From Bacteroidota bacterium (GTDB taxonomy: Bacteria; Bacteroidota; Bacteroidia; JACCXN01), in contig JACCXN010000032.1 of NCBI GenBank assembly GCA_013696965.1, forward strand, positions 1 through 64,000: a stretch of 64,000 nucleotides of DNA. Direction: 5' to 3'. Made by a program: the position numbers and the translations under genes. A model generated the notes under the pieces. It saw only the letters and a list, made by a program, of their open reading frames with translations, did not search any database and was not told where the DNA came from. Position 1 is the first letter of the stretch. Every line of letters starts with the position of its first letter. Below, in pieces: positions 1 through 64,000 of the stretch.

Positions 1-413
1 TTGATCAGGCAGATGAATTTCATTCCATAAGAGCTAAGTCACTTTATATGCTTGCTTATGATACTGTTTTCAGGCCAATTGTTGAGCCTATTAATGATCA
101 GATAGGAATGAGATTATTAAATGAAAATGACATTAAAAATGAAGAAATAGTTTTAGAAATTGATGCTATTGCTGTTTCTCCAAACCCGGCAACCAATCAT
201 GCAACTATTTCATACGAAATAAATACTGTAAAAGGCCAGGGTTTAATTGAAATGCGAAATGTATTGGGCCAGTTGGTTTTTTCTACTGCTATCACTACCG
301 AAAAGGGCAATGTTAATGTAGATACATCCAAACTTACCGATGGTATTTATTTTATAAATATTTCTGTAAATGGAGTACAAACAGCTCAAAAGAAGCTTTT
401 GCTGATCAAGTAA
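1..413 (+). CDS. C-terminal fragment of a type IX secreted protein
   Basis: The reading frame is open from base 3 of the window to the TAA at 411-413, so the gene starts upstream and only its last ~136 codons are visible. The final ~80 residues form a Por-secretion-system (type A) C-terminal sorting domain: an SPNPATNHATISYEI-like opening, a central GQLVF strand, an LTDGIYFI motif and the short basic tail KKLLLIK. In Bacteroidota this domain sends proteins through the type IX secretion system, after which it is cleaved and the cargo is anchored or released at the cell surface. The catalytic or binding part lies outside the window, so no function can be given. An ATG at 48 lies inside the open frame and is unlikely to be the true start. 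A strong hairpin terminator follows. Confidence 0.85.
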   Translation, partial: DQADEFHSIRAKSLYMLAYDTVFRPIVEPINDQIGMRLLNENDIKNEEIVLEIDAIAVSPNPATNHATISYEINTVKGQGLIEMRNVLGQLVFSTAITTEKGNVNVDTSKLTDGIYFINISVNGVQTAQKKLLLIK

Positions 414-435
414 AGTTTTGAATCAAACAATTTCT

Positions 436-468
436 AAGGGAATTCCTAACAAGGGATTCCCTTTTTTT
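436..468 (+). terminator. Rho-independent terminator
   Basis: AAGGGAAT (436-443) pairs perfectly with ATTCCCTT (456-463) across a 12-nt loop and runs into seven Ts (462-468). It lies 23 nt after the stop of the secreted-protein gene. Confidence 0.8.
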
Positions 469-703
469 GTGAGTTTTAAGTTTATTTTTTGACTAAGAGC
501 AAAATAATTTTTCATGGTCTTTTTTATTCTGTCTTTATAATTTTACCATTATCATACAAATCAATACAATTAGGATTAAAAGCATTTATTGTAAGTATAT
601 AAATATAATAACAATGGATTTTCATCTTCAACTTTGTTTTTACTAAAAATACAATTTTCTTTCCTAAATGCCAATCGGTTTTCTGCCTGTGCTATTTGCA
701 AGA

Positions 704-748
704 GATTCCTCCCTTTGGTCGGAATGAAGCGAAGCGCAATGAGGAATC
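704..748. repeat. Palindromic GATTCCTC...GAGGAATC repeat
   Basis: GATTCCTC (704-711) and its reverse complement GAGGAATC (741-748) flank a segment containing GGAATGAAGCGAAG. A further GATTCCTCCC starts near 791. The same arms and the same GGAATGA core recur inside the larger element at 26543-26674. Apart from this repeat and the terminator, the 443-nt stretch 414-856 shows no gene. Confidence 0.6.
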
Positions 749-856
749 CCTTTCTGAATGCAGTGTTGGATGTATGAACTATTTGAAACAGATTCCTCCC
801 TTTTGGTGGGTAGGACAGTTTGTTGTTTTTTAGAAAAATTTCTATTTAAAAAGCCA

Positions 857-2071
857 CTACTTACCCAAATTTAAAATATGGCCCATTTTATCCTTTTTAG
901 TCTTTAAATAAACCTCATTGTGGACATTTGATTTTATTTCGATACTTGTATTTTCAATAATTTCTAAACCATAACCAATAAGTCCGGCTCTTTTCTTAGG
1001 ATTGTTAGTTAAAAGATTTATTTTTTTAACACCCAGGTCTCTTAAAATCTGTGCTCCGATACCATAATCCCTGTCATCCATTGAAAAACCAAGTTCAATA
1101 TTTGCCTCAACTGTGTCTCGTCCCTGTTCCTGGAGCTTATATGCCTTAAGTTTGTTTAAAAGACCAATACCCCTACCCTCCTGATTCATGTATAAAATAG
1201 CACCTTTACCAGCCTTTTCAATTATTTCCATTGCTCTATGGAGTTGAGGTCCGCAATCGCAGCGACAAGATCCAAATATATCCCCGGTCATGCAGGAGGA
1301 GTGTACTCTAACCAATACAGTTTCATCCTCTTTCCAATTGCCTTTTGTCAATGCAAGGTGTTCCTGTCCTGTTGTTGTTTGTCTGTAGGCTGTAAGTTCG
1401 AAATCACCCCACACGGTTGGCAAATGAACACTCACTTCTCTTTGGATTAAGGTTTCGTTCTGAAGCCTGTAGGCAATAAGATCCTTAATGGAAACAATTT
1501 TAAGGTTAAACCGCTCGGCAATTTTAAATAAATCAGCAAGTCGAGCCATTGTGCCGTCCTCATTCATAATTTCTACAATTACGCCTGCAGGTTCAAATCC
1601 TGCTAATCTTGCTAGGTCAATTGCTGCTTCTGTGTGTCCGGCTCTTCTTAAAACACCTCCACGTTTTGCCTTTAATGGAAAAATATGACCAGGCCTTGCA
1701 AGCTCTTCTTTTTTAATAGTTGGATCAATTAAAGCTTTAATTGTTTTTGCCCTATCACTAGCTGAAATTCCAGTTGTGCAACCGTGTCCGGTTAAATCAA
1801 CCGAAACTGTAAATGGAGTTTCATATAATGAATTGTTTGATGAAACCATTAGTTCAAGTCCTAATTCATCGCAGCGGTCCTCAATAAGAGGTGCACAGAT
1901 TAAGCCCCTGCCGTGTGTTGCCATAAAATTGATGATCTCAGTTGTTGCGCAACGGGCAGCAACTATAAAATCACCTTCATTCTCCCTGTCTTCATCATCA
2001 ACCACGATAATTACTTTACCCGATCTTATGTCTTCAATAGCCTCGGCTATTGTGTTTAGTTTCTCATTCAT
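857..2071 (-). CDS. ribBA: Bifunctional DHBP synthase / GTP cyclohydrolase II
   Basis: A 404-residue riboflavin biosynthesis enzyme. The N-terminal half makes 3,4-dihydroxy-2-butanone 4-phosphate from ribulose 5-phosphate (motifs [20 protein letters not shown] and [14 protein letters not shown]). The C-terminal half is GTP cyclohydrolase II with the zinc cysteines of [23 protein letters not shown] and LLTNNPKK. Both halves are complete and the length is normal for fused RibBA. The frame extends six codons upstream to a TTG, but that TTG overlaps an exact TAACTTTG promoter box, so the ATG at 2071 is the better start. The gene stands alone, opposite in strand to its left neighbour and ~200 nt from the DivIC-like gene. 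No FMN riboswitch was recognised in the short leader. Confidence 0.95.
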
Positions 2072-2086
2072 TGTATTGGTTTGACG

Positions 2087-2094
2087 CAAAGTTA
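2087..2094 (-). promoter_or_regulatory. -7 promoter box of ribBA (TAACTTTG)
   Basis: On the minus strand TAACTTTG matches the Bacteroidota -7 consensus TAnnTTTG exactly and lies ~15 nt before the preferred ATG. No TTTG was found at the -33 position. It decides the ribBA start against the upstream TTG. Confidence 0.55.
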
Positions 2095-2269
2095 GCGAAA
2101 TAGTGTTTGTGTTTTAGTTAAAAAAAAATATTATTCTTCCCTAACAGCCATAATTACTAGTGTTTGGCTTATAGTTGGAATTCGAAATACGTTTCTTTGA
2201 TTCTGGTTTAAAACGATTTGGATACCTTGAATAGTATTTTAATTAAAAAGTGAGTCTTGTAAAAAACCG

Positions 2270-2563
2270 TTATTTTTCCCTTACAATAACAAAAATATCT
2301 TCATTTTCCTTTTTCATAAGATAATGTTCGCGCGCAAATTTTTCCAGTGTTTTTGGATTGGTTTTAAGATCCACAAGATTTTCCTGGTCTTTTTTAATTT
2401 CTTCCAGAAAAAATCTTTTTTCTTCCGTTAATTTATTTAATTCATTGGATATTTTGAATTGTGAAATTAAATCATTACGATCAAAAAATAACAGCCAAAA
2501 TAAAAACACCAAACCTGAAATAGCATACCTGTTTTTTATCCAATGCGGTATTTTTTTAAACAT
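2270..2563 (-). CDS. Septum formation initiator (FtsB/DivIC-like) protein
   Basis: A 97-residue bitopic membrane protein. A short basic cytoplasmic end (MFKKIPHWIKNRY) is followed by one transmembrane helix around residues 14-27 (AISGLVFLFWLLFF), then a heptad-like coiled coil rich in Leu, Glu and Lys (about 35-65), and a C-terminal segment with the AREHYLMKKENEDIF pattern typical of FtsB/DivIC. Family members sit in the division septum, bind FtsL and FtsQ and help activate septal peptidoglycan synthesis. Length and architecture fit. In Bacteroidota this gene often lies near eno, but here it stands alone between ribBA and a divergent peptidase gene. Assignment to FtsB versus DivIC cannot be settled by eye. 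Confidence 0.85.
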   Translation of the reverse strand: MFKKIPHWIKNRYAISGLVFLFWLLFFDRNDLISQFKISNELNKLTEEKRFFLEEIKKDQENLVDLKTNPKTLEKFAREHYLMKKENEDIFVIVREK

Positions 2564-2773
2564 CTTTTTTTTTACAAAATTAATTAAATTATACCTTTAT
2601 GCATAAAGTATACGTTGAATTTTTTCAACCAATTAAAGTGCAAAACAATAAAACGCCTTTTATAGCTTTAAGAAATAGGATGATTATAGGATGGTTAATT
2701 GTCAAATAATTGTTATTTTCGCACACTTTTAAAGCATTTTAACTTAATTTGTAACTCCAAAATCAATACTCTT

Positions 2774-4927
2774 ATGATGAAAAAAATATTATGTTTAGCT
2801 GTTTCTTTAGGCATTGTTTTTTGTACAAAAGCAGACGAAGGTATGTGGCTGCTGATGAAACTTAAAAACATGAACTATGAAAACATGCAGAAAATGGGGT
2901 TAAACCTTACTGCAGAAGAACTTTATAGTGTTAATAATTCCAGTTTAAAAGATGCTATTGTTTCCCTAGGTGGCTTTTGCACTGGAGAAATAATTTCTCC
3001 TCAAGGATTAATGCTTACCAATCATCATTGTGCTTTTGATGCAATTCAAACCCATAGTTCTGTAAAAAATGATTATTTAACAGATGGTTTTTGGGCAATG
3101 TCTAAGAAAGAGGAACTTCCCAATGAAGGACTTACAGCATCTTTTTTTGTTAGAATGGAGGATGTAACAAACAAAGTGCTTGAACAATTAACTCCTGAGA
3201 TGAATGAAAATCAAAGGAAGGCTGCCATAAAAAAGATTTCTGATGAATTAAAAAAAGAGGCTACTCTTGGAACACACTACAATGCTGATGTGAAAAGTTT
3301 TTTTGAAGGCAATGAATTTTATTTATTCATTTATGAAACTTTCCAGGATATCCGTTTGGTTGGAGCACCTCCATCTTCTATAGGTAAGTTTGGTGGGGAT
3401 ACTGATAATTGGATGTGGCCAAGGCATACAGGCGATTTTTCATTGTTCAGGGTATATATGTCACCTGATGGAAAACCTGCTCCGTATTCTGTTGATAATG
3501 TACCTTACAAATCAAAGCATTTTTTGCCAGTATCCATCAAAGGAGTTGAAAACAATGACTTTGCAATGGTTTTAGGTTATCCTGGTCGTACCGATCGTTT
3601 CCTTACTTCTTACGGAGTTAAACTTGCAATTGAAAAGGATCAACCAGCAAGAGTAAAAATAAGAGAAAAAAGACTTGCTATAATGAAAGAGGACATGAAT
3701 AAAAGTGATGAGGTGAGAATTAAATATGCTTCTACTTATGCCCAGGTTAGTAACTATTATAAATATTTCCAGGGTCAGACAAAAGGCTTGAAAAAACTAT
3801 CTGTATATGATAAAAAGAAAACTTTGGAAAATGATTTTTTAGCATGGATTGAAGCAGATGCATCTCGTAATGCATATTATGGACAAAGTATACCTGATAT
3901 TGCTGCCGCTTATGCATTGCTTGAAGATTATAAATTATCCCAGGTTTATCTTCAGGAAGCTGTTTTTGGATGCCAGATCATCGCTTTTTCAGCTAATTTC
4001 ATGGCATTATCAGGACATTTAGCAAATAAGGAAGCCAAAAAGGAAGATACAGATGCAATTGTTGCTCAATTAAGAGAAGTTGCAAAAGAACATTTTAAAG
4101 ATTACAATGCCCCAACGGATAAAAAAGTAACAGCAGCAATGCTTACCTACTTTAATTCAGATATCGCAAAGGATCTTCATCCTGATCTTTTCAAAACTAT
4201 TGAATCTAAATATAAAGGAGATTTCAATAAGTATGCTGAAGATATGTTTTCACAATCTATTTTTGCTGATCAGGAAAAGTTGAATAAATTTTTAGACAAA
4301 CCCACTGCAAAGTCTCTTGATAAAGATCCTGCAATGATTGCCTTTAAATCATTCATTACTAATTACCAGACTAAAATTCAGCCCGTAATTCTTCAATCAA
4401 ACGAAAAGCTTGAAAAAGGAAACAGATTGTTTGTGGATGGGCTTAGAAAAATGAATGCTGACAAACAATATTATCCCAATGCAAATTTTACAATGCGTTT
4501 AACTTATGGTAAAGTAGGGGATTATGTTCCAAATGATGCAATGTTTTATAAGCATTTTACAACAAGCGATGGTATTCTTGAAAAAGAGGATCCTAAAGAA
4601 GAAGAATTTATTGTTCCTGCAAAATTAAAGGAATTAATACAGAAAAGAGATTTCGGAAGGTATGCAGATAAAAACGGTAACCTTGTTGTTGCTTTTATAT
4701 CTGATAACGATATTACTGGAGGCAATTCCGGAAGCCCTGTGATTAATGGAAAAGGCCATTTAATCGGTTGTGCTTTTGATGGTAACTGGGAAGCAATGAG
4801 TGGCGATATTGCCTTTGAAACTGAACTTCAAAGAACAATTTCAGTAGATGCTCGTTTCATATTATTCATCATTGATAAATATGCAGGTGCTACTCATTTA
4901 ATTAACGAAATGACTATTATCCAATAG
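2774..4927 (+). CDS. S46 family dipeptidyl-peptidase, DPP7-like
   Basis: A 717-residue exported serine dipeptidyl-peptidase of family S46, which removes N-terminal dipeptides from peptides in the periplasm. The signal peptide is residues 1-20 (MMKKILCLAVSLGIVFCTKA). The triad is visible as His85 in TNHHC, Asp221 in RHTGDF and Ser652 in GGNSGSPV. The residue 18 positions after the serine is Gly (FDGNWEAM). In the family an Arg here gives DPP11-type acidic P1 specificity and a Gly gives DPP7-type hydrophobic specificity, so DPP7-like specificity is inferred. The frame extends upstream to a TTG, but the ATG pair at 2774/2777 directly precedes the signal peptide and is preferred. A hairpin follows the gene. 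Confidence 0.93.
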   Translation: MMKKILCLAVSLGIVFCTKADEGMWLLMKLKNMNYENMQKMGLNLTAEELYSVNNSSLKDAIVSLGGFCTGEIISPQGLMLTNHHCAFDAIQTHSSVKNDYLTDGFWAMSKKEELPNEGLTASFFVRMEDVTNKVLEQLTPEMNENQRKAAIKKISDELKKEATLGTHYNADVKSFFEGNEFYLFIYETFQDIRLVGAPPSSIGKFGGDTDNWMWPRHTGDFSLFRVYMSPDGKPAPYSVDNVPYKSKHFLPVSIKGVENNDFAMVLGYPGRTDRFLTSYGVKLAIEKDQPARVKIREKRLAIMKEDMNKSDEVRIKYASTYAQVSNYYKYFQGQTKGLKKLSVYDKKKTLENDFLAWIEADASRNAYYGQSIPDIAAAYALLEDYKLSQVYLQEAVFGCQIIAFSANFMALSGHLANKEAKKEDTDAIVAQLREVAKEHFKDYNAPTDKKVTAAMLTYFNSDIAKDLHPDLFKTIESKYKGDFNKYAEDMFSQSIFADQEKLNKFLDKPTAKSLDKDPAMIAFKSFITNYQTKIQPVILQSNEKLEKGNRLFVDGLRKMNADKQYYPNANFTMRLTYGKVGDYVPNDAMFYKHFTTSDGILEKEDPKEEEFIVPAKLKELIQKRDFGRYADKNGNLVVAFISDNDITGGNSGSPVINGKGHLIGCAFDGNWEAMSGDIAFETELQRTISVDARFILFIIDKYAGATHLINEMTIIQ

Positions 4928-4962
4928 CAGAAGAATCAGGCAATTTATCCTGAATAAAAATT

Positions 4963-5013
4963 AAGAGTACTATGCATAGGGACTATTTTTCACCCCCTTT
5001 GCATAGTACTTTT
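4963..5013 (+). terminator. Long-stem hairpin between the S46 peptidase and queE
   Basis: AGTACTATGC (4966-4975) pairs perfectly with GCATAGTACT (5001-5010); including flanking A-T and G-T pairs the stem reaches 13 bp, with a 25-nt loop, followed by TTTTATT. It probably terminates the peptidase transcript. It ends only ~18 nt before the queE ATG, so a role in queE expression is also possible. Confidence 0.6.
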
Positions 5014-5030
5014 ATTATGTGGAAATTAAA

Positions 5031-5675
5031 ATGAAAGAAGAAATCAAATCACCCGCCGCTTTTGAAGATCAACCAGGTATTATGTTGCCTTTGATGGAGG
5101 AATTTTACACTATACAAGGCGAAGGATATAATACAGGCAAGGCTGCTTATTTTATTCGGCTTGGTGGTTGCGATGTTGGTTGCCATTGGTGTGATGTGAA
5201 AGAAAGTTGGAATGCAAGTTTCCATCCAATGACCCATTCTGATTTAATTGTGGAACATGCTTTAAAATATGCCGGAAAGGCAGTTGTTGTAACAGGAGGG
5301 GAACCTTCTTTATACCAACTTGATTATCTTACTTCAAAATTAAAAGAAAAAGGCATTTCCACCTTTGTTGAAACCTCCGGGGCTTACCCATTAACCGGAA
5401 ACTGGGATTGGATTTGTTTATCTCCAAAAAAAACAATGCATCCATTAAAAGAAATTTTGCCCCTTGCCCATGAACTTAAAATGATAATTTTTAACCAGCA
5501 TGATTTTATTTGGGCAGAAGAAAATGCGAAAATGGTTTCTGAAAACTGCAAACTATACCTACAGCCTGAATGGAGCCGTTCTTCAGAAATTACTCCCCAG
5601 ATAATTGAATACGTGAAAAATAATCCCAAATGGAATATTTCTTTACAGACCCATAAATTCATGAATATTCCTTGA
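5031..5675 (+). CDS. queE: 7-carboxy-7-deazaguanine synthase
   Basis: A 214-residue radical-SAM enzyme that converts 6-carboxytetrahydropterin to 7-carboxy-7-deazaguanine, the step that builds the deazapurine ring of queuosine and related 7-deazaguanines. The 4Fe-4S cysteines are in GGCDVGCHWCD (C-x3-C-x2-C), preceded by the QGEGYNTGKAAYFIRL segment usual for QueE, and VVVTGGEPSLYQ is the SAM-binding GGE motif. An in-frame GTG at 5019 is an alternative start, but ATG at 5031 is better spaced from the upstream hairpin. No queC, queD or queF is adjacent, so the pathway genes are dispersed. A 9-bp A/T-rich hairpin follows. Confidence 0.93.
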   Translation: MKEEIKSPAAFEDQPGIMLPLMEEFYTIQGEGYNTGKAAYFIRLGGCDVGCHWCDVKESWNASFHPMTHSDLIVEHALKYAGKAVVVTGGEPSLYQLDYLTSKLKEKGISTFVETSGAYPLTGNWDWICLSPKKTMHPLKEILPLAHELKMIIFNQHDFIWAEENAKMVSENCKLYLQPEWSRSSEITPQIIEYVKNNPKWNISLQTHKFMNIP

Positions 5676-5723
5676 TTGAGGATGTTAAAAGCAGATTTTA
5701 CCAATTAAAATCCTTTTGATTAA

Positions 5724-5750
5724 ATGTAAAAAGCAAATTGTTTTTTACAT
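5724..5750. terminator. AT-rich hairpin after queE, possibly bidirectional
   Basis: ATGTAAAAA (5724-5732) pairs with TTTTTACAT (5742-5750) across a 9-nt loop. It lies between the convergent queE and plsY genes. The stem is AT-rich and hence weak. The rest of 5676-5945 shows no convincing gene. Confidence 0.4.
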
Positions 5751-5945
5751 TAAACGCAATGAATTCATTTGATTACATTCCTCTTTTTCTTGATTTTATT
5801 TGCACTAGAAAAAAGCATAAATTGAACCGTACAAAAAAACAACAATCGAAAATCTTTTTTTAACCTGCTAATAATTGACGGCAACAGGTTTTTAGAAATA
5901 GAATTGAATTGTGTATTGATATAATTCAGCTTGAAATCAGCTATT

Positions 5946-6572
5946 CTACCCAAACAAATTTGTTTTGGATTCGGTTTTATTGGCCAACCTTTTGAGGTTT
6001 TCTTTATGGGTTAACAATACAAGAAAAAATACGCCAAGGGAAAACACAATAAAAGCAGGCGATATAACACCAAAAATAAAGATTGTTATCAAAGGAAAAA
6101 AAAGAGCGCCTATGATAGAAGATAATGAAACAAATTTTGAAAAATAAAGCACTACTAAAAAAATCAAAACAGTTAATCCTGCAGCAATTGGTTCAATAAC
6201 AATCATAATCCCCAATAATGTAGCAACGCCTTTTCCTCCTTTAAAACCAGTATAAACAGGAAATATATGCCCTAAAACTGCTGCTGTTCCCAGTAACAAT
6301 TGAAAAATCAGAAAAGCATCAGAGCCTTTTGCAGAAGAATAGAAAACTTCTGCCAATAAGACCGCTAATGATCCTTTTAGCACATCAATAATTAATACTG
6401 GTATACCTGCTTTCTTACCTAAAACCCTAAACGTGTTGGTGGCACCCGAACTGCTACTTCCATGCTTACGTACATCAATATTGTAAAATATTTTACCGAT
6501 CCATACTGCGGGAGATAATGCACCCAATAGATAGGCTAACATTATTATTGCTATGTACTCATAAATTTCCAT
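5946..6572 (-). CDS. plsY: Glycerol-3-phosphate acyltransferase PlsY
   Basis: A 208-residue polytopic inner-membrane enzyme that transfers an acyl group from acyl-phosphate to sn-glycerol 3-phosphate, the first step of phosphatidic acid synthesis. The three conserved PlsY motifs are visible: LLGALSPAVWIGK near the N-terminus, the HGSSSSGATNTFRVLGKKAG region with Asn-Thr-Arg, and GFKGGKGVAT. About five hydrophobic segments alternate with these loops and the length is typical. It is the last gene of a minus-strand run, starting 8 nt after the end of the large exported protein gene, so cotranscription is likely. The partner PlsX is not in the window. Confidence 0.95.
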   Translation of the reverse strand: MEIYEYIAIIMLAYLLGALSPAVWIGKIFYNIDVRKHGSSSSGATNTFRVLGKKAGIPVLIIDVLKGSLAVLLAEVFYSSAKGSDAFLIFQLLLGTAAVLGHIFPVYTGFKGGKGVATLLGIMIVIEPIAAGLTVLIFLVVLYFSKFVSLSSIIGALFFPLITIFIFGVISPAFIVFSLGVFFLVLLTHKENLKRLANKTESKTNLFG

Positions 6573-6580
6573 GGCCCTAA

Positions 6581-9500
6581 TTATTCTTCTTTTTGTTCCT
6601 CAGAATTCTCCAGTTTCCTCAAAAATTGATTCTTTTTAGAAACGGTAGAGATGATATATTGAAAAGGAGCCTCTCCTTTCACGTTTTTATATTTTCTCTT
6701 ATCTGATTTTACTTCTTTAATAATTTTATTAAACTCTTCATTAGATGACAATGCCTGCATTACATTTCTTTGATAGCTAAAGAAATACCATTCCCCTGCA
6801 CCCAAATCCAAATACAAATTCATTATGTCTCCTCCTCGCTTTTTAACTATTTCAATATTACCGTCAAATACCCTGTTAATTTGCGTTTTGTATATGTTTC
6901 CAATTCCAATTTGACCAATTGACCGGTAAGATCTTAAGTTCTCTTCCCATCGGAATTTCACATCCGTAAAGAAAATAGTATGATTTAAATCTGATGGAAA
7001 TTTCCTGTAGGATCCACCATATAAATTCAATTCTGAAATTAATTTATCCGCACTCTCCTTGCCCAATAATTCTCTCATGCTTTTTTCAAATACCAGCCTT
7101 GAATAATCCACTGGTTGAGCAGAAGCGCTTTTTTGCATACGCTCTGCCATTTTTTCCATTGCAGATTCTTCGAAGAAAAAATTCATCGGAAAAATCACAT
7201 CGAAAAGCACAAGGTTATCATTCAAATTATGTGTGGAATATCCAGCCGGTTTTACTGTAATATTTCCTAAATCAACACCTAAATCCATATTACCTTCACC
7301 ATAAAACTTACAGTCATTGATGTTTAATGAAATGTAATTTCCTGTGAGCATATTTTCCTTGAGTTTTTCCCTATTTGAAATTCGGTATTCCTTGGATGCT
7401 TTATCATAAAACAGGAACCCATCTGCACCTATAACATTAATATCCTTAGGTGAAAGTTTTTTAGAAAGGTATGAAGAATAAATACCAACAGAATCATTGG
7501 CAAGTAAAAGGCCACTAGCTAATTTATAATTATCCTCATTTACGGGCTGCTGTGCAACAGGAATATAAATTTCCATTGGATCAATTTCAGCATTAAACTT
7601 CATCCAGTTTCGGGAAAGCATTTCACAACCATGAATAATGCGTGAAGTTCCATCAAAGCTTAGGTGTTGCTTTGTTGCCTCCAGTTTTACATTTCCTGTA
7701 AATTCGAAATAAGGACTTAATTTAAAGGCTATTGCATCTTCAATGATACCTTCGGCAGAAGTTTGGCCAGTAGTATCAGGCGAAATTTCATTAAAATGGA
7801 TAGTTTGAATAACCTTATTCTCATCTACATAATCGTAATCACCAGAAGCTGTATATTTTCGCTTTCCCTCAACATTTACTGTAGAATTGTAAAGGGTATG
7901 GTACTGAGTAATGTAATTTGCTTTTATTTTAGCGTTTTCCAATGTTCGCATTTTAGCTTTTTTCTCAACTACAACCTCTCCATCTCCTGGATAAATCATG
8001 GCATCAGCTACATTAAAATATTTAACCTGTGAGGAGTAAATTACATTTTCCTTTAAATCGTACCTAGTTTTAGGTGAAAAATAAGACAAAGAATCCTGTT
8101 TTGGGTGAATGGAAATAAATTGTGATCCTGTTAAATCCAAATCACTACTTCCTGGGTCATTTGCCTGGCTTTTGCCTCCGGTTAATTCGATATCATTTTT
8201 ATCCATTAACCATGTAAACTGATCCATAAAACACACGTACTGGTTGGAAGGGAATTCCATTAAAGATCCACCTCCATTTGAAATAAACTTAGCTTTCCTT
8301 TCAGCAAAATTTACATGTGCATTTACATTAATTGTTTTAAGAGCGAACTCAGCGGAAGATAAGCTGGCTAATCTAAAATCAGCCGTGTCAGAGAAAAATT
8401 CATTGAATTTATATTTATATTCTTTTGCATCCATTTCAGCATTGTTAAAAGTCATTAAACCCTCGCCTGTAAGACCTGAGGGTTCAAGAAACAATTTACC
8501 ATGAGATTCTGCCTGACCATTAAACATTACAAGAGGATTGTTTCGCTTTTCTACTTCCATTATATCTTTAAAAGGCATAAAATGCATATAAGCCCCGGCG
8601 GCGGCAACTGCTGGATATTCCACTCCGCTATTTCTCTCAGCAATAGTATATTGGTTCATTAAAGCATTGGTAGAATCAGGATAAAATATAAAATTATTCG
8701 AATGAGCCTTGGAGGTTATGTAATTCAATGTTCCGTCTCCTTTTAATCCCTCATGACTCATTTTAATGTCATTTTCGAAAACAGCCTTATTTCCATAAAC
8801 AGGATACCCTCCCGGAGGTGCTTTTCTAATAAAACCTAGAGAATAATCTGCTTGTAGAGTTAAATCTTCCTGAAAATCAGGGAAAATTCCTGCTGAAACA
8901 AAAAGACCTTTAAATCTAAGGGATGCATTTTCAAATGAGTTAAGGCTGTCAATAGTAAAAGGGTCTACCTTAAAATAAAATTTCTCCTTATTGTACGCTC
9001 CCATTTGTATGGATGGACTGTTATAATAAACAAAAGACTCTTTACGACTGTTTAAAACAGGATAATTTGCAAGTGATTTCAACCCTGATTTATTTTTTGG
9101 ACCATCAATAAGTAAATCTCCCTGTATATCTTCAATTACAGTTTTCACTCTTATCATTGGCTGTCTACCGTATTCATCTTTTTGTCCAACTTTTACTTTA
9201 ATACTTAAAGAATCAACTGCAATAAGATTAATTTTAAAGGTTTCATATTCAAAGGAAAATTGCTTTCCGTAAAAATCGAAAAGTCCAGCATTAACAACAC
9301 CTCCAAAAATAAAATCACGGTTTTTCTTTAATGTTATTTCTCTTTTTGAGGGTTGAATAAATACATTTTGTGAATCACTTAGAAAAATCTGACTAACTCC
9401 TCTTATGGTAAGATCGTAGTTTAAAAGATTCAGTGTAGCATTGGCTTTTCCCGATATATCTGAATTAAATTCAATTACATCGTAATCCCTCTTTTCGGCA

Positions 9501-11056
9501 TTTGCATCCAGATACCAAAAAAGCTTGTCCTTTATAATTACAAGTTGTCTTTCAATATCATATTGCAAGAAACCTTGATTGGCAAGGTTTAGCAGCATAG
9601 GTGAGACTTGGCTCATTGGAAGGCGCATGTGGCTTACTATGTCCTCAGCCATTATTTCTCTTGATTGGAATTTTTTAGAAACTTCCCTAATTAACACCAG
9701 TGGATGAACAGCATCCATACCCAGTATTTTTTGATAAAGACTATAGGAGTAATAATTGGAAGATTCAAAACGAGCATAGGTTTGAGTACTTCCTTTTATA
9801 ACCCCCATATTCATTAGAGGTTCATCAATTTTCCAGTTTATTACCTCAACATCCATATCTATACTATGAAATGTATTGAAATACGGACTTTTAGCAATTC
9901 CTTTATCATCACGGTATAGTACCAGTTCCCTCTCCTTTGTTAAAAGTTTCATATTTAGACCGGGATGGAAAATGGAATCGTTTTCAAGAAAAACGGTTAT
10001 GGAGGCACGGTCAGAGGTAATTCTTTCTTGTCGAATTACAAATACTTTTGATTCTGCTACCAAAAAAGGATTGTCATTTCGATAGAAAATTAGCATTGCA
10101 TTTTCCTGGTCACTACCCATACCAATAAATTTGGGACCCACCATGGAAAATCCACCATCATAATTAACGCCATCAATAATATTTTTTATTAAAAACCTCT
10201 TGTGGTAAGAATCAAAACGCGGATAGGTTGCGTTATTTTCGTTAACATTTGCTTTAACTTTATCTTGAAGTTTGCCTAAAATCGGTTTAGAAAAATATTG
10301 ACTATTATAAAATGATACAGAATCAGCAGTATAAGCTGCTGTTTTTAATCCAATTTCATATTTATTTAATTCTGCATGAATTTCGTTTTCAGGAAAACCT
10401 GCCCTAACCCAATTAACCTTTCCTCCTTTTCCAATCCATTTATCTTCCAAGGGGTATAAAATACCTGAAGTTCCATAAATAACGGTGCTATCATCCTTTG
10501 ATTCGCATTTAAGATTAAGTGAAGGAAAAACAACATAAGGCAAACTATCGTATTCGAAAATATAATTGTTATTGTCTGAATACCATGTAACATTGGATGT
10601 TTTGTAAATTATATTGGATGAAAATATATTTTCGCTAAAGGCAAGAAAATCAACGAAACGCTTGCTGGTTGATTTTTCAATTATCTTCTCAAGGCTTCTC
10701 TGCCAGGCTTCAAAACTTTCAACTGATTGTTTAGCATCGAGAAAATTTATCATTGTTGAGAGGTAATTTTTAAAATCGGGAAAAGGCTTCATCCTCTTCT
10801 TAAGCATAATATTGCAGGTTTTGTAAATTACCTGCTTATCAGCTTCTGAAAAACGACCGGAGTAAAAAACAGGAATAAATTCCTTTAACATGAATTCCTC
10901 TCCCTCTTTTTTTCTAGCTGAAATAAAAAAATCTGATAACTCTGATACAAAAGTTATAGAGTCAGGGGTAAAGCTCTTGAGGTTTTGAGCATTAACATGT
11001 GTCCCAAACAAAGCAAAAAAAGAAAAAAGCGGAAAAATAAATTTCAGAAATTTCAT
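6581..11056 (-). CDS. Very large exported protein of unknown function
   Basis: About 1491 residues. The N-terminus MKFLKFIFPLFSFFALFG up to VNAQ is a clear signal peptide, so the protein is exported. Residues ~30-150 look helical. Most of the rest is rich in beta-strand patterns with repeated segments about fields such as EGIIEDAIAFKLSPYFEF, loosely recalling OstA/LptA or AsmA-type beta stacks; that is a guess. Around residues 455-520 a helical block (REVSKKFQSREIMAEDIVSHM onward in shorter pieces) resembles a winged helix, which is odd in an exported protein. I do not recognise a family. The ATG at 11056, 9 nt after the prmA stop, is preferred to a TTG three codons upstream. Tight spacing to prmA and plsY suggests one operon and an envelope role. 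Confidence 0.85.
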   Translation of the reverse strand: MKFLKFIFPLFSFFALFGTHVNAQNLKSFTPDSITFVSELSDFFISARKKEGEEFMLKEFIPVFYSGRFSEADKQVIYKTCNIMLKKRMKPFPDFKNYLSTMINFLDAKQSVESFEAWQRSLEKIIEKSTSKRFVDFLAFSENIFSSNIIYKTSNVTWYSDNNNYIFEYDSLPYVVFPSLNLKCESKDDSTVIYGTSGILYPLEDKWIGKGGKVNWVRAGFPENEIHAELNKYEIGLKTAAYTADSVSFYNSQYFSKPILGKLQDKVKANVNENNATYPRFDSYHKRFLIKNIIDGVNYDGGFSMVGPKFIGMGSDQENAMLIFYRNDNPFLVAESKVFVIRQERITSDRASITVFLENDSIFHPGLNMKLLTKERELVLYRDDKGIAKSPYFNTFHSIDMDVEVINWKIDEPLMNMGVIKGSTQTYARFESSNYYSYSLYQKILGMDAVHPLVLIREVSKKFQSREIMAEDIVSHMRLPMSQVSPMLLNLANQGFLQYDIERQLVIIKDKLFWYLDANAEKRDYDVIEFNSDISGKANATLNLLNYDLTIRGVSQIFLSDSQNVFIQPSKREITLKKNRDFIFGGVVNAGLFDFYGKQFSFEYETFKINLIAVDSLSIKVKVGQKDEYGRQPMIRVKTVIEDIQGDLLIDGPKNKSGLKSLANYPVLNSRKESFVYYNSPSIQMGAYNKEKFYFKVDPFTIDSLNSFENASLRFKGLFVSAGIFPDFQEDLTLQADYSLGFIRKAPPGGYPVYGNKAVFENDIKMSHEGLKGDGTLNYITSKAHSNNFIFYPDSTNALMNQYTIAERNSGVEYPAVAAAGAYMHFMPFKDIMEVEKRNNPLVMFNGQAESHGKLFLEPSGLTGEGLMTFNNAEMDAKEYKYKFNEFFSDTADFRLASLSSAEFALKTINVNAHVNFAERKAKFISNGGGSLMEFPSNQYVCFMDQFTWLMDKNDIELTGGKSQANDPGSSDLDLTGSQFISIHPKQDSLSYFSPKTRYDLKENVIYSSQVKYFNVADAMIYPGDGEVVVEKKAKMRTLENAKIKANYITQYHTLYNSTVNVEGKRKYTASGDYDYVDENKVIQTIHFNEISPDTTGQTSAEGIIEDAIAFKLSPYFEFTGNVKLEATKQHLSFDGTSRIIHGCEMLSRNWMKFNAEIDPMEIYIPVAQQPVNEDNYKLASGLLLANDSVGIYSSYLSKKLSPKDINVIGADGFLFYDKASKEYRISNREKLKENMLTGNYISLNINDCKFYGEGNMDLGVDLGNITVKPAGYSTHNLNDNLVLFDVIFPMNFFFEESAMEKMAERMQKSASAQPVDYSRLVFEKSMRELLGKESADKLISELNLYGGSYRKFPSDLNHTIFFTDVKFRWEENLRSYRSIGQIGIGNIYKTQINRVFDGNIEIVKKRGGDIMNLYLDLGAGEWYFFSYQRNVMQALSSNEEFNKIIKEVKSDKRKYKNVKGEAPFQYIISTVSKKNQFLRKLENSEEQKEE

Positions 11057-11065
11057 AATTGGCAA

Positions 11066-12675
<1,610 letters not shown>

Positions 12676-12740
12676 CCCTTTTTAATATTAAAGATAATGT
12701 TTTTTCTTTCTCTGTAAAGATCAATGAAAAAAACAAAGCA

Positions 12741-13820
12741 CTATTTCACTCTAACCCTCGGATCGAGAATACCATAAACAATATCAACAATAACATTTAT
12801 CACAACAAAAAAAGTGGCAATAACAAGTACAGTTCCCATTACAACAGGGAAATCATATTTATCCAGGGCGCTAAAAACTTCTGAACCTATACCTTTCCAT
12901 CCAAAAACCCATTCAACAAAAACTGCACCTGCCATTAAACTGGCAAACATCCCAGAAACTGTTGTAACAACGGGATTCAAAGCATTTTTCAGGGCATGTT
13001 TAAAAATAACGGTATAATAGCCTAAACCTTTAGCCTTTGCAGTTCTAATATAATCCTGGGTAAGCACATCAAGAAGAGAGCTTCGGGTAAGTTGTATTAT
13101 TATTGCCAGGGGTCTTATTCCTAGGGTTAGTGCGGGTAAAATCAAATTTTTGAATTCCAGGAATTCTCCATCTCCATAATCATCCATTGTATATAGACTT
13201 CCAACCATATTTAAACCGGTATAATCGCTTAAAATATGACCAAATACCCAGGCAATAATTAATCCCATAAAAAAAGAAGGGGCAGCCATCCCTAATACTG
13301 CAAATACTAGAGATGAATTGTCAAATAAACTGTTTTGTTTTATAGCTGAAAAAACGCCAAGTATTACCCCTACCACAGTGGCAAAAAGCATTGAGGCAAA
13401 GGCAAGAACAGCGGTTTCAGGCATTGTCTCGTATATAATATCTGATACCAGTCTTTTAGATTGATAAGACCGCCTTAAGTAGGGGTACTTTAAAACAAGA
13501 ACCTTGGTGGATGAAACTGAAAACAACAGTTTATGTGAATACTTTTCATCATCTAAAAACAGGTGATGTTCTTTATTTTGTGTTTCGTGAATTGACAAAA
13601 ACGATAAATCATTGATATACATTAAAAACTGTACAGGTAAGGATTTATCTCTTCCAAGATCTTTGTTTATGGCCTTAATAGAGGCTTCATCAGCTCTTTG
13701 TCCAAGCATCATCCTGGCAGGATCGCCAGGTAAAACATTAAACAGTAAAAAAACAACGGTGATTACTCCAACTAAAACAAGGAAACCGTAAGCAAATCGC
13801 TTTAATATAAATTTTGTCAC
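12741..13820 (-). CDS. ABC transporter permease, oligopeptide (DppB/OppB) type
   Basis: A 359-residue inner-membrane permease of the binding-protein-dependent type. The N-terminus MTKFILKRFAYGFLVLVG and the LFNVLPGDPARMMLGQRA segment are typical of DppB/OppB. The cytoplasmic EAA loop that docks the ATPase is DYIRTAKAKGLGYYTVIFKH, and the C-terminus DPRVRVK is also typical. Between the first and second membrane spans there is a long hydrophilic insertion of about 80 residues. No second permease, ATPase or binding protein lies nearby, so either the partners are encoded elsewhere or the protein acts differently from a standard importer. The substrate cannot be deduced. Confidence 0.88.
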   Translation of the reverse strand: MTKFILKRFAYGFLVLVGVITVVFLLFNVLPGDPARMMLGQRADEASIKAINKDLGRDKSLPVQFLMYINDLSFLSIHETQNKEHHLFLDDEKYSHKLLFSVSSTKVLVLKYPYLRRSYQSKRLVSDIIYETMPETAVLAFASMLFATVVGVILGVFSAIKQNSLFDNSSLVFAVLGMAAPSFFMGLIIAWVFGHILSDYTGLNMVGSLYTMDDYGDGEFLEFKNLILPALTLGIRPLAIIIQLTRSSLLDVLTQDYIRTAKAKGLGYYTVIFKHALKNALNPVVTTVSGMFASLMAGAVFVEWVFGWKGIGSEVFSALDKYDFPVVMGTVLVIATFFVVINVIVDIVYGILDPRVRVK

Positions 13821-13834
13821 TACGCCTGAATGTA

Positions 13835-14977
13835 TTATTTTAAATGCTCAGATTCTATCTTCTCGAAATTAGGAATATCATTGTAATGCCACATGTTTAC
13901 AACTACTCCTTGCTTTAACAATACCAAACCAGGATTGGAACGAATAATTGTTTTTAATGTAATTTCATCTGTGCTGTAATAATCAAATGATGATTGGGCC
14001 TCGTGACGCAATTCTTCAATGGAATTCTCAGATGATGCAGACAAACCGATTACATATGCTCCACTCGAATTTGCTTTTTCAGCAAACGCGGAGAATTTTT
14101 TGTGTGCCTCTATATCTGATTTTTTTATGTCATAAGAGATAAACATGAAAACATAGCCAGGGTCATTTAAAATATCTTCTGTATAATCATACCCGTCAAA
14201 TCCAAGAATTTTAAAATCCTTTATTTTTGCCTCATCACCCTTTTGCACGAGTTTATTTTGAGTATCCTGCCATTCCCATTCAGGTAATTCCCATATTTTA
14301 CTATCCATATACTCTTGCTGAAGCATTTGTTTTACTTCACCTGTATTGGAATTTTTATAAACCAGCTTAGTTTCATACACATCAGGTACTGCTCCAACAG
14401 GTAATTTCATTTGTTCTGGAATGCTCTTTCCAATTGCATAGGGCCTAAAATCCTTAACAGGCAAATGCCAAAGACAATAAAAAGCAAAGAATAGGGAAAG
14501 GGCGGTTGTTATACCAACTGAAATGTAATCTGGTTTAATTTGATTATTGAATACCGAGGTAATTTTATTCCTTCTAATAAAGATGATGGTAATAAAAAAC
14601 AAAAGGATAATATCCTTACTAAAGGATTCCCAGGGAGTTAATTTCACGGCATCTCCAAAACATCCACAATCAGTAACTTTATTAAAGTATGCAGAATAAA
14701 AAGTAAGGAAAGTGAAAAAGACAATAAGTCCCAAAAGTGACCATGCAACAGGTTTCATTTTTGTGCCCAGCAAAGTTGCAACCCCTAGAATAACCTCTGA
14801 AACAGAAATAAAAATGGAAAGGGCCAAAGCATAAGTATGCATCCAATCCATTCCAAAAACATCAAAATACTCTTCAAGTTTATAGGAAAATCCCAAGGGA
14901 TCATTGGCTTTTATCAAGCCTGAAACAATAAATAAAACACCAACTAAAATCCTTGACAATATTACCAGATACTTCAT
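13835..14977 (-). CDS. DoxX/MauE-like membrane protein with thioredoxin-like C-terminus (BT_3928 type)
   Basis: A 380-residue protein whose first ~170 residues contain four to five membrane helices of the DoxX/MauE type (MKYLVILSRILVGVLFIVSG at the start). A conserved DCGCFGDAV cysteine motif follows the third or fourth helix at residues ~103-111; MauE-type proteins use a similar pair in thiol redox work. Residues ~180-380 are soluble with a thioredoxin-fold look (YVFMFISYDIKKSD, then a segment ending VLLKQGVVVNMWHYND) but no CxxC. Proteins of this layout are widespread in Bacteroidota, usually named BT_3928 family or DoxX family. The function is unknown; a role in envelope redox is an inference. 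It starts the minus-strand run through plsY. Confidence 0.8.
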   Translation of the reverse strand: MKYLVILSRILVGVLFIVSGLIKANDPLGFSYKLEEYFDVFGMDWMHTYALALSIFISVSEVILGVATLLGTKMKPVAWSLLGLIVFFTFLTFYSAYFNKVTDCGCFGDAVKLTPWESFSKDIILLFFITIIFIRRNKITSVFNNQIKPDYISVGITTALSLFFAFYCLWHLPVKDFRPYAIGKSIPEQMKLPVGAVPDVYETKLVYKNSNTGEVKQMLQQEYMDSKIWELPEWEWQDTQNKLVQKGDEAKIKDFKILGFDGYDYTEDILNDPGYVFMFISYDIKKSDIEAHKKFSAFAEKANSSGAYVIGLSASSENSIEELRHEAQSSFDYYSTDEITLKTIIRSNPGLVLLKQGVVVNMWHYNDIPNFEKIESEHLK

Positions 14978-15105
14978 TTTCTATATCAATTTAATTTTTT
15001 TTCTCTTTGAATAAACCTCTTTTAAGCGGTTATTATTACTTAAACAATACATTAAAAGTTCAAAAACTATATTAGAACTGTAAATCTAAACTATTTAACA
15101 ATTTT

Positions 15106-15651
15106 TTAACTTTTAGTTTCTTCCAATTTAATGAGGGCAAAAATAGCATAATTAATCATATCATAATAGTTAGCATCAATGCCCTCAGAGATAATTGTTG
15201 TCCCTTTGTTGTCTTCTATTTGTTTTGTCCTTAAAATTTTCATTAAAATCAGGTCTGTTAAGGAGTTTATACGCATATCTCTCCAAGCCTCACCATAATC
15301 ATGATTTTTATTTAACATTAAAGATTTAGCATTGTTAGCAAATTTTTCATACAATACTTCTGCTTGATTCAAAGGTAAATCCAGGTCTTTAGAGGTGCCG
15401 AGTTCGAGTTGTATTAAACCAATTATTGCATAATTAACAATTCCAATGTATTCTGGTTTAATTCCTTCATCCACTTTTTGAACCCCATTTTCTTCTATAT
15501 TTCTGATTCTTTGAGCCTTAATGAAAATCTGGTCAGTAATAGAGGCTGTTCTTAGAATTCTCCATGCACTTGCATAGTCTTTCATTTTATTAATAAAAAT
15601 ATCTTTGCATATATTTAATGCAAAATCATATTGAGCTGTTGTGTTACTCAT
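15106..15651 (-). CDS. DUF1599 protein with two internal repeats
   Basis: A 181-residue soluble protein. It contains two copies of one ~75-residue unit: residues ~10-80 (INKMKDYASAWRILRTASIT, then a stretch ending EYIGIVNYAIIGLIQLE) and ~95-178 (LNKNHDYGEAWRDMRINSLT, ending YYDMINYAIFALIKLEE). This matches the DUF1599 family, found beside folP in many Bacteroidota. The repeated K-x-H/D-DY-x-x-AWR pattern suggests a conserved binding surface. The family has been linked by others to nucleotide modification, but no activity can be read from the sequence. Its start is only ~22 nt from the divergent folP start, so the two share a very compact promoter region or use overlapping leaders. Confidence 0.85.
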   Translation of the reverse strand: MSNTTAQYDFALNICKDIFINKMKDYASAWRILRTASITDQIFIKAQRIRNIEENGVQKVDEGIKPEYIGIVNYAIIGLIQLELGTSKDLDLPLNQAEVLYEKFANNAKSLMLNKNHDYGEAWRDMRINSLTDLILMKILRTKQIEDNKGTTIISEGIDANYYDMINYAIFALIKLEETKS

Positions 15652-15673
15652 TTTTAAAATACCTTTAAAATAA

Positions 15674-16549
15674 ATGGAGGCGAAAGATACATTTTTTTAC
15701 AGAAATAGCACTATTAACTGTGCAGGTAAACTTTTATCCCTGGACAAGTCTTTGGTAATGGGAATATTAAATGTAAGTCCCGATTCCTTCTATGATGGGC
15801 CAAATCATTCTGGAATAGAACAAATATTAAAGCGTGCAAAAAATATTTTGGAAGATGGCGGAGATATTATCGATGTTGGAGGTGAATCCACAAGGCCCGG
15901 TTCTTTGCCTATTCCTGTTCAAGATGAATTGAAAATAATAATTCCTGCAATCAAAGCAATTAAAGAAAATTTTCCTCATGCAATTATATCAATTGATACT
16001 TCGAAAGCGCAAGTGGCGGAAAAGGCTGTTCAGGCAGGTGCTGCTATAATTAATGACATTTCAGGTGGAAACTTTGACAAGGCAATGTTCAGCACCGTGG
16101 CAGCGTTAAAAGTACCATACATTCTTATGCATTTAAAGGGCAAGCCTGAAACAATGCAACAGAATCCTTTTTATGAAGATGTGGTTAAGGAAGTAATGTT
16201 ATATTTTTCAGAAAAAATTTCTGAATTGCGGGAAATGGGAGTTAACGACATTATTCTTGATCCTGGTTTTGGATTTGGGAAAAACACAAGCCATAATTAC
16301 ACTTTACTAAATCGGCTTGATGATTTTAAAATTTTCAATCTGCCGATTTTGGCAGGATTTTCAAGAAAAAGAATGATAAATGAAATATTAGAAACTACTC
16401 CTCATGAGGCTCTTAACGGAACCACTGTACTAAATACGCTGGCACTTACAAAGGGAGTAAATTTTTTAAGGGTTCATGATGTAAAAGAAGCAGTAGAAGC
16501 TGTTAAAATTATTACATTTGCTCAAAGACAATCAAACAATGCTTATTAA
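15674..16549 (+). CDS. folP: Dihydropteroate synthase
   Basis: A 291-residue TIM-barrel enzyme that condenses 6-hydroxymethyl-7,8-dihydropterin pyrophosphate with p-aminobenzoate to give dihydropteroate in folate synthesis. Signature segments are VMGILNVSPDSFYDG, DIIDVGGESTRPGS, the pterin-binding DPGFGFGK and AGFSRKRMI near the C-terminus, then LRVHDV at the end of the barrel. The length is slightly above average because of ~28 residues before the first strand. Its last 11 bases overlap the start of cdaA, so the two are probably translationally coupled. The divergent DUF1599 gene begins 22 nt upstream. Confidence 0.95.
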   Translation: MEAKDTFFYRNSTINCAGKLLSLDKSLVMGILNVSPDSFYDGPNHSGIEQILKRAKNILEDGGDIIDVGGESTRPGSLPIPVQDELKIIIPAIKAIKENFPHAIISIDTSKAQVAEKAVQAGAAIINDISGGNFDKAMFSTVAALKVPYILMHLKGKPETMQQNPFYEDVVKEVMLYFSEKISELREMGVNDIILDPGFGFGKNTSHNYTLLNRLDDFKIFNLPILAGFSRKRMINEILETTPHEALNGTTVLNTLALTKGVNFLRVHDVKEAVEAVKIITFAQRQSNNAY

Positions 16550-17327
16550 TTTTTTTATTACATTAAGGTGGTTGGATTTTCTGGATATCCTGTTGGTTGC
16601 TTTTTTAATTTACCAGCTTTACAGGTTAGTTAAGGGAACTGTTGCCATCAATATTTTTATAGGGATATTGTCCTTTTACATGCTATGGTTACTGGTAAGG
16701 GCCCTAAACATGCAGCTACTTGGCAGTATTTTGGGACAATTTATCGGCCTTGGTGCCATTACACTGATTATTGTTTTTCAACAAGAGTTAAGAAGGTTTT
16801 TGTTGATGATAGGTACCACCGGATTTTTTAACAAAGGGAAATTCAAAAAGAACCTTTTTGAATTCAACTGGGGAGTAAAAAAGCCAATGTTAGTTGATGT
16901 GAATACTGTTGTAAAAGCTTGTTCAGAAATGGCTGAAACAAAGACTGGTGCTTTAATAATTATAGCAACGCGTTCGGAACTCAAGTTTTTTGCCAATACC
17001 GGAGACTATATAGATGCAGTTGTTTCCAAGAGATTAATTGAAAGTATTTTTTTTAAAAATAATCCCATGCACGATGGGGCAATAATTATTTCAGGAAATA
17101 GAATAAAAGCCACGCGTTGTGTACTACCAGTAACCGAGAACCCTGACTTTCCGCACCATTTGGGAATGCGCCACAGAGCTGCGGTTGGAATCACTGAGGC
17201 TTCTGATGCTATCGCAATTATTGTTTCCGAACAAACCGGTGGACTTTCTTTTGCAAAAGGAGGTGAATTGTCAATTAATTTGAAATCAGACAAACTTAAG
17301 GAGCTTTTAAATAAGGAATTTAATTGA
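16539..17327 (+). CDS. cdaA: Diadenylate cyclase CdaA
   Basis: A 262-residue membrane-bound enzyme that makes cyclic di-AMP from two ATP. Three N-terminal transmembrane helices (residues ~10-75) precede a linker and a DAC (DisA_N) domain with the active-site motifs HDGAIII and MRHRAAVGITEASDA, then VSEQTGGLSFAKGGEL. All key residues are present. The frame begins at a TTG at 16518, but the ATG at 16539 gives the usual CdaA N-terminus and leaves an 11-nt overlap with folP. c-di-AMP usually controls potassium and osmolyte balance. No CdaR regulator or phosphodiesterase is adjacent. Confidence 0.95.
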   Translation: MLINFFITLRWLDFLDILLVAFLIYQLYRLVKGTVAINIFIGILSFYMLWLLVRALNMQLLGSILGQFIGLGAITLIIVFQQELRRFLLMIGTTGFFNKGKFKKNLFEFNWGVKKPMLVDVNTVVKACSEMAETKTGALIIIATRSELKFFANTGDYIDAVVSKRLIESIFFKNNPMHDGAIIISGNRIKATRCVLPVTENPDFPHHLGMRHRAAVGITEASDAIAIIVSEQTGGLSFAKGGELSINLKSDKLKELLNKEFN

Positions 17328-17428
17328 GCAGTGCTTTAATGCTAAACACCTTCTAAAGGTAGAAACCATTAGGCAATTAAAACCTAAGCACGGAATCACA
17401 ACTAAAAAAGAAAAAAATTGTATTTGAA

Positions 17429-17926
17429 TTAACGACTTGGCCCTAATTCTACCACTCTTAAGTCTTTAATTTTTTTACCCTCGATATTAAACAATAAAAG
17501 TGTTTTTATTTGGTGAAAACCATGAATTCCACATGCTCCGGGGTTCATGTGTAGCAAATTCAACTGCTTATCATTTATCACCTTCAATATATGTGAATGA
17601 CCGCAAATAAATAAATCAGGAGTATTTTTTTCAAGTAATAGTTTAATGTCAGGATTGTACCTACCGGGATAACCACCAATATGTGTAATTAAAACATCTA
17701 CTTGTTCGCAAAAAAAACGTTGAATTAACGGGCATTCCTTCCTTACATCCTGTCCATCTATGTTTCCGTAAACTGCCCTAAGGGTTTTTATTTTTTTAAG
17801 TCGCTCAATAATATCAATTGTTCCTACATCCCCTGCATGCCAGATTTCATCAACTTGCTCTAAATGCTTAAAAATAGAAGGATCTAGATAATTGTGGGTA
17901 TCGGAAATTAAGGCTATTTTTTTCAA
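17429..17926 (-). CDS. YfcE/MJ0936-type metallophosphoesterase
   Basis: A 165-residue calcineurin-like phosphoesterase. Metal ligands are visible in order: Asp and His in SDTHNY, Asp in HAGDVG, the GNHD variant GNIDGQ, His in LITHIGGYPG, and CGHSH followed by MNPGACG. In the GNIDGQ motif the usual catalytic His is Ile, which is common in the YfcE branch. Family members hydrolyse phosphodiesters in vitro; the natural substrate is generally unknown. It starts 12 nt after batE on the same strand and may be the last gene of the bat transcript, facing cdaA convergently. Confidence 0.88.
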   Translation of the reverse strand: MKKIALISDTHNYLDPSIFKHLEQVDEIWHAGDVGTIDIIERLKKIKTLRAVYGNIDGQDVRKECPLIQRFFCEQVDVLITHIGGYPGRYNPDIKLLLEKNTPDLFICGHSHILKVINDKQLNLLHMNPGACGIHGFHQIKTLLLFNIEGKKIKDLRVVELGPSR

Positions 17927-17938
17927 AATAAGATCCTA

Positions 17939-18739
17939 TTAAATCTTTTCCATAGCATCTGATTTCACCCAACCCATGCTGCCATTGGGAATGCTAATTT
18001 TTTTCCAATCTGATAGTTCATCAAGAACTTGCACCTTAGCACCTTCATGAATTAGAAAAAGTTTGGTTCCGCTATTATGGGGAGCACTTCGAACAGTTAA
18101 ACTAGGCGAAAAAACAATTGCATATGCCTGGTTATTCAAGAAGTTTTTTTGCTGATTGCCAAATACAAAAAACAAAATTGAAACAGCAAATAAAAATACT
18201 CCACAAAAAAATCCAGCTTTTTTCAATAGTGTATTATTAGCAATTACAAATCCTACAAACATTAACATAGCAATGAACATTGCCTGAATAGCCAACCAGC
18301 CCCAATCATCTGCTTTTTTTGAGAACAGCAAATTTTTCCACCATTTTACCACATTAAGTTCTGGAAGAGGTTCAATTTTATCAACTATTTTTTGATTTGA
18401 AAGTTTTAAGTTAATGATAGCATCCTCGCTGGCAGGGTTAAGTTTCAAGGCTTTTTCATAAAATAAAATAGCCAAAGGAATTTCTCCTGATTTATAATAT
18501 GCATTACCCAAGTTAAAATAAAGTGCCTCATTCTGGTATCCTTGGTTTACAATTTCCTTGTATTTTTTATATGCTAAATTAAAATCTCCCTCAGAATAGG
18601 CTTTGTTAGCCTGTTCAAACAATTCATCGGGTTTTAGATCTGTTAAACCAGTGATTGATGTTGAAGCTGAAACAAATGTGATTGAAAAAACAAAAATTAA
18701 AAACAGCAGTTTTTTTATTCTCATAGCCTTTATTTTCAT
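17939..18739 (-). CDS. batE: BatE, TPR and SH3-like protein of the Bat operon
   Basis: A 266-residue membrane protein. An N-terminal signal/anchor is followed by tetratricopeptide units at ~45-115 (GDFNLAYKKYKEIVNQGYQN and the unit ending FYEKALKLNPAS), two membrane helices around 150-190, and a bacterial SH3-like domain at the C-terminus (YAIVFSPSLTVRSAPHNSGT onward). This is the BatE architecture. Bat proteins are associated with aerotolerance and stress survival in Bacteroidota, probably through a complex at the membrane with MoxR-type chaperone activity. Its start overlaps the batD stop by 4 nt (ATGA type), so translation is coupled. Confidence 0.88.
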   Translation of the reverse strand: MKIKAMRIKKLLFLIFVFSITFVSASTSITGLTDLKPDELFEQANKAYSEGDFNLAYKKYKEIVNQGYQNEALYFNLGNAYYKSGEIPLAILFYEKALKLNPASEDAIINLKLSNQKIVDKIEPLPELNVVKWWKNLLFSKKADDWGWLAIQAMFIAMLMFVGFVIANNTLLKKAGFFCGVFLFAVSILFFVFGNQQKNFLNNQAYAIVFSPSLTVRSAPHNSGTKLFLIHEGAKVQVLDELSDWKKISIPNGSMGWVKSDAMEKI

Positions 18740-20565
18740 TTTAATTCTCCTTCCAATTTTGCAATCACCTCTGTTGTATCTGAATAAACAGTTTTAACTG
18801 AAATATCAGTTACGGGCGCAAACCTTGCCATTTCACAAAGATCTATTGTTAGGGCAACCTTGTCAATTATGGGTTCCGAAATATTTTTGTTTTTTAAATG
18901 CAGTGTTATATTATCCTTATTTAACATTGTTACTGGCATATTAAACTTATCACCAAAATAACCATAAAGTGCTTTGAAAATTTCATTGTAAAACTGGGAT
19001 TCATTATTTGTTTCAAGATGTTTTTTGGCCAATTCTAAACGCTTTATTGCAATTTTCGTGGCTTTCTTGGATTTCACAAGCACCAGGTTGCTATTCACTT
19101 TTACATACCTTTTCCTGGCAATAATAAAACCAACAAAGAGGAAAATTGGAAGTGCAAGTAAAATATAGAAAAAAGAGGATCCAAAAAAGAAACTTCCCTT
19201 AAAAGTAAATTCAGGAGTATGTGTATTTATGTACCTGATATCGTTACCTACAGTTTTTATATCTTCTTGTCTTTTACCAGATACTATTATTCCCCCATCA
19301 TCCTCTTTTGCAGCTTTTTCAACTTGAATTTCAAAAGGCCCAGTTGTAAGCGTTTTGTATGATTTTAAAACCGGGTCGAAATAACTGAATTGTATTGGTT
19401 CAATAGTAAAGGTTCCAGAATGGCGGGGAATCATTAAAAATTCGAAGGATTTTGTCCCTGAAACACCGGAGGAAGAAATTGATGTTTTATCTTTTAATTG
19501 TGGATCATAAACCTCAACATCAACAGGAAATACAGGAGCAGGAGTTTCCATTAATGGTAAATTACCTTTACCAGAAATGTTCAAAAAAAGGTTTACTGCT
19601 TCATGCGCTCTAACCTTATTCTTATCCAAACGGGCTTCAACTGAAAATTTCCCTACCGCTCCTTTAAAATCAATTGGCTTTCCATTTTCAGGAAGTGGAA
19701 GCACTTGAATATTAAGAAGCTTACTTGAAACGGTATATTTAGCATCCTCGAAGGTACCAAAAAACTGATCAAATACAGATTGGCTACGTTTGTTGGAACG
19801 GGAACGAACAATACAATCAAGGGATAAAGGATCGATTTCAAGAGTTCCGCTACGTTGTGCAAATAATACAAACTTTCTAATTTCTGCAACATTATAGCTA
19901 ACACCATCAAGTACCTCAGCTTGAAAGTGGATATTTCCTCCATTGTTATCTTCAATTAACTCTGACCAAAAACCATTTAAAGCAGGTAATTTATTAAAAC
20001 CAAGATTTACAAGATTTACACGATGGTATAATTTAAAACTAAGAATAACCTGTTCTCCAACAAAAGGATTTGTTTTATCCACTGAAACTTTTAAAAAGAG
20101 ATTTTTACTTAAATCCTCCTCCGTAATTTGCTGTTGTTGTTGCTGCTGTTGTTGTTGCCTTGCATTTTGTTGTTGCAATTGCTGTTGTTGTTGCTGTTGG
20201 GCACTTGGTTTTACTACTTCAATGGTAAGTGCATTGCTTTGAAGGAGCTGATTGTTTGATTTTATTGTAGCAGGAGGAATGTTAAAAACGCCTTCTTTAC
20301 TTGCTAAAAGAACAAAAGAAAAGGAATGTTTTTGAGAAACTGCCCCATTAATCCATTGCGTACTAGTGGATTGATTTGGTCCTCCAACAATCCTGAAATC
20401 AGTAAATTGTGGTGGCCTAAATTCTGAACCATGAGCATCAATGGTAAAGGATACAGTAATTGTTTCACCTACAGCAACTTTAGCCCTGCTTGTTGTTGCA
20501 GTGAATTCGGTTGCAAATAAAATGTTAGTCAGAAAACAACTAAATAGTATAAAAAAAAGCTTCAT
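18736..20565 (-). CDS. batD: BatD, exported oxygen-tolerance protein with a polyglutamine tract
   Basis: A 609-residue protein with a signal peptide (residues 1-19), several beta-sandwich domains in the periplasm, a transmembrane helix around 452-472 and a C-terminal cytoplasmic segment. The N-terminal AKVAVGETITVSF and the later VDKTNPFVGEQVILSFKLY segments are typical of BatD/oxygen tolerance proteins. Residues ~122-146 form a glutamine-rich tract (runs of 7, 3 and 10 Gln) encoded by mixed CAA/CAG codons, between the first two domains, so it is probably a flexible linker. It overlaps batE by 4 nt and follows batC. Frame and domain structure are intact. Confidence 0.9.
   Translation of the reverse strand: MKLFFILFSCFLTNILFATEFTATTSRAKVAVGETITVSFTIDAHGSEFRPPQFTDFRIVGGPNQSTSTQWINGAVSQKHSFSFVLLASKEGVFNIPPATIKSNNQLLQSNALTIEVVKPSAQQQQQQQLQQQNARQQQQQQQQQQITEEDLSKNLFLKVSVDKTNPFVGEQVILSFKLYHRVNLVNLGFNKLPALNGFWSELIEDNNGGNIHFQAEVLDGVSYNVAEIRKFVLFAQRSGTLEIDPLSLDCIVRSRSNKRSQSVFDQFFGTFEDAKYTVSSKLLNIQVLPLPENGKPIDFKGAVGKFSVEARLDKNKVRAHEAVNLFLNISGKGNLPLMETPAPVFPVDVEVYDPQLKDKTSISSSGVSGTKSFEFLMIPRHSGTFTIEPIQFSYFDPVLKSYKTLTTGPFEIQVEKAAKEDDGGIIVSGKRQEDIKTVGNDIRYINTHTPEFTFKGSFFFGSSFFYILLALPIFLFVGFIIARKRYVKVNSNLVLVKSKKATKIAIKRLELAKKHLETNNESQFYNEIFKALYGYFGDKFNMPVTMLNKDNITLHLKNKNISEPIIDKVALTIDLCEMARFAPVTDISVKTVYSDTTEVIAKLEGELK
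20128..20200. repeat. CAA/CAG microsatellite in batD
   Basis: On the plus strand the region is a near-continuous TTG/CTG triplet repeat interrupted once by CTTGCATTT, giving the Gln tract of BatD. Triplet slippage would change the linker length by whole residues without breaking the frame. Confidence 0.8.
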
Positions 20566-20619
20566 TTAAAATAATTTCCTTTAAACTGAATAAAAATTGC
20601 ATTTAAAATAGTTAAAGCA

Positions 20620-21336
20620 TTACCAATCTTTCTCAATATCAACTCCTACAGTTGTTTTTTGTTTTTTAAGTTTTTCCTGGATATTTTTATCTTCTCTTTC
20701 CATAGCTTCTAAAAGTCTTTGGGCTTCCTCCCTTGACATTTGATCTTTAGGTTTTTGCGGTTCCTTTTGTTGATCCTTCTGGTCCTGGTTTTTTTTGTCT
20801 TCTTTTTTTTCTTCTTTCTTGTCTTTTTTCTCTTCCTCTTTTTTGTCTTCTTTTTTGTCTTCTTTTTTGTCCTCTTTTTTGTCTTCGTTTTTATTCTCCT
20901 GCTCTTGTTGTTGCTTTAATTTTTGCATTGCATAAGCCAAATTATACCTTGCCTGATCATCATCCGGTTGATTTCTTAAAGCATTTTTATATGCATCAAT
21001 ACTTTCCTCGTATTTCTCGGCCTTTAAAAGCGAGTTGCCAAGGTTATGAAATGCTTTGGCCTTAATTGGTTTATCTGGTGCTGTTTGTGTAAGGGTTTTA
21101 AATTGAGCTGCTGCTTCTTCGTATTTTTCTTGCTTATAAAGGGAATTTCCCAGGTTAAAGGCTCCATTAAAGGAATTATTGTTCTCATCCACAGCACGTA
21201 AATAATTGGTTTGAGCTTCTGAAAATTCTCCTTTTTCGTATTGCTTGTTACCTTCGCGGATAAGCTTGTTCTCCTTTTGGGCATAAGCCTTTAACGAAAA
21301 TAAAAGGGCCAGGATTATATAAAATAGTGTTCTCAT
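20620..21336 (-). CDS. batC: BatC, TPR protein with a charged C-terminal tail
   Basis: A 238-residue exported or membrane-tethered TPR protein. A signal sequence (MRTLFYIILALLFSLKAYAQ) precedes about three TPR units covering residues ~25-140 (KQYEKGEFSEAQTNYLRAV, then AFNLGNSLYKQEKYEEAAAQ, AFHNLGNSLLKAEKYEESID). A highly charged Lys/Glu/Asp tract follows (~145-195), partly built from a 12-bp DNA repeat coding KKED. The end, from SREEAQRLLEAMEREDKNIQ, is conserved in BatC proteins. It lies between batB (ATGA-type overlap of 4 nt) and batD. TPRs suggest a scaffold for the Bat complex. Confidence 0.88.
   Translation of the reverse strand: MRTLFYIILALLFSLKAYAQKENKLIREGNKQYEKGEFSEAQTNYLRAVDENNNSFNGAFNLGNSLYKQEKYEEAAAQFKTLTQTAPDKPIKAKAFHNLGNSLLKAEKYEESIDAYKNALRNQPDDDQARYNLAYAMQKLKQQQEQENKNEDKKEDKKEDKKEDKKEEEKKDKKEEKKEDKKNQDQKDQQKEPQKPKDQMSREEAQRLLEAMEREDKNIQEKLKKQKTTVGVDIEKDW
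20822..20889. repeat. 12-bp tandem repeat coding KKED in batC
   Basis: On the plus strand the unit GTCTTCTTTTTT recurs about five times with single-base changes, coding repeated Lys-Lys-Glu-Asp on the minus strand. Unit length is a multiple of three, so copy number changes keep the frame. Confidence 0.7.
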
Positions 21337-22379
21337 TTTTTACCAAACAAATTTATTTTACCATACCATTTGCTTTTTCTTTCTGGTAATAAAAAGTCCA
21401 GAGTGAACAGCAATAAAGCTAAAGCAATGAAATACTGGAACTGATCTTCATAATCACTAAAAAGTGAAGATTCATATTCCTGCTTATCCATTTTATTAAT
21501 TTCATCCAAAATAAGTGATAATCCTGCTTGTGAATTTGTGGCCCTCACATAAATTCCATTTGCTTCCTGAGCAATTTGTTGTAAGGTAGTCTCATCAAGA
21601 CTTGTAACCACTGTATTTCCTTCCTTATCCATTCTAAAACCTGCCGGTTTCCCATTTCTATAAATTGGAATTGGTGCACCTTTTGGCGAACCAAAACCCA
21701 CAGTATGTATCACTACTCCTTTTTTTGTAGCTTCTTTGGCTAATTCCAAGGGATCATCCTGATGGTCTTCTCCATCGCTAATTACAACTATAACCCTGCT
21801 TTTGTTTTTCACTTCATCTGTTATTTCACCAAATGAACGTAAAGAAAGATCAATGGCATTGCCAATTGCTGTTCCCTGTGTAGGAATTATTTCAGTATTT
21901 ATGGTATTAATGAACATTTTTGCAGCCCCATAATCAGTTGTAATTGGAAGCTGAACATAAGCTTCTCCTGCAAAAACAACAATTCCTATCCTATCGCCCT
22001 TTAAATCATCAATTAGTTGTAACAGTGCTCTTTTAGCCCTTTCAAGACGGTTGGGAGAAAGATCTTCAGCCAACATGCTATTAGAAATATCCAGGGCAAC
22101 AACCAAATCAACTCCTTCCCGTTTTACCTCTTCCATTTTAGAACCAGTTTGTGGGGCAGCAATGGCAAGAATTAAAAGCACGAGCCCTGACAATTGAAGG
22201 AATGTTTTCCAGTTGGCTCTAAAAGGGGAAATAGCAGGCATTAATTGGGATATTACTGCTAGATCACCAAAAGCAGAGAACGATTTTTTCTTCCACCTCA
22301 ACATCAGCCAATAAATAATCAGCAGCAATGGAATAAGCAATAGGGCATATAAATATTCTATGTTAGCGAACTTTACCAT
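21333..22379 (-). CDS. batB: BatB, VWA-domain membrane protein
   Basis: A 348-residue protein with two N-terminal membrane helices (residues ~7-25 and 58-78), a von Willebrand factor A domain and a C-terminal helix near 315-335. The metal-ion-dependent adhesion site is intact: DISNSM (DxSxS), a Thr in LPITTDYGA and Asp in VISDGEDHQDD. VWA proteins of this kind are thought to act in membrane complexes together with MoxR ATPases. It overlaps batC by 4 nt, and its start touches the batA stop by 1 nt. Similar in layout to BatA next door, consistent with an old duplication. Confidence 0.9.
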   Translation of the reverse strand: MVKFANIEYLYALLLIPLLLIIYWLMLRWKKKSFSAFGDLAVISQLMPAISPFRANWKTFLQLSGLVLLILAIAAPQTGSKMEEVKREGVDLVVALDISNSMLAEDLSPNRLERAKRALLQLIDDLKGDRIGIVVFAGEAYVQLPITTDYGAAKMFINTINTEIIPTQGTAIGNAIDLSLRSFGEITDEVKNKSRVIVVISDGEDHQDDPLELAKEATKKGVVIHTVGFGSPKGAPIPIYRNGKPAGFRMDKEGNTVVTSLDETTLQQIAQEANGIYVRATNSQAGLSLILDEINKMDKQEYESSLFSDYEDQFQYFIALALLLFTLDFLLPERKSKWYGKINLFGKK

Positions 22380-23374
22380 TATGGGATGCTTCTGAATAAA
22401 GTGTTTCTAAATAAAAATTCAAACATTAAAAGTAAACCGGCCATTAATACAAGGGGGAAGAAACTTTCTGTTTTTTTTCTGTATTCAACCACATCAATTT
22501 TTGATTTTTCAAGTAAATCAATTTCCCGGTATATTTCCTTGAGGCTTTGATTATCCGTAGCCCTGTAATATTTACCACCAGTAATGGCTGCAATTTTTGT
22601 AAGGGTTGGCTCATCCACGTCTGTTTCTTCGTATTGGTATTGAATGCCAAAAGGAGTTTTAACAGGGAAAGGTGCTTTCCCTTTGGTTCCAATTCCAACA
22701 GTATAAACCCTGACTCCAAATTCACGTGCAATTTCACCCGCAGTAATTGGAGCAACGGCTCCAACATTATTCACTCCATCAGTTAATAAAATGACAACTT
22801 TACTGGTTGCTTCACTTTCTTTTAACCTGTTTACGGCACTTGCAAGTCCCATTCCTATTGCAGTTCCATCTTTTATCATTCCATTTTGAACTTCCATCAT
22901 CAGATTTTTTACAACTGCATGATCCGTAGTTAAGGGGCATTGAGTAAAACTTTCTCCACTAAAAATAGTAAGACCCAACCTGTCATTTTTTCTTCCGGAA
23001 ATAAAATCTACGGCAATTTTTTTAGCGGCCTCAAGCCGGTTTGGTTTAAAATCCTCAGCCATCATACTACCAGAAACGTCCAGTGAAATAATTATATCAA
23101 TTCCTTCCGCAGTTGCATTTTTCCAACTTGACCTTGTTTGCGGCCTGGCAAGTGCGATAATAAGTAGGATAACAGCTGCCAGTCGTAAAACAAATAAACT
23201 ATGCCGAAACATTACTTTATAATCTCTCTTTATTGCCTTGAGCTTACTAATGCCAGAAATCTTAATTTCTGCAGTACTCCTTGTATTTTTAAACCAGTAC
23301 CAGGTAATTACTATAGGAATTACGAGCAATAGGTATAAAAATTCGGGATTAGCCCAGTTTATATGATCAAACAT
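22379..23374 (-). CDS. batA: BatA, VWA-domain membrane protein
   Basis: A 331-residue VWA protein with N- and C-terminal membrane helices. The MIDAS is complete: SLDVSGSM (DxSxS), Thr in CPLTTDHAV and Asp in LLTDGVNNVG. The FKPNRLEAAKKIAVDFISG helix is typical of BatA/BatB. Alternative starts exist upstream at a GTG (23392) and an ATG (23383); the ATG at 23374 gives the usual MFDHINWANPEFLYLL N-terminus and overlaps the preceding gene by 8 nt. Part of the bat operon between batB and a BatD-like gene; its partner ATPase is the MoxR protein encoded at the operon start. Confidence 0.9.
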   Translation of the reverse strand: MFDHINWANPEFLYLLLVIPIVITWYWFKNTRSTAEIKISGISKLKAIKRDYKVMFRHSLFVLRLAAVILLIIALARPQTRSSWKNATAEGIDIIISLDVSGSMMAEDFKPNRLEAAKKIAVDFISGRKNDRLGLTIFSGESFTQCPLTTDHAVVKNLMMEVQNGMIKDGTAIGMGLASAVNRLKESEATSKVVILLTDGVNNVGAVAPITAGEIAREFGVRVYTVGIGTKGKAPFPVKTPFGIQYQYEETDVDEPTLTKIAAITGGKYYRATDNQSLKEIYREIDLLEKSKIDVVEYRKKTESFFPLVLMAGLLLMFEFLFRNTLFRSIP

Positions 23375-24338
23375 TTGCAACATCTCCCTCACTTTTATTT
23401 AAAATTATTTCTTCCAAAATAGCTGTAGACTTAACAAATTCAACAGCATTAGCATGGCTTAAGTCATTCTCAGAAGGCAAGGGTTGTGTTTTTGCAAATT
23501 TTACAAGATCTGCCAAAACAAGAACCTGCTCGAGTTTAATTTTTGATTCGGTATTTATTGCGAGTGATCTGCAACTTATAATAATTTCTTCAGAGGTTTG
23601 TTCCAAAGCATTAATATTGTATCTGTTTTCAAGATAGATTCGGATAATTTCAGTAATGAGGGTATGGTAAAGTTTTGTTTTACCCTCTTGCCATAATTTT
23701 TTCTGTTTAAGTTCCTCCAGCTTTTCAAGAGCCAGTATGTGAGGCAATACCTCTGGGATTTTTTCTATTGTTGCTTCCTTTTTCTTTCTTTTTTTGAAAT
23801 ACAAGTATATCAAGACAAAGATAATTGCAAGCAACACTATGCCTATTATATATGGAAGGGCTTCTTTAAAGGTATAGGGTGCTTCCAAAGGAGGTTTAAT
23901 ATCTTTTATTGCTTGTGTTGTGTCAATTTGAATGGATTTTACTTCAAGCAATAATGCCTGGGTTTCGAAAATACGGGCACTATCGCCATTTTTTAAGAAT
24001 CTCAAAGGAGGTATTACAAAAAAGCCAGTATCAAAGCAGGTTATTTGCAAATTTTGAGTTAAAGAGACTGTTTTTTGATCTTTTGAAAAAACAGTATCAA
24101 TTTTTGAAACTTCAACAATTTCAATTTTATTTATGCTATCAGTTAAAACAGGCCATTGTACGAATTTCCCGTTTTGGTCAATTATACTGGCAGGTAAAAA
24201 AACTTTTATTTGCAAGGCAGCCTGAGCCCCTATTGCAATCCTGTTTGTATCTAATTTTGCAGTTGCAGTATAAACCTGGCCGAAAACATTATTTAACAGC
24301 AAGAGCGCTGTTACTAACAAAACTATATACTTTTTCAA
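23367..24338 (-). CDS. BatD-like membrane protein of the bat operon
   Basis: A 323-residue protein with a signal peptide (MKKYIVLLVTALLLLNNVFGQ), a periplasmic beta-rich domain (~22-150, opening TATAKLDTNRIAIGAQAALQ), one transmembrane helix near residues 162-182 (ALPYIIGIVLLAIIFVLIYLY ends it) and a basic, mainly helical cytoplasmic domain of ~130 residues. The layout is that of a short BatD or DUF4381-type protein, commonly found between the DUF58 gene and batA in Bacteroidota. It overlaps batA by 8 nt. The precise role is not known; membership in the Bat complex is inferred from position. Confidence 0.8.
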   Translation of the reverse strand: MKKYIVLLVTALLLLNNVFGQVYTATAKLDTNRIAIGAQAALQIKVFLPASIIDQNGKFVQWPVLTDSINKIEIVEVSKIDTVFSKDQKTVSLTQNLQITCFDTGFFVIPPLRFLKNGDSARIFETQALLLEVKSIQIDTTQAIKDIKPPLEAPYTFKEALPYIIGIVLLAIIFVLIYLYFKKRKKKEATIEKIPEVLPHILALEKLEELKQKKLWQEGKTKLYHTLITEIIRIYLENRYNINALEQTSEEIIISCRSLAINTESKIKLEQVLVLADLVKFAKTQPLPSENDLSHANAVEFVKSTAILEEIILNKSEGDVANV

Positions 24339-24401
24339 CTTTAAAAAAAATTCTTTTCGTTAGTACTTGTATTTTTATTTTTTCTCTTATCCTACTTTTA
24401 C

Positions 24402-25277
24402 TTATCTTCCTGATTCCCGCTGTTTGAATAAATTCATCAAGGGTTGAATATAGGGTTTATGTGTACCAAGTTTTGTAAAATCCACTCCTGATCTTTTGAA
24501 AATTTCCTTCAATTTATTATCTTCCATTTGAGCAGCTATTGCATATTGTTTTCTTGTTTCACTGCGTGAGGTATCCACCCAAATCATTTCCCCGGTTTCA
24601 GCATCTTGCAGTCTAATCAATCCAACATTGGGAAGATGCCTTTCACGTTCGTCATAAATTTGAAGTGCTACAACATCATGTTTACGGTTTGCAATTTTCA
24701 ATGCAGTTTCAAATCCTTCATCCATAAAATCAGAAATTACAAATGCAGTACTTCTTTTTTTAATTACATTGGTAAAGTATTTCAAAGCCATTGCAATATC
24801 TGTCTTTTTGTGTTCGGGATTAAAATCTATGAGTTCGCGAATTATCCTTAAAATGTGAGATCTGCCCTTTTTGGGAGGAATAAATTTTTCGATTTTATCA
24901 CTAAAAAAAACAACACCAATGTTATCATTGTTTTGAATTGCCGAAAAAGCAAGTACAGCACAGAGTTCAGTTACAAGATCCTGTTTGAGTTGTTTCTGAC
25001 TTCCAAATTCTCTTGAGCCACTAACATCAACAATGAGCATAACAGTAAGTTCTCTTTCCTCCTGAAACACTTTAATGTAAGGGGTTCTTAATCGGGCAGT
25101 CACATTCCAATCGATAGTTCGAATATCGTCTCCTGGTTGATATTCCCTAACTTCACTAAAGGTCATTCCCCTTCCCTTAAAGGCACTGTGGTATTCCCCG
25201 GAAAAAACCTGGCTACTGAGTCCTCTGGATTTAATTTCTATTTTTCTTACTTTTTTTAATAACTCCGTTGTTTCCAT
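24402..25277 (-). CDS. DUF58 domain protein of the bat operon
   Basis: A 291-residue soluble protein. The DUF58 signature is at residues ~40-75 (REYQPGDDIRTIDWNVTAR followed by TPYIKVFQEERE), and the remainder is a VWA-like fold with the modified adhesion site IVDVSGSREFG. DUF58 proteins are almost always encoded next to MoxR ATPases and are thought to be their substrates or adaptors. It lies ~70 nt downstream of moxR and ~60 nt upstream of the BatD-like gene on the same strand, in the canonical order. Confidence 0.92.
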   Translation of the reverse strand: METTELLKKVRKIEIKSRGLSSQVFSGEYHSAFKGRGMTFSEVREYQPGDDIRTIDWNVTARLRTPYIKVFQEERELTVMLIVDVSGSREFGSQKQLKQDLVTELCAVLAFSAIQNNDNIGVVFFSDKIEKFIPPKKGRSHILRIIRELIDFNPEHKKTDIAMALKYFTNVIKKRSTAFVISDFMDEGFETALKIANRKHDVVALQIYDERERHLPNVGLIRLQDAETGEMIWVDTSRSETRKQYAIAAQMEDNKLKEIFKRSGVDFTKLGTHKPYIQPLMNLFKQRESGR

Positions 25278-25345
25278 CTCAAATATTAATGCACCAGAAC
25301 TAGTAAATTAATTTTTCTACTTCATCTAATCCCATTCTCATCAAA

Positions 25346-26398
25346 CTATGGAACTTCAATTGTATTTAAAATCTCGGTTATAATGTCTTCAGAGCTAATA
25401 TTTTCTGCCTCTGCCTCATAAGTTAAGCCAATTCTATGACGCAACACATCATGACAGATAGCTCGCACATCCTCGGGAATAACATAACCTCTGCGTTTTA
25501 TAAAAGCATATGCCTTAGCTGCAAGAGCAAGGTTTATACTTGCCCTTGGGGATCCGCCATAAGAAATTAAGGGAGCAAATTTATCCAGTTTATATTCCTT
25601 AGGATTTCTGGTTGCAAAAACTATATCAATTATATATTTTTCAATTTTTTCATCCATATAAACTTCACGCACGGTTTTTCTTGCCTTTAAAATATCATCG
25701 GGATGTAAAAGCTTTCTTGCCTTTGGCATTCCATCAGGTGAAATATTAGCACGAACAATCTTTATTTCTTCTTCTTTTTTAGGATATCCCAAAACAACTT
25801 TTAACATAAAACGATCAACCTGGGCCTCTGGCAAAGGGTAAGTTCCCTCCTGTTCAATTGGATTTTGAGTTGCCAATACAAGGAAGGGCTCAGGAAGTTT
25901 ATAGGTTTTGTCACTAATTGTCACCTGTCTTTCCTGCATGGCTTCAAGTAAAGCACTTTGTACCTTGGCAGGAGCACGATTAATTTCATCGGCAAGGATA
26001 AAATTGGCAAAAATAGGTCCTTTTCTTACAGTAAATTCTTCGTTTTTTTGATTGTAAATCATTGTTCCAATTACATCCGCAGGTAAAAGATCCGGAGTGA
26101 ATTGTATTCTGGAAAAATCAGCCTGGATAATTGATGATAAGGTATTAATTGCAAGAGTTTTGGCTAAACCAGGAACACCTTCCAATAATATATGCCCATT
26201 AGAAAGCAATCCTATAAGCATTCTTTCAACCATATATTTCTGGCCAACGATCACCTTGTCCATTTCCATAGTAACAAGATCCACAAATGCACTTTCATGC
26301 TTTATTTTCTCATTTAATTCCCTTATATCTGTTGTAGCAGAATTGGAATTATTAACAATTATTTCTTGTTGGTTACTTATTTCTGAAGATTCGGTCAT
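25346..26398 (-). CDS. moxR: MoxR-family AAA+ ATPase
   Basis: A 350-residue AAA+ protein. Walker A is GVPGLAKT, Walker B FILADEINRAP followed by KVQSALLEAMQERQVT, sensor 1 is LATQNPIEQEGTYPLPEAQ and the arginine-finger region is DRFMLKV. The C-terminal lid contains GGSPRASINLALAAKAYA. An N-terminal extension of ~25 polar residues precedes the conserved part. MoxR proteins act as chaperones maturing metal-containing or membrane complexes. It opens the bat operon (moxR, DUF58, BatD-like, batA, batB, batC, batD, batE), with a candidate promoter ~90 nt upstream. Confidence 0.95.
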   Translation of the reverse strand: MTESSEISNQQEIIVNNSNSATTDIRELNEKIKHESAFVDLVTMEMDKVIVGQKYMVERMLIGLLSNGHILLEGVPGLAKTLAINTLSSIIQADFSRIQFTPDLLPADVIGTMIYNQKNEEFTVRKGPIFANFILADEINRAPAKVQSALLEAMQERQVTISDKTYKLPEPFLVLATQNPIEQEGTYPLPEAQVDRFMLKVVLGYPKKEEEIKIVRANISPDGMPKARKLLHPDDILKARKTVREVYMDEKIEKYIIDIVFATRNPKEYKLDKFAPLISYGGSPRASINLALAAKAYAFIKRRGYVIPEDVRAICHDVLRHRIGLTYEAEAENISSEDIITEILNTIEVP

Positions 26399-26484
26399 AA
26401 ATTAATTTTTTTAGGGAGCATTTTTACAATTTTTGTGCCGTCAGATTCTAATAACGTAAAAAAAATAAGAAAATGACATTTTGG

Positions 26485-26492
26485 CAAAAATA
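26485..26492 (-). promoter_or_regulatory. Candidate -7 promoter box of the bat operon (TATTTTTG)
   Basis: On the minus strand TATTTTTG fits TAnnTTTG and lies ~87 nt before the moxR start. The -33 position is T-rich rather than TTTG. A long hairpin sits directly upstream. Confidence 0.35.
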
Positions 26493-26502
26493 TCTTTAAT
26501 TA

Positions 26503-26543
26503 TCAGAAGAAAAAAATGATTTTTTTTCAGTTTTTTCTTCTGA
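26503..26543. repeat. 13-bp perfect inverted repeat upstream of moxR
   Basis: TCAGAAGAAAAAA (26503-26515) is exactly repeated in reverse complement at 26531-26543, with a 15-nt T-rich loop. It abuts the left end of the MITE-like element and could be the remains of an insertion boundary, an operator or a weak terminator. Confidence 0.6.
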
Positions 26544-26674
26544 TGTCCGGTAAAAGTTTTTTAGATTCCTCGCTACGCTTGGAATGACAGGCATTTCAAA
26601 ACATATTCCTCACTTTCAATGTCATTTCGAATGAACGCAGTGTAGTGAGGAATCTTTCCTATTTTACCGGACAT
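26543..26674. mobile_element. 132-bp palindromic MITE-like element
   Basis: ATGTCCGGTAAAA (26543-26555) and its exact reverse complement (26662-26674) form 13-bp terminal inverted repeats. Inside, a second pair of arms (GATTCCTC at 26564-26571, GAGGAATC at 26647-26654) extends the palindrome, and both arms carry GGAATGACA/CATTTCGAATG-type sequence. AATGATTTTTTT(T)C occurs at 26515-26528 and again at 26676-26688, resembling a target duplication. There is no coding capacity. A shorter relative lies at 704-748. Mobility is inferred only. Confidence 0.55.
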
Positions 26675-26741
26675 TAATGATTTTTTTCTTTATGTTGACA
26701 TAGAATTGATAAAAATTATACTGTTTCTATGCAGTTCTACC

Positions 26742-27258
26742 TTTGAATAGTCATGCTCAATATAAAATATATAAAACATGACTTTACCATTTGACAATTA
26801 AAATAACAAAATATCTACAAATGAAATAATCATATACAAACCCATATATATATAACATGACTATCCAGATTATTCGGAATTACAATTGAAACACGATTTA
26901 TATACCTATGAAATAGCCATGCACGAACCGTTCACAAACGCTAATGAATATAACATGGCTATCCCGATAAATCGGGATGACTATTAAAAAACAAATTATA
27001 TACATATGAAATAGCCATGCACCAAACGTGCGCAAACACTAATGAATATAACCTGGCGTCCCGATAAATCGGGATGACAACTAAAAAAACAAATGCTTTA
27101 GCATTCTTGAGTTCCTTAAAGAAAGGAAAAATTAAAAACGAATAAATTATCTACATATGAAATAGCCATGCACGAACCGTTCACAAACGCTAATGAATAT
27201 AACATGGCTATCCCGATAAATCGGGATGACCTTAAAAAAACAAATTATATACATATGA
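26742..27258. repeat. Array of a ~90-100 bp double-hairpin repeat (array 1)
   Basis: Three well-conserved units begin at 26910, 27008 and 27159; two degenerate units precede them (about 26742 and 26824). The unit core reads GAAATAGCCATGCACGAACC, then TTCACAAACGCTAATGAATA, then TAACATGGCTATCCCG. It holds two hairpins: ATAGCCATG/CATGGCTAT (26913-26921 with 26954-26962; 27162-27170 with 27203-27211) and TCCCGAT-AA-ATCGGGA (26962-26977). Between units 2 and 3 lies a ~53-bp insert with an AATGC-TTTA-GCATT hairpin. A matching inverted array is at 59985-60290. The gene-free stretch 26399-27327 otherwise holds only the items above. Confidence 0.85.
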
Positions 27259-27327
27259 AAATTTACTGTCAAAAAAATTCCAATCAATTATTATTTGCCG
27301 TACATTTAATGAAAATTTTATAGCTTC

Positions 27328-27903
27328 ATGTATTTAAATTTCCATCGTTTTTTATTGTTTTTTGCTTTTTCTACATTTATTTATTCCTGTTCAAGCCCGA
27401 TATTCACTCAAAGAAAATACTTTTTTGGGTCTTATAATGCCAATAATGTTACTTTATGTAACACAGAGGCTGGAAGTGAAGAAACAGCAAAAGAAAAAAT
27501 CAAGCAAAAAGCAAATGCAGAAACAGAAAAAACACTGTTAGACCTTCAGGCAATAAAAACTAAGGAGCCTTTAATGGGATACAAGAAAGGCCTGGAGTTG
27601 GTTGCTTGCTTAAATTCAGAAACTGTTTTTAAAAATCTGCATAGTTCCACTGAAAATATTCATATAAAAGAGAAAAAAAAGTCTCAGGCAATAAACATGT
27701 ATATCCATACAGATTCAAGTCCTGCTCTTGATTTTCTTCAAAAACCAAAAGAAAAGAATGCTTCTATAATGGATATATTAGAATTAACTTCATTCATGTT
27801 TATTTTTGCTTCCATAGTATTGCTTCTTTTTTCTAACATTCTTTGGGTTTTCTTTGGTGTTGCAGCCGTTGTCCTTTTTATTCTAGTGCAAATTATTTGG
27901 TAG
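27328..27903 (+). CDS. Lipoprotein-like membrane protein, unknown function
   Basis: A 191-residue protein. The N-terminal hydrophobic segment ends in a lipobox-like FIYSC, so it is probably lipid-modified. A polar middle region (residues ~25-145) rich in Lys and Glu follows, then two adjacent hydrophobic helices at ~152-190 (SFMFIFASIVLLLFSNILW and FFGVAAVVLFILVQIIW) ending at the C-terminus. C-terminal hydrophobic pairs of this type are common in small Bacteroidota lipoproteins of unknown role. It is preceded by the repeat array and converges with the DUF3365 gene, overlapping it by 11 nt. I do not recognise a family. Confidence 0.7.
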   Translation: MYLNFHRFLLFFAFSTFIYSCSSPIFTQRKYFFGSYNANNVTLCNTEAGSEETAKEKIKQKANAETEKTLLDLQAIKTKEPLMGYKKGLELVACLNSETVFKNLHSSTENIHIKEKKKSQAINMYIHTDSSPALDFLQKPKEKNASIMDILELTSFMFIFASIVLLLFSNILWVFFGVAAVVLFILVQIIW

Positions 27904-28528
27904 TTTTCTTTCTTTCTTCTGTATTTTCATGCTTTTTAAACTTCAGGCTCCACATTCCGCGTAAATCCCCAATTTTATAGCCTGTGGCCTTATCTAGTGG
28001 ATAATACTTATACAATTTTATTTCAGTAGCCAAATCAATTTCCTTTCCACTTTCTCCGTGGCATTTCAGGCAAGTATTATTTGCAACAAATATTGGTTTA
28101 TAATAATAGACTGCATCTTCTCTTTTTTGAAGCTCATCCATTAATGGTTCTCCTTTAATATTACCAGCAGTATACTTTTCCAATTGTTCTTTTTCAAAAT
28201 CATTGAAAGGCTCATTTTCACGGTTCCTGTTTTTTAGTGAAACACGCCTTATCATACAGGAATATTTTTGAGAAAGTGAATGGGTAAGTTCTATTATTTT
28301 TAAGTTGCAGAATTGAATGGCATATGCTTCTCCCTTTTCTTCAATGGCAGAATTTATGTTTTTCAATAAATTTGCCTGGATAACAAGTGTAATGGAATCT
28401 CCTAATCTTCTGTAATTATTTATTGATTCCTCTTCGGCTGCCAAAACGGCACTTCGCTCCCTATGGTCTAATAAACAACTGCTTACCGTTATTGAAAGGA
28501 TTGATAAAATGCTAAACAACCTTACCAT
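27893..28528 (-). CDS. DUF3365 (Tll0287-like) haem-binding lipoprotein
   Basis: A 211-residue exported protein. The signal ends in the lipobox VSSC. The body is helical with the polar segment AIQFCNLKIIELTHSLSQKY and the conserved RRVSLKNRNRENEP, and contains a c-type haem motif CLKCHG, followed by a C-terminal GYKIGDLRGMWSLKF. This is the DUF3365/Tll0287-like pattern, a small haem-sensing or electron-carrying domain found alone or fused to kinases. Here it stands alone as a lipoprotein. The last 11 nt overlap the convergent gene at 27328-27903, so the two transcripts are antisense at their ends. Confidence 0.85.
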   Translation of the reverse strand: MVRLFSILSILSITVSSCLLDHRERSAVLAAEEESINNYRRLGDSITLVIQANLLKNINSAIEEKGEAYAIQFCNLKIIELTHSLSQKYSCMIRRVSLKNRNRENEPFNDFEKEQLEKYTAGNIKGEPLMDELQKREDAVYYYKPIFVANNTCLKCHGESGKEIDLATEIKLYKYYPLDKATGYKIGDLRGMWSLKFKKHENTEERKKTTK

Positions 28529-28778
28529 TATTTTTAAATTTTATACTAAATATACGCAATAAGTTTTACTGTTTTATGGGAAATAGGATCAATTTCTTTC
28601 ACTGCTCTACTTTATTGTTTTCAGAGGCTTACGAGCAAACAATTTCTAACTTAGATAAAAACGCTAATTTGGAAAAAAGTGCTGGGCCAGTGGCAGGATA
28701 CTTTTAGAATTATAGCCGAAATACTCTTTAATTTTCAGCAAATAATAAATTTTGCTGCCTGGTTTTCAACCGGTAAGA

Positions 28779-30431
28779 TTAAACTTTGGCTTCCTTTATT
28801 TTTTCAAAAAGATCGGCAAATTGAAATTTACTTCCATCAAATAAGCCTTTATCACTTAATTTCAATTCAGGAATAACAAGCAGAGCCATAAAGGATAAAG
28901 TCATAAAGGGAGCTTTTAATACACTTCCCATTTCTTTTGCCAATTTATCAATTTCCGAATAATTTGCTGCTACAGTTAAATAAGGGGCATTGCTCATAAT
29001 CCCAGCTATGGGCAAAGGAAGTATCCTTTCAGTAAGTCCTGAAACAAGAGAGATTCCTCCTTTTTCATGGATTATTAAATCAACCGCTCTACAAATGCTC
29101 TTATCGTCAGTACCAACTACAACAATATTATGACTATCATGAGCAACTGATGAGGCTATAGCTCCCATTTTAAATCCAAAACCATTTATAAAAGCAATAC
29201 TAACCGGGCTATCCATATACCTGTTCACCACGCATATTTTTAAGATATCGTTTTTCGTATCAGATATTGCCTTGCCTTTTATTGTTTTTACAGAAGTATA
29301 AATACTTTCAGTAACTAGCTGTCCATCTACTGCCTTTATTACCCTTATTTTACCATCTTGGGAATCAATGGAATAATCTGTTGGCTTCTTTTTTTTGACA
29401 TTAAAGTTATTTATAGGGTTTGCTTGAATGTGAGGAATGAATGAGTTTCCATTTTCAGCCAGAAGCTCCCCTTTTATATAAGTTCTTATATTGCTTAATT
29501 CCTCAAGATTATCAACTAGTATAAAATCAGCATCATCATTTTTTTGCAAAAGGCCAACATCAAGATTATAATGTTTTACAGGGTTTACACAGGCACATAA
29601 CAATACATTCAATTTATCAAATCCAAGACCAAAGGCTTTTTTAACAAGTTCATTGATATGCCCTTTAATTAATTCATCGGGATGCTTGTCATCACTGCAA
29701 AACATTATTTTTTCATAATATTTTTCAATCAATGGAGAAAGTGCATCAAAATTTCTTGCCGCTGAGCCCTCCCGAATTAACAATTTCATACCTAAATTCA
29801 ATTTCTCCAACCCTTCTTCATAGGTAAAACTCTCATGATCGGTTGAAATTCCTGCTGCCACATATTTTTTCAGATTTTCACCACTTAAACCAGGTGCATG
29901 TCCATCAACTAGCTTATTTTTATCTAAAGCAGCACTGATTTTGGCAAGCATTTGTTCATCTCCATTAATTACCGCAGGATAATTCATAACCTCTGCTAAA
30001 TATTTAATCTCATCTTTTTCCAAAAGATACTTTATGTCCTGAACAGAAATGACCTCACCTGCAGTTTCGTATTCAGTAGCAGGAACGCATGAGGGGGCTC
30101 CGAAATTAAATTTAAATGGAACACTGGCAGCACTTTCAATCATGTATTCCACACCTTTTACTCCCATTACATTTCCTATTTCATGCGGGTCGGAAACAGT
30201 TGCTACTGTACCATGAATAACTGCAATTCTGGCAAACTCTGCTGGCACAAGCATTGAACTTTCAATGTGTATATGAGAATCAACAAAGCCAGGTAAAATG
30301 TAACCTGTTTGCGGTTGGTTAAGTTTTTCAATTTCTTTTATTTTCCCATTGTTCACTGTAATTTTACCAGGAAAAATCTTCCTGTTCACAACGTCTACAA
30401 TGTTTCCACTTATTGAAAAAATTTTATCCAT
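28779..30431 (-). CDS. ade: Adenine deaminase
   Basis: A 550-residue amidohydrolase that converts adenine to hypoxanthine in purine salvage. The N-terminal composite domain leads into metal ligands in GFVDSHIHIESSML, followed by ATVSDPHEIGNV, the HAPGLSG segment, the STDHESFTYEE metal site and CSDDKHPDEL. The C-terminal half carries the family-specific SVAHDSHNIVVVGTDD and GGISLVSG segments. Length and all motifs fit Ade of the COG1001 type. It is a single gene; 28529-28778 downstream shows nothing convincing. The start ATG at 30431 faces the cold-shock gene promoter. Confidence 0.95.
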   Translation of the reverse strand: MDKIFSISGNIVDVVNRKIFPGKITVNNGKIKEIEKLNQPQTGYILPGFVDSHIHIESSMLVPAEFARIAVIHGTVATVSDPHEIGNVMGVKGVEYMIESAASVPFKFNFGAPSCVPATEYETAGEVISVQDIKYLLEKDEIKYLAEVMNYPAVINGDEQMLAKISAALDKNKLVDGHAPGLSGENLKKYVAAGISTDHESFTYEEGLEKLNLGMKLLIREGSAARNFDALSPLIEKYYEKIMFCSDDKHPDELIKGHINELVKKAFGLGFDKLNVLLCACVNPVKHYNLDVGLLQKNDDADFILVDNLEELSNIRTYIKGELLAENGNSFIPHIQANPINNFNVKKKKPTDYSIDSQDGKIRVIKAVDGQLVTESIYTSVKTIKGKAISDTKNDILKICVVNRYMDSPVSIAFINGFGFKMGAIASSVAHDSHNIVVVGTDDKSICRAVDLIIHEKGGISLVSGLTERILPLPIAGIMSNAPYLTVAANYSEIDKLAKEMGSVLKAPFMTLSFMALLVIPELKLSDKGLFDGSKFQFADLFEKIKEAKV

Positions 30432-30476
30432 AGCTTTAATGCTTTTGAATCTAAAATTAAGAAAAAAAAAGGCCTA

Positions 30477-30507
30477 TTTGCATTATTAATATTTTCCGAT
30501 AACTTTG
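30477..30507 (+). promoter_or_regulatory. Consensus Bacteroidota promoter of the cold-shock gene
   Basis: TTTG (30477-30480), exactly 19 nt, then TAACTTTG (30500-30507). This is a perfect match to TTTG-N19-TAnnTTTG. It predicts a transcript starting near 30512 with a ~25-nt leader before the ATG. Confidence 0.8.
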
Positions 30508-30536
30508 TTACTTATTATTAATTAATTTTTTTTACA

Positions 30537-30728
30537 ATGGCAACAGGAAAAGTAAAATTTTACAATGAAACTAAAGGATTTGGATTTATTGTAGCAGATG
30601 ATACAAATGAGGAAATATTTGTGCACGCTTCAGGACTTTTAGATGAAATTCGTCAAAATGATGAAGTATCTTTTGATATTACAGAGGGAAAAAAGGGTGT
30701 TAACGCGATTAATGTTAAAAGGGTTTAA
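30537..30728 (+). CDS. Cold-shock domain protein
   Basis: A 63-residue single cold-shock domain. RNP1 is KGFGFI and RNP2 is IFVHAS, after the MATGKVKFYNETKGFG start; the C-terminal strand ends VNAINVKRV. Such proteins bind single-stranded RNA or DNA and act as RNA chaperones or antiterminators. A near-perfect promoter lies upstream and a hairpin terminator downstream, so this is a monocistronic gene. Whether it is cold-induced or constitutive cannot be told; the short leader lacks room for a long cold-box thermosensor. Confidence 0.95.
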   Translation: MATGKVKFYNETKGFGFIVADDTNEEIFVHASGLLDEIRQNDEVSFDITEGKKGVNAINVKRV

Positions 30729-30760
30729 ACCTAAAAATTAGTCTTTTTATCCTTAATGTA

Positions 30761-30795
30761 AAACAAACCAGCTCAAAAAGTTGGTTTGTTTTTTA
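30761..30795. terminator. Terminator of the cold-shock gene, probably bidirectional
   Basis: AAACAAACCA (30761-30770) pairs with TGGTTTGTTT (30782-30791), loop ~11 nt, followed by T-rich DNA. It ends at the edge of the convergent Rieske gene, so it may serve both. Confidence 0.75.
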
Positions 30796-30796
30796 T

Positions 30797-31159
30797 TTAT
30801 TCGAACAAAGAAAAAACAGTTTTTTCTATTCCAATGTAAAGTCCATCTGCTCTTAATTCAACAGGATAAGCACGTACATAATCACCTCCCCCTCCGGCTT
30901 GTCTGCCTGATACCAAATTAAATTCTAACTTATGCCAGGGACAAACTATATTTTCTCCTGAACAATGTCCTGAACTCAAAGATGCACCCTGGTGTGGGCA
31001 AATATCGTTTACCGCAAAATAACCAGTTTCTAATTTAATAAGACAAATGCTTTTGTTAGCTACGTGTACAGCAATGGGAATTTTTAATTCAGGTTCATTT
31101 AACTTTAAAAAATCAGCATCAAAAACTTTATACCAAATTATTTTCTTCCTGAATATCAT
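30797..31159 (-). CDS. Rieske 2Fe-2S domain protein
   Basis: A 120-residue soluble Rieske protein. The cluster ligands are Cys and His in DICPHQGASL and Cys and His in IVCPWHKLEF, 16 residues apart between the Cys-x-His and Cys-x2-His pairs. No signal peptide or membrane helix is visible, and no oxygenase catalytic domain follows, so it resembles a stand-alone ferredoxin of the NirD or dioxygenase-ferredoxin type. No oxygenase or reductase gene is adjacent. The partner is therefore unknown. Confidence 0.9.
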   Translation of the reverse strand: MIFRKKIIWYKVFDADFLKLNEPELKIPIAVHVANKSICLIKLETGYFAVNDICPHQGASLSSGHCSGENIVCPWHKLEFNLVSGRQAGGGGDYVRAYPVELRADGLYIGIEKTVFSLFE

Positions 31160-31251
31160 TTTTTGAAGCAGATAAAAGAATAAGGATGCAAATTATAGCT
31201 TTCACATTGTAATTTCAAAACTTCCCCATTCAGTATAACATGGGTTGGAAT

Positions 31252-31806
31252 TTAAAACACATTTTCACAATTAAAATTCTCAGGCCATTTTGCAGTTGTT
31301 TTTTTGTAAAAATCACAAATTACTTTATAATCCTTTTCTTTATCACCTGAAGGCATTAAAGCTGGGCCAATTCCAGCCACTTTGTTTTTATAATCAAGAT
31401 AGCCAAGAACAATAGGCACTTGTGCCCCCAAAGCAACATGGTAAAAGCCACTTTTCCATTTATCAACCCTGCTTCTTGTTCCCTCTGGTGGTATCATTAC
31501 AATTATCTCATCTTTGCTATTAATTAATTCTATCATGGCATCCACCATACTGTTGCTTTTTGATCGATCTACCGGAACTCCTCCAAGGCTTTCAAACATT
31601 CCTTTAAAAGGAAACCTGAATAATTCTTTCTTTGCCAAATATTTAACATCCAGGTTAAATTCTTCTAAGGCGCCAATGCCATAAACAAAATCCCAATTGC
31701 TTGTATGAGGAGCTGCTAATAACACACATTTTTTGGTTCCTAAGGGAAGTCCTCCCTGAATTTTCCAGCCGTGTTTCCGGAATATCCAGTTAAATAATTT
31801 TCGCAT
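31252..31806 (-). CDS. PlsC-type 1-acyl-glycerol-3-phosphate acyltransferase
   Basis: A 184-residue acyltransferase. The catalytic H-x4-D motif is in APHTSNWDFVYG; the substrate-binding motif is PPEGTRSR, preceded by GGVPVDRSKSN. Family members acylate lysophosphatidic acid or related acceptors at the inner membrane. The frame extends 24 codons upstream into the helicase gene, but the ATG at 31806, just after the helicase stop at 31811, gives the usual MRKLFNWIFRKHGW start. The two genes are therefore probably cotranscribed. It is shorter than typical PlsC and may act on another lipid. Confidence 0.85.
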   Translation of the reverse strand: MRKLFNWIFRKHGWKIQGGLPLGTKKCVLLAAPHTSNWDFVYGIGALEEFNLDVKYLAKKELFRFPFKGMFESLGGVPVDRSKSNSMVDAMIELINSKDEIIVMIPPEGTRSRVDKWKSGFYHVALGAQVPIVLGYLDYKNKVAGIGPALMPSGDKEKDYKVICDFYKKTTAKWPENFNCENVF

Positions 31807-31810
31807 AATC

Positions 31811-33307
31811 CTATTCTTGGAGTGTTTCGGTGAAAAAATCGTTGGTGAAATTAACCAGATAAAGTTTTTCTGAAGCACGTGATACGGCAGTATAAAGCCA
31901 TCTGATATATTCCCTGTTAATCATATCCTTTGTAAGATAGCCTTGTTCAACAAATACACAGGGCCATTGCCCGCCTTGTGATTTATGACAGGTTATGGCA
32001 TAAGCAAACTTAACTTGCAAAGCGTTGAAAAAAGGGTCTTTTTTTAATTTTAAAAATCTTTCTCTTTTGTTGGTAATATGCATATAATCCTCCATTACCT
32101 TTTCATAGAGTTGTTTATTCTCCGAGCTATTCAATGAAGGCGATTCTGAAGAAATGGTATTTAACAGAAGTTTTGCTTCAAACTCAGCTTCTTCAGGATA
32201 ATCAGCCATACGTAATACCACATCGGCAAAACTAAATCCATATGCTTCCTTTCTTGCTTTTACTTTTAATATTTCCACAATGTCGCCATTTGCCACAAAA
32301 CCAGCTTTTGAAGTATCTGGTAGCCAAAAGTAATTATTTTTCACAACCATCATCAGGTCTCCAGCGGAAATTTCTTCTTCATTCCAAAGAATTCTAGCCC
32401 TTATTTGCTGATTGTAAATGTTAGCACGCTTATTTGAACGGCAAATAATCATGGTGTCTTCCCTACCCCATTTCCCATAGGCATCATTTATTGCGTCCTC
32501 TAATTCACCACCGGAAATCCTGACAATATCCTTAAATCCCTCCATTTCAAACACCGGGGTAAGAATTTTATCATTTTGCAAAATAGTTCTCAAAAGGGTG
32601 GCATTTTGAAGAATTCCTGATTCTTGCTTTTGCCTTACAACTTGTTTTAATTCTCCCTGGAAAATATTTACCAGAAAGTTTTTTGCCAGATATTCTCCAT
32701 CCAATGCAGGACTTAAATCAGAACCAACGGGAGGTAGTTGTGCAGCATCGCCAATGAAAATAATTTTACAGTTTACCCCTTCTCTAACATAAGCCAGCAA
32801 ATCTTCCAATAAGCTCCTGGCAGAGGAATAATTGCTTTCAGCTGTGGAATTATCTGCTATCATTGATGCTTCATCCACTATAAAACAAGCATTGGAATGT
32901 AAATTAGGCATACATTGAAAAACTCCTGTATTATCAGCTTCACCCTTTCTTTTATATATTTTTTTATGGATGGTTAAAGCCTGACGATTAGAATAATTTC
33001 CCAGTACTTTTGCAGCTCTTCCAGTTGGAGCAAGTAAAATAGGTGTTATTTTAAAAGCTGGAAGGGTTTTAACCAAAGCACTGACTAAAGTGGTTTTACC
33101 AGTTCCTGCATATCCTTTTAGAATAAACAATAAATTTGATTCGGTGGATTTAATAAACTCCCCTAATTGATTAATCACCTGCTCCTGTCCTGGAGTGGGC
33201 TCATAATTAAATTGTTTTAACAATAAAGCATTAATTGAAGGCGTTGTCATTACTTTAAAATCAATTGGTTTCAAAGGTAACAAGGATTTATCAATATATT
33301 TGTCCAT
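31811..33307 (-). CDS. RecD-like ATP-dependent helicase/exonuclease
   Basis: A 498-residue superfamily 1B helicase. Walker A is KGYAGTGKTTLVSAL, Walker B FIVDEASMI, and the later motifs include FIGDAAQLPPVGSD, TMICRSNKRAN and, in the C-terminal UvrD_C_2 fold, AITCHKSQGGQWPCVFVEQ and RWLYTAVSRASEKLYLVN. This is the compact RecD2/Pif1-like class without a nuclease domain. In Bacteroidota it is a stand-alone gene rather than part of RecBCD. A later Met (residue 20) is an alternative start. It lies just upstream of the acyltransferase gene. Confidence 0.9.
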   Translation of the reverse strand: MDKYIDKSLLPLKPIDFKVMTTPSINALLLKQFNYEPTPGQEQVINQLGEFIKSTESNLLFILKGYAGTGKTTLVSALVKTLPAFKITPILLAPTGRAAKVLGNYSNRQALTIHKKIYKRKGEADNTGVFQCMPNLHSNACFIVDEASMIADNSTAESNYSSARSLLEDLLAYVREGVNCKIIFIGDAAQLPPVGSDLSPALDGEYLAKNFLVNIFQGELKQVVRQKQESGILQNATLLRTILQNDKILTPVFEMEGFKDIVRISGGELEDAINDAYGKWGREDTMIICRSNKRANIYNQQIRARILWNEEEISAGDLMMVVKNNYFWLPDTSKAGFVANGDIVEILKVKARKEAYGFSFADVVLRMADYPEEAEFEAKLLLNTISSESPSLNSSENKQLYEKVMEDYMHITNKRERFLKLKKDPFFNALQVKFAYAITCHKSQGGQWPCVFVEQGYLTKDMINREYIRWLYTAVSRASEKLYLVNFTNDFFTETLQE

Positions 33308-33359
33308 AAAACTTCAAGTTTTATTGAAATTGAATAACATTTTTGGTTTAAAAAAATTG

Positions 33360-33367
33360 TAGATTTG
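33360..33367 (+). promoter_or_regulatory. -7 promoter box (TAGATTTG)
   Basis: TAGATTTG matches TAnnTTTG and lies 25 nt before the ATG at 33392. A TTTG at 33342-33345 is closer than the usual 19-nt spacing. Confidence 0.5.
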
Positions 33368-33391
33368 CAACTTATAAAAAATTAAACTCTT

Positions 33392-33988
33392 ATGAAACTT
33401 GGAATTTCAATTGCACTTTCACTGTCAATTCTTGTATTAGGTTATTTTGTTTATGACAGTATAAACAGCAGAATTAAATTTGAAAAAGAAACAACCAGAA
33501 GAAATAAAGTGGTTGAGGAAAGATTAAAGGATATTCGTACTGCACAACTTGCATACAAAAACCAAAAAGGAGAATACACCAATAATTTTGATTCCCTAAT
33601 ATCTTTTGTGAAATATGATAAGATGCCCATTATCATGCAAATAGGTGATGCAGAAGATTCAATAGCAGTTGCTTCAGGCCAGGTAATACGCGATACTACC
33701 TATATAAACATTATTGACACCTTGTTTTCACAAACCAGGATGCTAAATCGTTTAAGACCTTTTTACCTCGATTCTATTTCTTATGTTCCTTTCAGCAATG
33801 GTGAAAAATTTGACCTTGATGCAGGTGAAATTGAAAAAAACAAGGTAAAAGTTAAGGTATTTGAAGTCTTTGCAACTTATAAGAAAATTTATACCGGGCT
33901 TGAAACCAAAAAACAAAATGTGAAAGTTCATGAAGGTTTAAGAGTTGGTTCAATGACAGAACCTTCTACAAGTGGAAACTGGGAATAA
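33392..33988 (+). CDS. Single-pass membrane protein, unknown function
   Basis: A 198-residue protein with one N-terminal membrane helix (MKLGISIALSLSILVLGYFV) and then a charged helical region carrying the segment RLKDIRTAQLAYKNQKGEYT, which resembles the start of pilin-like or DUF proteins that sample type II pseudopilin repeats. Residues 65-198 are mixed alpha/beta with no motif I can name. The gene overlaps the DUF3822 gene by 17 nt. Proteins of this type occur next to DUF3822 in Bacteroidota. The function is unknown. Confidence 0.75.
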   Translation: MKLGISIALSLSILVLGYFVYDSINSRIKFEKETTRRNKVVEERLKDIRTAQLAYKNQKGEYTNNFDSLISFVKYDKMPIIMQIGDAEDSIAVASGQVIRDTTYINIIDTLFSQTRMLNRLRPFYLDSISYVPFSNGEKFDLDAGEIEKNKVKVKVFEVFATYKKIYTGLETKKQNVKVHEGLRVGSMTEPSTSGNWE

Positions 33989-34844
33989 TCATACAAAGAC
34001 CATTCATAACATTGTTGACGAAGCCTATAATGCCTCATCCACATTGTTGTACCATTTGTCCATTCAAATTGGGTTAAATGAATTTTCTTATTGTATTCTT
34101 GATCTAAAAAACAATAAGTTTCTTATTCTTAAATCTTACCAGTACGATAAAATATTCAATTGGACTCAACTGGCTAATGCTATTGAAAACACTATTAAAA
34201 CAGATGAAATGCTTAAAAGCAAGTATAAATCTGTTTCAGTTCTATTAGAACACAATCAATTCACTATTATTCCTGCTCCTCTTTTTGATAATAACAACCA
34301 GAAGGATTACCTGAAATTCAATGCAGATTTTGAGCAAAATCAGTCTTTTGGCAATGATATTTTAAAAAGCATTGAAGCGCATAATGTTTTTGTTATTCCA
34401 AATGTTGTTGAAAAATTAATATTCAACTATTTTGGAGCAAATAAAATTACTCATCATACTTCAGCTTTAATTGAAAGTTTTATAAAAAGCACCAAAAACA
34501 GCAATGAAAAACAGTTGTTTGTGAATGTGCATGTTTCATCTTTTGATTTTGTATTAATTGAAGGAAACAAATTAATTTGTTGCAACTCATTCCACGTGCA
34601 TTCAAAGGAGGATTTTATTTACTACCTTCTTTTTGCCTGTGAACAGTTTAAATTGAATCCTGAAAAAATAAAACTTGTGGTATCAGGGGATATTGAAAAG
34701 AGTTCTGATAAGTATACTGATCTATACAAATACCTCCGCAATGTCAGTTTGATTGGCCGCAATAATGCTTCTCACCATTCTTATAAGTTCGATGAAATTC
34801 CCGAACATTTTTATTACAACTTATTAAACCATTATTCAGCATAA
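33972..34844 (+). CDS. DUF3822 family protein
   Basis: A 290-residue soluble protein. The beginning of the conserved part (STLLYHLSIQIGLNEFSYCI) and the segments NKFLILKSYQYD, KYKSVSVLLEHNQFTIIPAP and NVHVSSFDFVLIEGNKL are typical of DUF3822, an actin-fold-like family restricted to Bacteroidota and often encoded near rsmD and coaD. Neither is adjacent here. The first possible start is a GTG at 33972, which overlaps the upstream gene by 17 nt; no ATG precedes the conserved region. The function is unknown. Confidence 0.8.
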   Translation: METGNNHTKTIHNIVDEAYNASSTLLYHLSIQIGLNEFSYCILDLKNNKFLILKSYQYDKIFNWTQLANAIENTIKTDEMLKSKYKSVSVLLEHNQFTIIPAPLFDNNNQKDYLKFNADFEQNQSFGNDILKSIEAHNVFVIPNVVEKLIFNYFGANKITHHTSALIESFIKSTKNSNEKQLFVNVHVSSFDFVLIEGNKLICCNSFHVHSKEDFIYYLLFACEQFKLNPEKIKLVVSGDIEKSSDKYTDLYKYLRNVSLIGRNNASHHSYKFDEIPEHFYYNLLNHYSA

Positions 34845-34890
34845 TTAAACTATGGACTTAATAAATTGATTTAAATTAAGGGAACTTCAA

Positions 34891-36777
34891 TTATTCTCCT
34901 ATTAAATCAGCCAGTTCCAGCCAACGCAATGATTTTTCTTCAAGAGTTTGAATCAAGTCTCCCAACTGTAAAGCTTTTTCCTGCAACACATCCTGGTTCA
35001 ATGTTCCTGAATTTAAAAGCATTTCCAATTCTTTTTTTTGATTCTCGAGTTTTGCTATTTCGATTTCCAGATCATCATAGGCTTTTTTATCCTTAAAAGA
35101 CACCTTTTTTTCAACAGCCTTTTCAACAATTACCGCAGACGGTTTAATCGCTATTTGTTTTGCTTTCGCTTTTTCATCTTTTTCCCGATCAATTAGCCAT
35201 TCTCTGTATTCGCTGTAATTTCCTGTAAAATCCTTGATTACTCCTTCTCCTTCAAAAACAAAAAGGTGATCAGCAAGTTTATCCATAAAATACCTATCGT
35301 GAGAAACAATGATAAGGCATCCTTTAAAGCTCAGCAGAAAATCTTCCAATACATTAAGTGTTAGAATATCCAAATCATTGGTAGGTTCATCCAGAATCAG
35401 GAAATTAGGATTTTTTATCAATACCGTTAATAAATACAACCTTCTTTTTTCCCCTCCGCTAAGCTTACTAACATAAGTATATTGGATTTCGGGAGAAAAC
35501 AAAAAATGCTGAAGAAATTGAGAAGCGCTAAGTTTGCTGCCATCTCCTAAAGGAATAACCTCTGCAATATCTTTTACCACATCAATTACGCGTTTATCTT
35601 CATTTAATTTAAGCCCTTCCTGAGAATAATATCCGTAAACAATAGTATCACCTACGGCCACTTTTCCAGAATCCACCGGTTCTTTGCCGGTTATGATATT
35701 TAAAAAGGTTGATTTTCCTGTTCCGTTTTTCCCTACTATCCCTATTCTTTCTCCAGTTTTAAAAGTATAATCAAAACCCTTCAATATTTGAAGGTTATCA
35801 TAACTCTTGTAAATCTTTTTCAATTCAAGAATTTTTCCACCAACACGTGTCATTTTAACATTCAATGTTAATTCAGCTTCTTTTTTCTTGCTATTTGCCT
35901 TTTCCTCCACATCATAAAAAGCATCTATTCTTGATTTTGATTTTGTGGTACGTGCTTTTGGTGATTTCCTTATCCAATCCAGCTCTTTTCTATACAGGTT
36001 TTTGGCTTTGTCTATTTGTTGTCCTTCATTGAATTCACGCTCCTGCTTTTTCTCAATAAAATAGGAGTAATTTCCTTTGTAGGTATATAAAATACCGTTA
36101 TCCAATTCAATAATTTCATTGCAAACACGATCCAGGAAATACCTGTCGTGAGTTACCATTAATAAAGTTATGTTTTGTTTTACCAGGTAATTTTCAAGCC
36201 ATTCTATCATTTCAAAATCCAGGTGATTTGTAGGCTCATCAAGAATAAGCAAATCAGGTTCTTCTGTAAGTACCTTGGCAAGTGCTACTCTTTTTTGCTG
36301 GCCTCCGGAAAGCTCAGAAGTTAACTGCTCAAGTTTTGTGATTTTTAACTGGGTGAGTATTTGCTTTATTTTTGTTTCATAATCCCAGGCTTTTTGCTGT
36401 TCCATCCCTTCAAAAGCAGCTTGAAACCTATCCTGGTCATCTTCTCCATTTTCCTGTGCAATCAGGCATTCTTCATATTCTCTGATGGCATTAAGCACTG
36501 GATTATTGTTTCCAAAAACTTCCTGCATTACAGTTCTTGTTCCATCAAGCTCTGGTTCCTGGTTCAGAAAAGCTGTTTTAATGTCTTTTCTGAAAGTAAC
36601 ATTCCCGGAATCTGCAGTATCCTTACCGCTAATGATTTTCAATAAGGATGATTTTCCCGTACCGTTCCTGGCAACAAGTGCTACGCGCTGTCCTTTATTG
36701 ATGCCAAAACTTATTTCCTTGAACAAAACTCTTATTCCGTAGGATTTTGACAGGTTTTCTATTGATAAATAATTCAT
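34891..36777 (-). CDS. ABC-F family ATPase (Uup-like)
   Basis: A 628-residue protein with two ATP-binding cassettes in one chain and no membrane segment. Walker A motifs are ARNGTGKSS and GKNGTGKST, signatures LSGGQQKRVALAK and LSGGEKRRLYLL, and Walker B motifs LLILDEPTNHLD and FLILDEPTNDLD. The linker between domains carries a basic RKSPKARTTKSKSRID segment, and the C-terminus forms a coiled coil (~550-625, KAYDDLEIEIAKLENQKKEL). ABC-F proteins act on the ribosome or, for Uup, in DNA-related processes. The C-terminal coiled coil supports the Uup subgroup. A candidate promoter box lies near 36894-36901. Confidence 0.93.
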   Translation of the reverse strand: MNYLSIENLSKSYGIRVLFKEISFGINKGQRVALVARNGTGKSSLLKIISGKDTADSGNVTFRKDIKTAFLNQEPELDGTRTVMQEVFGNNNPVLNAIREYEECLIAQENGEDDQDRFQAAFEGMEQQKAWDYETKIKQILTQLKITKLEQLTSELSGGQQKRVALAKVLTEEPDLLILDEPTNHLDFEMIEWLENYLVKQNITLLMVTHDRYFLDRVCNEIIELDNGILYTYKGNYSYFIEKKQEREFNEGQQIDKAKNLYRKELDWIRKSPKARTTKSKSRIDAFYDVEEKANSKKKEAELTLNVKMTRVGGKILELKKIYKSYDNLQILKGFDYTFKTGERIGIVGKNGTGKSTFLNIITGKEPVDSGKVAVGDTIVYGYYSQEGLKLNEDKRVIDVVKDIAEVIPLGDGSKLSASQFLQHFLFSPEIQYTYVSKLSGGEKRRLYLLTVLIKNPNFLILDEPTNDLDILTLNVLEDFLLSFKGCLIIVSHDRYFMDKLADHLFVFEGEGVIKDFTGNYSEYREWLIDREKDEKAKAKQIAIKPSAVIVEKAVEKKVSFKDKKAYDDLEIEIAKLENQKKELEMLLNSGTLNQDVLQEKALQLGDLIQTLEEKSLRWLELADLIGE

Positions 36778-36893
36778 GTTGGATATTGGGTGTAGGATAT
36801 TTAAAAGCCAGGAGCTTTTAGTTATTAAATAAGTTGCTCAATATAAAACTCTCAATTTATGCTTTGATTGTTGAATAAGGGCGCAAAGAAAAG

Positions 36894-36901
36894 CAAATTT
36901 A
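36894..36901 (-). promoter_or_regulatory. Candidate -7 promoter box upstream of the ABC-F gene
   Basis: On the minus strand TAAATTTG matches TAnnTTTG, ~117 nt before the start at 36777. No -33 motif was seen. The gene-free stretch 36778-37116 shows nothing else firm apart from a weak GTGGG/CCCAC pair (36989 and 37015). Confidence 0.3.
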
Positions 36902-37116
36902 TCAAGCAGTAGGGCATTTAGATTTGAAATTTGATGAATTAATGACAATAATAATTAGAAGATTAAAACTGAAAATTTATTCTTTAAAGTGGGCCCAAGG
37001 CATAATTAATTTGACCCACAATTCAATTTATTCACTGCATTTCTGCCAAAATTAGATTAATTTTATATCCTGATTTTTACTGTTATCAGCGCCTTTAATC
37101 AACCATTTTGAAAAGC

Positions 37117-38667
37117 ATGTTAAATATTTTACTGGCTTCGGTTAAAACTAAGCCACTTTTACCCTTTGTTCTGCTCTTTTTGCTTGTAATTACGGCCTTG
37201 TTCTATTTTTTAGGTTTTCATACACAATTTTTTTCAGGTCCCTATGGAATGCATTATATGAGGCAAACGGATAGTTTATCCTTTGCTTCACAATACTATA
37301 ATAAAGGATATAATTTTTTTTCACCCCAATTGTATAACCTTAAGAATGTTGATGGAAAAGCTGCCTGTGAATTTCCTGTAATTTATTATTTGACAGCCTT
37401 GCTTTATTTCGTTTTTGGCAAACAAATGTTTATCCTAAAACTTATTCACCTTATAATTGTTTATGCTGGAGTGTATTGCTTTTTCAGAATGTCTTTTTTG
37501 ATCTTAAAGGATTTATCCTATGCTATGCTCATCACTTTGTTCCTTTTTACATCTACTGTTTTTAATTTTTATTCTTTTAATTACTTGCCTGATGCTCCTG
37601 CTCTGGGTTTTACTTTAATAGGATGGTACCTTATTTACAACTATACCTTTGAAAATAAAAAGAAACACATTTTAATCGGATTCTTGTTTTTCACCTTAGC
37701 AAGCCTGATAAAAGTAACTTATCTTATAAATCCACTTGCTGCACTAATCCTTGCTTCCTACTATTTTTTCTTTCAAAAAAAAGATTTATCATTTATAATC
37801 CAGGCTAAAAAGATCATAGAACATGGGATTACAGGAGTATTTATTGTACTGATATGGAATGCATATATGTTTTACTACAATGATTTTTACAATTCCACAT
37901 CATTTAATACTTCAGCTCTTCCAATATGGTCTTTATCAGTGGAAAACATTGGTATTATTTGGGATTACATTAACAATTATTGGTATAGCAAATATTTTGC
38001 TCAATCCTCCTTTCATCTTCTATTTGCTTTAGTTTTACTGCAACTTGTGTTTTTAAAAAAAATAAATTTTGAAATCCATTTGTTTACATTAATTATGTTT
38101 TTGGGCAACTTAGCTTATTTCCTGCTTTTTTATGCCCAATTTAAAGATCATGATTACTATTTTTTAACATTTTTTCCGTTTATCCTTCTAATCCTGATAA
38201 CAGGTATAAAAACAGTGCAAAACATTTCTAAAAAAAGCATGCTGCATGTTTGCATTAAACTGCTTTTTTTAACCCTGGTAATTATTGGAATTAACTATTC
38301 AAGATCGAAATTAAGTGACAGATATAATGTAAATGAAAAAATTTCCCCTATTTCTTATTTAATACAGGAAAATTTATTGGCCATAAAAAATTTAAATATT
38401 CCTGATAATTCTAAATACATAGTGGGTCCGGATTATAGCCAAAATGGCGGACTGCTTTTATTGGACAAAATGGGTTGGAATATTGAAAGTTCTAAAGATA
38501 TTACCGAATTTACGATTAATTCATACAAATCATTAGGAGCTCAATACCTTTTGTTGGCCAGTAGCGAAAATGATATTTTAGCTGTTGGAAAAGCAACTGG
38601 AACAGTTATTTTTGAGGCAAAAGGAATTTCTATATTTAAACTTAACAAACCCATAGGAAAAAAATAA
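37117..38667 (+). CDS. GT-C type glycosyltransferase / polytopic membrane protein
   Basis: A 516-residue integral membrane protein with about 10-12 hydrophobic helices. The first loop after helix 1 carries HYMRQTDSLSFASQYYNKG, placing an acidic Asp in the position expected for a GT-C (PMT/ArnT-like) enzyme, and helices alternate with short basic loops. The C-terminal ~130 residues are soluble. Such enzymes move sugars from polyprenyl-phosphate carriers onto glycans or proteins on the outer side of the inner membrane. The TTG at 37108 is an alternative start; the ATG at 37117 is preferred. The sugar and acceptor are unknown. Confidence 0.7.
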   Translation: MLNILLASVKTKPLLPFVLLFLLVITALFYFLGFHTQFFSGPYGMHYMRQTDSLSFASQYYNKGYNFFSPQLYNLKNVDGKAACEFPVIYYLTALLYFVFGKQMFILKLIHLIIVYAGVYCFFRMSFLILKDLSYAMLITLFLFTSTVFNFYSFNYLPDAPALGFTLIGWYLIYNYTFENKKKHILIGFLFFTLASLIKVTYLINPLAALILASYYFFFQKKDLSFIIQAKKIIEHGITGVFIVLIWNAYMFYYNDFYNSTSFNTSALPIWSLSVENIGIIWDYINNYWYSKYFAQSSFHLLFALVLLQLVFLKKINFEIHLFTLIMFLGNLAYFLLFYAQFKDHDYYFLTFFPFILLILITGIKTVQNISKKSMLHVCIKLLFLTLVIIGINYSRSKLSDRYNVNEKISPISYLIQENLLAIKNLNIPDNSKYIVGPDYSQNGGLLLLDKMGWNIESSKDITEFTINSYKSLGAQYLLLASSENDILAVGKATGTVIFEAKGISIFKLNKPIGKK

Positions 38668-38753
38668 GCTAAAATGAAAAACATCAGCTATCATAAATGA
38701 AATTAATTAAATACTTTTGAAATCTTTTTCCTCAATTACAGAATTACAAGCCA

Positions 38754-40004
38754 ATGTTTTTAATTATAATCCTTTTCATCATCCTGTCTTTTGATGCCTA
38801 TTTTTTCTTTGGATTAAATTCCATTATTACCAATTATCCTCAAAAACGAAAAAGAATTATCTTCTATTGCTATTGGGGTTTTACACTTTTTGTTGCTTTT
38901 TATATGCTAACAGCACTTATAATTCCTTCCCAGCATTGGCCAATATTTATTCGGGTTTATGTTACTTCAGTTATCCTTATAGTTACTGTGTCTAAAATAT
39001 TTGCTTCATTTATTTTTCTGGTTGACGATATAATACGAATTTTTACGTGGTCAGCATTATTCCTAAGAGGTTTATCCCAAAATGAAAAAGAAGTTGAGGA
39101 CAGTAAAATCAGAGTTAGCAGGCTTAATTTTTTAAGCAATCTTGCCTTAATTGTAGCTGCAGTGCCTTTTTTTTCAATGTTTTATGGTATGTTCAAAGGA
39201 GCATTTGAATATACAATACGAATAAACAGGATGAAATTGCCAGGTTTACCAAAAGAATTTAAGGGATTTAAAATTGTACAAATATCCGACATACATTGTG
39301 GTAGTTTTCATTCAACTGAACCACTTCAAAGAGCAGTGAATATTATAAACCAGCAAGAGGCGGATATGATTTTTATAACTGGCGACCTAGTTAATGATTT
39401 TGCCCATGAAACGGATCGTTTTACTTCGATTTTCAGTCAATTGAAGGCTCCAATGGGTGTTTTTTCTGTTTTAGGAAATCATGATTATGGTGATTATCCG
39501 CGTTGGGATTCTCAGGAAGAAAAAAAAATAAATTTCCAAACGCTTATTAAAAAACAAAAATCGTATGGCTGGGACCTATTAATGAATGAAAACAGGATTG
39601 TAGAAAAAAACGGAGAAAAAATTGCCATTGTAGGAGTGGAAAACATAGCAAGAACTACCCGAAACCCAAGGTATGGTGATTTAAAGAAAGCGCTAAGTGG
39701 CACAGAAAATATACCTTGTAAATTATTGCTCTCACATGATCCCTTTCACTGGGATGATGAAATTGTGAATGATTATCCTGATGTTAACATGACCTTTGCC
39801 GGACATACCCATGGAATGCAATTTGGAGTGGAAATTCCTAATTTTAAATGGAGTCCTATACAATACGTTTATGATCAATGGGCAGGACTTTATCAAAAAG
39901 GAAAACAATTTTTATATGTTAACCGCGGATTGGGATTTATTGGATATGCCGGAAGAGTGGGTATTTTACCCGAAATCACCGTTCATGAATTATGGCCAGA
40001 ATAA
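38754..40004 (+). CDS. Membrane-anchored YkuE/YaeI-type metallophosphoesterase
   Basis: A 416-residue protein. The first ~160 residues contain four to five membrane helices; a catalytic calcineurin-like domain follows. Metal ligands: QISDIHCGSF, FITGDLVNDF, LGNHDYGDY and the GHTHG motif near residue 350 (TFAGHTHGMQFG). This is the YkuE/YaeI group, thought to hydrolyse phospholipid- or UDP-linked substrates at the membrane. All ligands are present. It follows the GT-C gene by ~85 nt on the same strand, and converges with the LuxC-like gene. Confidence 0.9.
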   Translation: MFLIIILFIILSFDAYFFFGLNSIITNYPQKRKRIIFYCYWGFTLFVAFYMLTALIIPSQHWPIFIRVYVTSVILIVTVSKIFASFIFLVDDIIRIFTWSALFLRGLSQNEKEVEDSKIRVSRLNFLSNLALIVAAVPFFSMFYGMFKGAFEYTIRINRMKLPGLPKEFKGFKIVQISDIHCGSFHSTEPLQRAVNIINQQEADMIFITGDLVNDFAHETDRFTSIFSQLKAPMGVFSVLGNHDYGDYPRWDSQEEKKINFQTLIKKQKSYGWDLLMNENRIVEKNGEKIAIVGVENIARTTRNPRYGDLKKALSGTENIPCKLLLSHDPFHWDDEIVNDYPDVNMTFAGHTHGMQFGVEIPNFKWSPIQYVYDQWAGLYQKGKQFLYVNRGLGFIGYAGRVGILPEITVHELWPE

Positions 40005-40065
40005 AAAAAATTCTTGTTATTGTCATTTAAAAGTTTTTTGGCCTAGGGCTTCAAGAATGTCAAAA

Positions 40066-41157
40066 CTATTTTTCAATAAGATTTGCTAAAAATTGAATTG
40101 TATCTATTCCGTCTGCGTAATCATCAAGGCCCGGTAATTGTGCCGCCCCAAATTCAACAGTTGGAAGTTTAGCCATTTTGTTGGAAACAACACATTGAAC
40201 TTCTGACAAAAGCTCTGATTCAAGTGTCTTTTCTATTTCTTCCAGGGAATCGTAATATTCATAAAAAAGAACACCTACAGGCGAAGATTTAGTTTTATCT
40301 TCTTTTAAAATCATAAAACCATTATCGAGCAAATTTTCATTACCCATCAAATAAACCGTCTTATTGTAATGGTAATTGTTAATGTATTTATTGTTGTTGG
40401 CAATCCATTGAAAATCGTAAATGGCCCGAAAAAAAACATCAAAATCATAATTTCTTGGAACAAATAATTTTGTTACATTCCTACATCCAAGGCCAAAATA
40501 CCTGAAAACATCATTTCCTAAATTGAAAATATCCAGCTCTGATTCTTTCCCGGTGAGAATTGCAACCGAATTTCTGTTTCTTCGGATTATATTGGGGTAT
40601 TTTCCAAAATAATAATCAAAATACCTTGATGTATTGTTGCTCCCAGTGGCAATTACGGCATCCATAGAAGTAATGCGTCCTTCTGTAAACACTATTCTGC
40701 TTTTAAAGGAAGTTTCAATTTCAATTAAAACATCAGACAAAAGAGGTAAAAGGAGTTTGTCTTGCGAGGAAAGTTTTCCTATAAAGGTGTTTCCGGAAAT
40801 TAAAACGCACATAAAATCATGGAATCCAGACAAGGGAATGTTTCCAGCCATTACAACAGCGATTTTTCCAGGACCTGTGTTTTTCTCCAGCGATTCTGTG
40901 TAAGGCAAAAGCCATGCTGAAAGTTTAGCATAAGTAAGGTTATTGGCAATGGATGTTAGTGCGTATTTTACATTGTCTTGTGTAAACCAGCCATTGTAAT
41001 TAATGCTTTGCTGTATGGCATTTTCTAATCTTTCCTTAAACATTTCATTTAAAAACTCATATTCCGAAGCAGATTCCTCTGAAGAAAACTCTTCTAAAAA
41101 TTGGGTTAAAAAACCTCCAAGCCTTGAAAATGCTTTTATATTTACTATTAAATTCAT
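40066..41157 (-). CDS. LuxC-like acyl-CoA reductase
   Basis: A 363-residue protein of the acyl-CoA reductase (LuxC) family, which is related to aldehyde dehydrogenases and reduces acyl groups to aldehydes using NADPH. The conserved parts are KIAVVMAGNIPLSGFHDF (nucleotide-binding), VIATGSNNTSRYFDYYFGKY and the catalytic Cys in YFGLGCRNVTKLFVPR. It is divergently transcribed from the ferredoxin gene 82 nt away. The pairing of this reductase with a 4Fe-4S ferredoxin recurs in Bacteroidota, usually near serC. No luxAB or luxD homologue is here, so luminescence is not implied. The acyl substrate is unknown. Confidence 0.88.
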   Translation of the reverse strand: MNLIVNIKAFSRLGGFLTQFLEEFSSEESASEYEFLNEMFKERLENAIQQSINYNGWFTQDNVKYALTSIANNLTYAKLSAWLLPYTESLEKNTGPGKIAVVMAGNIPLSGFHDFMCVLISGNTFIGKLSSQDKLLLPLLSDVLIEIETSFKSRIVFTEGRITSMDAVIATGSNNTSRYFDYYFGKYPNIIRRNRNSVAILTGKESELDIFNLGNDVFRYFGLGCRNVTKLFVPRNYDFDVFFRAIYDFQWIANNNKYINNYHYNKTVYLMGNENLLDNGFMILKEDKTKSSPVGVLFYEYYDSLEEIEKTLESELLSEVQCVVSNKMAKLPTVEFGAAQLPGLDDYADGIDTIQFLANLIEK

Positions 41158-41184
41158 TTCTAATTCAAGATAAAATACAATTTG

Positions 41185-41192
41185 TATATTTG
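41185..41192 (+). promoter_or_regulatory. -7 promoter box of the ferredoxin gene (TATATTTG)
   Basis: TATATTTG matches TAnnTTTG and lies ~48 nt before the ferredoxin ATG. No TTTG is present at the -33 position. The 82-nt divergent region must also hold the promoter of the reductase gene. Confidence 0.5.
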
Positions 41193-41239
41193 CAGCGTCA
41201 AAAATACAATATTATTCACCAATAAATATACATAGCGAC

Positions 41240-41587
41240 ATGGCTATTATGATTACCGATGAATGCATTAATTGCGGGGCTTGTGAACCAGAGTGTCCCA
41301 ATAATGCAATTTACGAGGGAGGCGCAGAATGGCGCTTTTCTGATGGAACTGCGTTAAAAGGCACATATACTTCAAAAACAGGAATTACAACAGATGCTGA
41401 TAGTCCTTTGCCTCCTAAGGTAATGGATGTTTATTATATAGTAACAGATAAGTGCACCGAATGTGTAGGGTTTCATGATGAACCTCAATGCGCTGCTGTT
41501 TGTCCTGTTGATTGTTGTGTTGATGATCCTGATTTTAGAGAAAGCAAAGAACAATTGCTTGCAAAAAAGGATTCACTTCACATTTAA
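41240..41587 (+). CDS. Ferredoxin with two 4Fe-4S clusters
   Basis: A 115-residue bacterial-type ferredoxin. The first cluster motif is [12 protein letters not shown]; the second is [20 protein letters not shown], with an eight-residue insertion between the second and third cysteines that is common in this subgroup (Allochromatium-type). A ~45-residue insert separates the two motifs. It is a low-potential electron carrier in the cytoplasm. The gene is divergent from the LuxC-like reductase, which may be a clue to an electron partner, but this is inference. Confidence 0.95.
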
Positions 41588-41662
41588 TTTTGTTCATCAG
41601 AATTTAACTGATTTTTGTTTTAACAAAAACAATTTTTCCAGCAAAAAATCCGTTTAGCTGAA

Positions 41663-42538
41663 ATGAAAAAATATTGGTTTTTAATTCTGTTTTCCCTTCT
41701 GATCAAGCCTGTTTTTTCCCAGCAAAATCCTGCTGGTTTTATTGCTATGGAAGCAGAAATGAAAGATTATGCACGCCTTATTCTGAACTCAAAATCTGAA
41801 GAAGAAAAATACAAAGCTAATTTGGCTTTAACCGGCTTGCTTGAAAAGGCATTTTCAAAACCCGAATCTTTTAATTATGCTTTTGACTCATTGGTTACTA
41901 TTGCCCGCATAATTGCCCCAGATAATACTTTTAGGCTTTTCAACTGGCATTTGGCAAAAGCAGATGGAACTTTTGAGTATTTTGGGTATATACAACCTAA
42001 TCCTTTTTTAAATCCCAAAAAAATAAGCAAACCCTTTTATAAGCTAAAGGACACCGGTGATTTATTACTTTCGGCTGAAAACAAAAGTTTTTCTTATAGC
42101 GAGTGGCCAGGAGCTCATTATTATAAAATGATTCATGTTAAAGATAAAAAGAACAAACATTATATTTTACTAGGCTGGAATGGCAATAATTCCTACTCAA
42201 CTAAAAAAATAATAGATGTTTTGTTTTTTTCCTCGAATGGAGAACCAAAATTTGGCGCTCCTGTTTTTAAAATGGAAAAAAAAATACAGAAAAGGGTAAT
42301 TTTTGAATATGCAAAAGATGTTACAATGTCCTTAAAGTACCAGGAACAAGGTCAGCAAATAATTTTTGACCACCTTGCCCCAAACAACCAACAGCTTAAA
42401 GGGCAATATCAGTATTATGGGCCTGATCTTAGTTTTGATGCATTAATTTATAAAAAAGGGATATGGGTTTACTTTGAAGATTTTGATGCTAAAAACAGCA
42501 AAAGCAAAAAGGATAAAAATTGGCAGAACCCAAAGTAA
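41663..42538 (+). CDS. Exported protein, unknown function
   Basis: A 291-residue protein with a clear signal peptide (MKKYWFLILFSLLIKPVFSQ). Residues ~20-110 are helical; then a region with NTFRLFNWHLAKADGTFEYF, IHVKDKKNKHYILLGWNGNN and RVIFEYAKDVTMSLKY suggests a beta-rich fold. I know similar exported proteins in Bacteroidota only as conserved hypotheticals. It lies 75 nt after the ferredoxin gene on the same strand and could share its transcript, although no functional link can be seen. The 274 nt after it show no gene. Confidence 0.75.
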   Translation: MKKYWFLILFSLLIKPVFSQQNPAGFIAMEAEMKDYARLILNSKSEEEKYKANLALTGLLEKAFSKPESFNYAFDSLVTIARIIAPDNTFRLFNWHLAKADGTFEYFGYIQPNPFLNPKKISKPFYKLKDTGDLLLSAENKSFSYSEWPGAHYYKMIHVKDKKNKHYILLGWNGNNSYSTKKIIDVLFFSSNGEPKFGAPVFKMEKKIQKRVIFEYAKDVTMSLKYQEQGQQIIFDHLAPNNQQLKGQYQYYGPDLSFDALIYKKGIWVYFEDFDAKNSKSKKDKNWQNPK

Positions 42539-42812
42539 CTCCGGCTTTCATTTAATGAAAAATCAAGCTCTTTATTGTTAATGCTTTTAACTCTTATTTT
42601 ATTCCTTAGGGTTTTTAATTCCAAACAGTGCATTTTCTAAATTCGATTCTCTTATAAAAACAAAGTAAGGGGGTATAATTTAAAGCTTGAATACCGCTTT
42701 TTTGAACCAAACAAGCAATAATTTAATAATTTTTTCATTATTGAGCAATAAATTAGCTGTTTATTGAAAGATATTTTTAACTTGCATCTAGTTTAAAACA
42801 AAGTATAAAGTA

Positions 42813-43199
42813 ATGAACGAAGAAGTCCATACAAAATTAGAGTTAGAATACACAATAAAATCGTCCCCAAAAATTTTATATTTTTTCCTTAATGCTCCAA
42901 ACGGTTTAAGCGAATGGTTTTGTGATAATATAAATGTTAAAGATGATATTTATACATTTTGTTGGGATGATGAGCAACGTAGTGCAGAATTAATAAGCAA
43001 AAAAGTTAACAATTATACCCAATTCCGTTGGTTAGACCTTCCCCAGGATACTTTTTTTGAATTTAAATTAGAAGTAGATGATATAACCAAAGATGTAGCC
43101 CTTATTGTTACCGATTTTGAACCTGCAAATGAACATGAAAATTCCAAACTACTTTGGGATTCCCAAGTCACAAAATTAATACAACTGGTTGGTGGTTGA
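42813..43199 (+). CDS. START-like (SRPBCC) domain protein
   Basis: A 128-residue soluble protein. The start NEEVHTKLELEYTIKSSPKI, then LYFFLNAPNGLSEWFCDNIN, and NYTQFRWLDLPQDTFFEFKL match the START-like/AHSA1-related fold seen in a small Bacteroidota-specific family usually found beside LptF/LptG genes. LptF/G is ~3.4 kb downstream here, with glycan genes between. The hydrophobic cavity of this fold can bind lipids, but the ligand is not known. It overlaps nothing; PAP2 follows after 60 nt. Confidence 0.85.
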   Translation: MNEEVHTKLELEYTIKSSPKILYFFLNAPNGLSEWFCDNINVKDDIYTFCWDDEQRSAELISKKVNNYTQFRWLDLPQDTFFEFKLEVDDITKDVALIVTDFEPANEHENSKLLWDSQVTKLIQLVGG

Positions 43200-43259
43200 T
43201 TTTGTTTTTTAATCTCCTGTGGATTTTATTATTTTTGCTTTCAAAACAATATCTTTTCA

Positions 43260-43913
43260 ATGCTAAGAAAAAACAGGTATTTTTTTATTCCATATTTTAT
43301 ATTTTTAATTGTAGGATTTGTGCTGGTAAACTCCTTTACAAAAGGTGAAATTCATATTACCATTAACCAGTACCACAATTCATTTTCTGATATTTTTTTT
43401 AAATACGCAACTTTTATTGGAGAAGGTTTATTTGCCTCCCTGGTTATATTAGTCCTTGCTTTTTACCGATTCCGGGATTCATTATTGGTACTTTCGGCAA
43501 TAATTCTTTCCTCTATAATTGCTCAATTTCTTAAAAAAATTGTTTTCAGTGATATTGTTCGGCCCAAAGCTTATTTCGAAGGAGTAAGCAAACTCCATTT
43601 TGTGGAGGGTGTAGAAGTTCATTCACTCTTTAGTTTTCCATCCGGACATGCTACTCTTTCCTTTACCTTGTTGGCTTGCATGGCTTTTATTGTTAAAAAC
43701 AATGGCATAAAAACAATGCTTTTAATCCTTGCAATAATCGCTTCCTGGTCAAGAATACATTTATCCCAGCATTTTTTTATTGATGTTTATTTTGGTTCTC
43801 TTTTAGGGGTTAGCTGTTCTTTGTTAACTTTCTGGTTTTTTGAATATAAGGTAAATACAGTTAATGGCCTGAATAAATCCCTTAAAGCCTATATCGTTAA
43901 ACATAAGGAATGA
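43260..43913 (+). CDS. PAP2-family membrane phosphatase
   Basis: A 217-residue integral membrane phosphatase. The three-part PAP2 signature is present: KKIVFSDIVRPKAYF (K-x6-RP), SFPSGHATLSFTL (PSGH) and SRIHLSQHFFIDVYFG (SR-x5-H-x3-D). About six membrane helices surround these motifs. Members dephosphorylate phosphatidic acid, undecaprenyl pyrophosphate or lipid A. The gene overlaps the downstream GT-C gene by 4 nt (ATGA), so a function on a polyprenyl-phosphate or lipid A substrate is plausible. Confidence 0.92.
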   Translation: MLRKNRYFFIPYFIFLIVGFVLVNSFTKGEIHITINQYHNSFSDIFFKYATFIGEGLFASLVILVLAFYRFRDSLLVLSAIILSSIIAQFLKKIVFSDIVRPKAYFEGVSKLHFVEGVEVHSLFSFPSGHATLSFTLLACMAFIVKNNGIKTMLLILAIIASWSRIHLSQHFFIDVYFGSLLGVSCSLLTFWFFEYKVNTVNGLNKSLKAYIVKHKE

Positions 43914-45580
43914 AAGCAAGCACTCTTTCTATCAATATAGTGATTATTGTTGTTTCAGCTTTGTTATTTATTCCAAATCTTGGAGCGGTTCATCTGTTTG
44001 ATTGGGATGAAATTAATTTTGCAGAATGTGCAAGGGAAATGATTGTAACAGGCAATTATTCCCAGGTAATGATTAATTACGAAGCTTTCTGGGAAAAGCC
44101 GCCATTGTTTTTCTGGATGCAGGTAATTGCAATGAAAATTTTCGGGGCAAACGAATTTGCTGCTCGCCTACCCAATGCTATTTGTGGAATGTTCACCTTA
44201 CTTGCAGTTTACAATATAGGAGCAAAGCATTTCAATCAAAAAATGGCTTCTTTTTGGGTGCTTGCCTTTGCTGGTTCTTTTCTTCCTCATTTTTATTTCA
44301 AATCCGGCATAATAGATCCTTGGTTTAATCTTTTTATTTTTCTTGGTATTTATTATTTTATCAGTTATTCCTCGCACTATGTTGTGGAAGTAAGGAGTAA
44401 AAATAAAATCCCCTACTTACTATTTTCTGCTCTTTTTATTGGTTTGGCAGTATTAACCAAAGGCCCGGTGGCACTGCTTATTTTCGGGCTTTGTTTTTTG
44501 GGCTATCTTTTGATTTCTAGGTTTAAACAGTTCTTTGGCTATAAAGAAATGCTCCTATGGACATTTATCGTAGCTCTTACTGGTTCCAGCTGGTTCCTTG
44601 TTGAAATTGCCCGGGGACGATTTGATATTGTAGTTGAATTTTTCGAATATCAGGTAAGACTTTTCAATACACAAGATGCAGGACATGGAGGTCCTTTCTA
44701 TTATCATTTCCTGGTATTGCTTATTGGCTGTTTTCCTGCATCAATACTCATGATAAGAGGGTTTAAGAAAATAGGAACAGCTGCTCCTTTTAAAAAATAT
44801 TTAAAGTTATGGATGATAATCCTTTTTTGGGTAGTACTTATTTTATTTTCAATTGTAAAAACCAAAATTGTCCATTACTCCTCATTGACTTATTTTCCCA
44901 TAACTTTCCTTGCAGCCTGGACTTTTAATTTTATCCTTGAGAGAAAACTAGAATGGAAAAAATGGATGACAGTTCTGACCGGAATTATTGGTATTGTTCT
45001 TGGAATTGCCATTACTTTATTGCCTTTTGTGGCCAAATACAAAGCAAATATTATCACATCAGGGATCATTAAAGATGATTTTGCTTTGGCAAACCTTCAG
45101 GCAGATGTTTATTGGAATGGTTTTGAATTTTTAATCGGTTTAAGTTTTCTCATTTTCATTGTTGTTGCCATTTACTTTTTTAATACGAAAAGAATTGCAA
45201 CGGCCATATCGCTAGTTTTTGCAGCATCATTAATTACTGTGAATTTTACAATTCTGGTATTTGTCCCAAAAATTGAAAAATATTCTCAAGGAGCAGCAAT
45301 TGAATTTTACAGACATTTTCAAAATAAAGATGTTTATATAGAACCTTTGTTCTTTAAGAGCTATGCCCAACTTTATTATTCAGATAAAAAGCCTGTGAAA
45401 AATCCTTTATCCTACGATATTCAATGGTTGTTAAATGGAGATGTTGACAAACCAGTTTACTTTGTTACAAGAGTAAATAAGGAAAATGAGATAAAAGAAT
45501 ATTATTCACATCTCAAAGAAGTTTACAGGAAAAATGGCTTTATTTTCTATACACGGAATATAGAAGTTGAAAACAGGTGA
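43910..45580 (+). CDS. ArnT/PMT-like glycosyltransferase (GT39 family type)
   Basis: A 556-residue integral membrane enzyme with about 12 helices. After helix 1 the catalytic acidic loop reads HLFDWDEINFAECAREM, with FWEKPPLFFWMQ after it, both signatures of ArnT/PMT_2 GT-C enzymes; further on GLAVLTKGPVALLIFGL is also typical. These enzymes use polyprenyl-phosphate sugars to decorate lipid A, glycans or proteins outside the inner membrane. The overlap with the PAP2 gene suggests a joint envelope-modification role. A soluble C-terminal domain of ~90 residues is present. Confidence 0.92.
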   Translation: MKASTLSINIVIIVVSALLFIPNLGAVHLFDWDEINFAECAREMIVTGNYSQVMINYEAFWEKPPLFFWMQVIAMKIFGANEFAARLPNAICGMFTLLAVYNIGAKHFNQKMASFWVLAFAGSFLPHFYFKSGIIDPWFNLFIFLGIYYFISYSSHYVVEVRSKNKIPYLLFSALFIGLAVLTKGPVALLIFGLCFLGYLLISRFKQFFGYKEMLLWTFIVALTGSSWFLVEIARGRFDIVVEFFEYQVRLFNTQDAGHGGPFYYHFLVLLIGCFPASILMIRGFKKIGTAAPFKKYLKLWMIILFWVVLILFSIVKTKIVHYSSLTYFPITFLAAWTFNFILERKLEWKKWMTVLTGIIGIVLGIAITLLPFVAKYKANIITSGIIKDDFALANLQADVYWNGFEFLIGLSFLIFIVVAIYFFNTKRIATAISLVFAASLITVNFTILVFVPKIEKYSQGAAIEFYRHFQNKDVYIEPLFFKSYAQLYYSDKKPVKNPLSYDIQWLLNGDVDKPVYFVTRVNKENEIKEYYSHLKEVYRKNGFIFYTRNIEVENR

Positions 45581-45605
45581 TTTTTTTTACAAAAAAGAAT
45601 TTTTA

Positions 45606-46382
45606 TCAAGACAATTCAACAGTTTGAGAAACTTTATTCTTTGATTTGAAAAAATCGAAATCGGCTATCCCCTTTTTCTGAAGGAAATATTGAAAGGAAA
45701 CTTTTAAAACCCCCAAACCATAAATACTGCTTCTTTTAAAATTAATTGAAGAGGCTTCGGCAAAATATTTTGTAGGACAGGTAATTTCAGCTATTTCAAA
45801 ATTTTGATAAAATATTTGTGCAAGCATTTGATTGTCAAAAATAAAATCATCAGAATTTGCTGAATAATTTATTCTTTGAAGTACTTCCTTTGAAAATGCC
45901 CTATACCCTGAATGATATTCAGAAAGTTTTTGGTTCATAAGCATGTTTTGACTCAAAGTAAGAAATCGGTTTGCAATGTATTTATACATAGGCATACCAC
46001 CCTTTAAAGCCCCTTTTCCTAGAATACGGGAACCTAAAACTGCGGGATATAAACCTGATGCAATAATATGAGCAATGGAAGGAATAAGTTTTGGGGTATA
46101 TTGATAATCTGGGTGCAGCATTATTACAATATCCGCATTTAGTTCTAAAGCTTTATCATAGCAACTCTTCTGGTTGCCTCCATAGCCTTTGTTTTTTTGA
46201 TGGTTTATAATATGTTTAATGCCTATTTTTCTTGCAACAACAGTGGTTGCATCTGAACTTGCATCATCCACCAAAACTACCTCATCAACAATATCAAAGG
46301 GAATTTCGCTGTATGTTTGTTCAAGTGTAAGGGCTGCATTATAAGCGGGCAATACAACAACTATTTTCTTATTATTAATCAT
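45606..46382 (-). CDS. Family 2 glycosyltransferase, polyprenyl-phosphate type
   Basis: A 258-residue cytoplasmic GT-A enzyme. The N-terminus KIVVVLPAYNAALTLEQTY, the nucleotide-binding VDEVVLVDDASSDAT, the GYGGNQKSCYDKALEL segment and the DxD-like IVIMLHPDYQYTPKLI resemble DPM1/GtrB enzymes that load sugars on polyprenyl phosphate. It may supply the GT-C enzymes on either side with lipid-linked sugar; this is inference. A TTG seven codons upstream cannot be the start because it overlaps an exact TAAATTTG promoter box; ATG at 46382 is preferred. It converges with the ArnT-like gene. Confidence 0.9.
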   Translation of the reverse strand: MINNKKIVVVLPAYNAALTLEQTYSEIPFDIVDEVVLVDDASSDATTVVARKIGIKHIINHQKNKGYGGNQKSCYDKALELNADIVIMLHPDYQYTPKLIPSIAHIIASGLYPAVLGSRILGKGALKGGMPMYKYIANRFLTLSQNMLMNQKLSEYHSGYRAFSKEVLQRINYSANSDDFIFDNQMLAQIFYQNFEIAEITCPTKYFAEASSINFKRSSIYGLGVLKVSFQYFLQKKGIADFDFFKSKNKVSQTVELS

Positions 46383-46400
46383 AAAAACATTGGTTTGCTG

Positions 46401-46408
46401 CAAATTTA
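46401..46408 (-). promoter_or_regulatory. -7 promoter box of the GT2 gene (TAAATTTG)
   Basis: On the minus strand TAAATTTG matches TAnnTTTG, ~19 nt before the ATG at 46382. It rules out the upstream TTG as a start. The -33 region reads TTCG, a partial match. Confidence 0.55.
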
Positions 46409-46591
46409 TTAAAAAGAATCAGCAATGCGAATCAGAAATTAAATATCAACTAACAATTATAAATTCATAGGGAATTCGTTCTACTAAAATTGGAACGACA
46501 ATCTGTCTATAAAAATTCATAGATATGCTAAGTGCAAAAATCTTCAACGGCAATCAAGCTAATGAACTTAAAAACATACCAACATATTACA

Positions 46592-46599
46592 TATCTTTG
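46592..46599 (+). promoter_or_regulatory. -7 promoter box of the LptF/G gene (TATCTTTG)
   Basis: TATCTTTG matches TAnnTTTG and lies 23 nt before the TTG start at 46623. The predicted leader is short (~17 nt). Confidence 0.55.
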
Positions 46600-46622
46600 C
46601 GTTATTACCCGAAAAGGCAAAC

Positions 46623-48344
46623 TTGAAAACCTTACATAAATTTATACTTAAATCATTTGCAGGTCCTTTTGTAATGACCTTTTTTATAGCCCTCTTCGTG
46701 CTATTGATGCAGTTTCTCTGGAAATACATTGATGATTTAATTGGAAAGGGTTTAGAATGGTATATAATCGCTGAGCTTATGATGTATGCTTCAGCCAGTC
46801 TTGTACCCTTAGCACTTCCTCTTGCCATTCTGCTTTCATCTATAATGACAATGGGAAATATGGGCGAACATTATGAATTGGTAGCCATGAAATCCGCAGG
46901 TTTTTCACTTCCTCAAATAATGCGTCCACTTATTTTTCTTACTGTATTGATTTGTTTTACTGCCTTTTACTTTTCCAATAATATACTTCCGGTTGCCAAC
47001 CTGAAATTCGGAACGCTACTTTATGATATAACCCATCAAAAACCGGCAATCGAAATAAAAGAAGGAGTATTTTACAATGGTATTGATGGGTATACAATTA
47101 GAATTGGAAAGAAAGAAAAAAATGGTGAGTTACTTAAAAACATCATGATTTATGATCACACAAGTAGAACAGGAAGTAACAAAGTAATACTTGCAGAAGA
47201 AGGTACTATGAAAATTACTCCAAACAACCAGTATATGTTGTTAAATTTATTGGATGGATATAGTTATGATGAACAAAATGCACAAAATTCAGATAAAAAA
47301 AACTATCCGCTTGTCCGTTCCCAATTTAAAGAACAAGTGATACGAATGGATTTATCAGGCTTTAAATTAACCAGGACTGATGAGGAGCTTTTTAAGGATA
47401 ATTACCAGATGCTCAACCTTTCCCAATTACAAGTATCGATTAATGAATTAAAGGAAGAAAAAAACAAGAGAACTGTCGAGTTTTCAAATCACATCACCGA
47501 TAATTTTTACCGCAATAAACCGAAGTATTCTATTTCCGAAAACCTTGATTCAATAAGTGATTCCACTAGTGTAACCAGTAAAACTGATAATATTGAAATG
47601 GGGGATACTTTGATTGTTCATAAAAACAATGCAATGACCATGGAAGTTGCTGCAAACACCAGTGTTAATAATGAGGATACAACAAAAGTAAAACCAAAGG
47701 ATTTAAGAGATAATTTCCTATTAAGGAATCGTCCTGCCAAAAAAAAAGAAAGTGTAATTCAAGCTGATTTTCAGAAAGCTGATTCATCTCAACTGGTTGC
47801 TGTAATAGCTTTAACAGATACAAATCAGCTAACAGATACATTACTTGCAGCTAAAGAAGGACCCTTGTTGTTGGAACATTTTACTCGATCAGAAAAAATT
47901 CTGGCAATAGAAACTGCAACTAATCTTGTACGTAGCGCTAAGGCCTATACTGAATCTTTTGTTTCTGACATTGAGAACAGGGATAAATATATAAACAGGC
48001 ATTTGGTTGAGTGGCATCGAAAAATCACCCTATCCTTTGCCTGTATGATTTTATTTTTGATTGGCGCTCCACTTGGGGCCATTATACGAAAAGGCGGTTT
48101 GGGAATGCCTGTTGTAATCTCTTTTATCTTTTTCATACTATTTCATGTAATATCTATAACGGGAGAAAAATTTGTTAAGGAAAATGTTATGCCACCTTAT
48201 ATTGGAATGTGGCTCGCATCTTTTATACTGCTTCCAATCGGGCTGTTCCTGACTTATAAAGCAGCCCGCGATTCAGTAATTTTCGATCTGGATTTTTATT
48301 CAGCCTTTATGAAAAAATTCAAGAAAAAAGAAACAGGTCAATAA
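46623..48344 (+). CDS. LptF/LptG-family permease
   Basis: A 573-residue inner-membrane permease of the lipopolysaccharide transport complex LptB2FG, which extracts LPS for export across the envelope. Three N-terminal helices (KTLHKFILKSFAGPFVMTF onward, residues ~10-125) and three C-terminal helices (~455-560) bracket a periplasmic beta-jellyroll (~130-250). Between jellyroll and C-terminal helices lies a long hydrophilic stretch (~260-440) rich in Asp, Thr, Ser and Lys, longer than in proteobacterial LptF/G. The start is a TTG; the conserved N-terminus begins right there, and an exact promoter box ends 23 nt upstream. The following genes are glycosyltransferases. Confidence 0.92.
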   Translation: MKTLHKFILKSFAGPFVMTFFIALFVLLMQFLWKYIDDLIGKGLEWYIIAELMMYASASLVPLALPLAILLSSIMTMGNMGEHYELVAMKSAGFSLPQIMRPLIFLTVLICFTAFYFSNNILPVANLKFGTLLYDITHQKPAIEIKEGVFYNGIDGYTIRIGKKEKNGELLKNIMIYDHTSRTGSNKVILAEEGTMKITPNNQYMLLNLLDGYSYDEQNAQNSDKKNYPLVRSQFKEQVIRMDLSGFKLTRTDEELFKDNYQMLNLSQLQVSINELKEEKNKRTVEFSNHITDNFYRNKPKYSISENLDSISDSTSVTSKTDNIEMGDTLIVHKNNAMTMEVAANTSVNNEDTTKVKPKDLRDNFLLRNRPAKKKESVIQADFQKADSSQLVAVIALTDTNQLTDTLLAAKEGPLLLEHFTRSEKILAIETATNLVRSAKAYTESFVSDIENRDKYINRHLVEWHRKITLSFACMILFLIGAPLGAIIRKGGLGMPVVISFIFFILFHVISITGEKFVKENVMPPYIGMWLASFILLPIGLFLTYKAARDSVIFDLDFYSAFMKKFKKKETGQ

Positions 48345-48364
48345 AATCCAAAATTGTCTTTCAA

Positions 48365-49564
48365 ATGAAAATCCTACAGTTGTGCAACAAGCCTCCACTC
48401 CCCTCTGTTGACGGAGGATGCATTGCTATGAAGGCAGCAGCTGATGCTATATTATTTGGTGAGAATGAATTGAAAATACTAGCTATTGAAACCTCAAAAC
48501 ATCCTTTTGAAATACCAGAGAAAAAAAATAGTTTTCTTATCTCTACCCAATTAGAGACAATTTTTGTTGACACTGCTGTAAAGCCCATGGATGCCTTTTT
48601 AAATCTTTTTTCTGGCGAATCTTATAACGTTTCTCGTTTTTGGTCTGTTGATTTTAATGAAAAGTTAATACGTATTCTGGAAGCAGAAAAATTTGATGTT
48701 ATACAATTGGAAAGCATCTATGTTGCTCCCTATATTCAAACGATAAGGACTTTTTCCAAGGATTCAAAAATAGTATTACGGGCACACAATTCAGAGCACC
48801 AAATTTGGTTAAAATCTGCGCTTAATGAAAAGAATCCCTTAAAATCATTTTACTTTAAAATACTTGCCAACAGACTAAAAAAATATGAAAAAGAAGTATT
48901 AAAAAAAGTGGATGCTGTTGCTGCAATTTCAAAGGATGATGCAAAAAAACTTACTGAATTAAATCAAATTCCACTATTAAAGACTATTCCAGTTAACATA
49001 GATATTTATCCGGCCAACGAAATTCAAAAAAAAGAAACTTCTTTGTTTTTCATTGGTGCGCTTGACTGGCACCCAAATCTTGAGGGACTTAATTGGTTTC
49101 TTAAAGAAGTATGGCCAAAAATAAACAAGCAATTGCCGTATTTGAAATTTCATGTTGCCGGAAAAAATATGCCTCACAAAATGAAAAACTCCAAAATAGC
49201 GGGTGTTGTATTTAAAGGAGAAATAAAAGATTCAATTGATTTTATGAACTGCAATAAAATCATGGTAGTTCCCTTGTTTTCCGGATCAGGAATAAGGGTA
49301 AAAATACTTGAGGCAATGAGTCGTGGAAAGGCTATAATATCTACATCTTTGGGTGTTGAAGGAATAGGATGTAAAAAGGATGAAAATATTTTAATTGCTG
49401 ATAATGTTGAACAATTTGTAGCTGAAACAATTAAATGTATAAATAATCCTGAGTTTTGTACGGAATTAGGAATAAATGCAGTTAAATTTGTTGAAGCTAA
49501 TTTTTCTACTCAAACTATTGCTAACCGATATAATGAATTGTATCAAGAGCTGATTAAACAATGA
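48365..49564 (+). CDS. GT1-family glycosyltransferase (GT4 type)
   Basis: A 399-residue GT-B enzyme. The N-terminal domain opens with MKILQLCNKPPLPSVDGGCI, and the C-terminal domain has FIGALDWHPNLEGLNWFL, AGKNMPHKMK and VVPLFSGSGIRVKILEAMSR, the last being the nucleotide-sugar site with the conserved Glu of GT4 enzymes. It transfers a sugar from an activated donor to a glycan or lipid acceptor on the cytoplasmic side. Its last 4 nt overlap the next glycosyltransferase gene, and LptF/G lies 20 nt upstream, so all three may be one transcript serving envelope glycans. Confidence 0.9.
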   Translation: MKILQLCNKPPLPSVDGGCIAMKAAADAILFGENELKILAIETSKHPFEIPEKKNSFLISTQLETIFVDTAVKPMDAFLNLFSGESYNVSRFWSVDFNEKLIRILEAEKFDVIQLESIYVAPYIQTIRTFSKDSKIVLRAHNSEHQIWLKSALNEKNPLKSFYFKILANRLKKYEKEVLKKVDAVAAISKDDAKKLTELNQIPLLKTIPVNIDIYPANEIQKKETSLFFIGALDWHPNLEGLNWFLKEVWPKINKQLPYLKFHVAGKNMPHKMKNSKIAGVVFKGEIKDSIDFMNCNKIMVVPLFSGSGIRVKILEAMSRGKAIISTSLGVEGIGCKKDENILIADNVEQFVAETIKCINNPEFCTELGINAVKFVEANFSTQTIANRYNELYQELIKQ

Positions 49565-50724
49565 AAATTTTTGTTCTGTTATCACGTGTTCCGTATCCTT
49601 TAGACAAAGGGGATAAACTACGTGCATTTAATCAGATAAAAGAGCTATCAAAAAAACATACAATAATACTTTGTGCACTTTCAGATAAACCTGTAGATGC
49701 TAAAGCGAAAGAAATATTATCCCATTATTGCGCCCATGTTGAAATAATCCATTTATCACCAAGCGGTATTGCATTTAATCTGGCAAAGACAATAATTTCC
49801 CAAAAACCTTTGCAGGTAGGTTATTTTTACCAGAAGCATGTAAAGGAAAAAATCGAAGAATTAATTGGATTTCATAAGCCCGATCACATTTATTGTCAAT
49901 TATTAAGAGTTGCCCAATATGTAAGGGAGTTTAATATTCCCAAAACAATTGATTATATGGATGCTCTATCCATTGGAATGGAAAGAAGAATAAATAAAGC
50001 CCCATTTTTACTTAAGCCTGTTTTCAAAATTGAAAGCATGCGATTAAAAAAATATGAAAACGAAATATTCTCCTGTTTTGATAATAAAACCATAATTTCC
50101 GAACAGGATAGGAGCTTTATTTCTCATACTTCCAATAATCAGATAACTGTAATCCCCAATGGTGTGGATTCTGATTTTTTTGCTCCTATCCTCAATAAAG
50201 AAAAAGATTATGATTTGTTGTTTACAGGAAACATGAATTATCCTCCAAATATAGAATGCGCTGAATATATTGCAAGGGAAATTTTACCAGAGGTTCAAAA
50301 AGCAATACCGGGCGTTCGGCTTTTAATTTCAGGTGTAAATCCCTCTTCTAAAGTATTAGGTTTAAAATCAGAATTTATAACTGTTACAGGCTGGGTAAAA
50401 GATATAAGGGAATCCTATTCCCGTTCAAAAGTATTTATAGCGCCAATGCGTATTGGTACTGGACTTCAAAATAAATTGCTTGAAGCAATGGCCATGAATC
50501 TTCCATGTATTACCTCTGAACTTGCCAATAATGCCTTAAAAGCCATACACAATACAAACATTCTAATTGGAAAAAACACAGCCTCTTATGTTGAGCATAT
50601 AATAACATTGCTTGAAAATGAAGATTTAAGAACTGAATTTGGCCAAAGTGGTTGCACATTTGTTAATGAAAAATACAACTGGGAGGCTTCAACAGAACTG
50701 TTGGATCGACTAATTCAGGGATAA
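49561..50724 (+). CDS. GT1-family glycosyltransferase (GT4, Stp1-like)
   Basis: A 387-residue GT-B enzyme, paralogous in layout to its upstream neighbour. The start MKIFVLLSRVPYPLDKGDK and the segment TIDYMDALSIGMERRINKAP resemble the Stp1/TIGR03087 group of sugar transferases; LLFTGNMNYPPNIECAEYI and APMRIGTGLQNKLLEAMAMN form the donor site. Four-base overlap (ATGA) with the preceding gene shows translational coupling. The sugar is not predictable. No exosortase gene is in the window, so the PEP-CTERM association of that group cannot be claimed. Confidence 0.9.
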   Translation: MKIFVLLSRVPYPLDKGDKLRAFNQIKELSKKHTIILCALSDKPVDAKAKEILSHYCAHVEIIHLSPSGIAFNLAKTIISQKPLQVGYFYQKHVKEKIEELIGFHKPDHIYCQLLRVAQYVREFNIPKTIDYMDALSIGMERRINKAPFLLKPVFKIESMRLKKYENEIFSCFDNKTIISEQDRSFISHTSNNQITVIPNGVDSDFFAPILNKEKDYDLLFTGNMNYPPNIECAEYIAREILPEVQKAIPGVRLLISGVNPSSKVLGLKSEFITVTGWVKDIRESYSRSKVFIAPMRIGTGLQNKLLEAMAMNLPCITSELANNALKAIHNTNILIGKNTASYVEHIITLLENEDLRTEFGQSGCTFVNEKYNWEASTELLDRLIQG

Positions 50725-50864
50725 ATAATTTTGCTGTTCCTTTCTCAAATGATTGTTTAATTAAAAACATTTTTTGATTACCAGTCTATCTTTAATCCAA
50801 ACCAATTCCATTGCTCCAATTTGCCACTATTTTTTGTAATTTGGCTGCTTGAAACCCCAATAGC

Positions 50865-52322
50865 ATGAATAATGAAAATTTATTTAGTGATTTTCCTGCT
50901 GCCACAGCCGCACAATGGAAAGAACTAATCAAACAAGAACTCAGAGGAAAAGAATATGAATCAATTGTATGGAAAACCTTTGATGGATTAAAATTCAATC
51001 CCTTTTACACAAAAGAGGACATTGAAACGCTAGAACAAAAAAATACAATACCTGGCCATTGTCCTTATTTGAGAGGAAACAAAGTAGACGGAAACTACTG
51101 GGAAATAAGGCAGAACATTACAGTTTCAGATGCAAAAGAAGCAAATAAAAAAGCCCTTGAAATATTAAATAAAGGTGTTACTTCATTGGGTTTTATAACC
51201 CCTACAAACGAAGTTTCCAACTTATTGAAAGATGTTTTAATCGAACATGTTTCTGTAAATTTTTCAACTAAACACCCTCTCTTTTTGTTGGAAAACCTGA
51301 TTACAGAAATAAAGCAGAGGAACTTAAGTTCAACAGCAATTAAAGGTTCAGTAGATTATGATTTTTTGGGTGAAATGCTTTTAACAGGCAAATGTGCTGG
51401 AACTAAAGAAGGCTTTGATATTGCAGCTGAAATTGTTCAGATTTTAAGCAAAGAGAAGCTTTCGTTTTTCAGAGGAATAAATGTCAGCGGAAATAATTAC
51501 CATAATGCTGGGGCTTCAATTGTTCAGGAACTTGCATTTTCTTTATCTCATGCCAATGAATATTTGGTGGAACTATGCAAAAAGAATTTATCCACTGATG
51601 CTATCTCCGATTGCATGCAATTCACTTTTTCCACAGGCTCCAGCTATCTTATGGAAATTGCAAAGTTAAGGGCAGCAAGAATGTTATGGGCAAAAATAAT
51701 TGAACAATACAAACCCCATTCTGACTCTAGCTTTGCAACTTTTATTCATTGCCAAACCTCGGCCTGGAGTTTATCCATTGCAGATTCTCACAACAATTTA
51801 CTTAGGGCAACTACCCAAACCATGTCAAGCGCAATTGGTGGTGCTGATTCTATTGAAGTTTTGCCATTTGATTGTGCTTATCGGCCTGCAGATGAATTTT
51901 CAGAACGAATAGCAAGGAATATTCAAATTGTTTGCGCAGAGGAAGCTCATTTAAATAAAGTTGTTGATCCTTCAGGTGGTTCATATTATATTGAAAGATT
52001 AACTGATTCAATTGCAGCAGCAACCTGGGAATTATTTAAACAAACAGAATTAAAAGGAGGTTTTCTTGAGGCAATTAAAACAGGATTTATCCAGGATGAA
52101 ATCCAAAAAACCGCACATGCTAAAAATGATTCAATTGCAAAAGGAGAAATGGTAATGGTTGGGGTGAATAAATATATAAATAAAACAGAACAAATTTCTC
52201 AAAAAGAAGCATTTGTAAAGTCTGAATACCCATTAGGGCAAACGGATATAAGACCATTAAAAATATACCGTGCTGCAATGCATGCTGATTCAGAATTAGT
52301 GAAACAAAAAACTGAACTGTAA
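50865..52322 (+). CDS. mutA: Methylmalonyl-CoA mutase small subunit
   Basis: A 485-residue catalytically inactive-type subunit that pairs with MutB to convert succinyl-CoA and methylmalonyl-CoA. The MutA-like TIM barrel is visible ([16 protein letters not shown] early, then [34 protein letters not shown] and [17 protein letters not shown]). It stops after the barrel and lacks the C-terminal cobalamin-type domain present in longer MutA proteins, as is common in Bacteroidota. The stop overlaps the mutB ATG by one nucleotide, so stoichiometric coupled translation is likely. The pathway is propionate/succinate metabolism. Confidence 0.95.
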
Positions 52323-54469
52323 TGAAAGATACTCTGCGTCCTGATTTTTCAAGCATTGATTATAAAACCAGTCCCAAAACCGGTAATGAAGCGCCCTTGG
52401 CCGGATCATGGAAAACAGCTGAAGGAATTCAAGTAAAGCCATTTTATACCTATAAGGATTTGTTAAAAATGGAACACCTTGAATTTGCTGCAGGAATTCC
52501 GCCTTATTTAAGGGGCCCTTATGCAAGCATGTTTGTGGTTCGTCCATGGACAATAAGGCAATATGCAGGATTTTCAACTGCTGAAGAATCAAATGCTTTT
52601 TACCGCAGGAACCTAGCTTCGGGACAAAAAGGACTTTCAGTTGCATTTGATCTTGCTACTCACCGTGGTTACGATTCAGATCATGAAAGGGTGGTTGGGG
52701 ATGTTGGAATGGCTGGTGTGGCTATCGATTCAGTTCTTGATATGAAGCTGCTTTTTGATGCTATTCCACTTGACCAAATGTCTGTTTCTATGACCATGAA
52801 TGGTGCTGTGCTCCCTATTATGGCTTTTTTCATTGTTGCTGCTGAAGAACAGGGCGTTTCTCAGGAAAAATTAAGCGGAACCATCCAGAATGATATTCTT
52901 AAAGAATTCATGGTGCGCAACACTTACATATATCCTCCCGGGCCTTCTATGCGAATTGTTGCGGATATATTTGATTATACTTCCAGAAATATGCCCAAAT
53001 TCAATTCCATAAGTATTTCGGGTTACCATATGCAGGAAGCAGGAGCCACAGCAGATTTAGAGCTTGCTTATACCTTGGCAGACGGACTGGAATATTTACG
53101 AACCGGAATAAAGGCAGGTCTGGATATAGATGATTTTGCTCCGAGATTGTCCTTTTTCTGGGCCATAGGAATGAACCATTTTATGGAAATTGCTAAAATG
53201 CGTGCAGCACGAATGCTTTGGGCTAAAATTGTAAAACAGTTTAACCCGAAAAATGAAAAATCAATGGCCTTAAGAACACATTGCCAGACTTCAGGTTGGA
53301 GCTTAACAGAACAGGATCCTTATAATAATGTTGCCAGAACTTGTATTGAGGCCTTGGCCGCTGCCTTTGGAGGCACTCAATCCTTACATACCAATGCACT
53401 TGATGAAGCAATTGCCTTACCAAGTGAATTCTCTGCACGCATAGCCAGAAACACGCAACTCTTTTTAGAAGAAGAAACTGATATAACTAAAGCTATTGAT
53501 CCATGGGGTGGTTCTTTTTATGTTGAAAGCTTAACCAATGAACTTGTTGATAAAGCCTGGGAATTAATTCAGGAAGTGGAGCAATTAGGTGGTATGGCTA
53601 AAGCCATAGAAACAGGACTTCCTAAAATGCGCATTGAAGAGGCAGCGGCACGTAAACAAGCAAGGATTGACTCAGGCAAAGAAATAATTGTGGGAGTAAA
53701 CAAATACAAACTCGAAAAACAAGCTCCTATTGAAACCCTTTCTGTAGATAATACCAAAGTAAGAAAATCACAAATTCAAAGGTTAAATAAATTAAAAACA
53801 GAAAGAAATAAAGAAGAAGTTGATAAAGCACTACTTGCATTAACACAGGCGGCAGAATCAGGAGAAGGTAATCTTCTTGCACTTGCAATTGATGCAGCAA
53901 GGAAAAGGGCAAGTTTAGGTGAAATCTCTTTTGCTCTTGAAAAAGTTTACGGAAGATATAAAGCAACAATTAAATCAATAGCAGGAGTGTATTCATCAGA
54001 AGCTATGGAAAATAAAGAACTTAAAATTGCTATGGAAATGGCCGATCGTTTTGCTGAATTGGAAGGTAGACGACCAAGAATAATGGTTGCCAAAATGGGC
54101 CAGGACGGGCATGACAGAGGAGCAAAAGTAATTGCCACCTCCTTTGCTGATATTGGTTTTGATGTTGACATTGGGCCTTTATTTCAAACTCCAGCAGAAG
54201 CAGCAAAACAAGCGGTAGAAAACGATGTTCATATTCTAGGGATTTCATCCCTTGCAGCTGGCCATAAAACTTTAGTTCCACAGGTTATTGAAGAGCTTAA
54301 AAAATACGGACGTGAGGATATGATGGTGGTGGTGGGAGGAGTAATACCCTCATCTGATTATGATGCATTATTTGAAGCTGGAGCAGCAGCCATTTTTGGC
54401 CCGGGAACAAACATTGCTGTTGCCGCTCAACAGATATTAAAACTTCTTATTGAAAAACTTGAACAATAA
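52322..54469 (+). CDS. mutB: Methylmalonyl-CoA mutase large subunit
   Basis: A 715-residue adenosylcobalamin-dependent mutase subunit. The substrate-binding barrel (residues ~1-550) has [33 protein letters not shown], the [12 protein letters not shown] helix and [11 protein letters not shown]. The C-terminal cobalamin domain (~580-715) has the cofactor-binding [11 protein letters not shown] motif with the axial His, then [20 protein letters not shown] and [12 protein letters not shown]. All key residues are present and the length is typical. No epimerase or MeaB/ArgK gene is next to it. The last 20 nt may overlap a small zinc-ribbon gene. Confidence 0.97.
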
Positions 54470-54686
54470 TATTACTTTAACGAACAACATTTCGTCTTTC
54501 AAAAGGTGTCAGGTTTGTAAAAAATTGTCAACATGGAATGGATTAAAAGCGGATATTTGCAAAAATTGCGGATCGCGGTTAACGGTAGAAAAAAAAATAA
54601 ATCAAACTATAAATGAAGTAAAAGGAGACTCAATACTTGATATTAAACCAGGAGATTCCATATTCATCTATATCTTAAAAAAATAG
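54450..54686 (+). CDS. Small zinc-ribbon protein, tentative
   Basis: A 78-residue frame beginning with a TTG inside the end of mutB. It has two CxxC pairs, [11 protein letters not shown] and [10 protein letters not shown], 18 residues apart, the pattern of a small zinc ribbon, followed by a polar tail. No ATG is available before the first Cys pair. The 20-nt overlap with mutB and the non-ATG start make it less certain than its neighbours, but the cysteine pattern is unlikely by chance. The function is unknown. Confidence 0.5.
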
Positions 54687-54759
54687 GTTTGCTAATTCAA
54701 ATGATCTTTATTGCAATCCTTTCTTTCTTTATTTGGCTAATTACAATGCTTGCAGGTTG

Positions 54760-55128
54760 ATGATATTAAAAAACAAACTATTTGTTTTGTCAACTGTTTT
54801 GTTTGTTGTAAATCAAATCATGGAAAAACAATTTGGAATTTTCATTCCCTTAATACATGCTTATCTAGACGATTTACTTTGCATGCCAGTTGTACTTTCC
54901 ATAACTTTACATATTCTTCGCCTTGTATTAAAAAATGAAAAGTATGTATTTTCAAAAATTCAAGTGTTTTTTGCAGTAATCTATTTCTCAGTAATGTTTG
55001 AAGGAATACTTCCGTTGTTTTCTGTAAACCATACTTCAGATATAATGGATATTGCGGCTTATGGAACTGGAGCTATTATTTTTTTTAAACACATGAACAT
55101 TAAACAGTTAAAACTAGGAATCCAATGA
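54760..55128 (+). CDS. Small polytopic membrane protein
   Basis: A 122-residue protein with about four hydrophobic helices and the conserved-looking segment IFIPLIHAYLDDLLCMPVVL. Similar Bacteroidota proteins are sometimes annotated as magnesium-citrate transporters on thin grounds, so the name is not used here. The ATG at 54760 gives MILKNKLFVLSTVLFVVNQ as the first helix; a TTG at 54733 is an alternative. Its stop overlaps the next gene by 4 nt (ATGA), which suggests coupled translation with the exported NTF2-like protein. Confidence 0.75.
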   Translation: MILKNKLFVLSTVLFVVNQIMEKQFGIFIPLIHAYLDDLLCMPVVLSITLHILRLVLKNEKYVFSKIQVFFAVIYFSVMFEGILPLFSVNHTSDIMDIAAYGTGAIIFFKHMNIKQLKLGIQ

Positions 55129-55637
55129 AAAAAATAATCATGCTGGTTGTTTTATTTTTAAATACAACCTCTATCAGCATTGCCTCAGAAAACAAAGAAA
55201 AAAACAACCAGGAAGTTAAAACCATAGATGGAATTATTGCAGCATTGTATGATGTAATTTCGGGACCAGCCGGGGAAAGAGATTGGGAAAGGCTAAAATT
55301 CTTGTGTAAACCATCAGTACAGTTTAACATGGTTGTGAAAAACAAAGATGGAAAAAATTTATTTATAGGTGGAAATATTGAAAAGTACATACAATCTTCA
55401 GGTGTATATTTTTTAAAAAACAATTTTTATGAAACTGAAACTGCAAGAAAAACACATGAGTTTGGTCCAATTGCCCAGGTTTTCAGCGCCTTTCAATCAA
55501 GCAGTGAACAGGCAGGGAAGCCCTTTGACAGTGGGGTGAACAGCATTCAATTGTGTTATGATCAGGAAAGATGGTGGGTTGTGAATGTTATCTGGACTTC
55601 TGAAACTGAAGAGAATACTGTTCAGGAAAATTTCTAA
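55125..55637 (+). CDS. Exported NTF2/SnoaL-like protein
   Basis: A 170-residue protein with a signal peptide (MKKIIMLVVLFLNTTSISIA). The mature part has AALYDVISGPAGERDWERLK, then KFLCKPSVQFNM and a C-terminal QLCYDQERWWVVNVIWTSET, the pattern of the NTF2-like fold used by SnoaL and related small exported domains of Bacteroidota and other phyla. A strictly conserved catalytic residue is not obvious. Coupled to the preceding small membrane protein by a 4-nt overlap. The function is unknown. Confidence 0.8.
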   Translation: MKKIIMLVVLFLNTTSISIASENKEKNNQEVKTIDGIIAALYDVISGPAGERDWERLKFLCKPSVQFNMVVKNKDGKNLFIGGNIEKYIQSSGVYFLKNNFYETETARKTHEFGPIAQVFSAFQSSSEQAGKPFDSGVNSIQLCYDQERWWVVNVIWTSETEENTVQENF

Positions 55638-55770
55638 TTTGTATATATTCTAATATTAATTCAAAGTGAAGCCAATTATATGCTTACATCCAACATCAAT
55701 CTTTTAGAAAAAAAGCAGCTCCACAATCTCTAATAATCCTTTCTCCTTTTCACAATTCAGTAATTCAGCG

Positions 55771-55797
55771 AAAAAGGCTCCAGCGCCTTTTCAATTT
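55771..55797. terminator. Hairpin between convergent genes
   Basis: AAAAGGC (55772-55778) pairs with GCCTTTT (55785-55791), loop 6 nt, followed by a T-rich stretch. It lies between the NTF2-like gene and the convergent small lipoprotein gene and may serve both. Confidence 0.5.
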
Positions 55798-55843
55798 TCG
55801 TTTATAGCATTGAATGAGATAAACTTAAAAAGTGCTGTTTATT

Positions 55844-56068
55844 TTAATGCCCTTCGTGACATGTAACTGTAAAACCTTTTAATTTGGCCTCAGCTTGCAT
55901 TTCCTCTTCAAACTTTTTTAATTCTTTCCTAGAACCGCATTTTTCTTTTTCATCCTCATGTGAATGACTTCCATGAACTTCTACAAATTCACACTCCATA
56001 CATTTTTTACACGATTGAAAAGTTGCGGTTCCTGCAAGCAATAAGCCAATAAAGACAATTTTTTTCAT
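55844..56068 (-). CDS. Small Cys/His-rich lipoprotein
   Basis: A 74-residue protein with a signal ending in the lipobox FQSC. The mature part is short, acidic and rich in Cys and His: CKKCMECEF, then VHGSHSHEDEKEKCG, and it ends CHEGH. This composition suggests metal binding in the periplasm or at the outer membrane, but no family is recognised. A good promoter (TTG-N19-TATATTTG) lies ~43 nt upstream, which supports the gene being real despite its size. Confidence 0.75.
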   Translation of the reverse strand: MKKIVFIGLLLAGTATFQSCKKCMECEFVEVHGSHSHEDEKEKCGSRKELKKFEEEMQAEAKLKGFTVTCHEGH

Positions 56069-56110
56069 TTCAATAAAATTTTAAAAATATTAATAAATGC
56101 AACATTGTTG

Positions 56111-56140
56111 CAAATATAAACACTTAATTTAAAAGTGCAA
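56111..56140 (-). promoter_or_regulatory. Promoter of the small Cys/His-rich lipoprotein gene
   Basis: On the minus strand TTG (56140-56138) is followed after exactly 19 nt by TATATTTG (56118-56111), matching the Bacteroidota promoter. The remaining part of the gene-free stretch 56069-56393 shows no other clear element. Confidence 0.6.
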
Positions 56141-56393
56141 GTTATTCTTGATAAAACATAAAAAAAACAACTAATAATATTTATTTACCTCAACAAAAAC
56201 GAAGCTATGGATATTTTTTCTGTTATTTTAATCGCACCTTTGAGTTTTAGATGATTAAGAATGATTTGGCTGAATATGTTTGTTTATTATGACCAGAAAT
56301 ATGCAAAAAAAACTGAAAACATTTCGTTGGAAAAAGCAAAGTGATTTTTTATTAAATTTATAATTCAATTTATTAACCCTTAATTCAATAATT

Positions 56394-56699
56394 ATGTTTG
56401 GAGATATGATGGGAAAGCTTCAGGAAATGAAGCAAAAAGTAGAAGAAACAAAACAAAGACTGGATACAATAACAGTAATTGGTGAATCAGGGAATGGCCG
56501 TGTTAAGGTTACGGCAAATGGTAACAAAAAAGTCGTGAATATTACGTTACTAGACCAGGTTCTCAAAGGAGATAAGGAAGAACTTGAGGATCTTTTGTTA
56601 ATTGCCGTAAACAGAGCACTTGAGCAATCCGAAAAAGTTTATGAAGCCGAAATGCAAGGAGCTACAAAGGGATTTTTACCAAACATTCCGGGAATGTAA
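56394..56699 (+). CDS. ybaB: YbaB/EbfC nucleoid-associated protein
   Basis: A 101-residue DNA-binding protein. The N-terminal helix MFGDMMGKLQEMKQKVEETK and the conserved NGRVKVTANGNKKVVNITL strand region, then LEDLLLIAVNRALEQSEK, fit the YbaB/EbfC family, which binds DNA as a tweezer-like dimer. No dnaX or recR lies beside it, unlike in many bacteria. The length is normal. Confidence is high on motif order and size. Confidence 0.93.
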   Translation: MFGDMMGKLQEMKQKVEETKQRLDTITVIGESGNGRVKVTANGNKKVVNITLLDQVLKGDKEELEDLLLIAVNRALEQSEKVYEAEMQGATKGFLPNIPGM

Positions 56700-56777
56700 A
56701 GCAGTAATTATTTTCCAATAAGGCTATTTCTTTTCATCATTTTTTATATTAATTTTAATAGGACCAATACAGGTTTT

Positions 56778-57554
56778 ATGATTAATATAGTTGCCTATCA
56801 ATTAGCTGAAAGTATCAATATAAAAAAGTTTAAAGAAGATTATGATGGGGAATTTATCAGCGGAAGTTCATTTGAATTATTTTACCGCTACAAGCAAGGC
56901 TACTTATATATTTTAAATTATGGTGTTGTTGTATTTGCAAATATTGAGGAATTAGATAAGATAAATTTCATCCGGCTTATTAAGGAATATGCAACCAATA
57001 TTCTTGAAAAAAAATATAAGGAAGATTTTATTATTCAAACCAGCGAAGTAAATACTCCTGTTTTTTCATATAATTCTATTTCCGTACCTGTTATTAATGA
57101 TGCTTTGATTAATATTACAATGCTTCAGGTTGCCCAATCCACAGCTCTTGATTATTTTCTTGAAATTGCCCAGAATTTACTTGATGAAACTTTAATACTC
57201 ACAAAAAGATTAGAGCTTTTTGGCAGATTGAGAATCGGAGAAAAAAACCTGTTGAAATTTATCGGCAAAACATTAAACACAAAAAGCAAGATTATTGATG
57301 ACTTGTATATAATTGATTCTCCCGCAGTTGTTTGGGAAGATGAAATTTTAGGAAAAGTACATACAGGATTATCAAAAACCTTCGATATATCTATACGTTT
57401 TAGGGAGCTTGAATATATGCTAAAAAGTGTGGAAACCAACCATTCAATTTTTATTGAACTTGTGCATGCAAAAGAAAGCCATAGATTAGAATGGATCATT
57501 ATTATTCTCATTTTAATTGAGGTGATTCATATGGTTTATACTATTGTCTTTTAA
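56778..57554 (+). CDS. RMD1/DUF155 family protein
   Basis: A 258-residue protein. The N-terminal half (MINIVAYQLAESINIKKFKE, and YKQGYLYILNYGVVVFANIE) and the C-terminal half (RIGEKNLLKFIGKTLNTKSK, then HTGLSKTFDISIRFRELEYM) follow the RMD1/DUF155 family. One hydrophobic helix closes the protein (WIIIILILIEVIHMVYTIVF), so it is tail-anchored in the membrane. Eukaryotic members act in mitochondria; the bacterial role is not known. It follows ybaB by ~78 nt on the same strand. Confidence 0.85.
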   Translation: MINIVAYQLAESINIKKFKEDYDGEFISGSSFELFYRYKQGYLYILNYGVVVFANIEELDKINFIRLIKEYATNILEKKYKEDFIIQTSEVNTPVFSYNSISVPVINDALINITMLQVAQSTALDYFLEIAQNLLDETLILTKRLELFGRLRIGEKNLLKFIGKTLNTKSKIIDDLYIIDSPAVVWEDEILGKVHTGLSKTFDISIRFRELEYMLKSVETNHSIFIELVHAKESHRLEWIIIILILIEVIHMVYTIVF

Positions 57555-57611
57555 TTTTTTTTCATTTTCAGAACATTCCTGTACCTTTAGACTTATCCCA
57601 TTTAATTAAAA

Positions 57612-58625
57612 ATGAAAAATCTTTTTTTTCTGCTTTTTATTTTGTTTTCACGCATTTTATTTTCGCAGGAATTGCTGTTGATAAATACAGAATTAAAAAC
57701 TTCATTTCGTGGATTATCAATAGTAGATGAAAATATTGCCTGGATAAGCGGCAACAATGGATATATCGGGACTACAATAAATGCAGGGAGCAAATGGCAC
57801 TTTTTTCAAATTCCAGGTTATGAAACTCTTGATTTTCGCAGTATTTATGCCTTTGATGAGAACAAGGCCATAGTTGCCAATGCCGGTTCCCCAGCTTTTA
57901 TTTTTATCACCTCAAATGGTGGATTAACATGGCATAATGTGTACACTGATCAAAGAAAAGAAATTTTCATTAATGGCATTACATTTTTTAATGAAAAGGA
58001 AGGTATCATTTTCGGGGATCCCGTTGAAAGCAGAATGTATCTTTTAAGGACACTAAACGGAGGTAATGATTGGACAGAGTCCCCTTTTAAAGAAAGGCCT
58101 GCTTTATTAGAGGGAGAGGCTGCTTTTGCAGCAAGCGGAACAACTATCAGAAGCTATAACCAGAACAGAATTATTATTGCAAGTGGTGGAATTGTTTCAA
58201 GGCTTTTTGTTTCTAAGGATAAAGGCAAATCCTGGAAAGTTTTTGCAACTCCTATTTTACAAGGGAAAAGTTCAACAGGAATTTTTTCTTTTGATTTTGC
58301 AGATAATAAAACAGGAATTATTGTTGGAGGGGATTATGCCCTAGACACGCTTAAAACAAACCACATTTTTTTGTCAAAAGATGCAGGACGAAACTGGCAA
58401 AAACCTATTACTGAAACCGGTGGTTACCGATCGAGTGTTGAATTTATCGATGGCATCACTTTAATTGCCACTGGAACTTCAGGCACAGATATTAGCCACG
58501 ATGGTGGAAACAACTGGAGAAAACTAAGCCAAGAGGGTTTTCATGTGCTTAGGAAATCAAGAACAGGAAAACTTGTAATTCTTGCCGGATCAGAAGGAAG
58601 GATTGCAATTTTTAAAAATGAATAG
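57612..58625 (+). CDS. Exported YCF48/BNR-type beta-propeller
   Basis: A 337-residue exported protein with a signal peptide (MKNLFFLLFILFSRILFSQ). The mature part is built of repeated blades with the sequence pattern of BNR/YCF48 proteins: FRGLSIVDENIAWISGNNGY, TSNGGLTWHNV, TLNGGNDWTESPF, SKDKGKSWKVF, SKDAGRNWQKP and SHDGGNNWRKL, about six to seven blades. No sorting domain ends the protein. Such propellers are common in Bacteroidota secreted proteins and often bind or scaffold; the ligand is unknown. The gene is preceded by a TACCTTTA near-match to the -7 box. Nothing was seen in the 208 nt after it. Confidence 0.88.
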   Translation: MKNLFFLLFILFSRILFSQELLLINTELKTSFRGLSIVDENIAWISGNNGYIGTTINAGSKWHFFQIPGYETLDFRSIYAFDENKAIVANAGSPAFIFITSNGGLTWHNVYTDQRKEIFINGITFFNEKEGIIFGDPVESRMYLLRTLNGGNDWTESPFKERPALLEGEAAFAASGTTIRSYNQNRIIIASGGIVSRLFVSKDKGKSWKVFATPILQGKSSTGIFSFDFADNKTGIIVGGDYALDTLKTNHIFLSKDAGRNWQKPITETGGYRSSVEFIDGITLIATGTSGTDISHDGGNNWRKLSQEGFHVLRKSRTGKLVILAGSEGRIAIFKNE

Positions 58626-58833
58626 TTAAAAAGGCCTTTTGTAGCTTAAAAAAATACAAAATAAAAGCAATTGAAAAAGCCTATTCTTTCTACTGCCATT
58701 ACTTCTCAGAAAAAAATTATATATTTCCTGAAATATATCCAATTCATTTGGATATTAGACATCTTCATTGATTTTTTTCAACGATAATCAAAGAGGGACT
58801 TTGCTTTTTCTTAATTATAAAAAAATTAATTGC

Positions 58834-59967
58834 CTAATTAATTATTACAGCTTTAACAACTTTTACAAAATCAGCAAAATACAGGCAATAATAATAAACT
58901 CCACTCTGCAAATTTTCAGCCATCCATTGCACTTCATACTTTCCAAATGTAATGTTTTCACTTAAAAGTGTAGTAATTTCCTTTCCATATAAGTTATATA
59001 CTTTTAGTTCAGCGAATCCTGTTGAGGGGGATACAAATGAAATTCGTGTAGAAATTTTAAAAGGATTGGGGAAATTTTTAAGTTCAATTTCAGGTTTTAG
59101 TTGTTTCGTATTAATGTCTTCCGTGTTTTTATTAATTGAATAATAATCAATTAAAGAATCTGCTCTATTTATAAACATAAAAACTATGCTGTCATTATTT
59201 GCCACTACTTTCATTGCTCCATAATCCTGATTATATTGCACAAGGCTTTCTGGAATAATGTCAACAAATGCTCTTTTACCGTGTCCTCCCAATCCATTCA
59301 CCATGTATGTTAAACCATTAACAAAAATGCGTTCATAATTATGAGAATGCCCTGTAAGTACTGCAGTTGCTCCCCATTCAACAAAGGGCCACTGCAATCG
59401 AGGCTGGCTACGGTGATATTCCTCGGAAGTATATGGAGACTCGTGAAAATAAACAATTTTCCAGGGAGAAATTGAAGATTCCAAAGCATTTTTTAGCCAT
59501 TGACCTTGAACAGAAGCACTTGAATCACCATCAATTTCAGTTGTATCGCTATTAAGAGCAAAAAAATGAACATCACCCCAAACAAAATCATAATAACGTT
59601 CATTACCGGGCAGAGTAAAATAATCAAAATAAGGCTTTCCATCTGCTGTTCTAACATCATGATTCCCTAATGTAGGAAAAAACCTGTTTATAGTACCTCC
59701 TAGACCATAAGTGCCTTTATAGGGATAAATATATTCATGAAAATACTTTCCTATATTTTTATCAATTGTTAATGAATCCCCTCCCTGGTAATTATTATCG
59801 CCAACAGTAATAATTAAATCTGGGTTCCAGCTTTTCATTAAATTGGAGACATCCAGTTGTGGTATTTTATCAACACCGTAATCGCCTATTACCCCAAAGG
59901 TTTGCCCTAAAATGTTTTGTGATAAGAAAAAAACAGCAACTAGATACATTGATATTGTTTTCTTCAT
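58834..59967 (-). CDS. Type IX secreted metallophosphoesterase (purple acid phosphatase type)
   Basis: A 377-residue secreted phosphatase. Signal peptide MKKTISMYLVAVFFLSQNI to ILGQ. The calcineurin-like domain has GVIGDYGVDK, ITVGDNNYQGG, TLGNHDVRT, the HES motif in VYFHESPYTS and LTGHSHNYERI, close to the PAP/ACP5 type. The last ~85 residues form a type IX sorting domain (NFPNPFKISTRISF, ELKVYNLYGKEI, GKYEVQWMAENLQSGVYYY). All metal ligands appear present. It is probably surface-bound or released and may take part in phosphate scavenging. Repeat array 2 lies just upstream of its start. Confidence 0.92.
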   Translation of the reverse strand: MKKTISMYLVAVFFLSQNILGQTFGVIGDYGVDKIPQLDVSNLMKSWNPDLIITVGDNNYQGGDSLTIDKNIGKYFHEYIYPYKGTYGLGGTINRFFPTLGNHDVRTADGKPYFDYFTLPGNERYYDFVWGDVHFFALNSDTTEIDGDSSASVQGQWLKNALESSISPWKIVYFHESPYTSEEYHRSQPRLQWPFVEWGATAVLTGHSHNYERIFVNGLTYMVNGLGGHGKRAFVDIIPESLVQYNQDYGAMKVVANNDSIVFMFINRADSLIDYYSINKNTEDINTKQLKPEIELKNFPNPFKISTRISFVSPSTGFAELKVYNLYGKEITTLLSENITFGKYEVQWMAENLQSGVYYYCLYFADFVKVVKAVIIN

Positions 59968-59984
59968 ATGTAAATAATTTATTC

Positions 59985-60290
59985 GTTTTTTATTTTTCCT
60001 CTAAGGAACTCATGAATGCTAAATGCATTTGTCTTTTTAATTGTTATCACAAATTTATCGGAAGCAATGTTATATTCATTTGTGTTTGTGAACGGTTCGT
60101 GCATGGCTATTTCATATGTATATAATTTGTTTTTTTAGTTGTCATATGGAATACGCCAGGTTATCTTCATTAGTGTTTGTGAACGGTTCGTGCATGGCTA
60201 TTTCATATATATTTAATTTATTCGTTTGTAATATGGTATAGCCATGTTGTATTCATTTGTGTTTGCGGGGTGGTAGGTGCATGGCTAAAT
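59985..60290. repeat. Inverted array of the double-hairpin repeat (array 2)
   Basis: Three units in the orientation opposite to array 1, with their GCATGGCTA arms at 60101, 60192 and 60279. Reverse complementing gives the same core as array 1 (GAAATAGCCATGCACGAACC, TTCACAAACGCTAATGAATA). The left edge (about 59985-60040) also matches the insert of array 1, including an AATGC...GCATT hairpin and the GTTCCTTAAAG-like segment. The third unit is more divergent (GGGGTGGTAGG loop). The conserved TCCCGAT/ATCGGGA hairpin is degraded here. Confidence 0.85.
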
Positions 60291-60502
60291 TATCTCACAG
60301 GTTATAGTTTATAAAAATTTAGCTGAAAAATTGTTTGAAATTGTCTATGTTACTTGTTAATATTTTTGCATTTTTATTTTAAATAATCTTGCCATTATTC
60401 AATGGCCTACTTTATTGGATTTTCATTTGCTTCTTGGTGATAAAAATGAAATAATTTCCACTAAATGAGCATTAAATTCCCCCCTAATGGATCAACTAAT
60501 CA

Positions 60503-60528
60503 GATGTTTCTTAAATAAAAAAAACATC
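60503..60528. other. AT-rich hairpin in the eboA leader region
   Basis: GATGTTT (60503-60509) pairs with AAACATC (60522-60528), loop 12 nt. It is weak. Otherwise the stretch 60291-60683 between array 2 and eboA shows no gene or firm promoter. Confidence 0.3.
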
Positions 60529-60683
60529 AAAAACAGTACACTTGTAGCCCAATCCATCTCTCAGTTTCACAGTTAGATATTGTCAAAAGCAATAAGTTTA
60601 TTGTGAAAAAAAGCAATTAATTACATGGCATACATAATGCAATGTATACTATTTTTAATAGGCTTTTTTTCTTATTTACTCCT

Positions 60684-61571
60684 ATGCAAGCAGACCTTAA
60701 TAAAGTAAAAAAAATTTTGTTCAAATTGTTATCCCGTCAAATTTCAAATACAGGGATTAATTGGTTAAATACGGTCATTTACGATCTTGAAACCAATTAC
60801 ACTGAATCCTCTTTTATGCAATGGTATAGCTTAGTTCCCAGGTTCACTGGTACTGAAAAATTATTTGTTTCTGAAAAAGACACACTAGATGCAAATAAAA
60901 TCAGAAAAGGATGGCATATTACTAATCTAACAATTGATCAAACCACACGTATTCTTTTAGTATTAAATGCTTTTCAGGGTAACATTTCAGAATATAATAA
61001 AACTTTAAATAAAATATTAAGTTCCGGGGATTTAAAAGAAATCGATGCATTGTTTTCTGCACTCCCACTACTGCCTTTTCCAAAAGAACAATGTGAACTG
61101 GCATTGGCAGGAAAAAGAACAAACATAAGTTCCTTGTTTGATCGAATAGCACTTAACAATCCTTTCCCTTCCGAATACTTAGACGATGACAACTGGAACC
61201 AGATGATTCTTAAGGCAGTTTTTATTGAAAGTCCACTCTATAAAATATATGGTCTTGATAAACGCATGAATATAAAACTTGCATCAATGCTTTTTGATTA
61301 TGCCAAAGAGCGAAAAGCAGCCGGACGTGTAATCACACCAGAATTGTGGAGATTGGTTGCACCTTATGCTGAAAGTTCTGTTTTAGAAAGTATAAAACAA
61401 ATGTTTGAACAGGAATTAATTCATAAATTCTCAGCAGCCCTGTTTTGCTCTTCCTGTAGCCTACCAGAGGCGAAAACATTAATTAAATCTTATCCTCAGC
61501 TTATGGAAAGAATTAAAGAAGAAAAAATCAATTGGGATGAAATTGGTAAAAAATGGTTTCATAAAATTTAA
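60684..61571 (+). CDS. eboA: EboA domain protein, first gene of a decayed ebo cluster
   Basis: A 295-residue soluble protein matching the EboA family (MQADLNKVKKILFKLLSRQI, then GINWLNTVIYDLE; YAKERKAAGRVITPELWRLV; AALFCSSCSLPEAKTLI). The frame extends upstream to an ATG at 60642, but the Met at 60684 gives the usual family start. EboA opens the eboA-F cluster of Bacteroidota, cyanobacteria and some plastids, which is tied to transport or synthesis of an unknown prenylated metabolite. This copy is intact while the following genes are destroyed, so it is probably no longer functional in its original pathway. Confidence 0.85.
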   Translation: MQADLNKVKKILFKLLSRQISNTGINWLNTVIYDLETNYTESSFMQWYSLVPRFTGTEKLFVSEKDTLDANKIRKGWHITNLTIDQTTRILLVLNAFQGNISEYNKTLNKILSSGDLKEIDALFSALPLLPFPKEQCELALAGKRTNISSLFDRIALNNPFPSEYLDDDNWNQMILKAVFIESPLYKIYGLDKRMNIKLASMLFDYAKERKAAGRVITPELWRLVAPYAESSVLESIKQMFEQELIHKFSAALFCSSCSLPEAKTLIKSYPQLMERIKEEKINWDEIGKKWFHKI

Positions 61572-61581
61572 AAATAGAATA

Positions 61582-61701
61582 ATGACAAAAAAAATGATGT
61601 TTATCGATCCGCATGTTCATATGGTATCACGAACTACTGATGATTATGAAGCTATGTATAAAGCAGGAATAGTTGCAATTATAACCTTTTGCATCAATTA
61701 A
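61582..61701 (+). pseudogene. eboB: Truncated eboB (TatD-type hydrolase) remnant
   Basis: Starting 11 nt after eboA, 39 codons read MTKKMMFIDPHVHMVSRTTD, then DYEAMYKAGIVAII and a short unrelated tail before TAA. The segment DPHVHM carries the HxH metal site and is the start of the TatD-like EboB protein. After GIVAII the family sequence stops and the frame runs into eboF-derived DNA at about 61681. The remaining ~250 codons of eboB are missing. Confidence 0.8.
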
Positions 61702-62502
61702 ATCAAGCCAATGGATTGCAGAAGCCTCAAAAATTGTTGAACATATTTATTCACCAACCTTAACCTTAATTTATCTTCCTCATCTTGACTATAATCTTCA
61801 ACGTTTGGGTACTATTGATGCAAGAATTAACAAAGACCTTAAAGAAATAGATGAGGTGTGCCGTGATCTAATTACTTTTTATGAATTAAAAGGTACGCAT
61901 GTAATCCTGGTTTCAGAATATGGAATTACAAAAGTAGAAAATCCAATTTCCATTAATAGGGAACATAGATAGCATGGCTTTATAAAAGTAAGGAAAGAAA
62001 CGTGGTAAAGAACTTTTGGATGCAGGAGCAAGCAGAGCTTTTGCTGTTGCCGATCATCAAATTTCTCATATTTATATAAAGGATAAAAAAGATATTAAAA
62101 AGGTTAAAGAATTAATTGAAAATATTAAGGGAATTCATCAAGTAATGGGAGAAGAGGAATTAAGTATAAACTTTTTATTCCATGAACGATCAGGACAACT
62201 AATGGCAGTGGCAGATAATAATTCTTGGTTCACTTACTATTACTGGTTGGATGACAATAAAGCTCCTGATTTTGCTTGCACAGTGGATATTCACCGTAAA
62301 CCGGGATATGCCCGTTGAGCTGTTTACTAATCCTAAAATTTCTCATTTAAACCTATTAGTGGCTGGTAAATTATTGAAAAAAAAACTGGGTTTTCGTACA
62401 CTTATGGATATCATTCCACTGGATGCTTCATTGGTTAAAGGTTCCTATGGTCGAATTCCAGAATCGAAAAATGATTGGCCCATTATAATTTCTAAAAACT
62501 AA
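61685..62502 (+). pseudogene. eboF: 5'-truncated, frameshifted eboF (nucleotide pyrophosphatase/phosphodiesterase) remnant
   Basis: From 61685 a frame resumes with PFASIKSSQWIAEASKIVEH, then LTLIYLPHLDYNLQRLG and GTHVILVSEYGITKVENP, the distal part of the alkaline-phosphatase-like EboF. A TAG at 61970-61972 interrupts it. Around 62000-62006 the frame shifts and continues as KELLDAGASRAFAVADHQIS, then NSWFTYYYWLDDNKAPDF and DIHRKPGY. Near 62308-62318 a second shift leads to PVELFTNPKISHLNLLV, KKKLGFRTLMDIIPLDASLV and the end at 62502. The N-terminal half, with the catalytic nucleophile, is absent. Confidence 0.82.
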
Positions 62503-62606
62503 ACATACAATCCTCTTTTTCAATTGATTCTAAAGATGTTTTTGATATACTTTTATCTTCTATAAACAACATGGATTATAATACAAAATAACTTAAATAA
62601 AAAAAC

Positions 62607-62987
62607 ATGCGCACTGTAGCTTTATTATTTGTTGGAATTTATTTGTTATTTGCCTATTGGCAAATCAACGATCCTAATCCAATTCTATGGATTACCTTAT
62701 ATCTTGTCTCTGCATTTGTATCACTAAAAATGTATCAAAAAAAGAATAATTTGGAACTTCTTATTGTACTGCAGATTCTATATTCTTCAATGCTGATTAA
62801 CTCCTGGGTACAAATAACAGCTTTTGAAGGTTTTTTTACACCTGGCCACGGCTTAAGCATGAAATCATTTAATCAGGAGTTGGCACGGGAAACTGCAGGA
62901 CTAATGATTTGTCTGCTTACTTTTATAGTATATATGATTTATACTTTTTCGAAAAAATCAATCAGAATAAAAAATTGGGATAATTAA
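62607..62987 (+). CDS. TMEM220-like small membrane protein
   Basis: A 126-residue membrane protein with about four helices. The conserved pattern of the TMEM220 family is visible near the N-terminus: LLFAYWQINDPNPILWITLY, with the NDPNP and Trp. The rest is hydrophobic with a conserved-looking NQELARETAGLMICLLT segment. The family is found in bacteria and animals and has no known activity. It lies ~100 nt after the eboF remnant on the same strand. Confidence 0.82.
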   Translation: MRTVALLFVGIYLLFAYWQINDPNPILWITLYLVSAFVSLKMYQKKNNLELLIVLQILYSSMLINSWVQITAFEGFFTPGHGLSMKSFNQELARETAGLMICLLTFIVYMIYTFSKKSIRIKNWDN

Positions 62988-63015
62988 AATCAACAACTGT
63001 TTCAAGTTACGTTTT

Positions 63016-63122
63016 TTGCATAGCCCCTGGTGGCGTTTATCCCCACGTTCCAATCAGCAGAGCACCGAAGGAAAGCAATGACTTTTCAAATAGAACCAAG
63101 CCCGCCGCTTGTGGTTATGCAA
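63016..63122. repeat. GC-rich imperfect palindrome overlapping a stop codon
   Basis: TTGCATAGCCCC (63016-63027) and GTGGTTATGCAA (63111-63122) form a 12-bp inverted repeat with two mismatches, and GC-rich blocks lie between (CCTGGTGGCG, AAGCCCGCCGC). The right arm contains the stop codon of the minus-strand gene. The size (~107 bp) and the position at the 3' end of a short gene recall integron attC sites, but the attC core motifs are not convincing. It could equally be a terminator or a MITE remnant. Confidence 0.45.
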
Positions 63123-63594
63123 TGTTGGCTGTGGTTTTTAATTCTTCTTCCATTAATTCTTTTGCATATTTAAATTTTCTTGTTCCAATTGGTATTCTAT
63201 TTAAGGAATATTTACAAAATTCAACGGCTGCATCAAGTTTGTTTTCCTTTTCTTCACAAAATGATTTTAAATGCATTATGCCATCTCTCATCGTTCCCAT
63301 TGTTTTTTGGTCATTGTCTGTGGAGAATAGTTTCATTGAACTAAAATTTTCCTTTAAAAATCTTTCAAATTCAGAGTTATATATTTTATCTACTTTTAGC
63401 TGAGTTACAAAAGCTTCATAAAATAGATTGTTTAATTCTTTTAAGTCTTTTTTCAAAATGTCTATAACCAGAACCGAATACAAGGACTTTTTATGAATAA
63501 AATAAATACATTTTCTCCCTCCAATTGGAACAAGGTGAGCTGTCCATTTATTTTCTGTTCCATTTGCAATTTCATTTTTGTCCTGAACATTCAC
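63115..63594 (-). CDS. DUF6933-like protein, N-terminus probably disrupted
   Basis: 159 residues from a GTG at 63594. Segments TAHLVPIGGRKCIYFIHKKS, LYSVLVIDILKKDL and the helical remainder resemble DUF6933 proteins. In-frame upstream sequence reads VFCTRKLESF, which is the usual start of that family, but a TAA at 63627-63625 separates it from two ATGs at 63633 and 63630. Reading the TAA as CAA would give MMQVFCTRKLESF. So the gene is either recently inactivated or is initiated downstream at the GTG with loss of the first strand. Confidence 0.55.
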   Translation of the reverse strand: MNVQDKNEIANGTENKWTAHLVPIGGRKCIYFIHKKSLYSVLVIDILKKDLKELNNLFYEAFVTQLKVDKIYNSEFERFLKENFSSMKLFSTDNDQKTMGTMRDGIMHLKSFCEEKENKLDAAVEFCKYSLNRIPIGTRKFKYAKELMEEELKTTANIA

Positions 63595-63913
63595 AAATGA
63601 TTCAAGTTTCCTGGTGCAAAAAACTTACATCATAACTTCTTTATTTTTTTTCAGCAAAAGTCGTAAAAACTGTCCATTTATTAATTTTCTATTTATTCAA
63701 TTAGCCGCAAAATGTTTACCTTAAATTTAACCTGAACTGGTTTAAAATGAACTTAACCAGGAACTCTTCCAGATTAATAATTCGCTGTTCTTTATGACTT
63801 GAATCTAATTTTAATATTTAGATGAATTAATAATTACTTTTTTAAACACCGGTTTATAATTTCAAATCATTTCTGTCTGAGATAGTTTAAGTTTGTTGTA
63901 AAACTAAACTATA

Positions 63914-63951
63914 AAAAAGAGCCGAATAAGGAAACTTAAAGGGCTCTTTTT
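63914..63951. terminator. Strong bidirectional terminator
   Basis: AAAAAGAGCC (63914-63923) pairs with GGCTCTTTTT (63942-63951), loop 18 nt, with A and T runs at both ends. The only nearby gene is on the minus strand to the left, so it probably ends a gene lying to the right of the window on the minus strand. The rest of 63634-64000 shows no gene; a CTGGTT/AACCAG pair lies at 63737-63760. Confidence 0.65.
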
Positions 63952-64000
63952 CAAATTTATCTCAGGCTACAGTGATTTCAAATAATTATGAAATAATACT

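Follow-up and report, generated by a model that had tools for sequence, protein, structure and literature searches.

A probable non-autonomous mobile element that inserts at start codons and supplies a replacement start in Bacteroidia

Introduction

What kind of sequence forms the short tandem array in the middle of a 64,000-nucleotide stretch of a Bacteroidota genome (contig JACCXN010000032.1, positions 1 to 64,000; hereafter the window), and what maintains its hairpins? An earlier note had described here a repeat unit with two conserved hairpins, possibly an unnamed mobile or RNA-forming element under selection for structure, and had pointed to REP/BIME elements and their RAYT transposases. 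In this study, we have examined the units of the array, their copies in the same genome and their relatives in other Bacteroidia, and we have asked where they insert, which parts of them covary and which enzyme could move them.

Results

The array in the window

The array consists of five head-to-tail units at window positions 26742-27260, two worn and three good, with ATGAA boundaries at 26821, 26908, 27006, 27157 and 27255. A second array lies on the minus strand.

26742..26826, plus strand: degenerate unit with guide CCATTTG (26787-26793), which pairs with the right end CAAATG, a T-A version of helix 2 (see below)
26821..26913, plus strand: second degenerate unit
26908..27011, plus strand: unit 1, ATGAAATAGCCATG..CATGGCTAT, then TCCCGATAAATCGGGA, an AT-rich leader and a terminal ATGAAA (arms 26913-26921 and 26954-26962; TCCCGATAAATCGGGA 26962-26977; ATGAAA 27006-27011)
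27006..27162, plus strand: unit 2, with a GCAC/GTGC tip, a worn right arm and a long spacer containing AATGCTTTAGCATT
27157..27260, plus strand: unit 3, 96% identical to unit 1
59962..60293, minus strand: second array of the same element, three units, of which the last closes with the ATG that starts the next ORF
58834..59967, minus strand: that ORF, encoding a secreted metallophosphoesterase-like protein of 377 aa; the second array ends with its start ATG at 59967

All units open with ATGAAATAG, which reads Met-Lys-stop, and close with ATACATATGAAA or ..AAACAAATTATATACATATGAAA. The arms ATAGCCATG/CATGGCTAT followed by TCCCGATAAATCGGGA are present exactly as first described in units 1 (26908-27011) and 3 (27157-27260), and the claim that the arms are kept across units is correct for these two and fails for unit 2, in which the right arm is degenerate (CCTGGCG for CATGGCTAT). 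The GCAC/GTGC tip of unit 2, whose spacer is 50 bp longer than in units 1 and 3, is real and is seen again in other copies; the inner GAAC-C-GTTC hairpin cannot close as written, a 1-nt loop being sterically impossible. RNA fold z-scores of units 1-3 were -2.6, -3.2 and -3.3, which indicates structure beyond chance. As the terminal ATG of unit 3 (27255) opens 22 codons only and the next ORF begins at 27328, the array at 26742-27260 is an exception in not standing at the start of a long ORF. The ATGAAATAG start, the ATACATATGAAA end, the minus-strand array at about 59962-60293, the insertion at ATGAA and the reconstitution of start codons are all features that the earlier note did not contain.

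The window also holds a separate inverted-repeat element at 26543-26674, just upstream of the array, with arms TGTCCGGTAAAA..TTTTACCGGACA and, inside them, AGATTCCTCGCTACGCT / AGTGTAGTGAGGAATCT. Two tandem repeats, at 20128-20199 and 20791-20892 (periods 12/18 bp and 12 bp), lie within predicted minus-strand ORFs, and a 1494-aa ORF at 6581-11065 has no Pfam match at E 0.001.

Copy number and distribution

The genome of the window (3.86 Mb, 106 contigs) contains about 150 copies of the element. Left ends numbered 158 against 5 for a reversed-pattern control and right ends 134 against 0, while BLAST gave at least 101 matches (40 of 138 candidates scored); because many contigs end in arrays, the copy number is a lower bound. 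Each unit spans one ATGAA to the next in a single orientation, usually over 90-104 bp and up to about 150. The repeat is thus real and the family much larger than first described, and these further copies agree with the proposal of an unnamed mobile element. The second hairpin TCCCGATAAATCGGGA, formerly counted as part of the core, occurs in 56 of the 118 classified units of this genome (a regular-expression count, therefore approximate), where it mostly replaces the CCATATG guide segment, and is absent from most relatives, some copies of which carry other palindromes in that region. It is a substitution and no defining part of the element. Other palindromes, CCCGATAGCTATCGGG, ATCCGCCAACTGGCGGAT, GAGCTTGCGAGCTC and TCCGATAAATCGGA, were likewise seen swapped into fixed element positions, in one locus of contig C61 (L068) and in the Sphingobacterium loci L216, L217, L223 and L226.

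An exact 21-mer scan of GTDB genomes matched Sphingobacterium, Algoriphagus, Pedobacter, Fluviicola, Dysgonomonadaceae and others. S. tabacisoli, S. faecale and S. paucimobilis hold more than 50 matches each. As the 21-mer scan was ascertained on the right end, the independent evidence of kinship is the conserved TTCCATATGAC.. segment and the left part, which are not in every 21-mer match. With a covariance model trained on 24 diverse units, and with no more than 14 candidates per genome scored, we found members of the family in 47 of 295 Bacteroidia genomes or, by genus, in 25 of 156. A blastn search of plasmid and phage collections with a Sphingobacterium unit gave no match, nor did one of the plasmid collection with a unit from the window; in IMG/VR nothing matched the full right-end pattern, and the single contig with the 21-mer lacks the remaining element. 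We found no description of such an element in the open-access literature, and on this basis we provisionally regard it as new.

Insertion site and evidence of mobility

Insertion occurs immediately 3' of (A/G)TGAA, in one orientation and without true target-site duplication. Three copies lie inside coding genes, each inserted exactly after (A/G)TGAA, and taking the element out brings back the frame. The interrupted Y1 transposase gene of L038 reads ..AATAAATGAA, then the element, then ATTATGG.., and its joined flanks encode 225 aa that align without gaps to an intact paralogue in L037. In L103, a gene that we read from its sequence as SpoIIE/PP2C-like holds two insertions, and joining restores 215 aa. 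One of these insertions has GTGAA as its native left copy and ATGAA on the right, which shows that the right copy there is the element's own and not a target duplication. The base at -1 of the left flank is T in 29 of 32 independent flanks, against a background of 25%. At dozens of loci, unrelated flanking sequence starts precisely at ATGAA, identical copies are found at different genes and loci in S. tabacisoli, and the same insertion is shared between Sphingobacterium species (L137/L156). It is very probable that this is a mobile DNA element that inserts at start codons and replaces them. Since the element ends in its own ..CAN'ATGAA, it offers a site for further head-to-tail insertion, by which tandem arrays can be built.

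Start codons and downstream genes

Start codons are the most frequent of the resolved sites: the old ATG is left as a two-codon Met-Lys-stop, and the AT-rich leader with ATGAA at the 3' end of the element supplies a new in-frame start. Of 47 resolved sites, 31 yield, once the flanks are joined into the empty site, an ORF of 50 codons or more (or one that runs past the contig end), and resolved start sites have an in-frame upstream stop nearby. Start sites accounted for 22 of 30 insertions, against 86 of 255 background T[A/G]TGAA hexamers in a noncoding sample (p=4e-5); the eight non-start noncoding insertions in this comparison come from our own reading of ten non-start rows, two of which are in genes, and the definition of a background start was lenient, which makes the test conservative. 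This enrichment may reflect selection after random insertion instead of targeting.

The genes opened by the terminal ATG in other genomes include GAPDH, gcvT, queA and ridA. Pfam domains start at residues 1-8 in nine downstream proteins (Maf, FAH, M61, GAPDH, GcvT, RidA, QueA, Usp and the pre-ATP-grasp domain of PurT), so that these are true N-termini. A further start-codon-tied repeat family was noticed on contig C94 of the window's genome (L031, 1340-2400), where the 5' leader and first codons of a Y1 gene are repeated downstream and each repeat copy ends at ATG again.

Two helices maintained by compensatory change

Helix 1 is the outer stem just inside the left end, in which the arm after ATGA pairs with the arm preceding TTCCAT. 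It exists as AATAGCC/GGCTAT, AATATCC/GGATATT, AATACTC/GAGTATT, AATGTCC/GGACATT, AATGCCC/GGGCATT, AACCGGT/ACCGGTT and AATCTTTATGC/GCATGAAGATT. In helix 2 the internal CATNTG pairs with CAN'ATG at the 3' end, a stretch that takes in the start codon. The covariation score was 0.197 in A1 (shuffled 0.083±0.012; slid at most 0.054) and 0.369 in A2, with 69 matches from newly fetched loci (shuffled 0.108±0.010; slid at most 0.047), rows of the same genome being related in both and A2 being fitted to the model; helix 2 is 97.5% paired in A2. The N/N' position takes all four Watson-Crick pairs (GC 21, CG 20, AU 19, UA 4) and is Watson-Crick in 45 of 52 copies found by raw-sequence pattern alone. Seven genomes hold at least two N/N' types, so the pair change has happened repeatedly. 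Both helices are therefore maintained by compensatory change, and the selection on structure that had been suggested is borne out by covariation above the shuffled background. The N/N' pair is kept in 16 of 16 copies that do not precede ORFs, against 49 of 53 that do; this equality favours a role in mobility, with regulation still possible. We rejected the idea that the guide base N sets the choice of target, as the left -1 base showed no correspondence with N in other genomes.

Search for the mobilising enzyme

The window's genome has 12 Y1 genes, and PF01797 (Y1) is present in 40 of 47 carriers and in 162 of 248 non-carriers, a weak association (p=0.006). It is absent, among others, from the carriers S. 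tabacisoli, S. faecale, S. micropteri and the near-complete G222 (coded absentees G061, G062, G063 and G222). None of 11 Y1 loci of the window's genome and 21 of other carriers has element ends on both sides. In L038 and L165 the element is inserted into or in front of Y1 genes; L165 was considered as an autonomous Y1 copy and reads instead as an insertion at the start codon of that gene. At the same locus (1-1250, from a Dysgonomonadaceae MAG), the element-fronted Y1 gene stands beside partial copies of its flanking sequence in which the gene has been deleted.

Other enzyme classes were rejected on their distribution. IS91/Helitron-like mobility does not fit because the Y2 domain PF04986 is missing from some carriers, occurring in only 22 of 295 genomes and not in that of the window. 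RVT_1 is lacking in carriers (G000, G222, G164, G258, G061, G062), the window's genome included, which speaks against a retroelement, and PF02371 is absent from 9 of 14 carriers, the window's genome among them, which speaks against an IS110 or bridge-RNA element. Among the unpaired Sphingobacterium left ends that were fetched, none formed an autonomous copy, with a gene enclosed by a left and a right end; those that were read have extra hairpins in the loop or leader.

Discussion

The explanation as a whole, a non-autonomous mobile family which inserts at start codons and brings a replacement start, is in our view probable. Such an element may move as a folded single strand, with an enzyme supplied in trans, and the internal CATNTG would mark the right end by pairing, comparable to the guide/cleavage-site logic of IS200/IS605 ends. 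By this analogy a single-strand, IS200/IS605-like mechanism is conceivable, with the balance tilting somewhat against it. Insertions at start codons would persist because the gene stays translatable, and those within genes would mostly be purged. In mRNA, helix 2 would cover the start codon, and many host genes may thereby have gained a translational control element. About half of the units of the window's genome have exchanged the CATNTG guide for TCCCGATAAATCGGGA, so the guide is perhaps dispensable for mobility, or those units are immobile. A bolder and rather doubtful version would place the element in a separate kind of mobilisation system, widespread in Bacteroidia and consisting of a folded single strand of some 90 nt, an internal segment pairing alternately with the left junction and the right end, an unrecognised enzyme, and a start-codon landing that time and again gives unrelated genes the same start-codon-covering leader.

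The same structure could also be seen primarily as a mobile cis-regulatory RNA, whose copies are kept for shared translational control because helix 2 covers the start codon of the mRNA. The almost complete pairing of a helix that contains the start codon, the position before diverse housekeeping genes and the insertion conserved between Sphingobacterium species would all fit; we nevertheless hold this to be unlikely, as N/N' is equally kept away from ORFs, half of the units in the window's genome have no guide and the downstream genes have no obvious common function. Somewhat less likely again is a REP/BIME-like repeat moved by a RAYT or by some other Y1 transposase of IS200/IS605 type that the genome encodes. 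Hairpins, a single-strand type of insertion beside a fixed short target with a target copy at the right end, the 12 Y1 genes and their weak class-wide association would agree with this, but Y1-free carriers hold many, partly identical copies, no examined Y1 locus is flanked by element ends and there is no GTAG foot, so the RAYT link first suggested finds no support here. A purely local origin by tandem duplication of 5' leaders, with no mobility involved, to which the near homogeneity of some arrays (L229, L138) could be ascribed, is highly improbable: subtypes are mixed within arrays, unrelated flanks start exactly at ATGAA, and the three clean in-gene insertions effectively refute it. The absence of further copies and of covariation, which would have spoken against mobility and structure altogether, is decisively contradicted by our results.

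If a start-codon-replacing mobile family is the right reading, such an element can spread in gene-dense genomes with little damage and can alter the translation of many genes at once. For annotation, many 5' leaders of Bacteroidia would be element-derived; for assembly, it matters that arrays terminate so many contigs of the window's genome. Because CATNTG pairs so strictly with the start-codon region, it can be tested directly whether helix 2 serves as a signal for transposition, as a translational switch or in both ways.

Among known systems, the IS200/IS605 family (TnpA Y1; e.g. IS608, ISDra2) is alike in inserting 3' of a fixed short target without target-site duplication, in a right end that closes in a copy of the target/cleavage site, and in subterminal hairpins. 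In the ends of this family, a guide base-pairs with the cleavage site (PMC6006769). In our element CATNTG and CAN'ATG covary through all four Watson-Crick pairs, which may be a comparable interaction, but the geometry differs: a 6-bp antiparallel helix at a distance of about 23 nt here, a tetranucleotide at the foot of a hairpin in the known guides. The element has no internal transposase gene, targets start codons and has PF01797-free carriers. REP, BIME and REPIN sequences are likewise short, high-copy, non-coding palindromic repeats that are often clustered, but ours has one orientation, start-codon sites instead of sites between genes, and no linked RAYT. Nor is the GT[AG]G of the REP hairpin foot (PMC6006769) found at the foot here, which reads ATGAAATAGCC / ATGAAATATCC and variants; with Y1-free carriers, this led us to reject RAYT/REP. 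BrickBuilt of Porphyromonas gingivalis, in the same phylum, is a MITE (PMC4596501), and MITEs share with our element the form of short non-autonomous repeats. They differ in having terminal inverted repeats and target-site duplications, and a MITE was rejected because the two ends, TAGCC.. and ..ATACAT, do not form inverted repeats and one site has GTGAA on the left and ATGAA on the right.

In Rfam, the repeat scores above no gathering threshold, the sole gathering match (DUF805b, L233) lying elsewhere; at a relaxed E-value, the array gave only snoR09 and RalA, far below threshold. HEARO and IscB-associated elements are reported to integrate at ATGA or GTGA, which the (A/G)TGAA target resembles; our element has no IscB-type ORF inside, no Rfam HEARO match and only about 90 bp. 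Finally, Rickettsia palindromic elements are also short and inserted so that genes survive, but they are translated inside proteins, whereas the element described here rebuilds the start codon of the gene that it enters.
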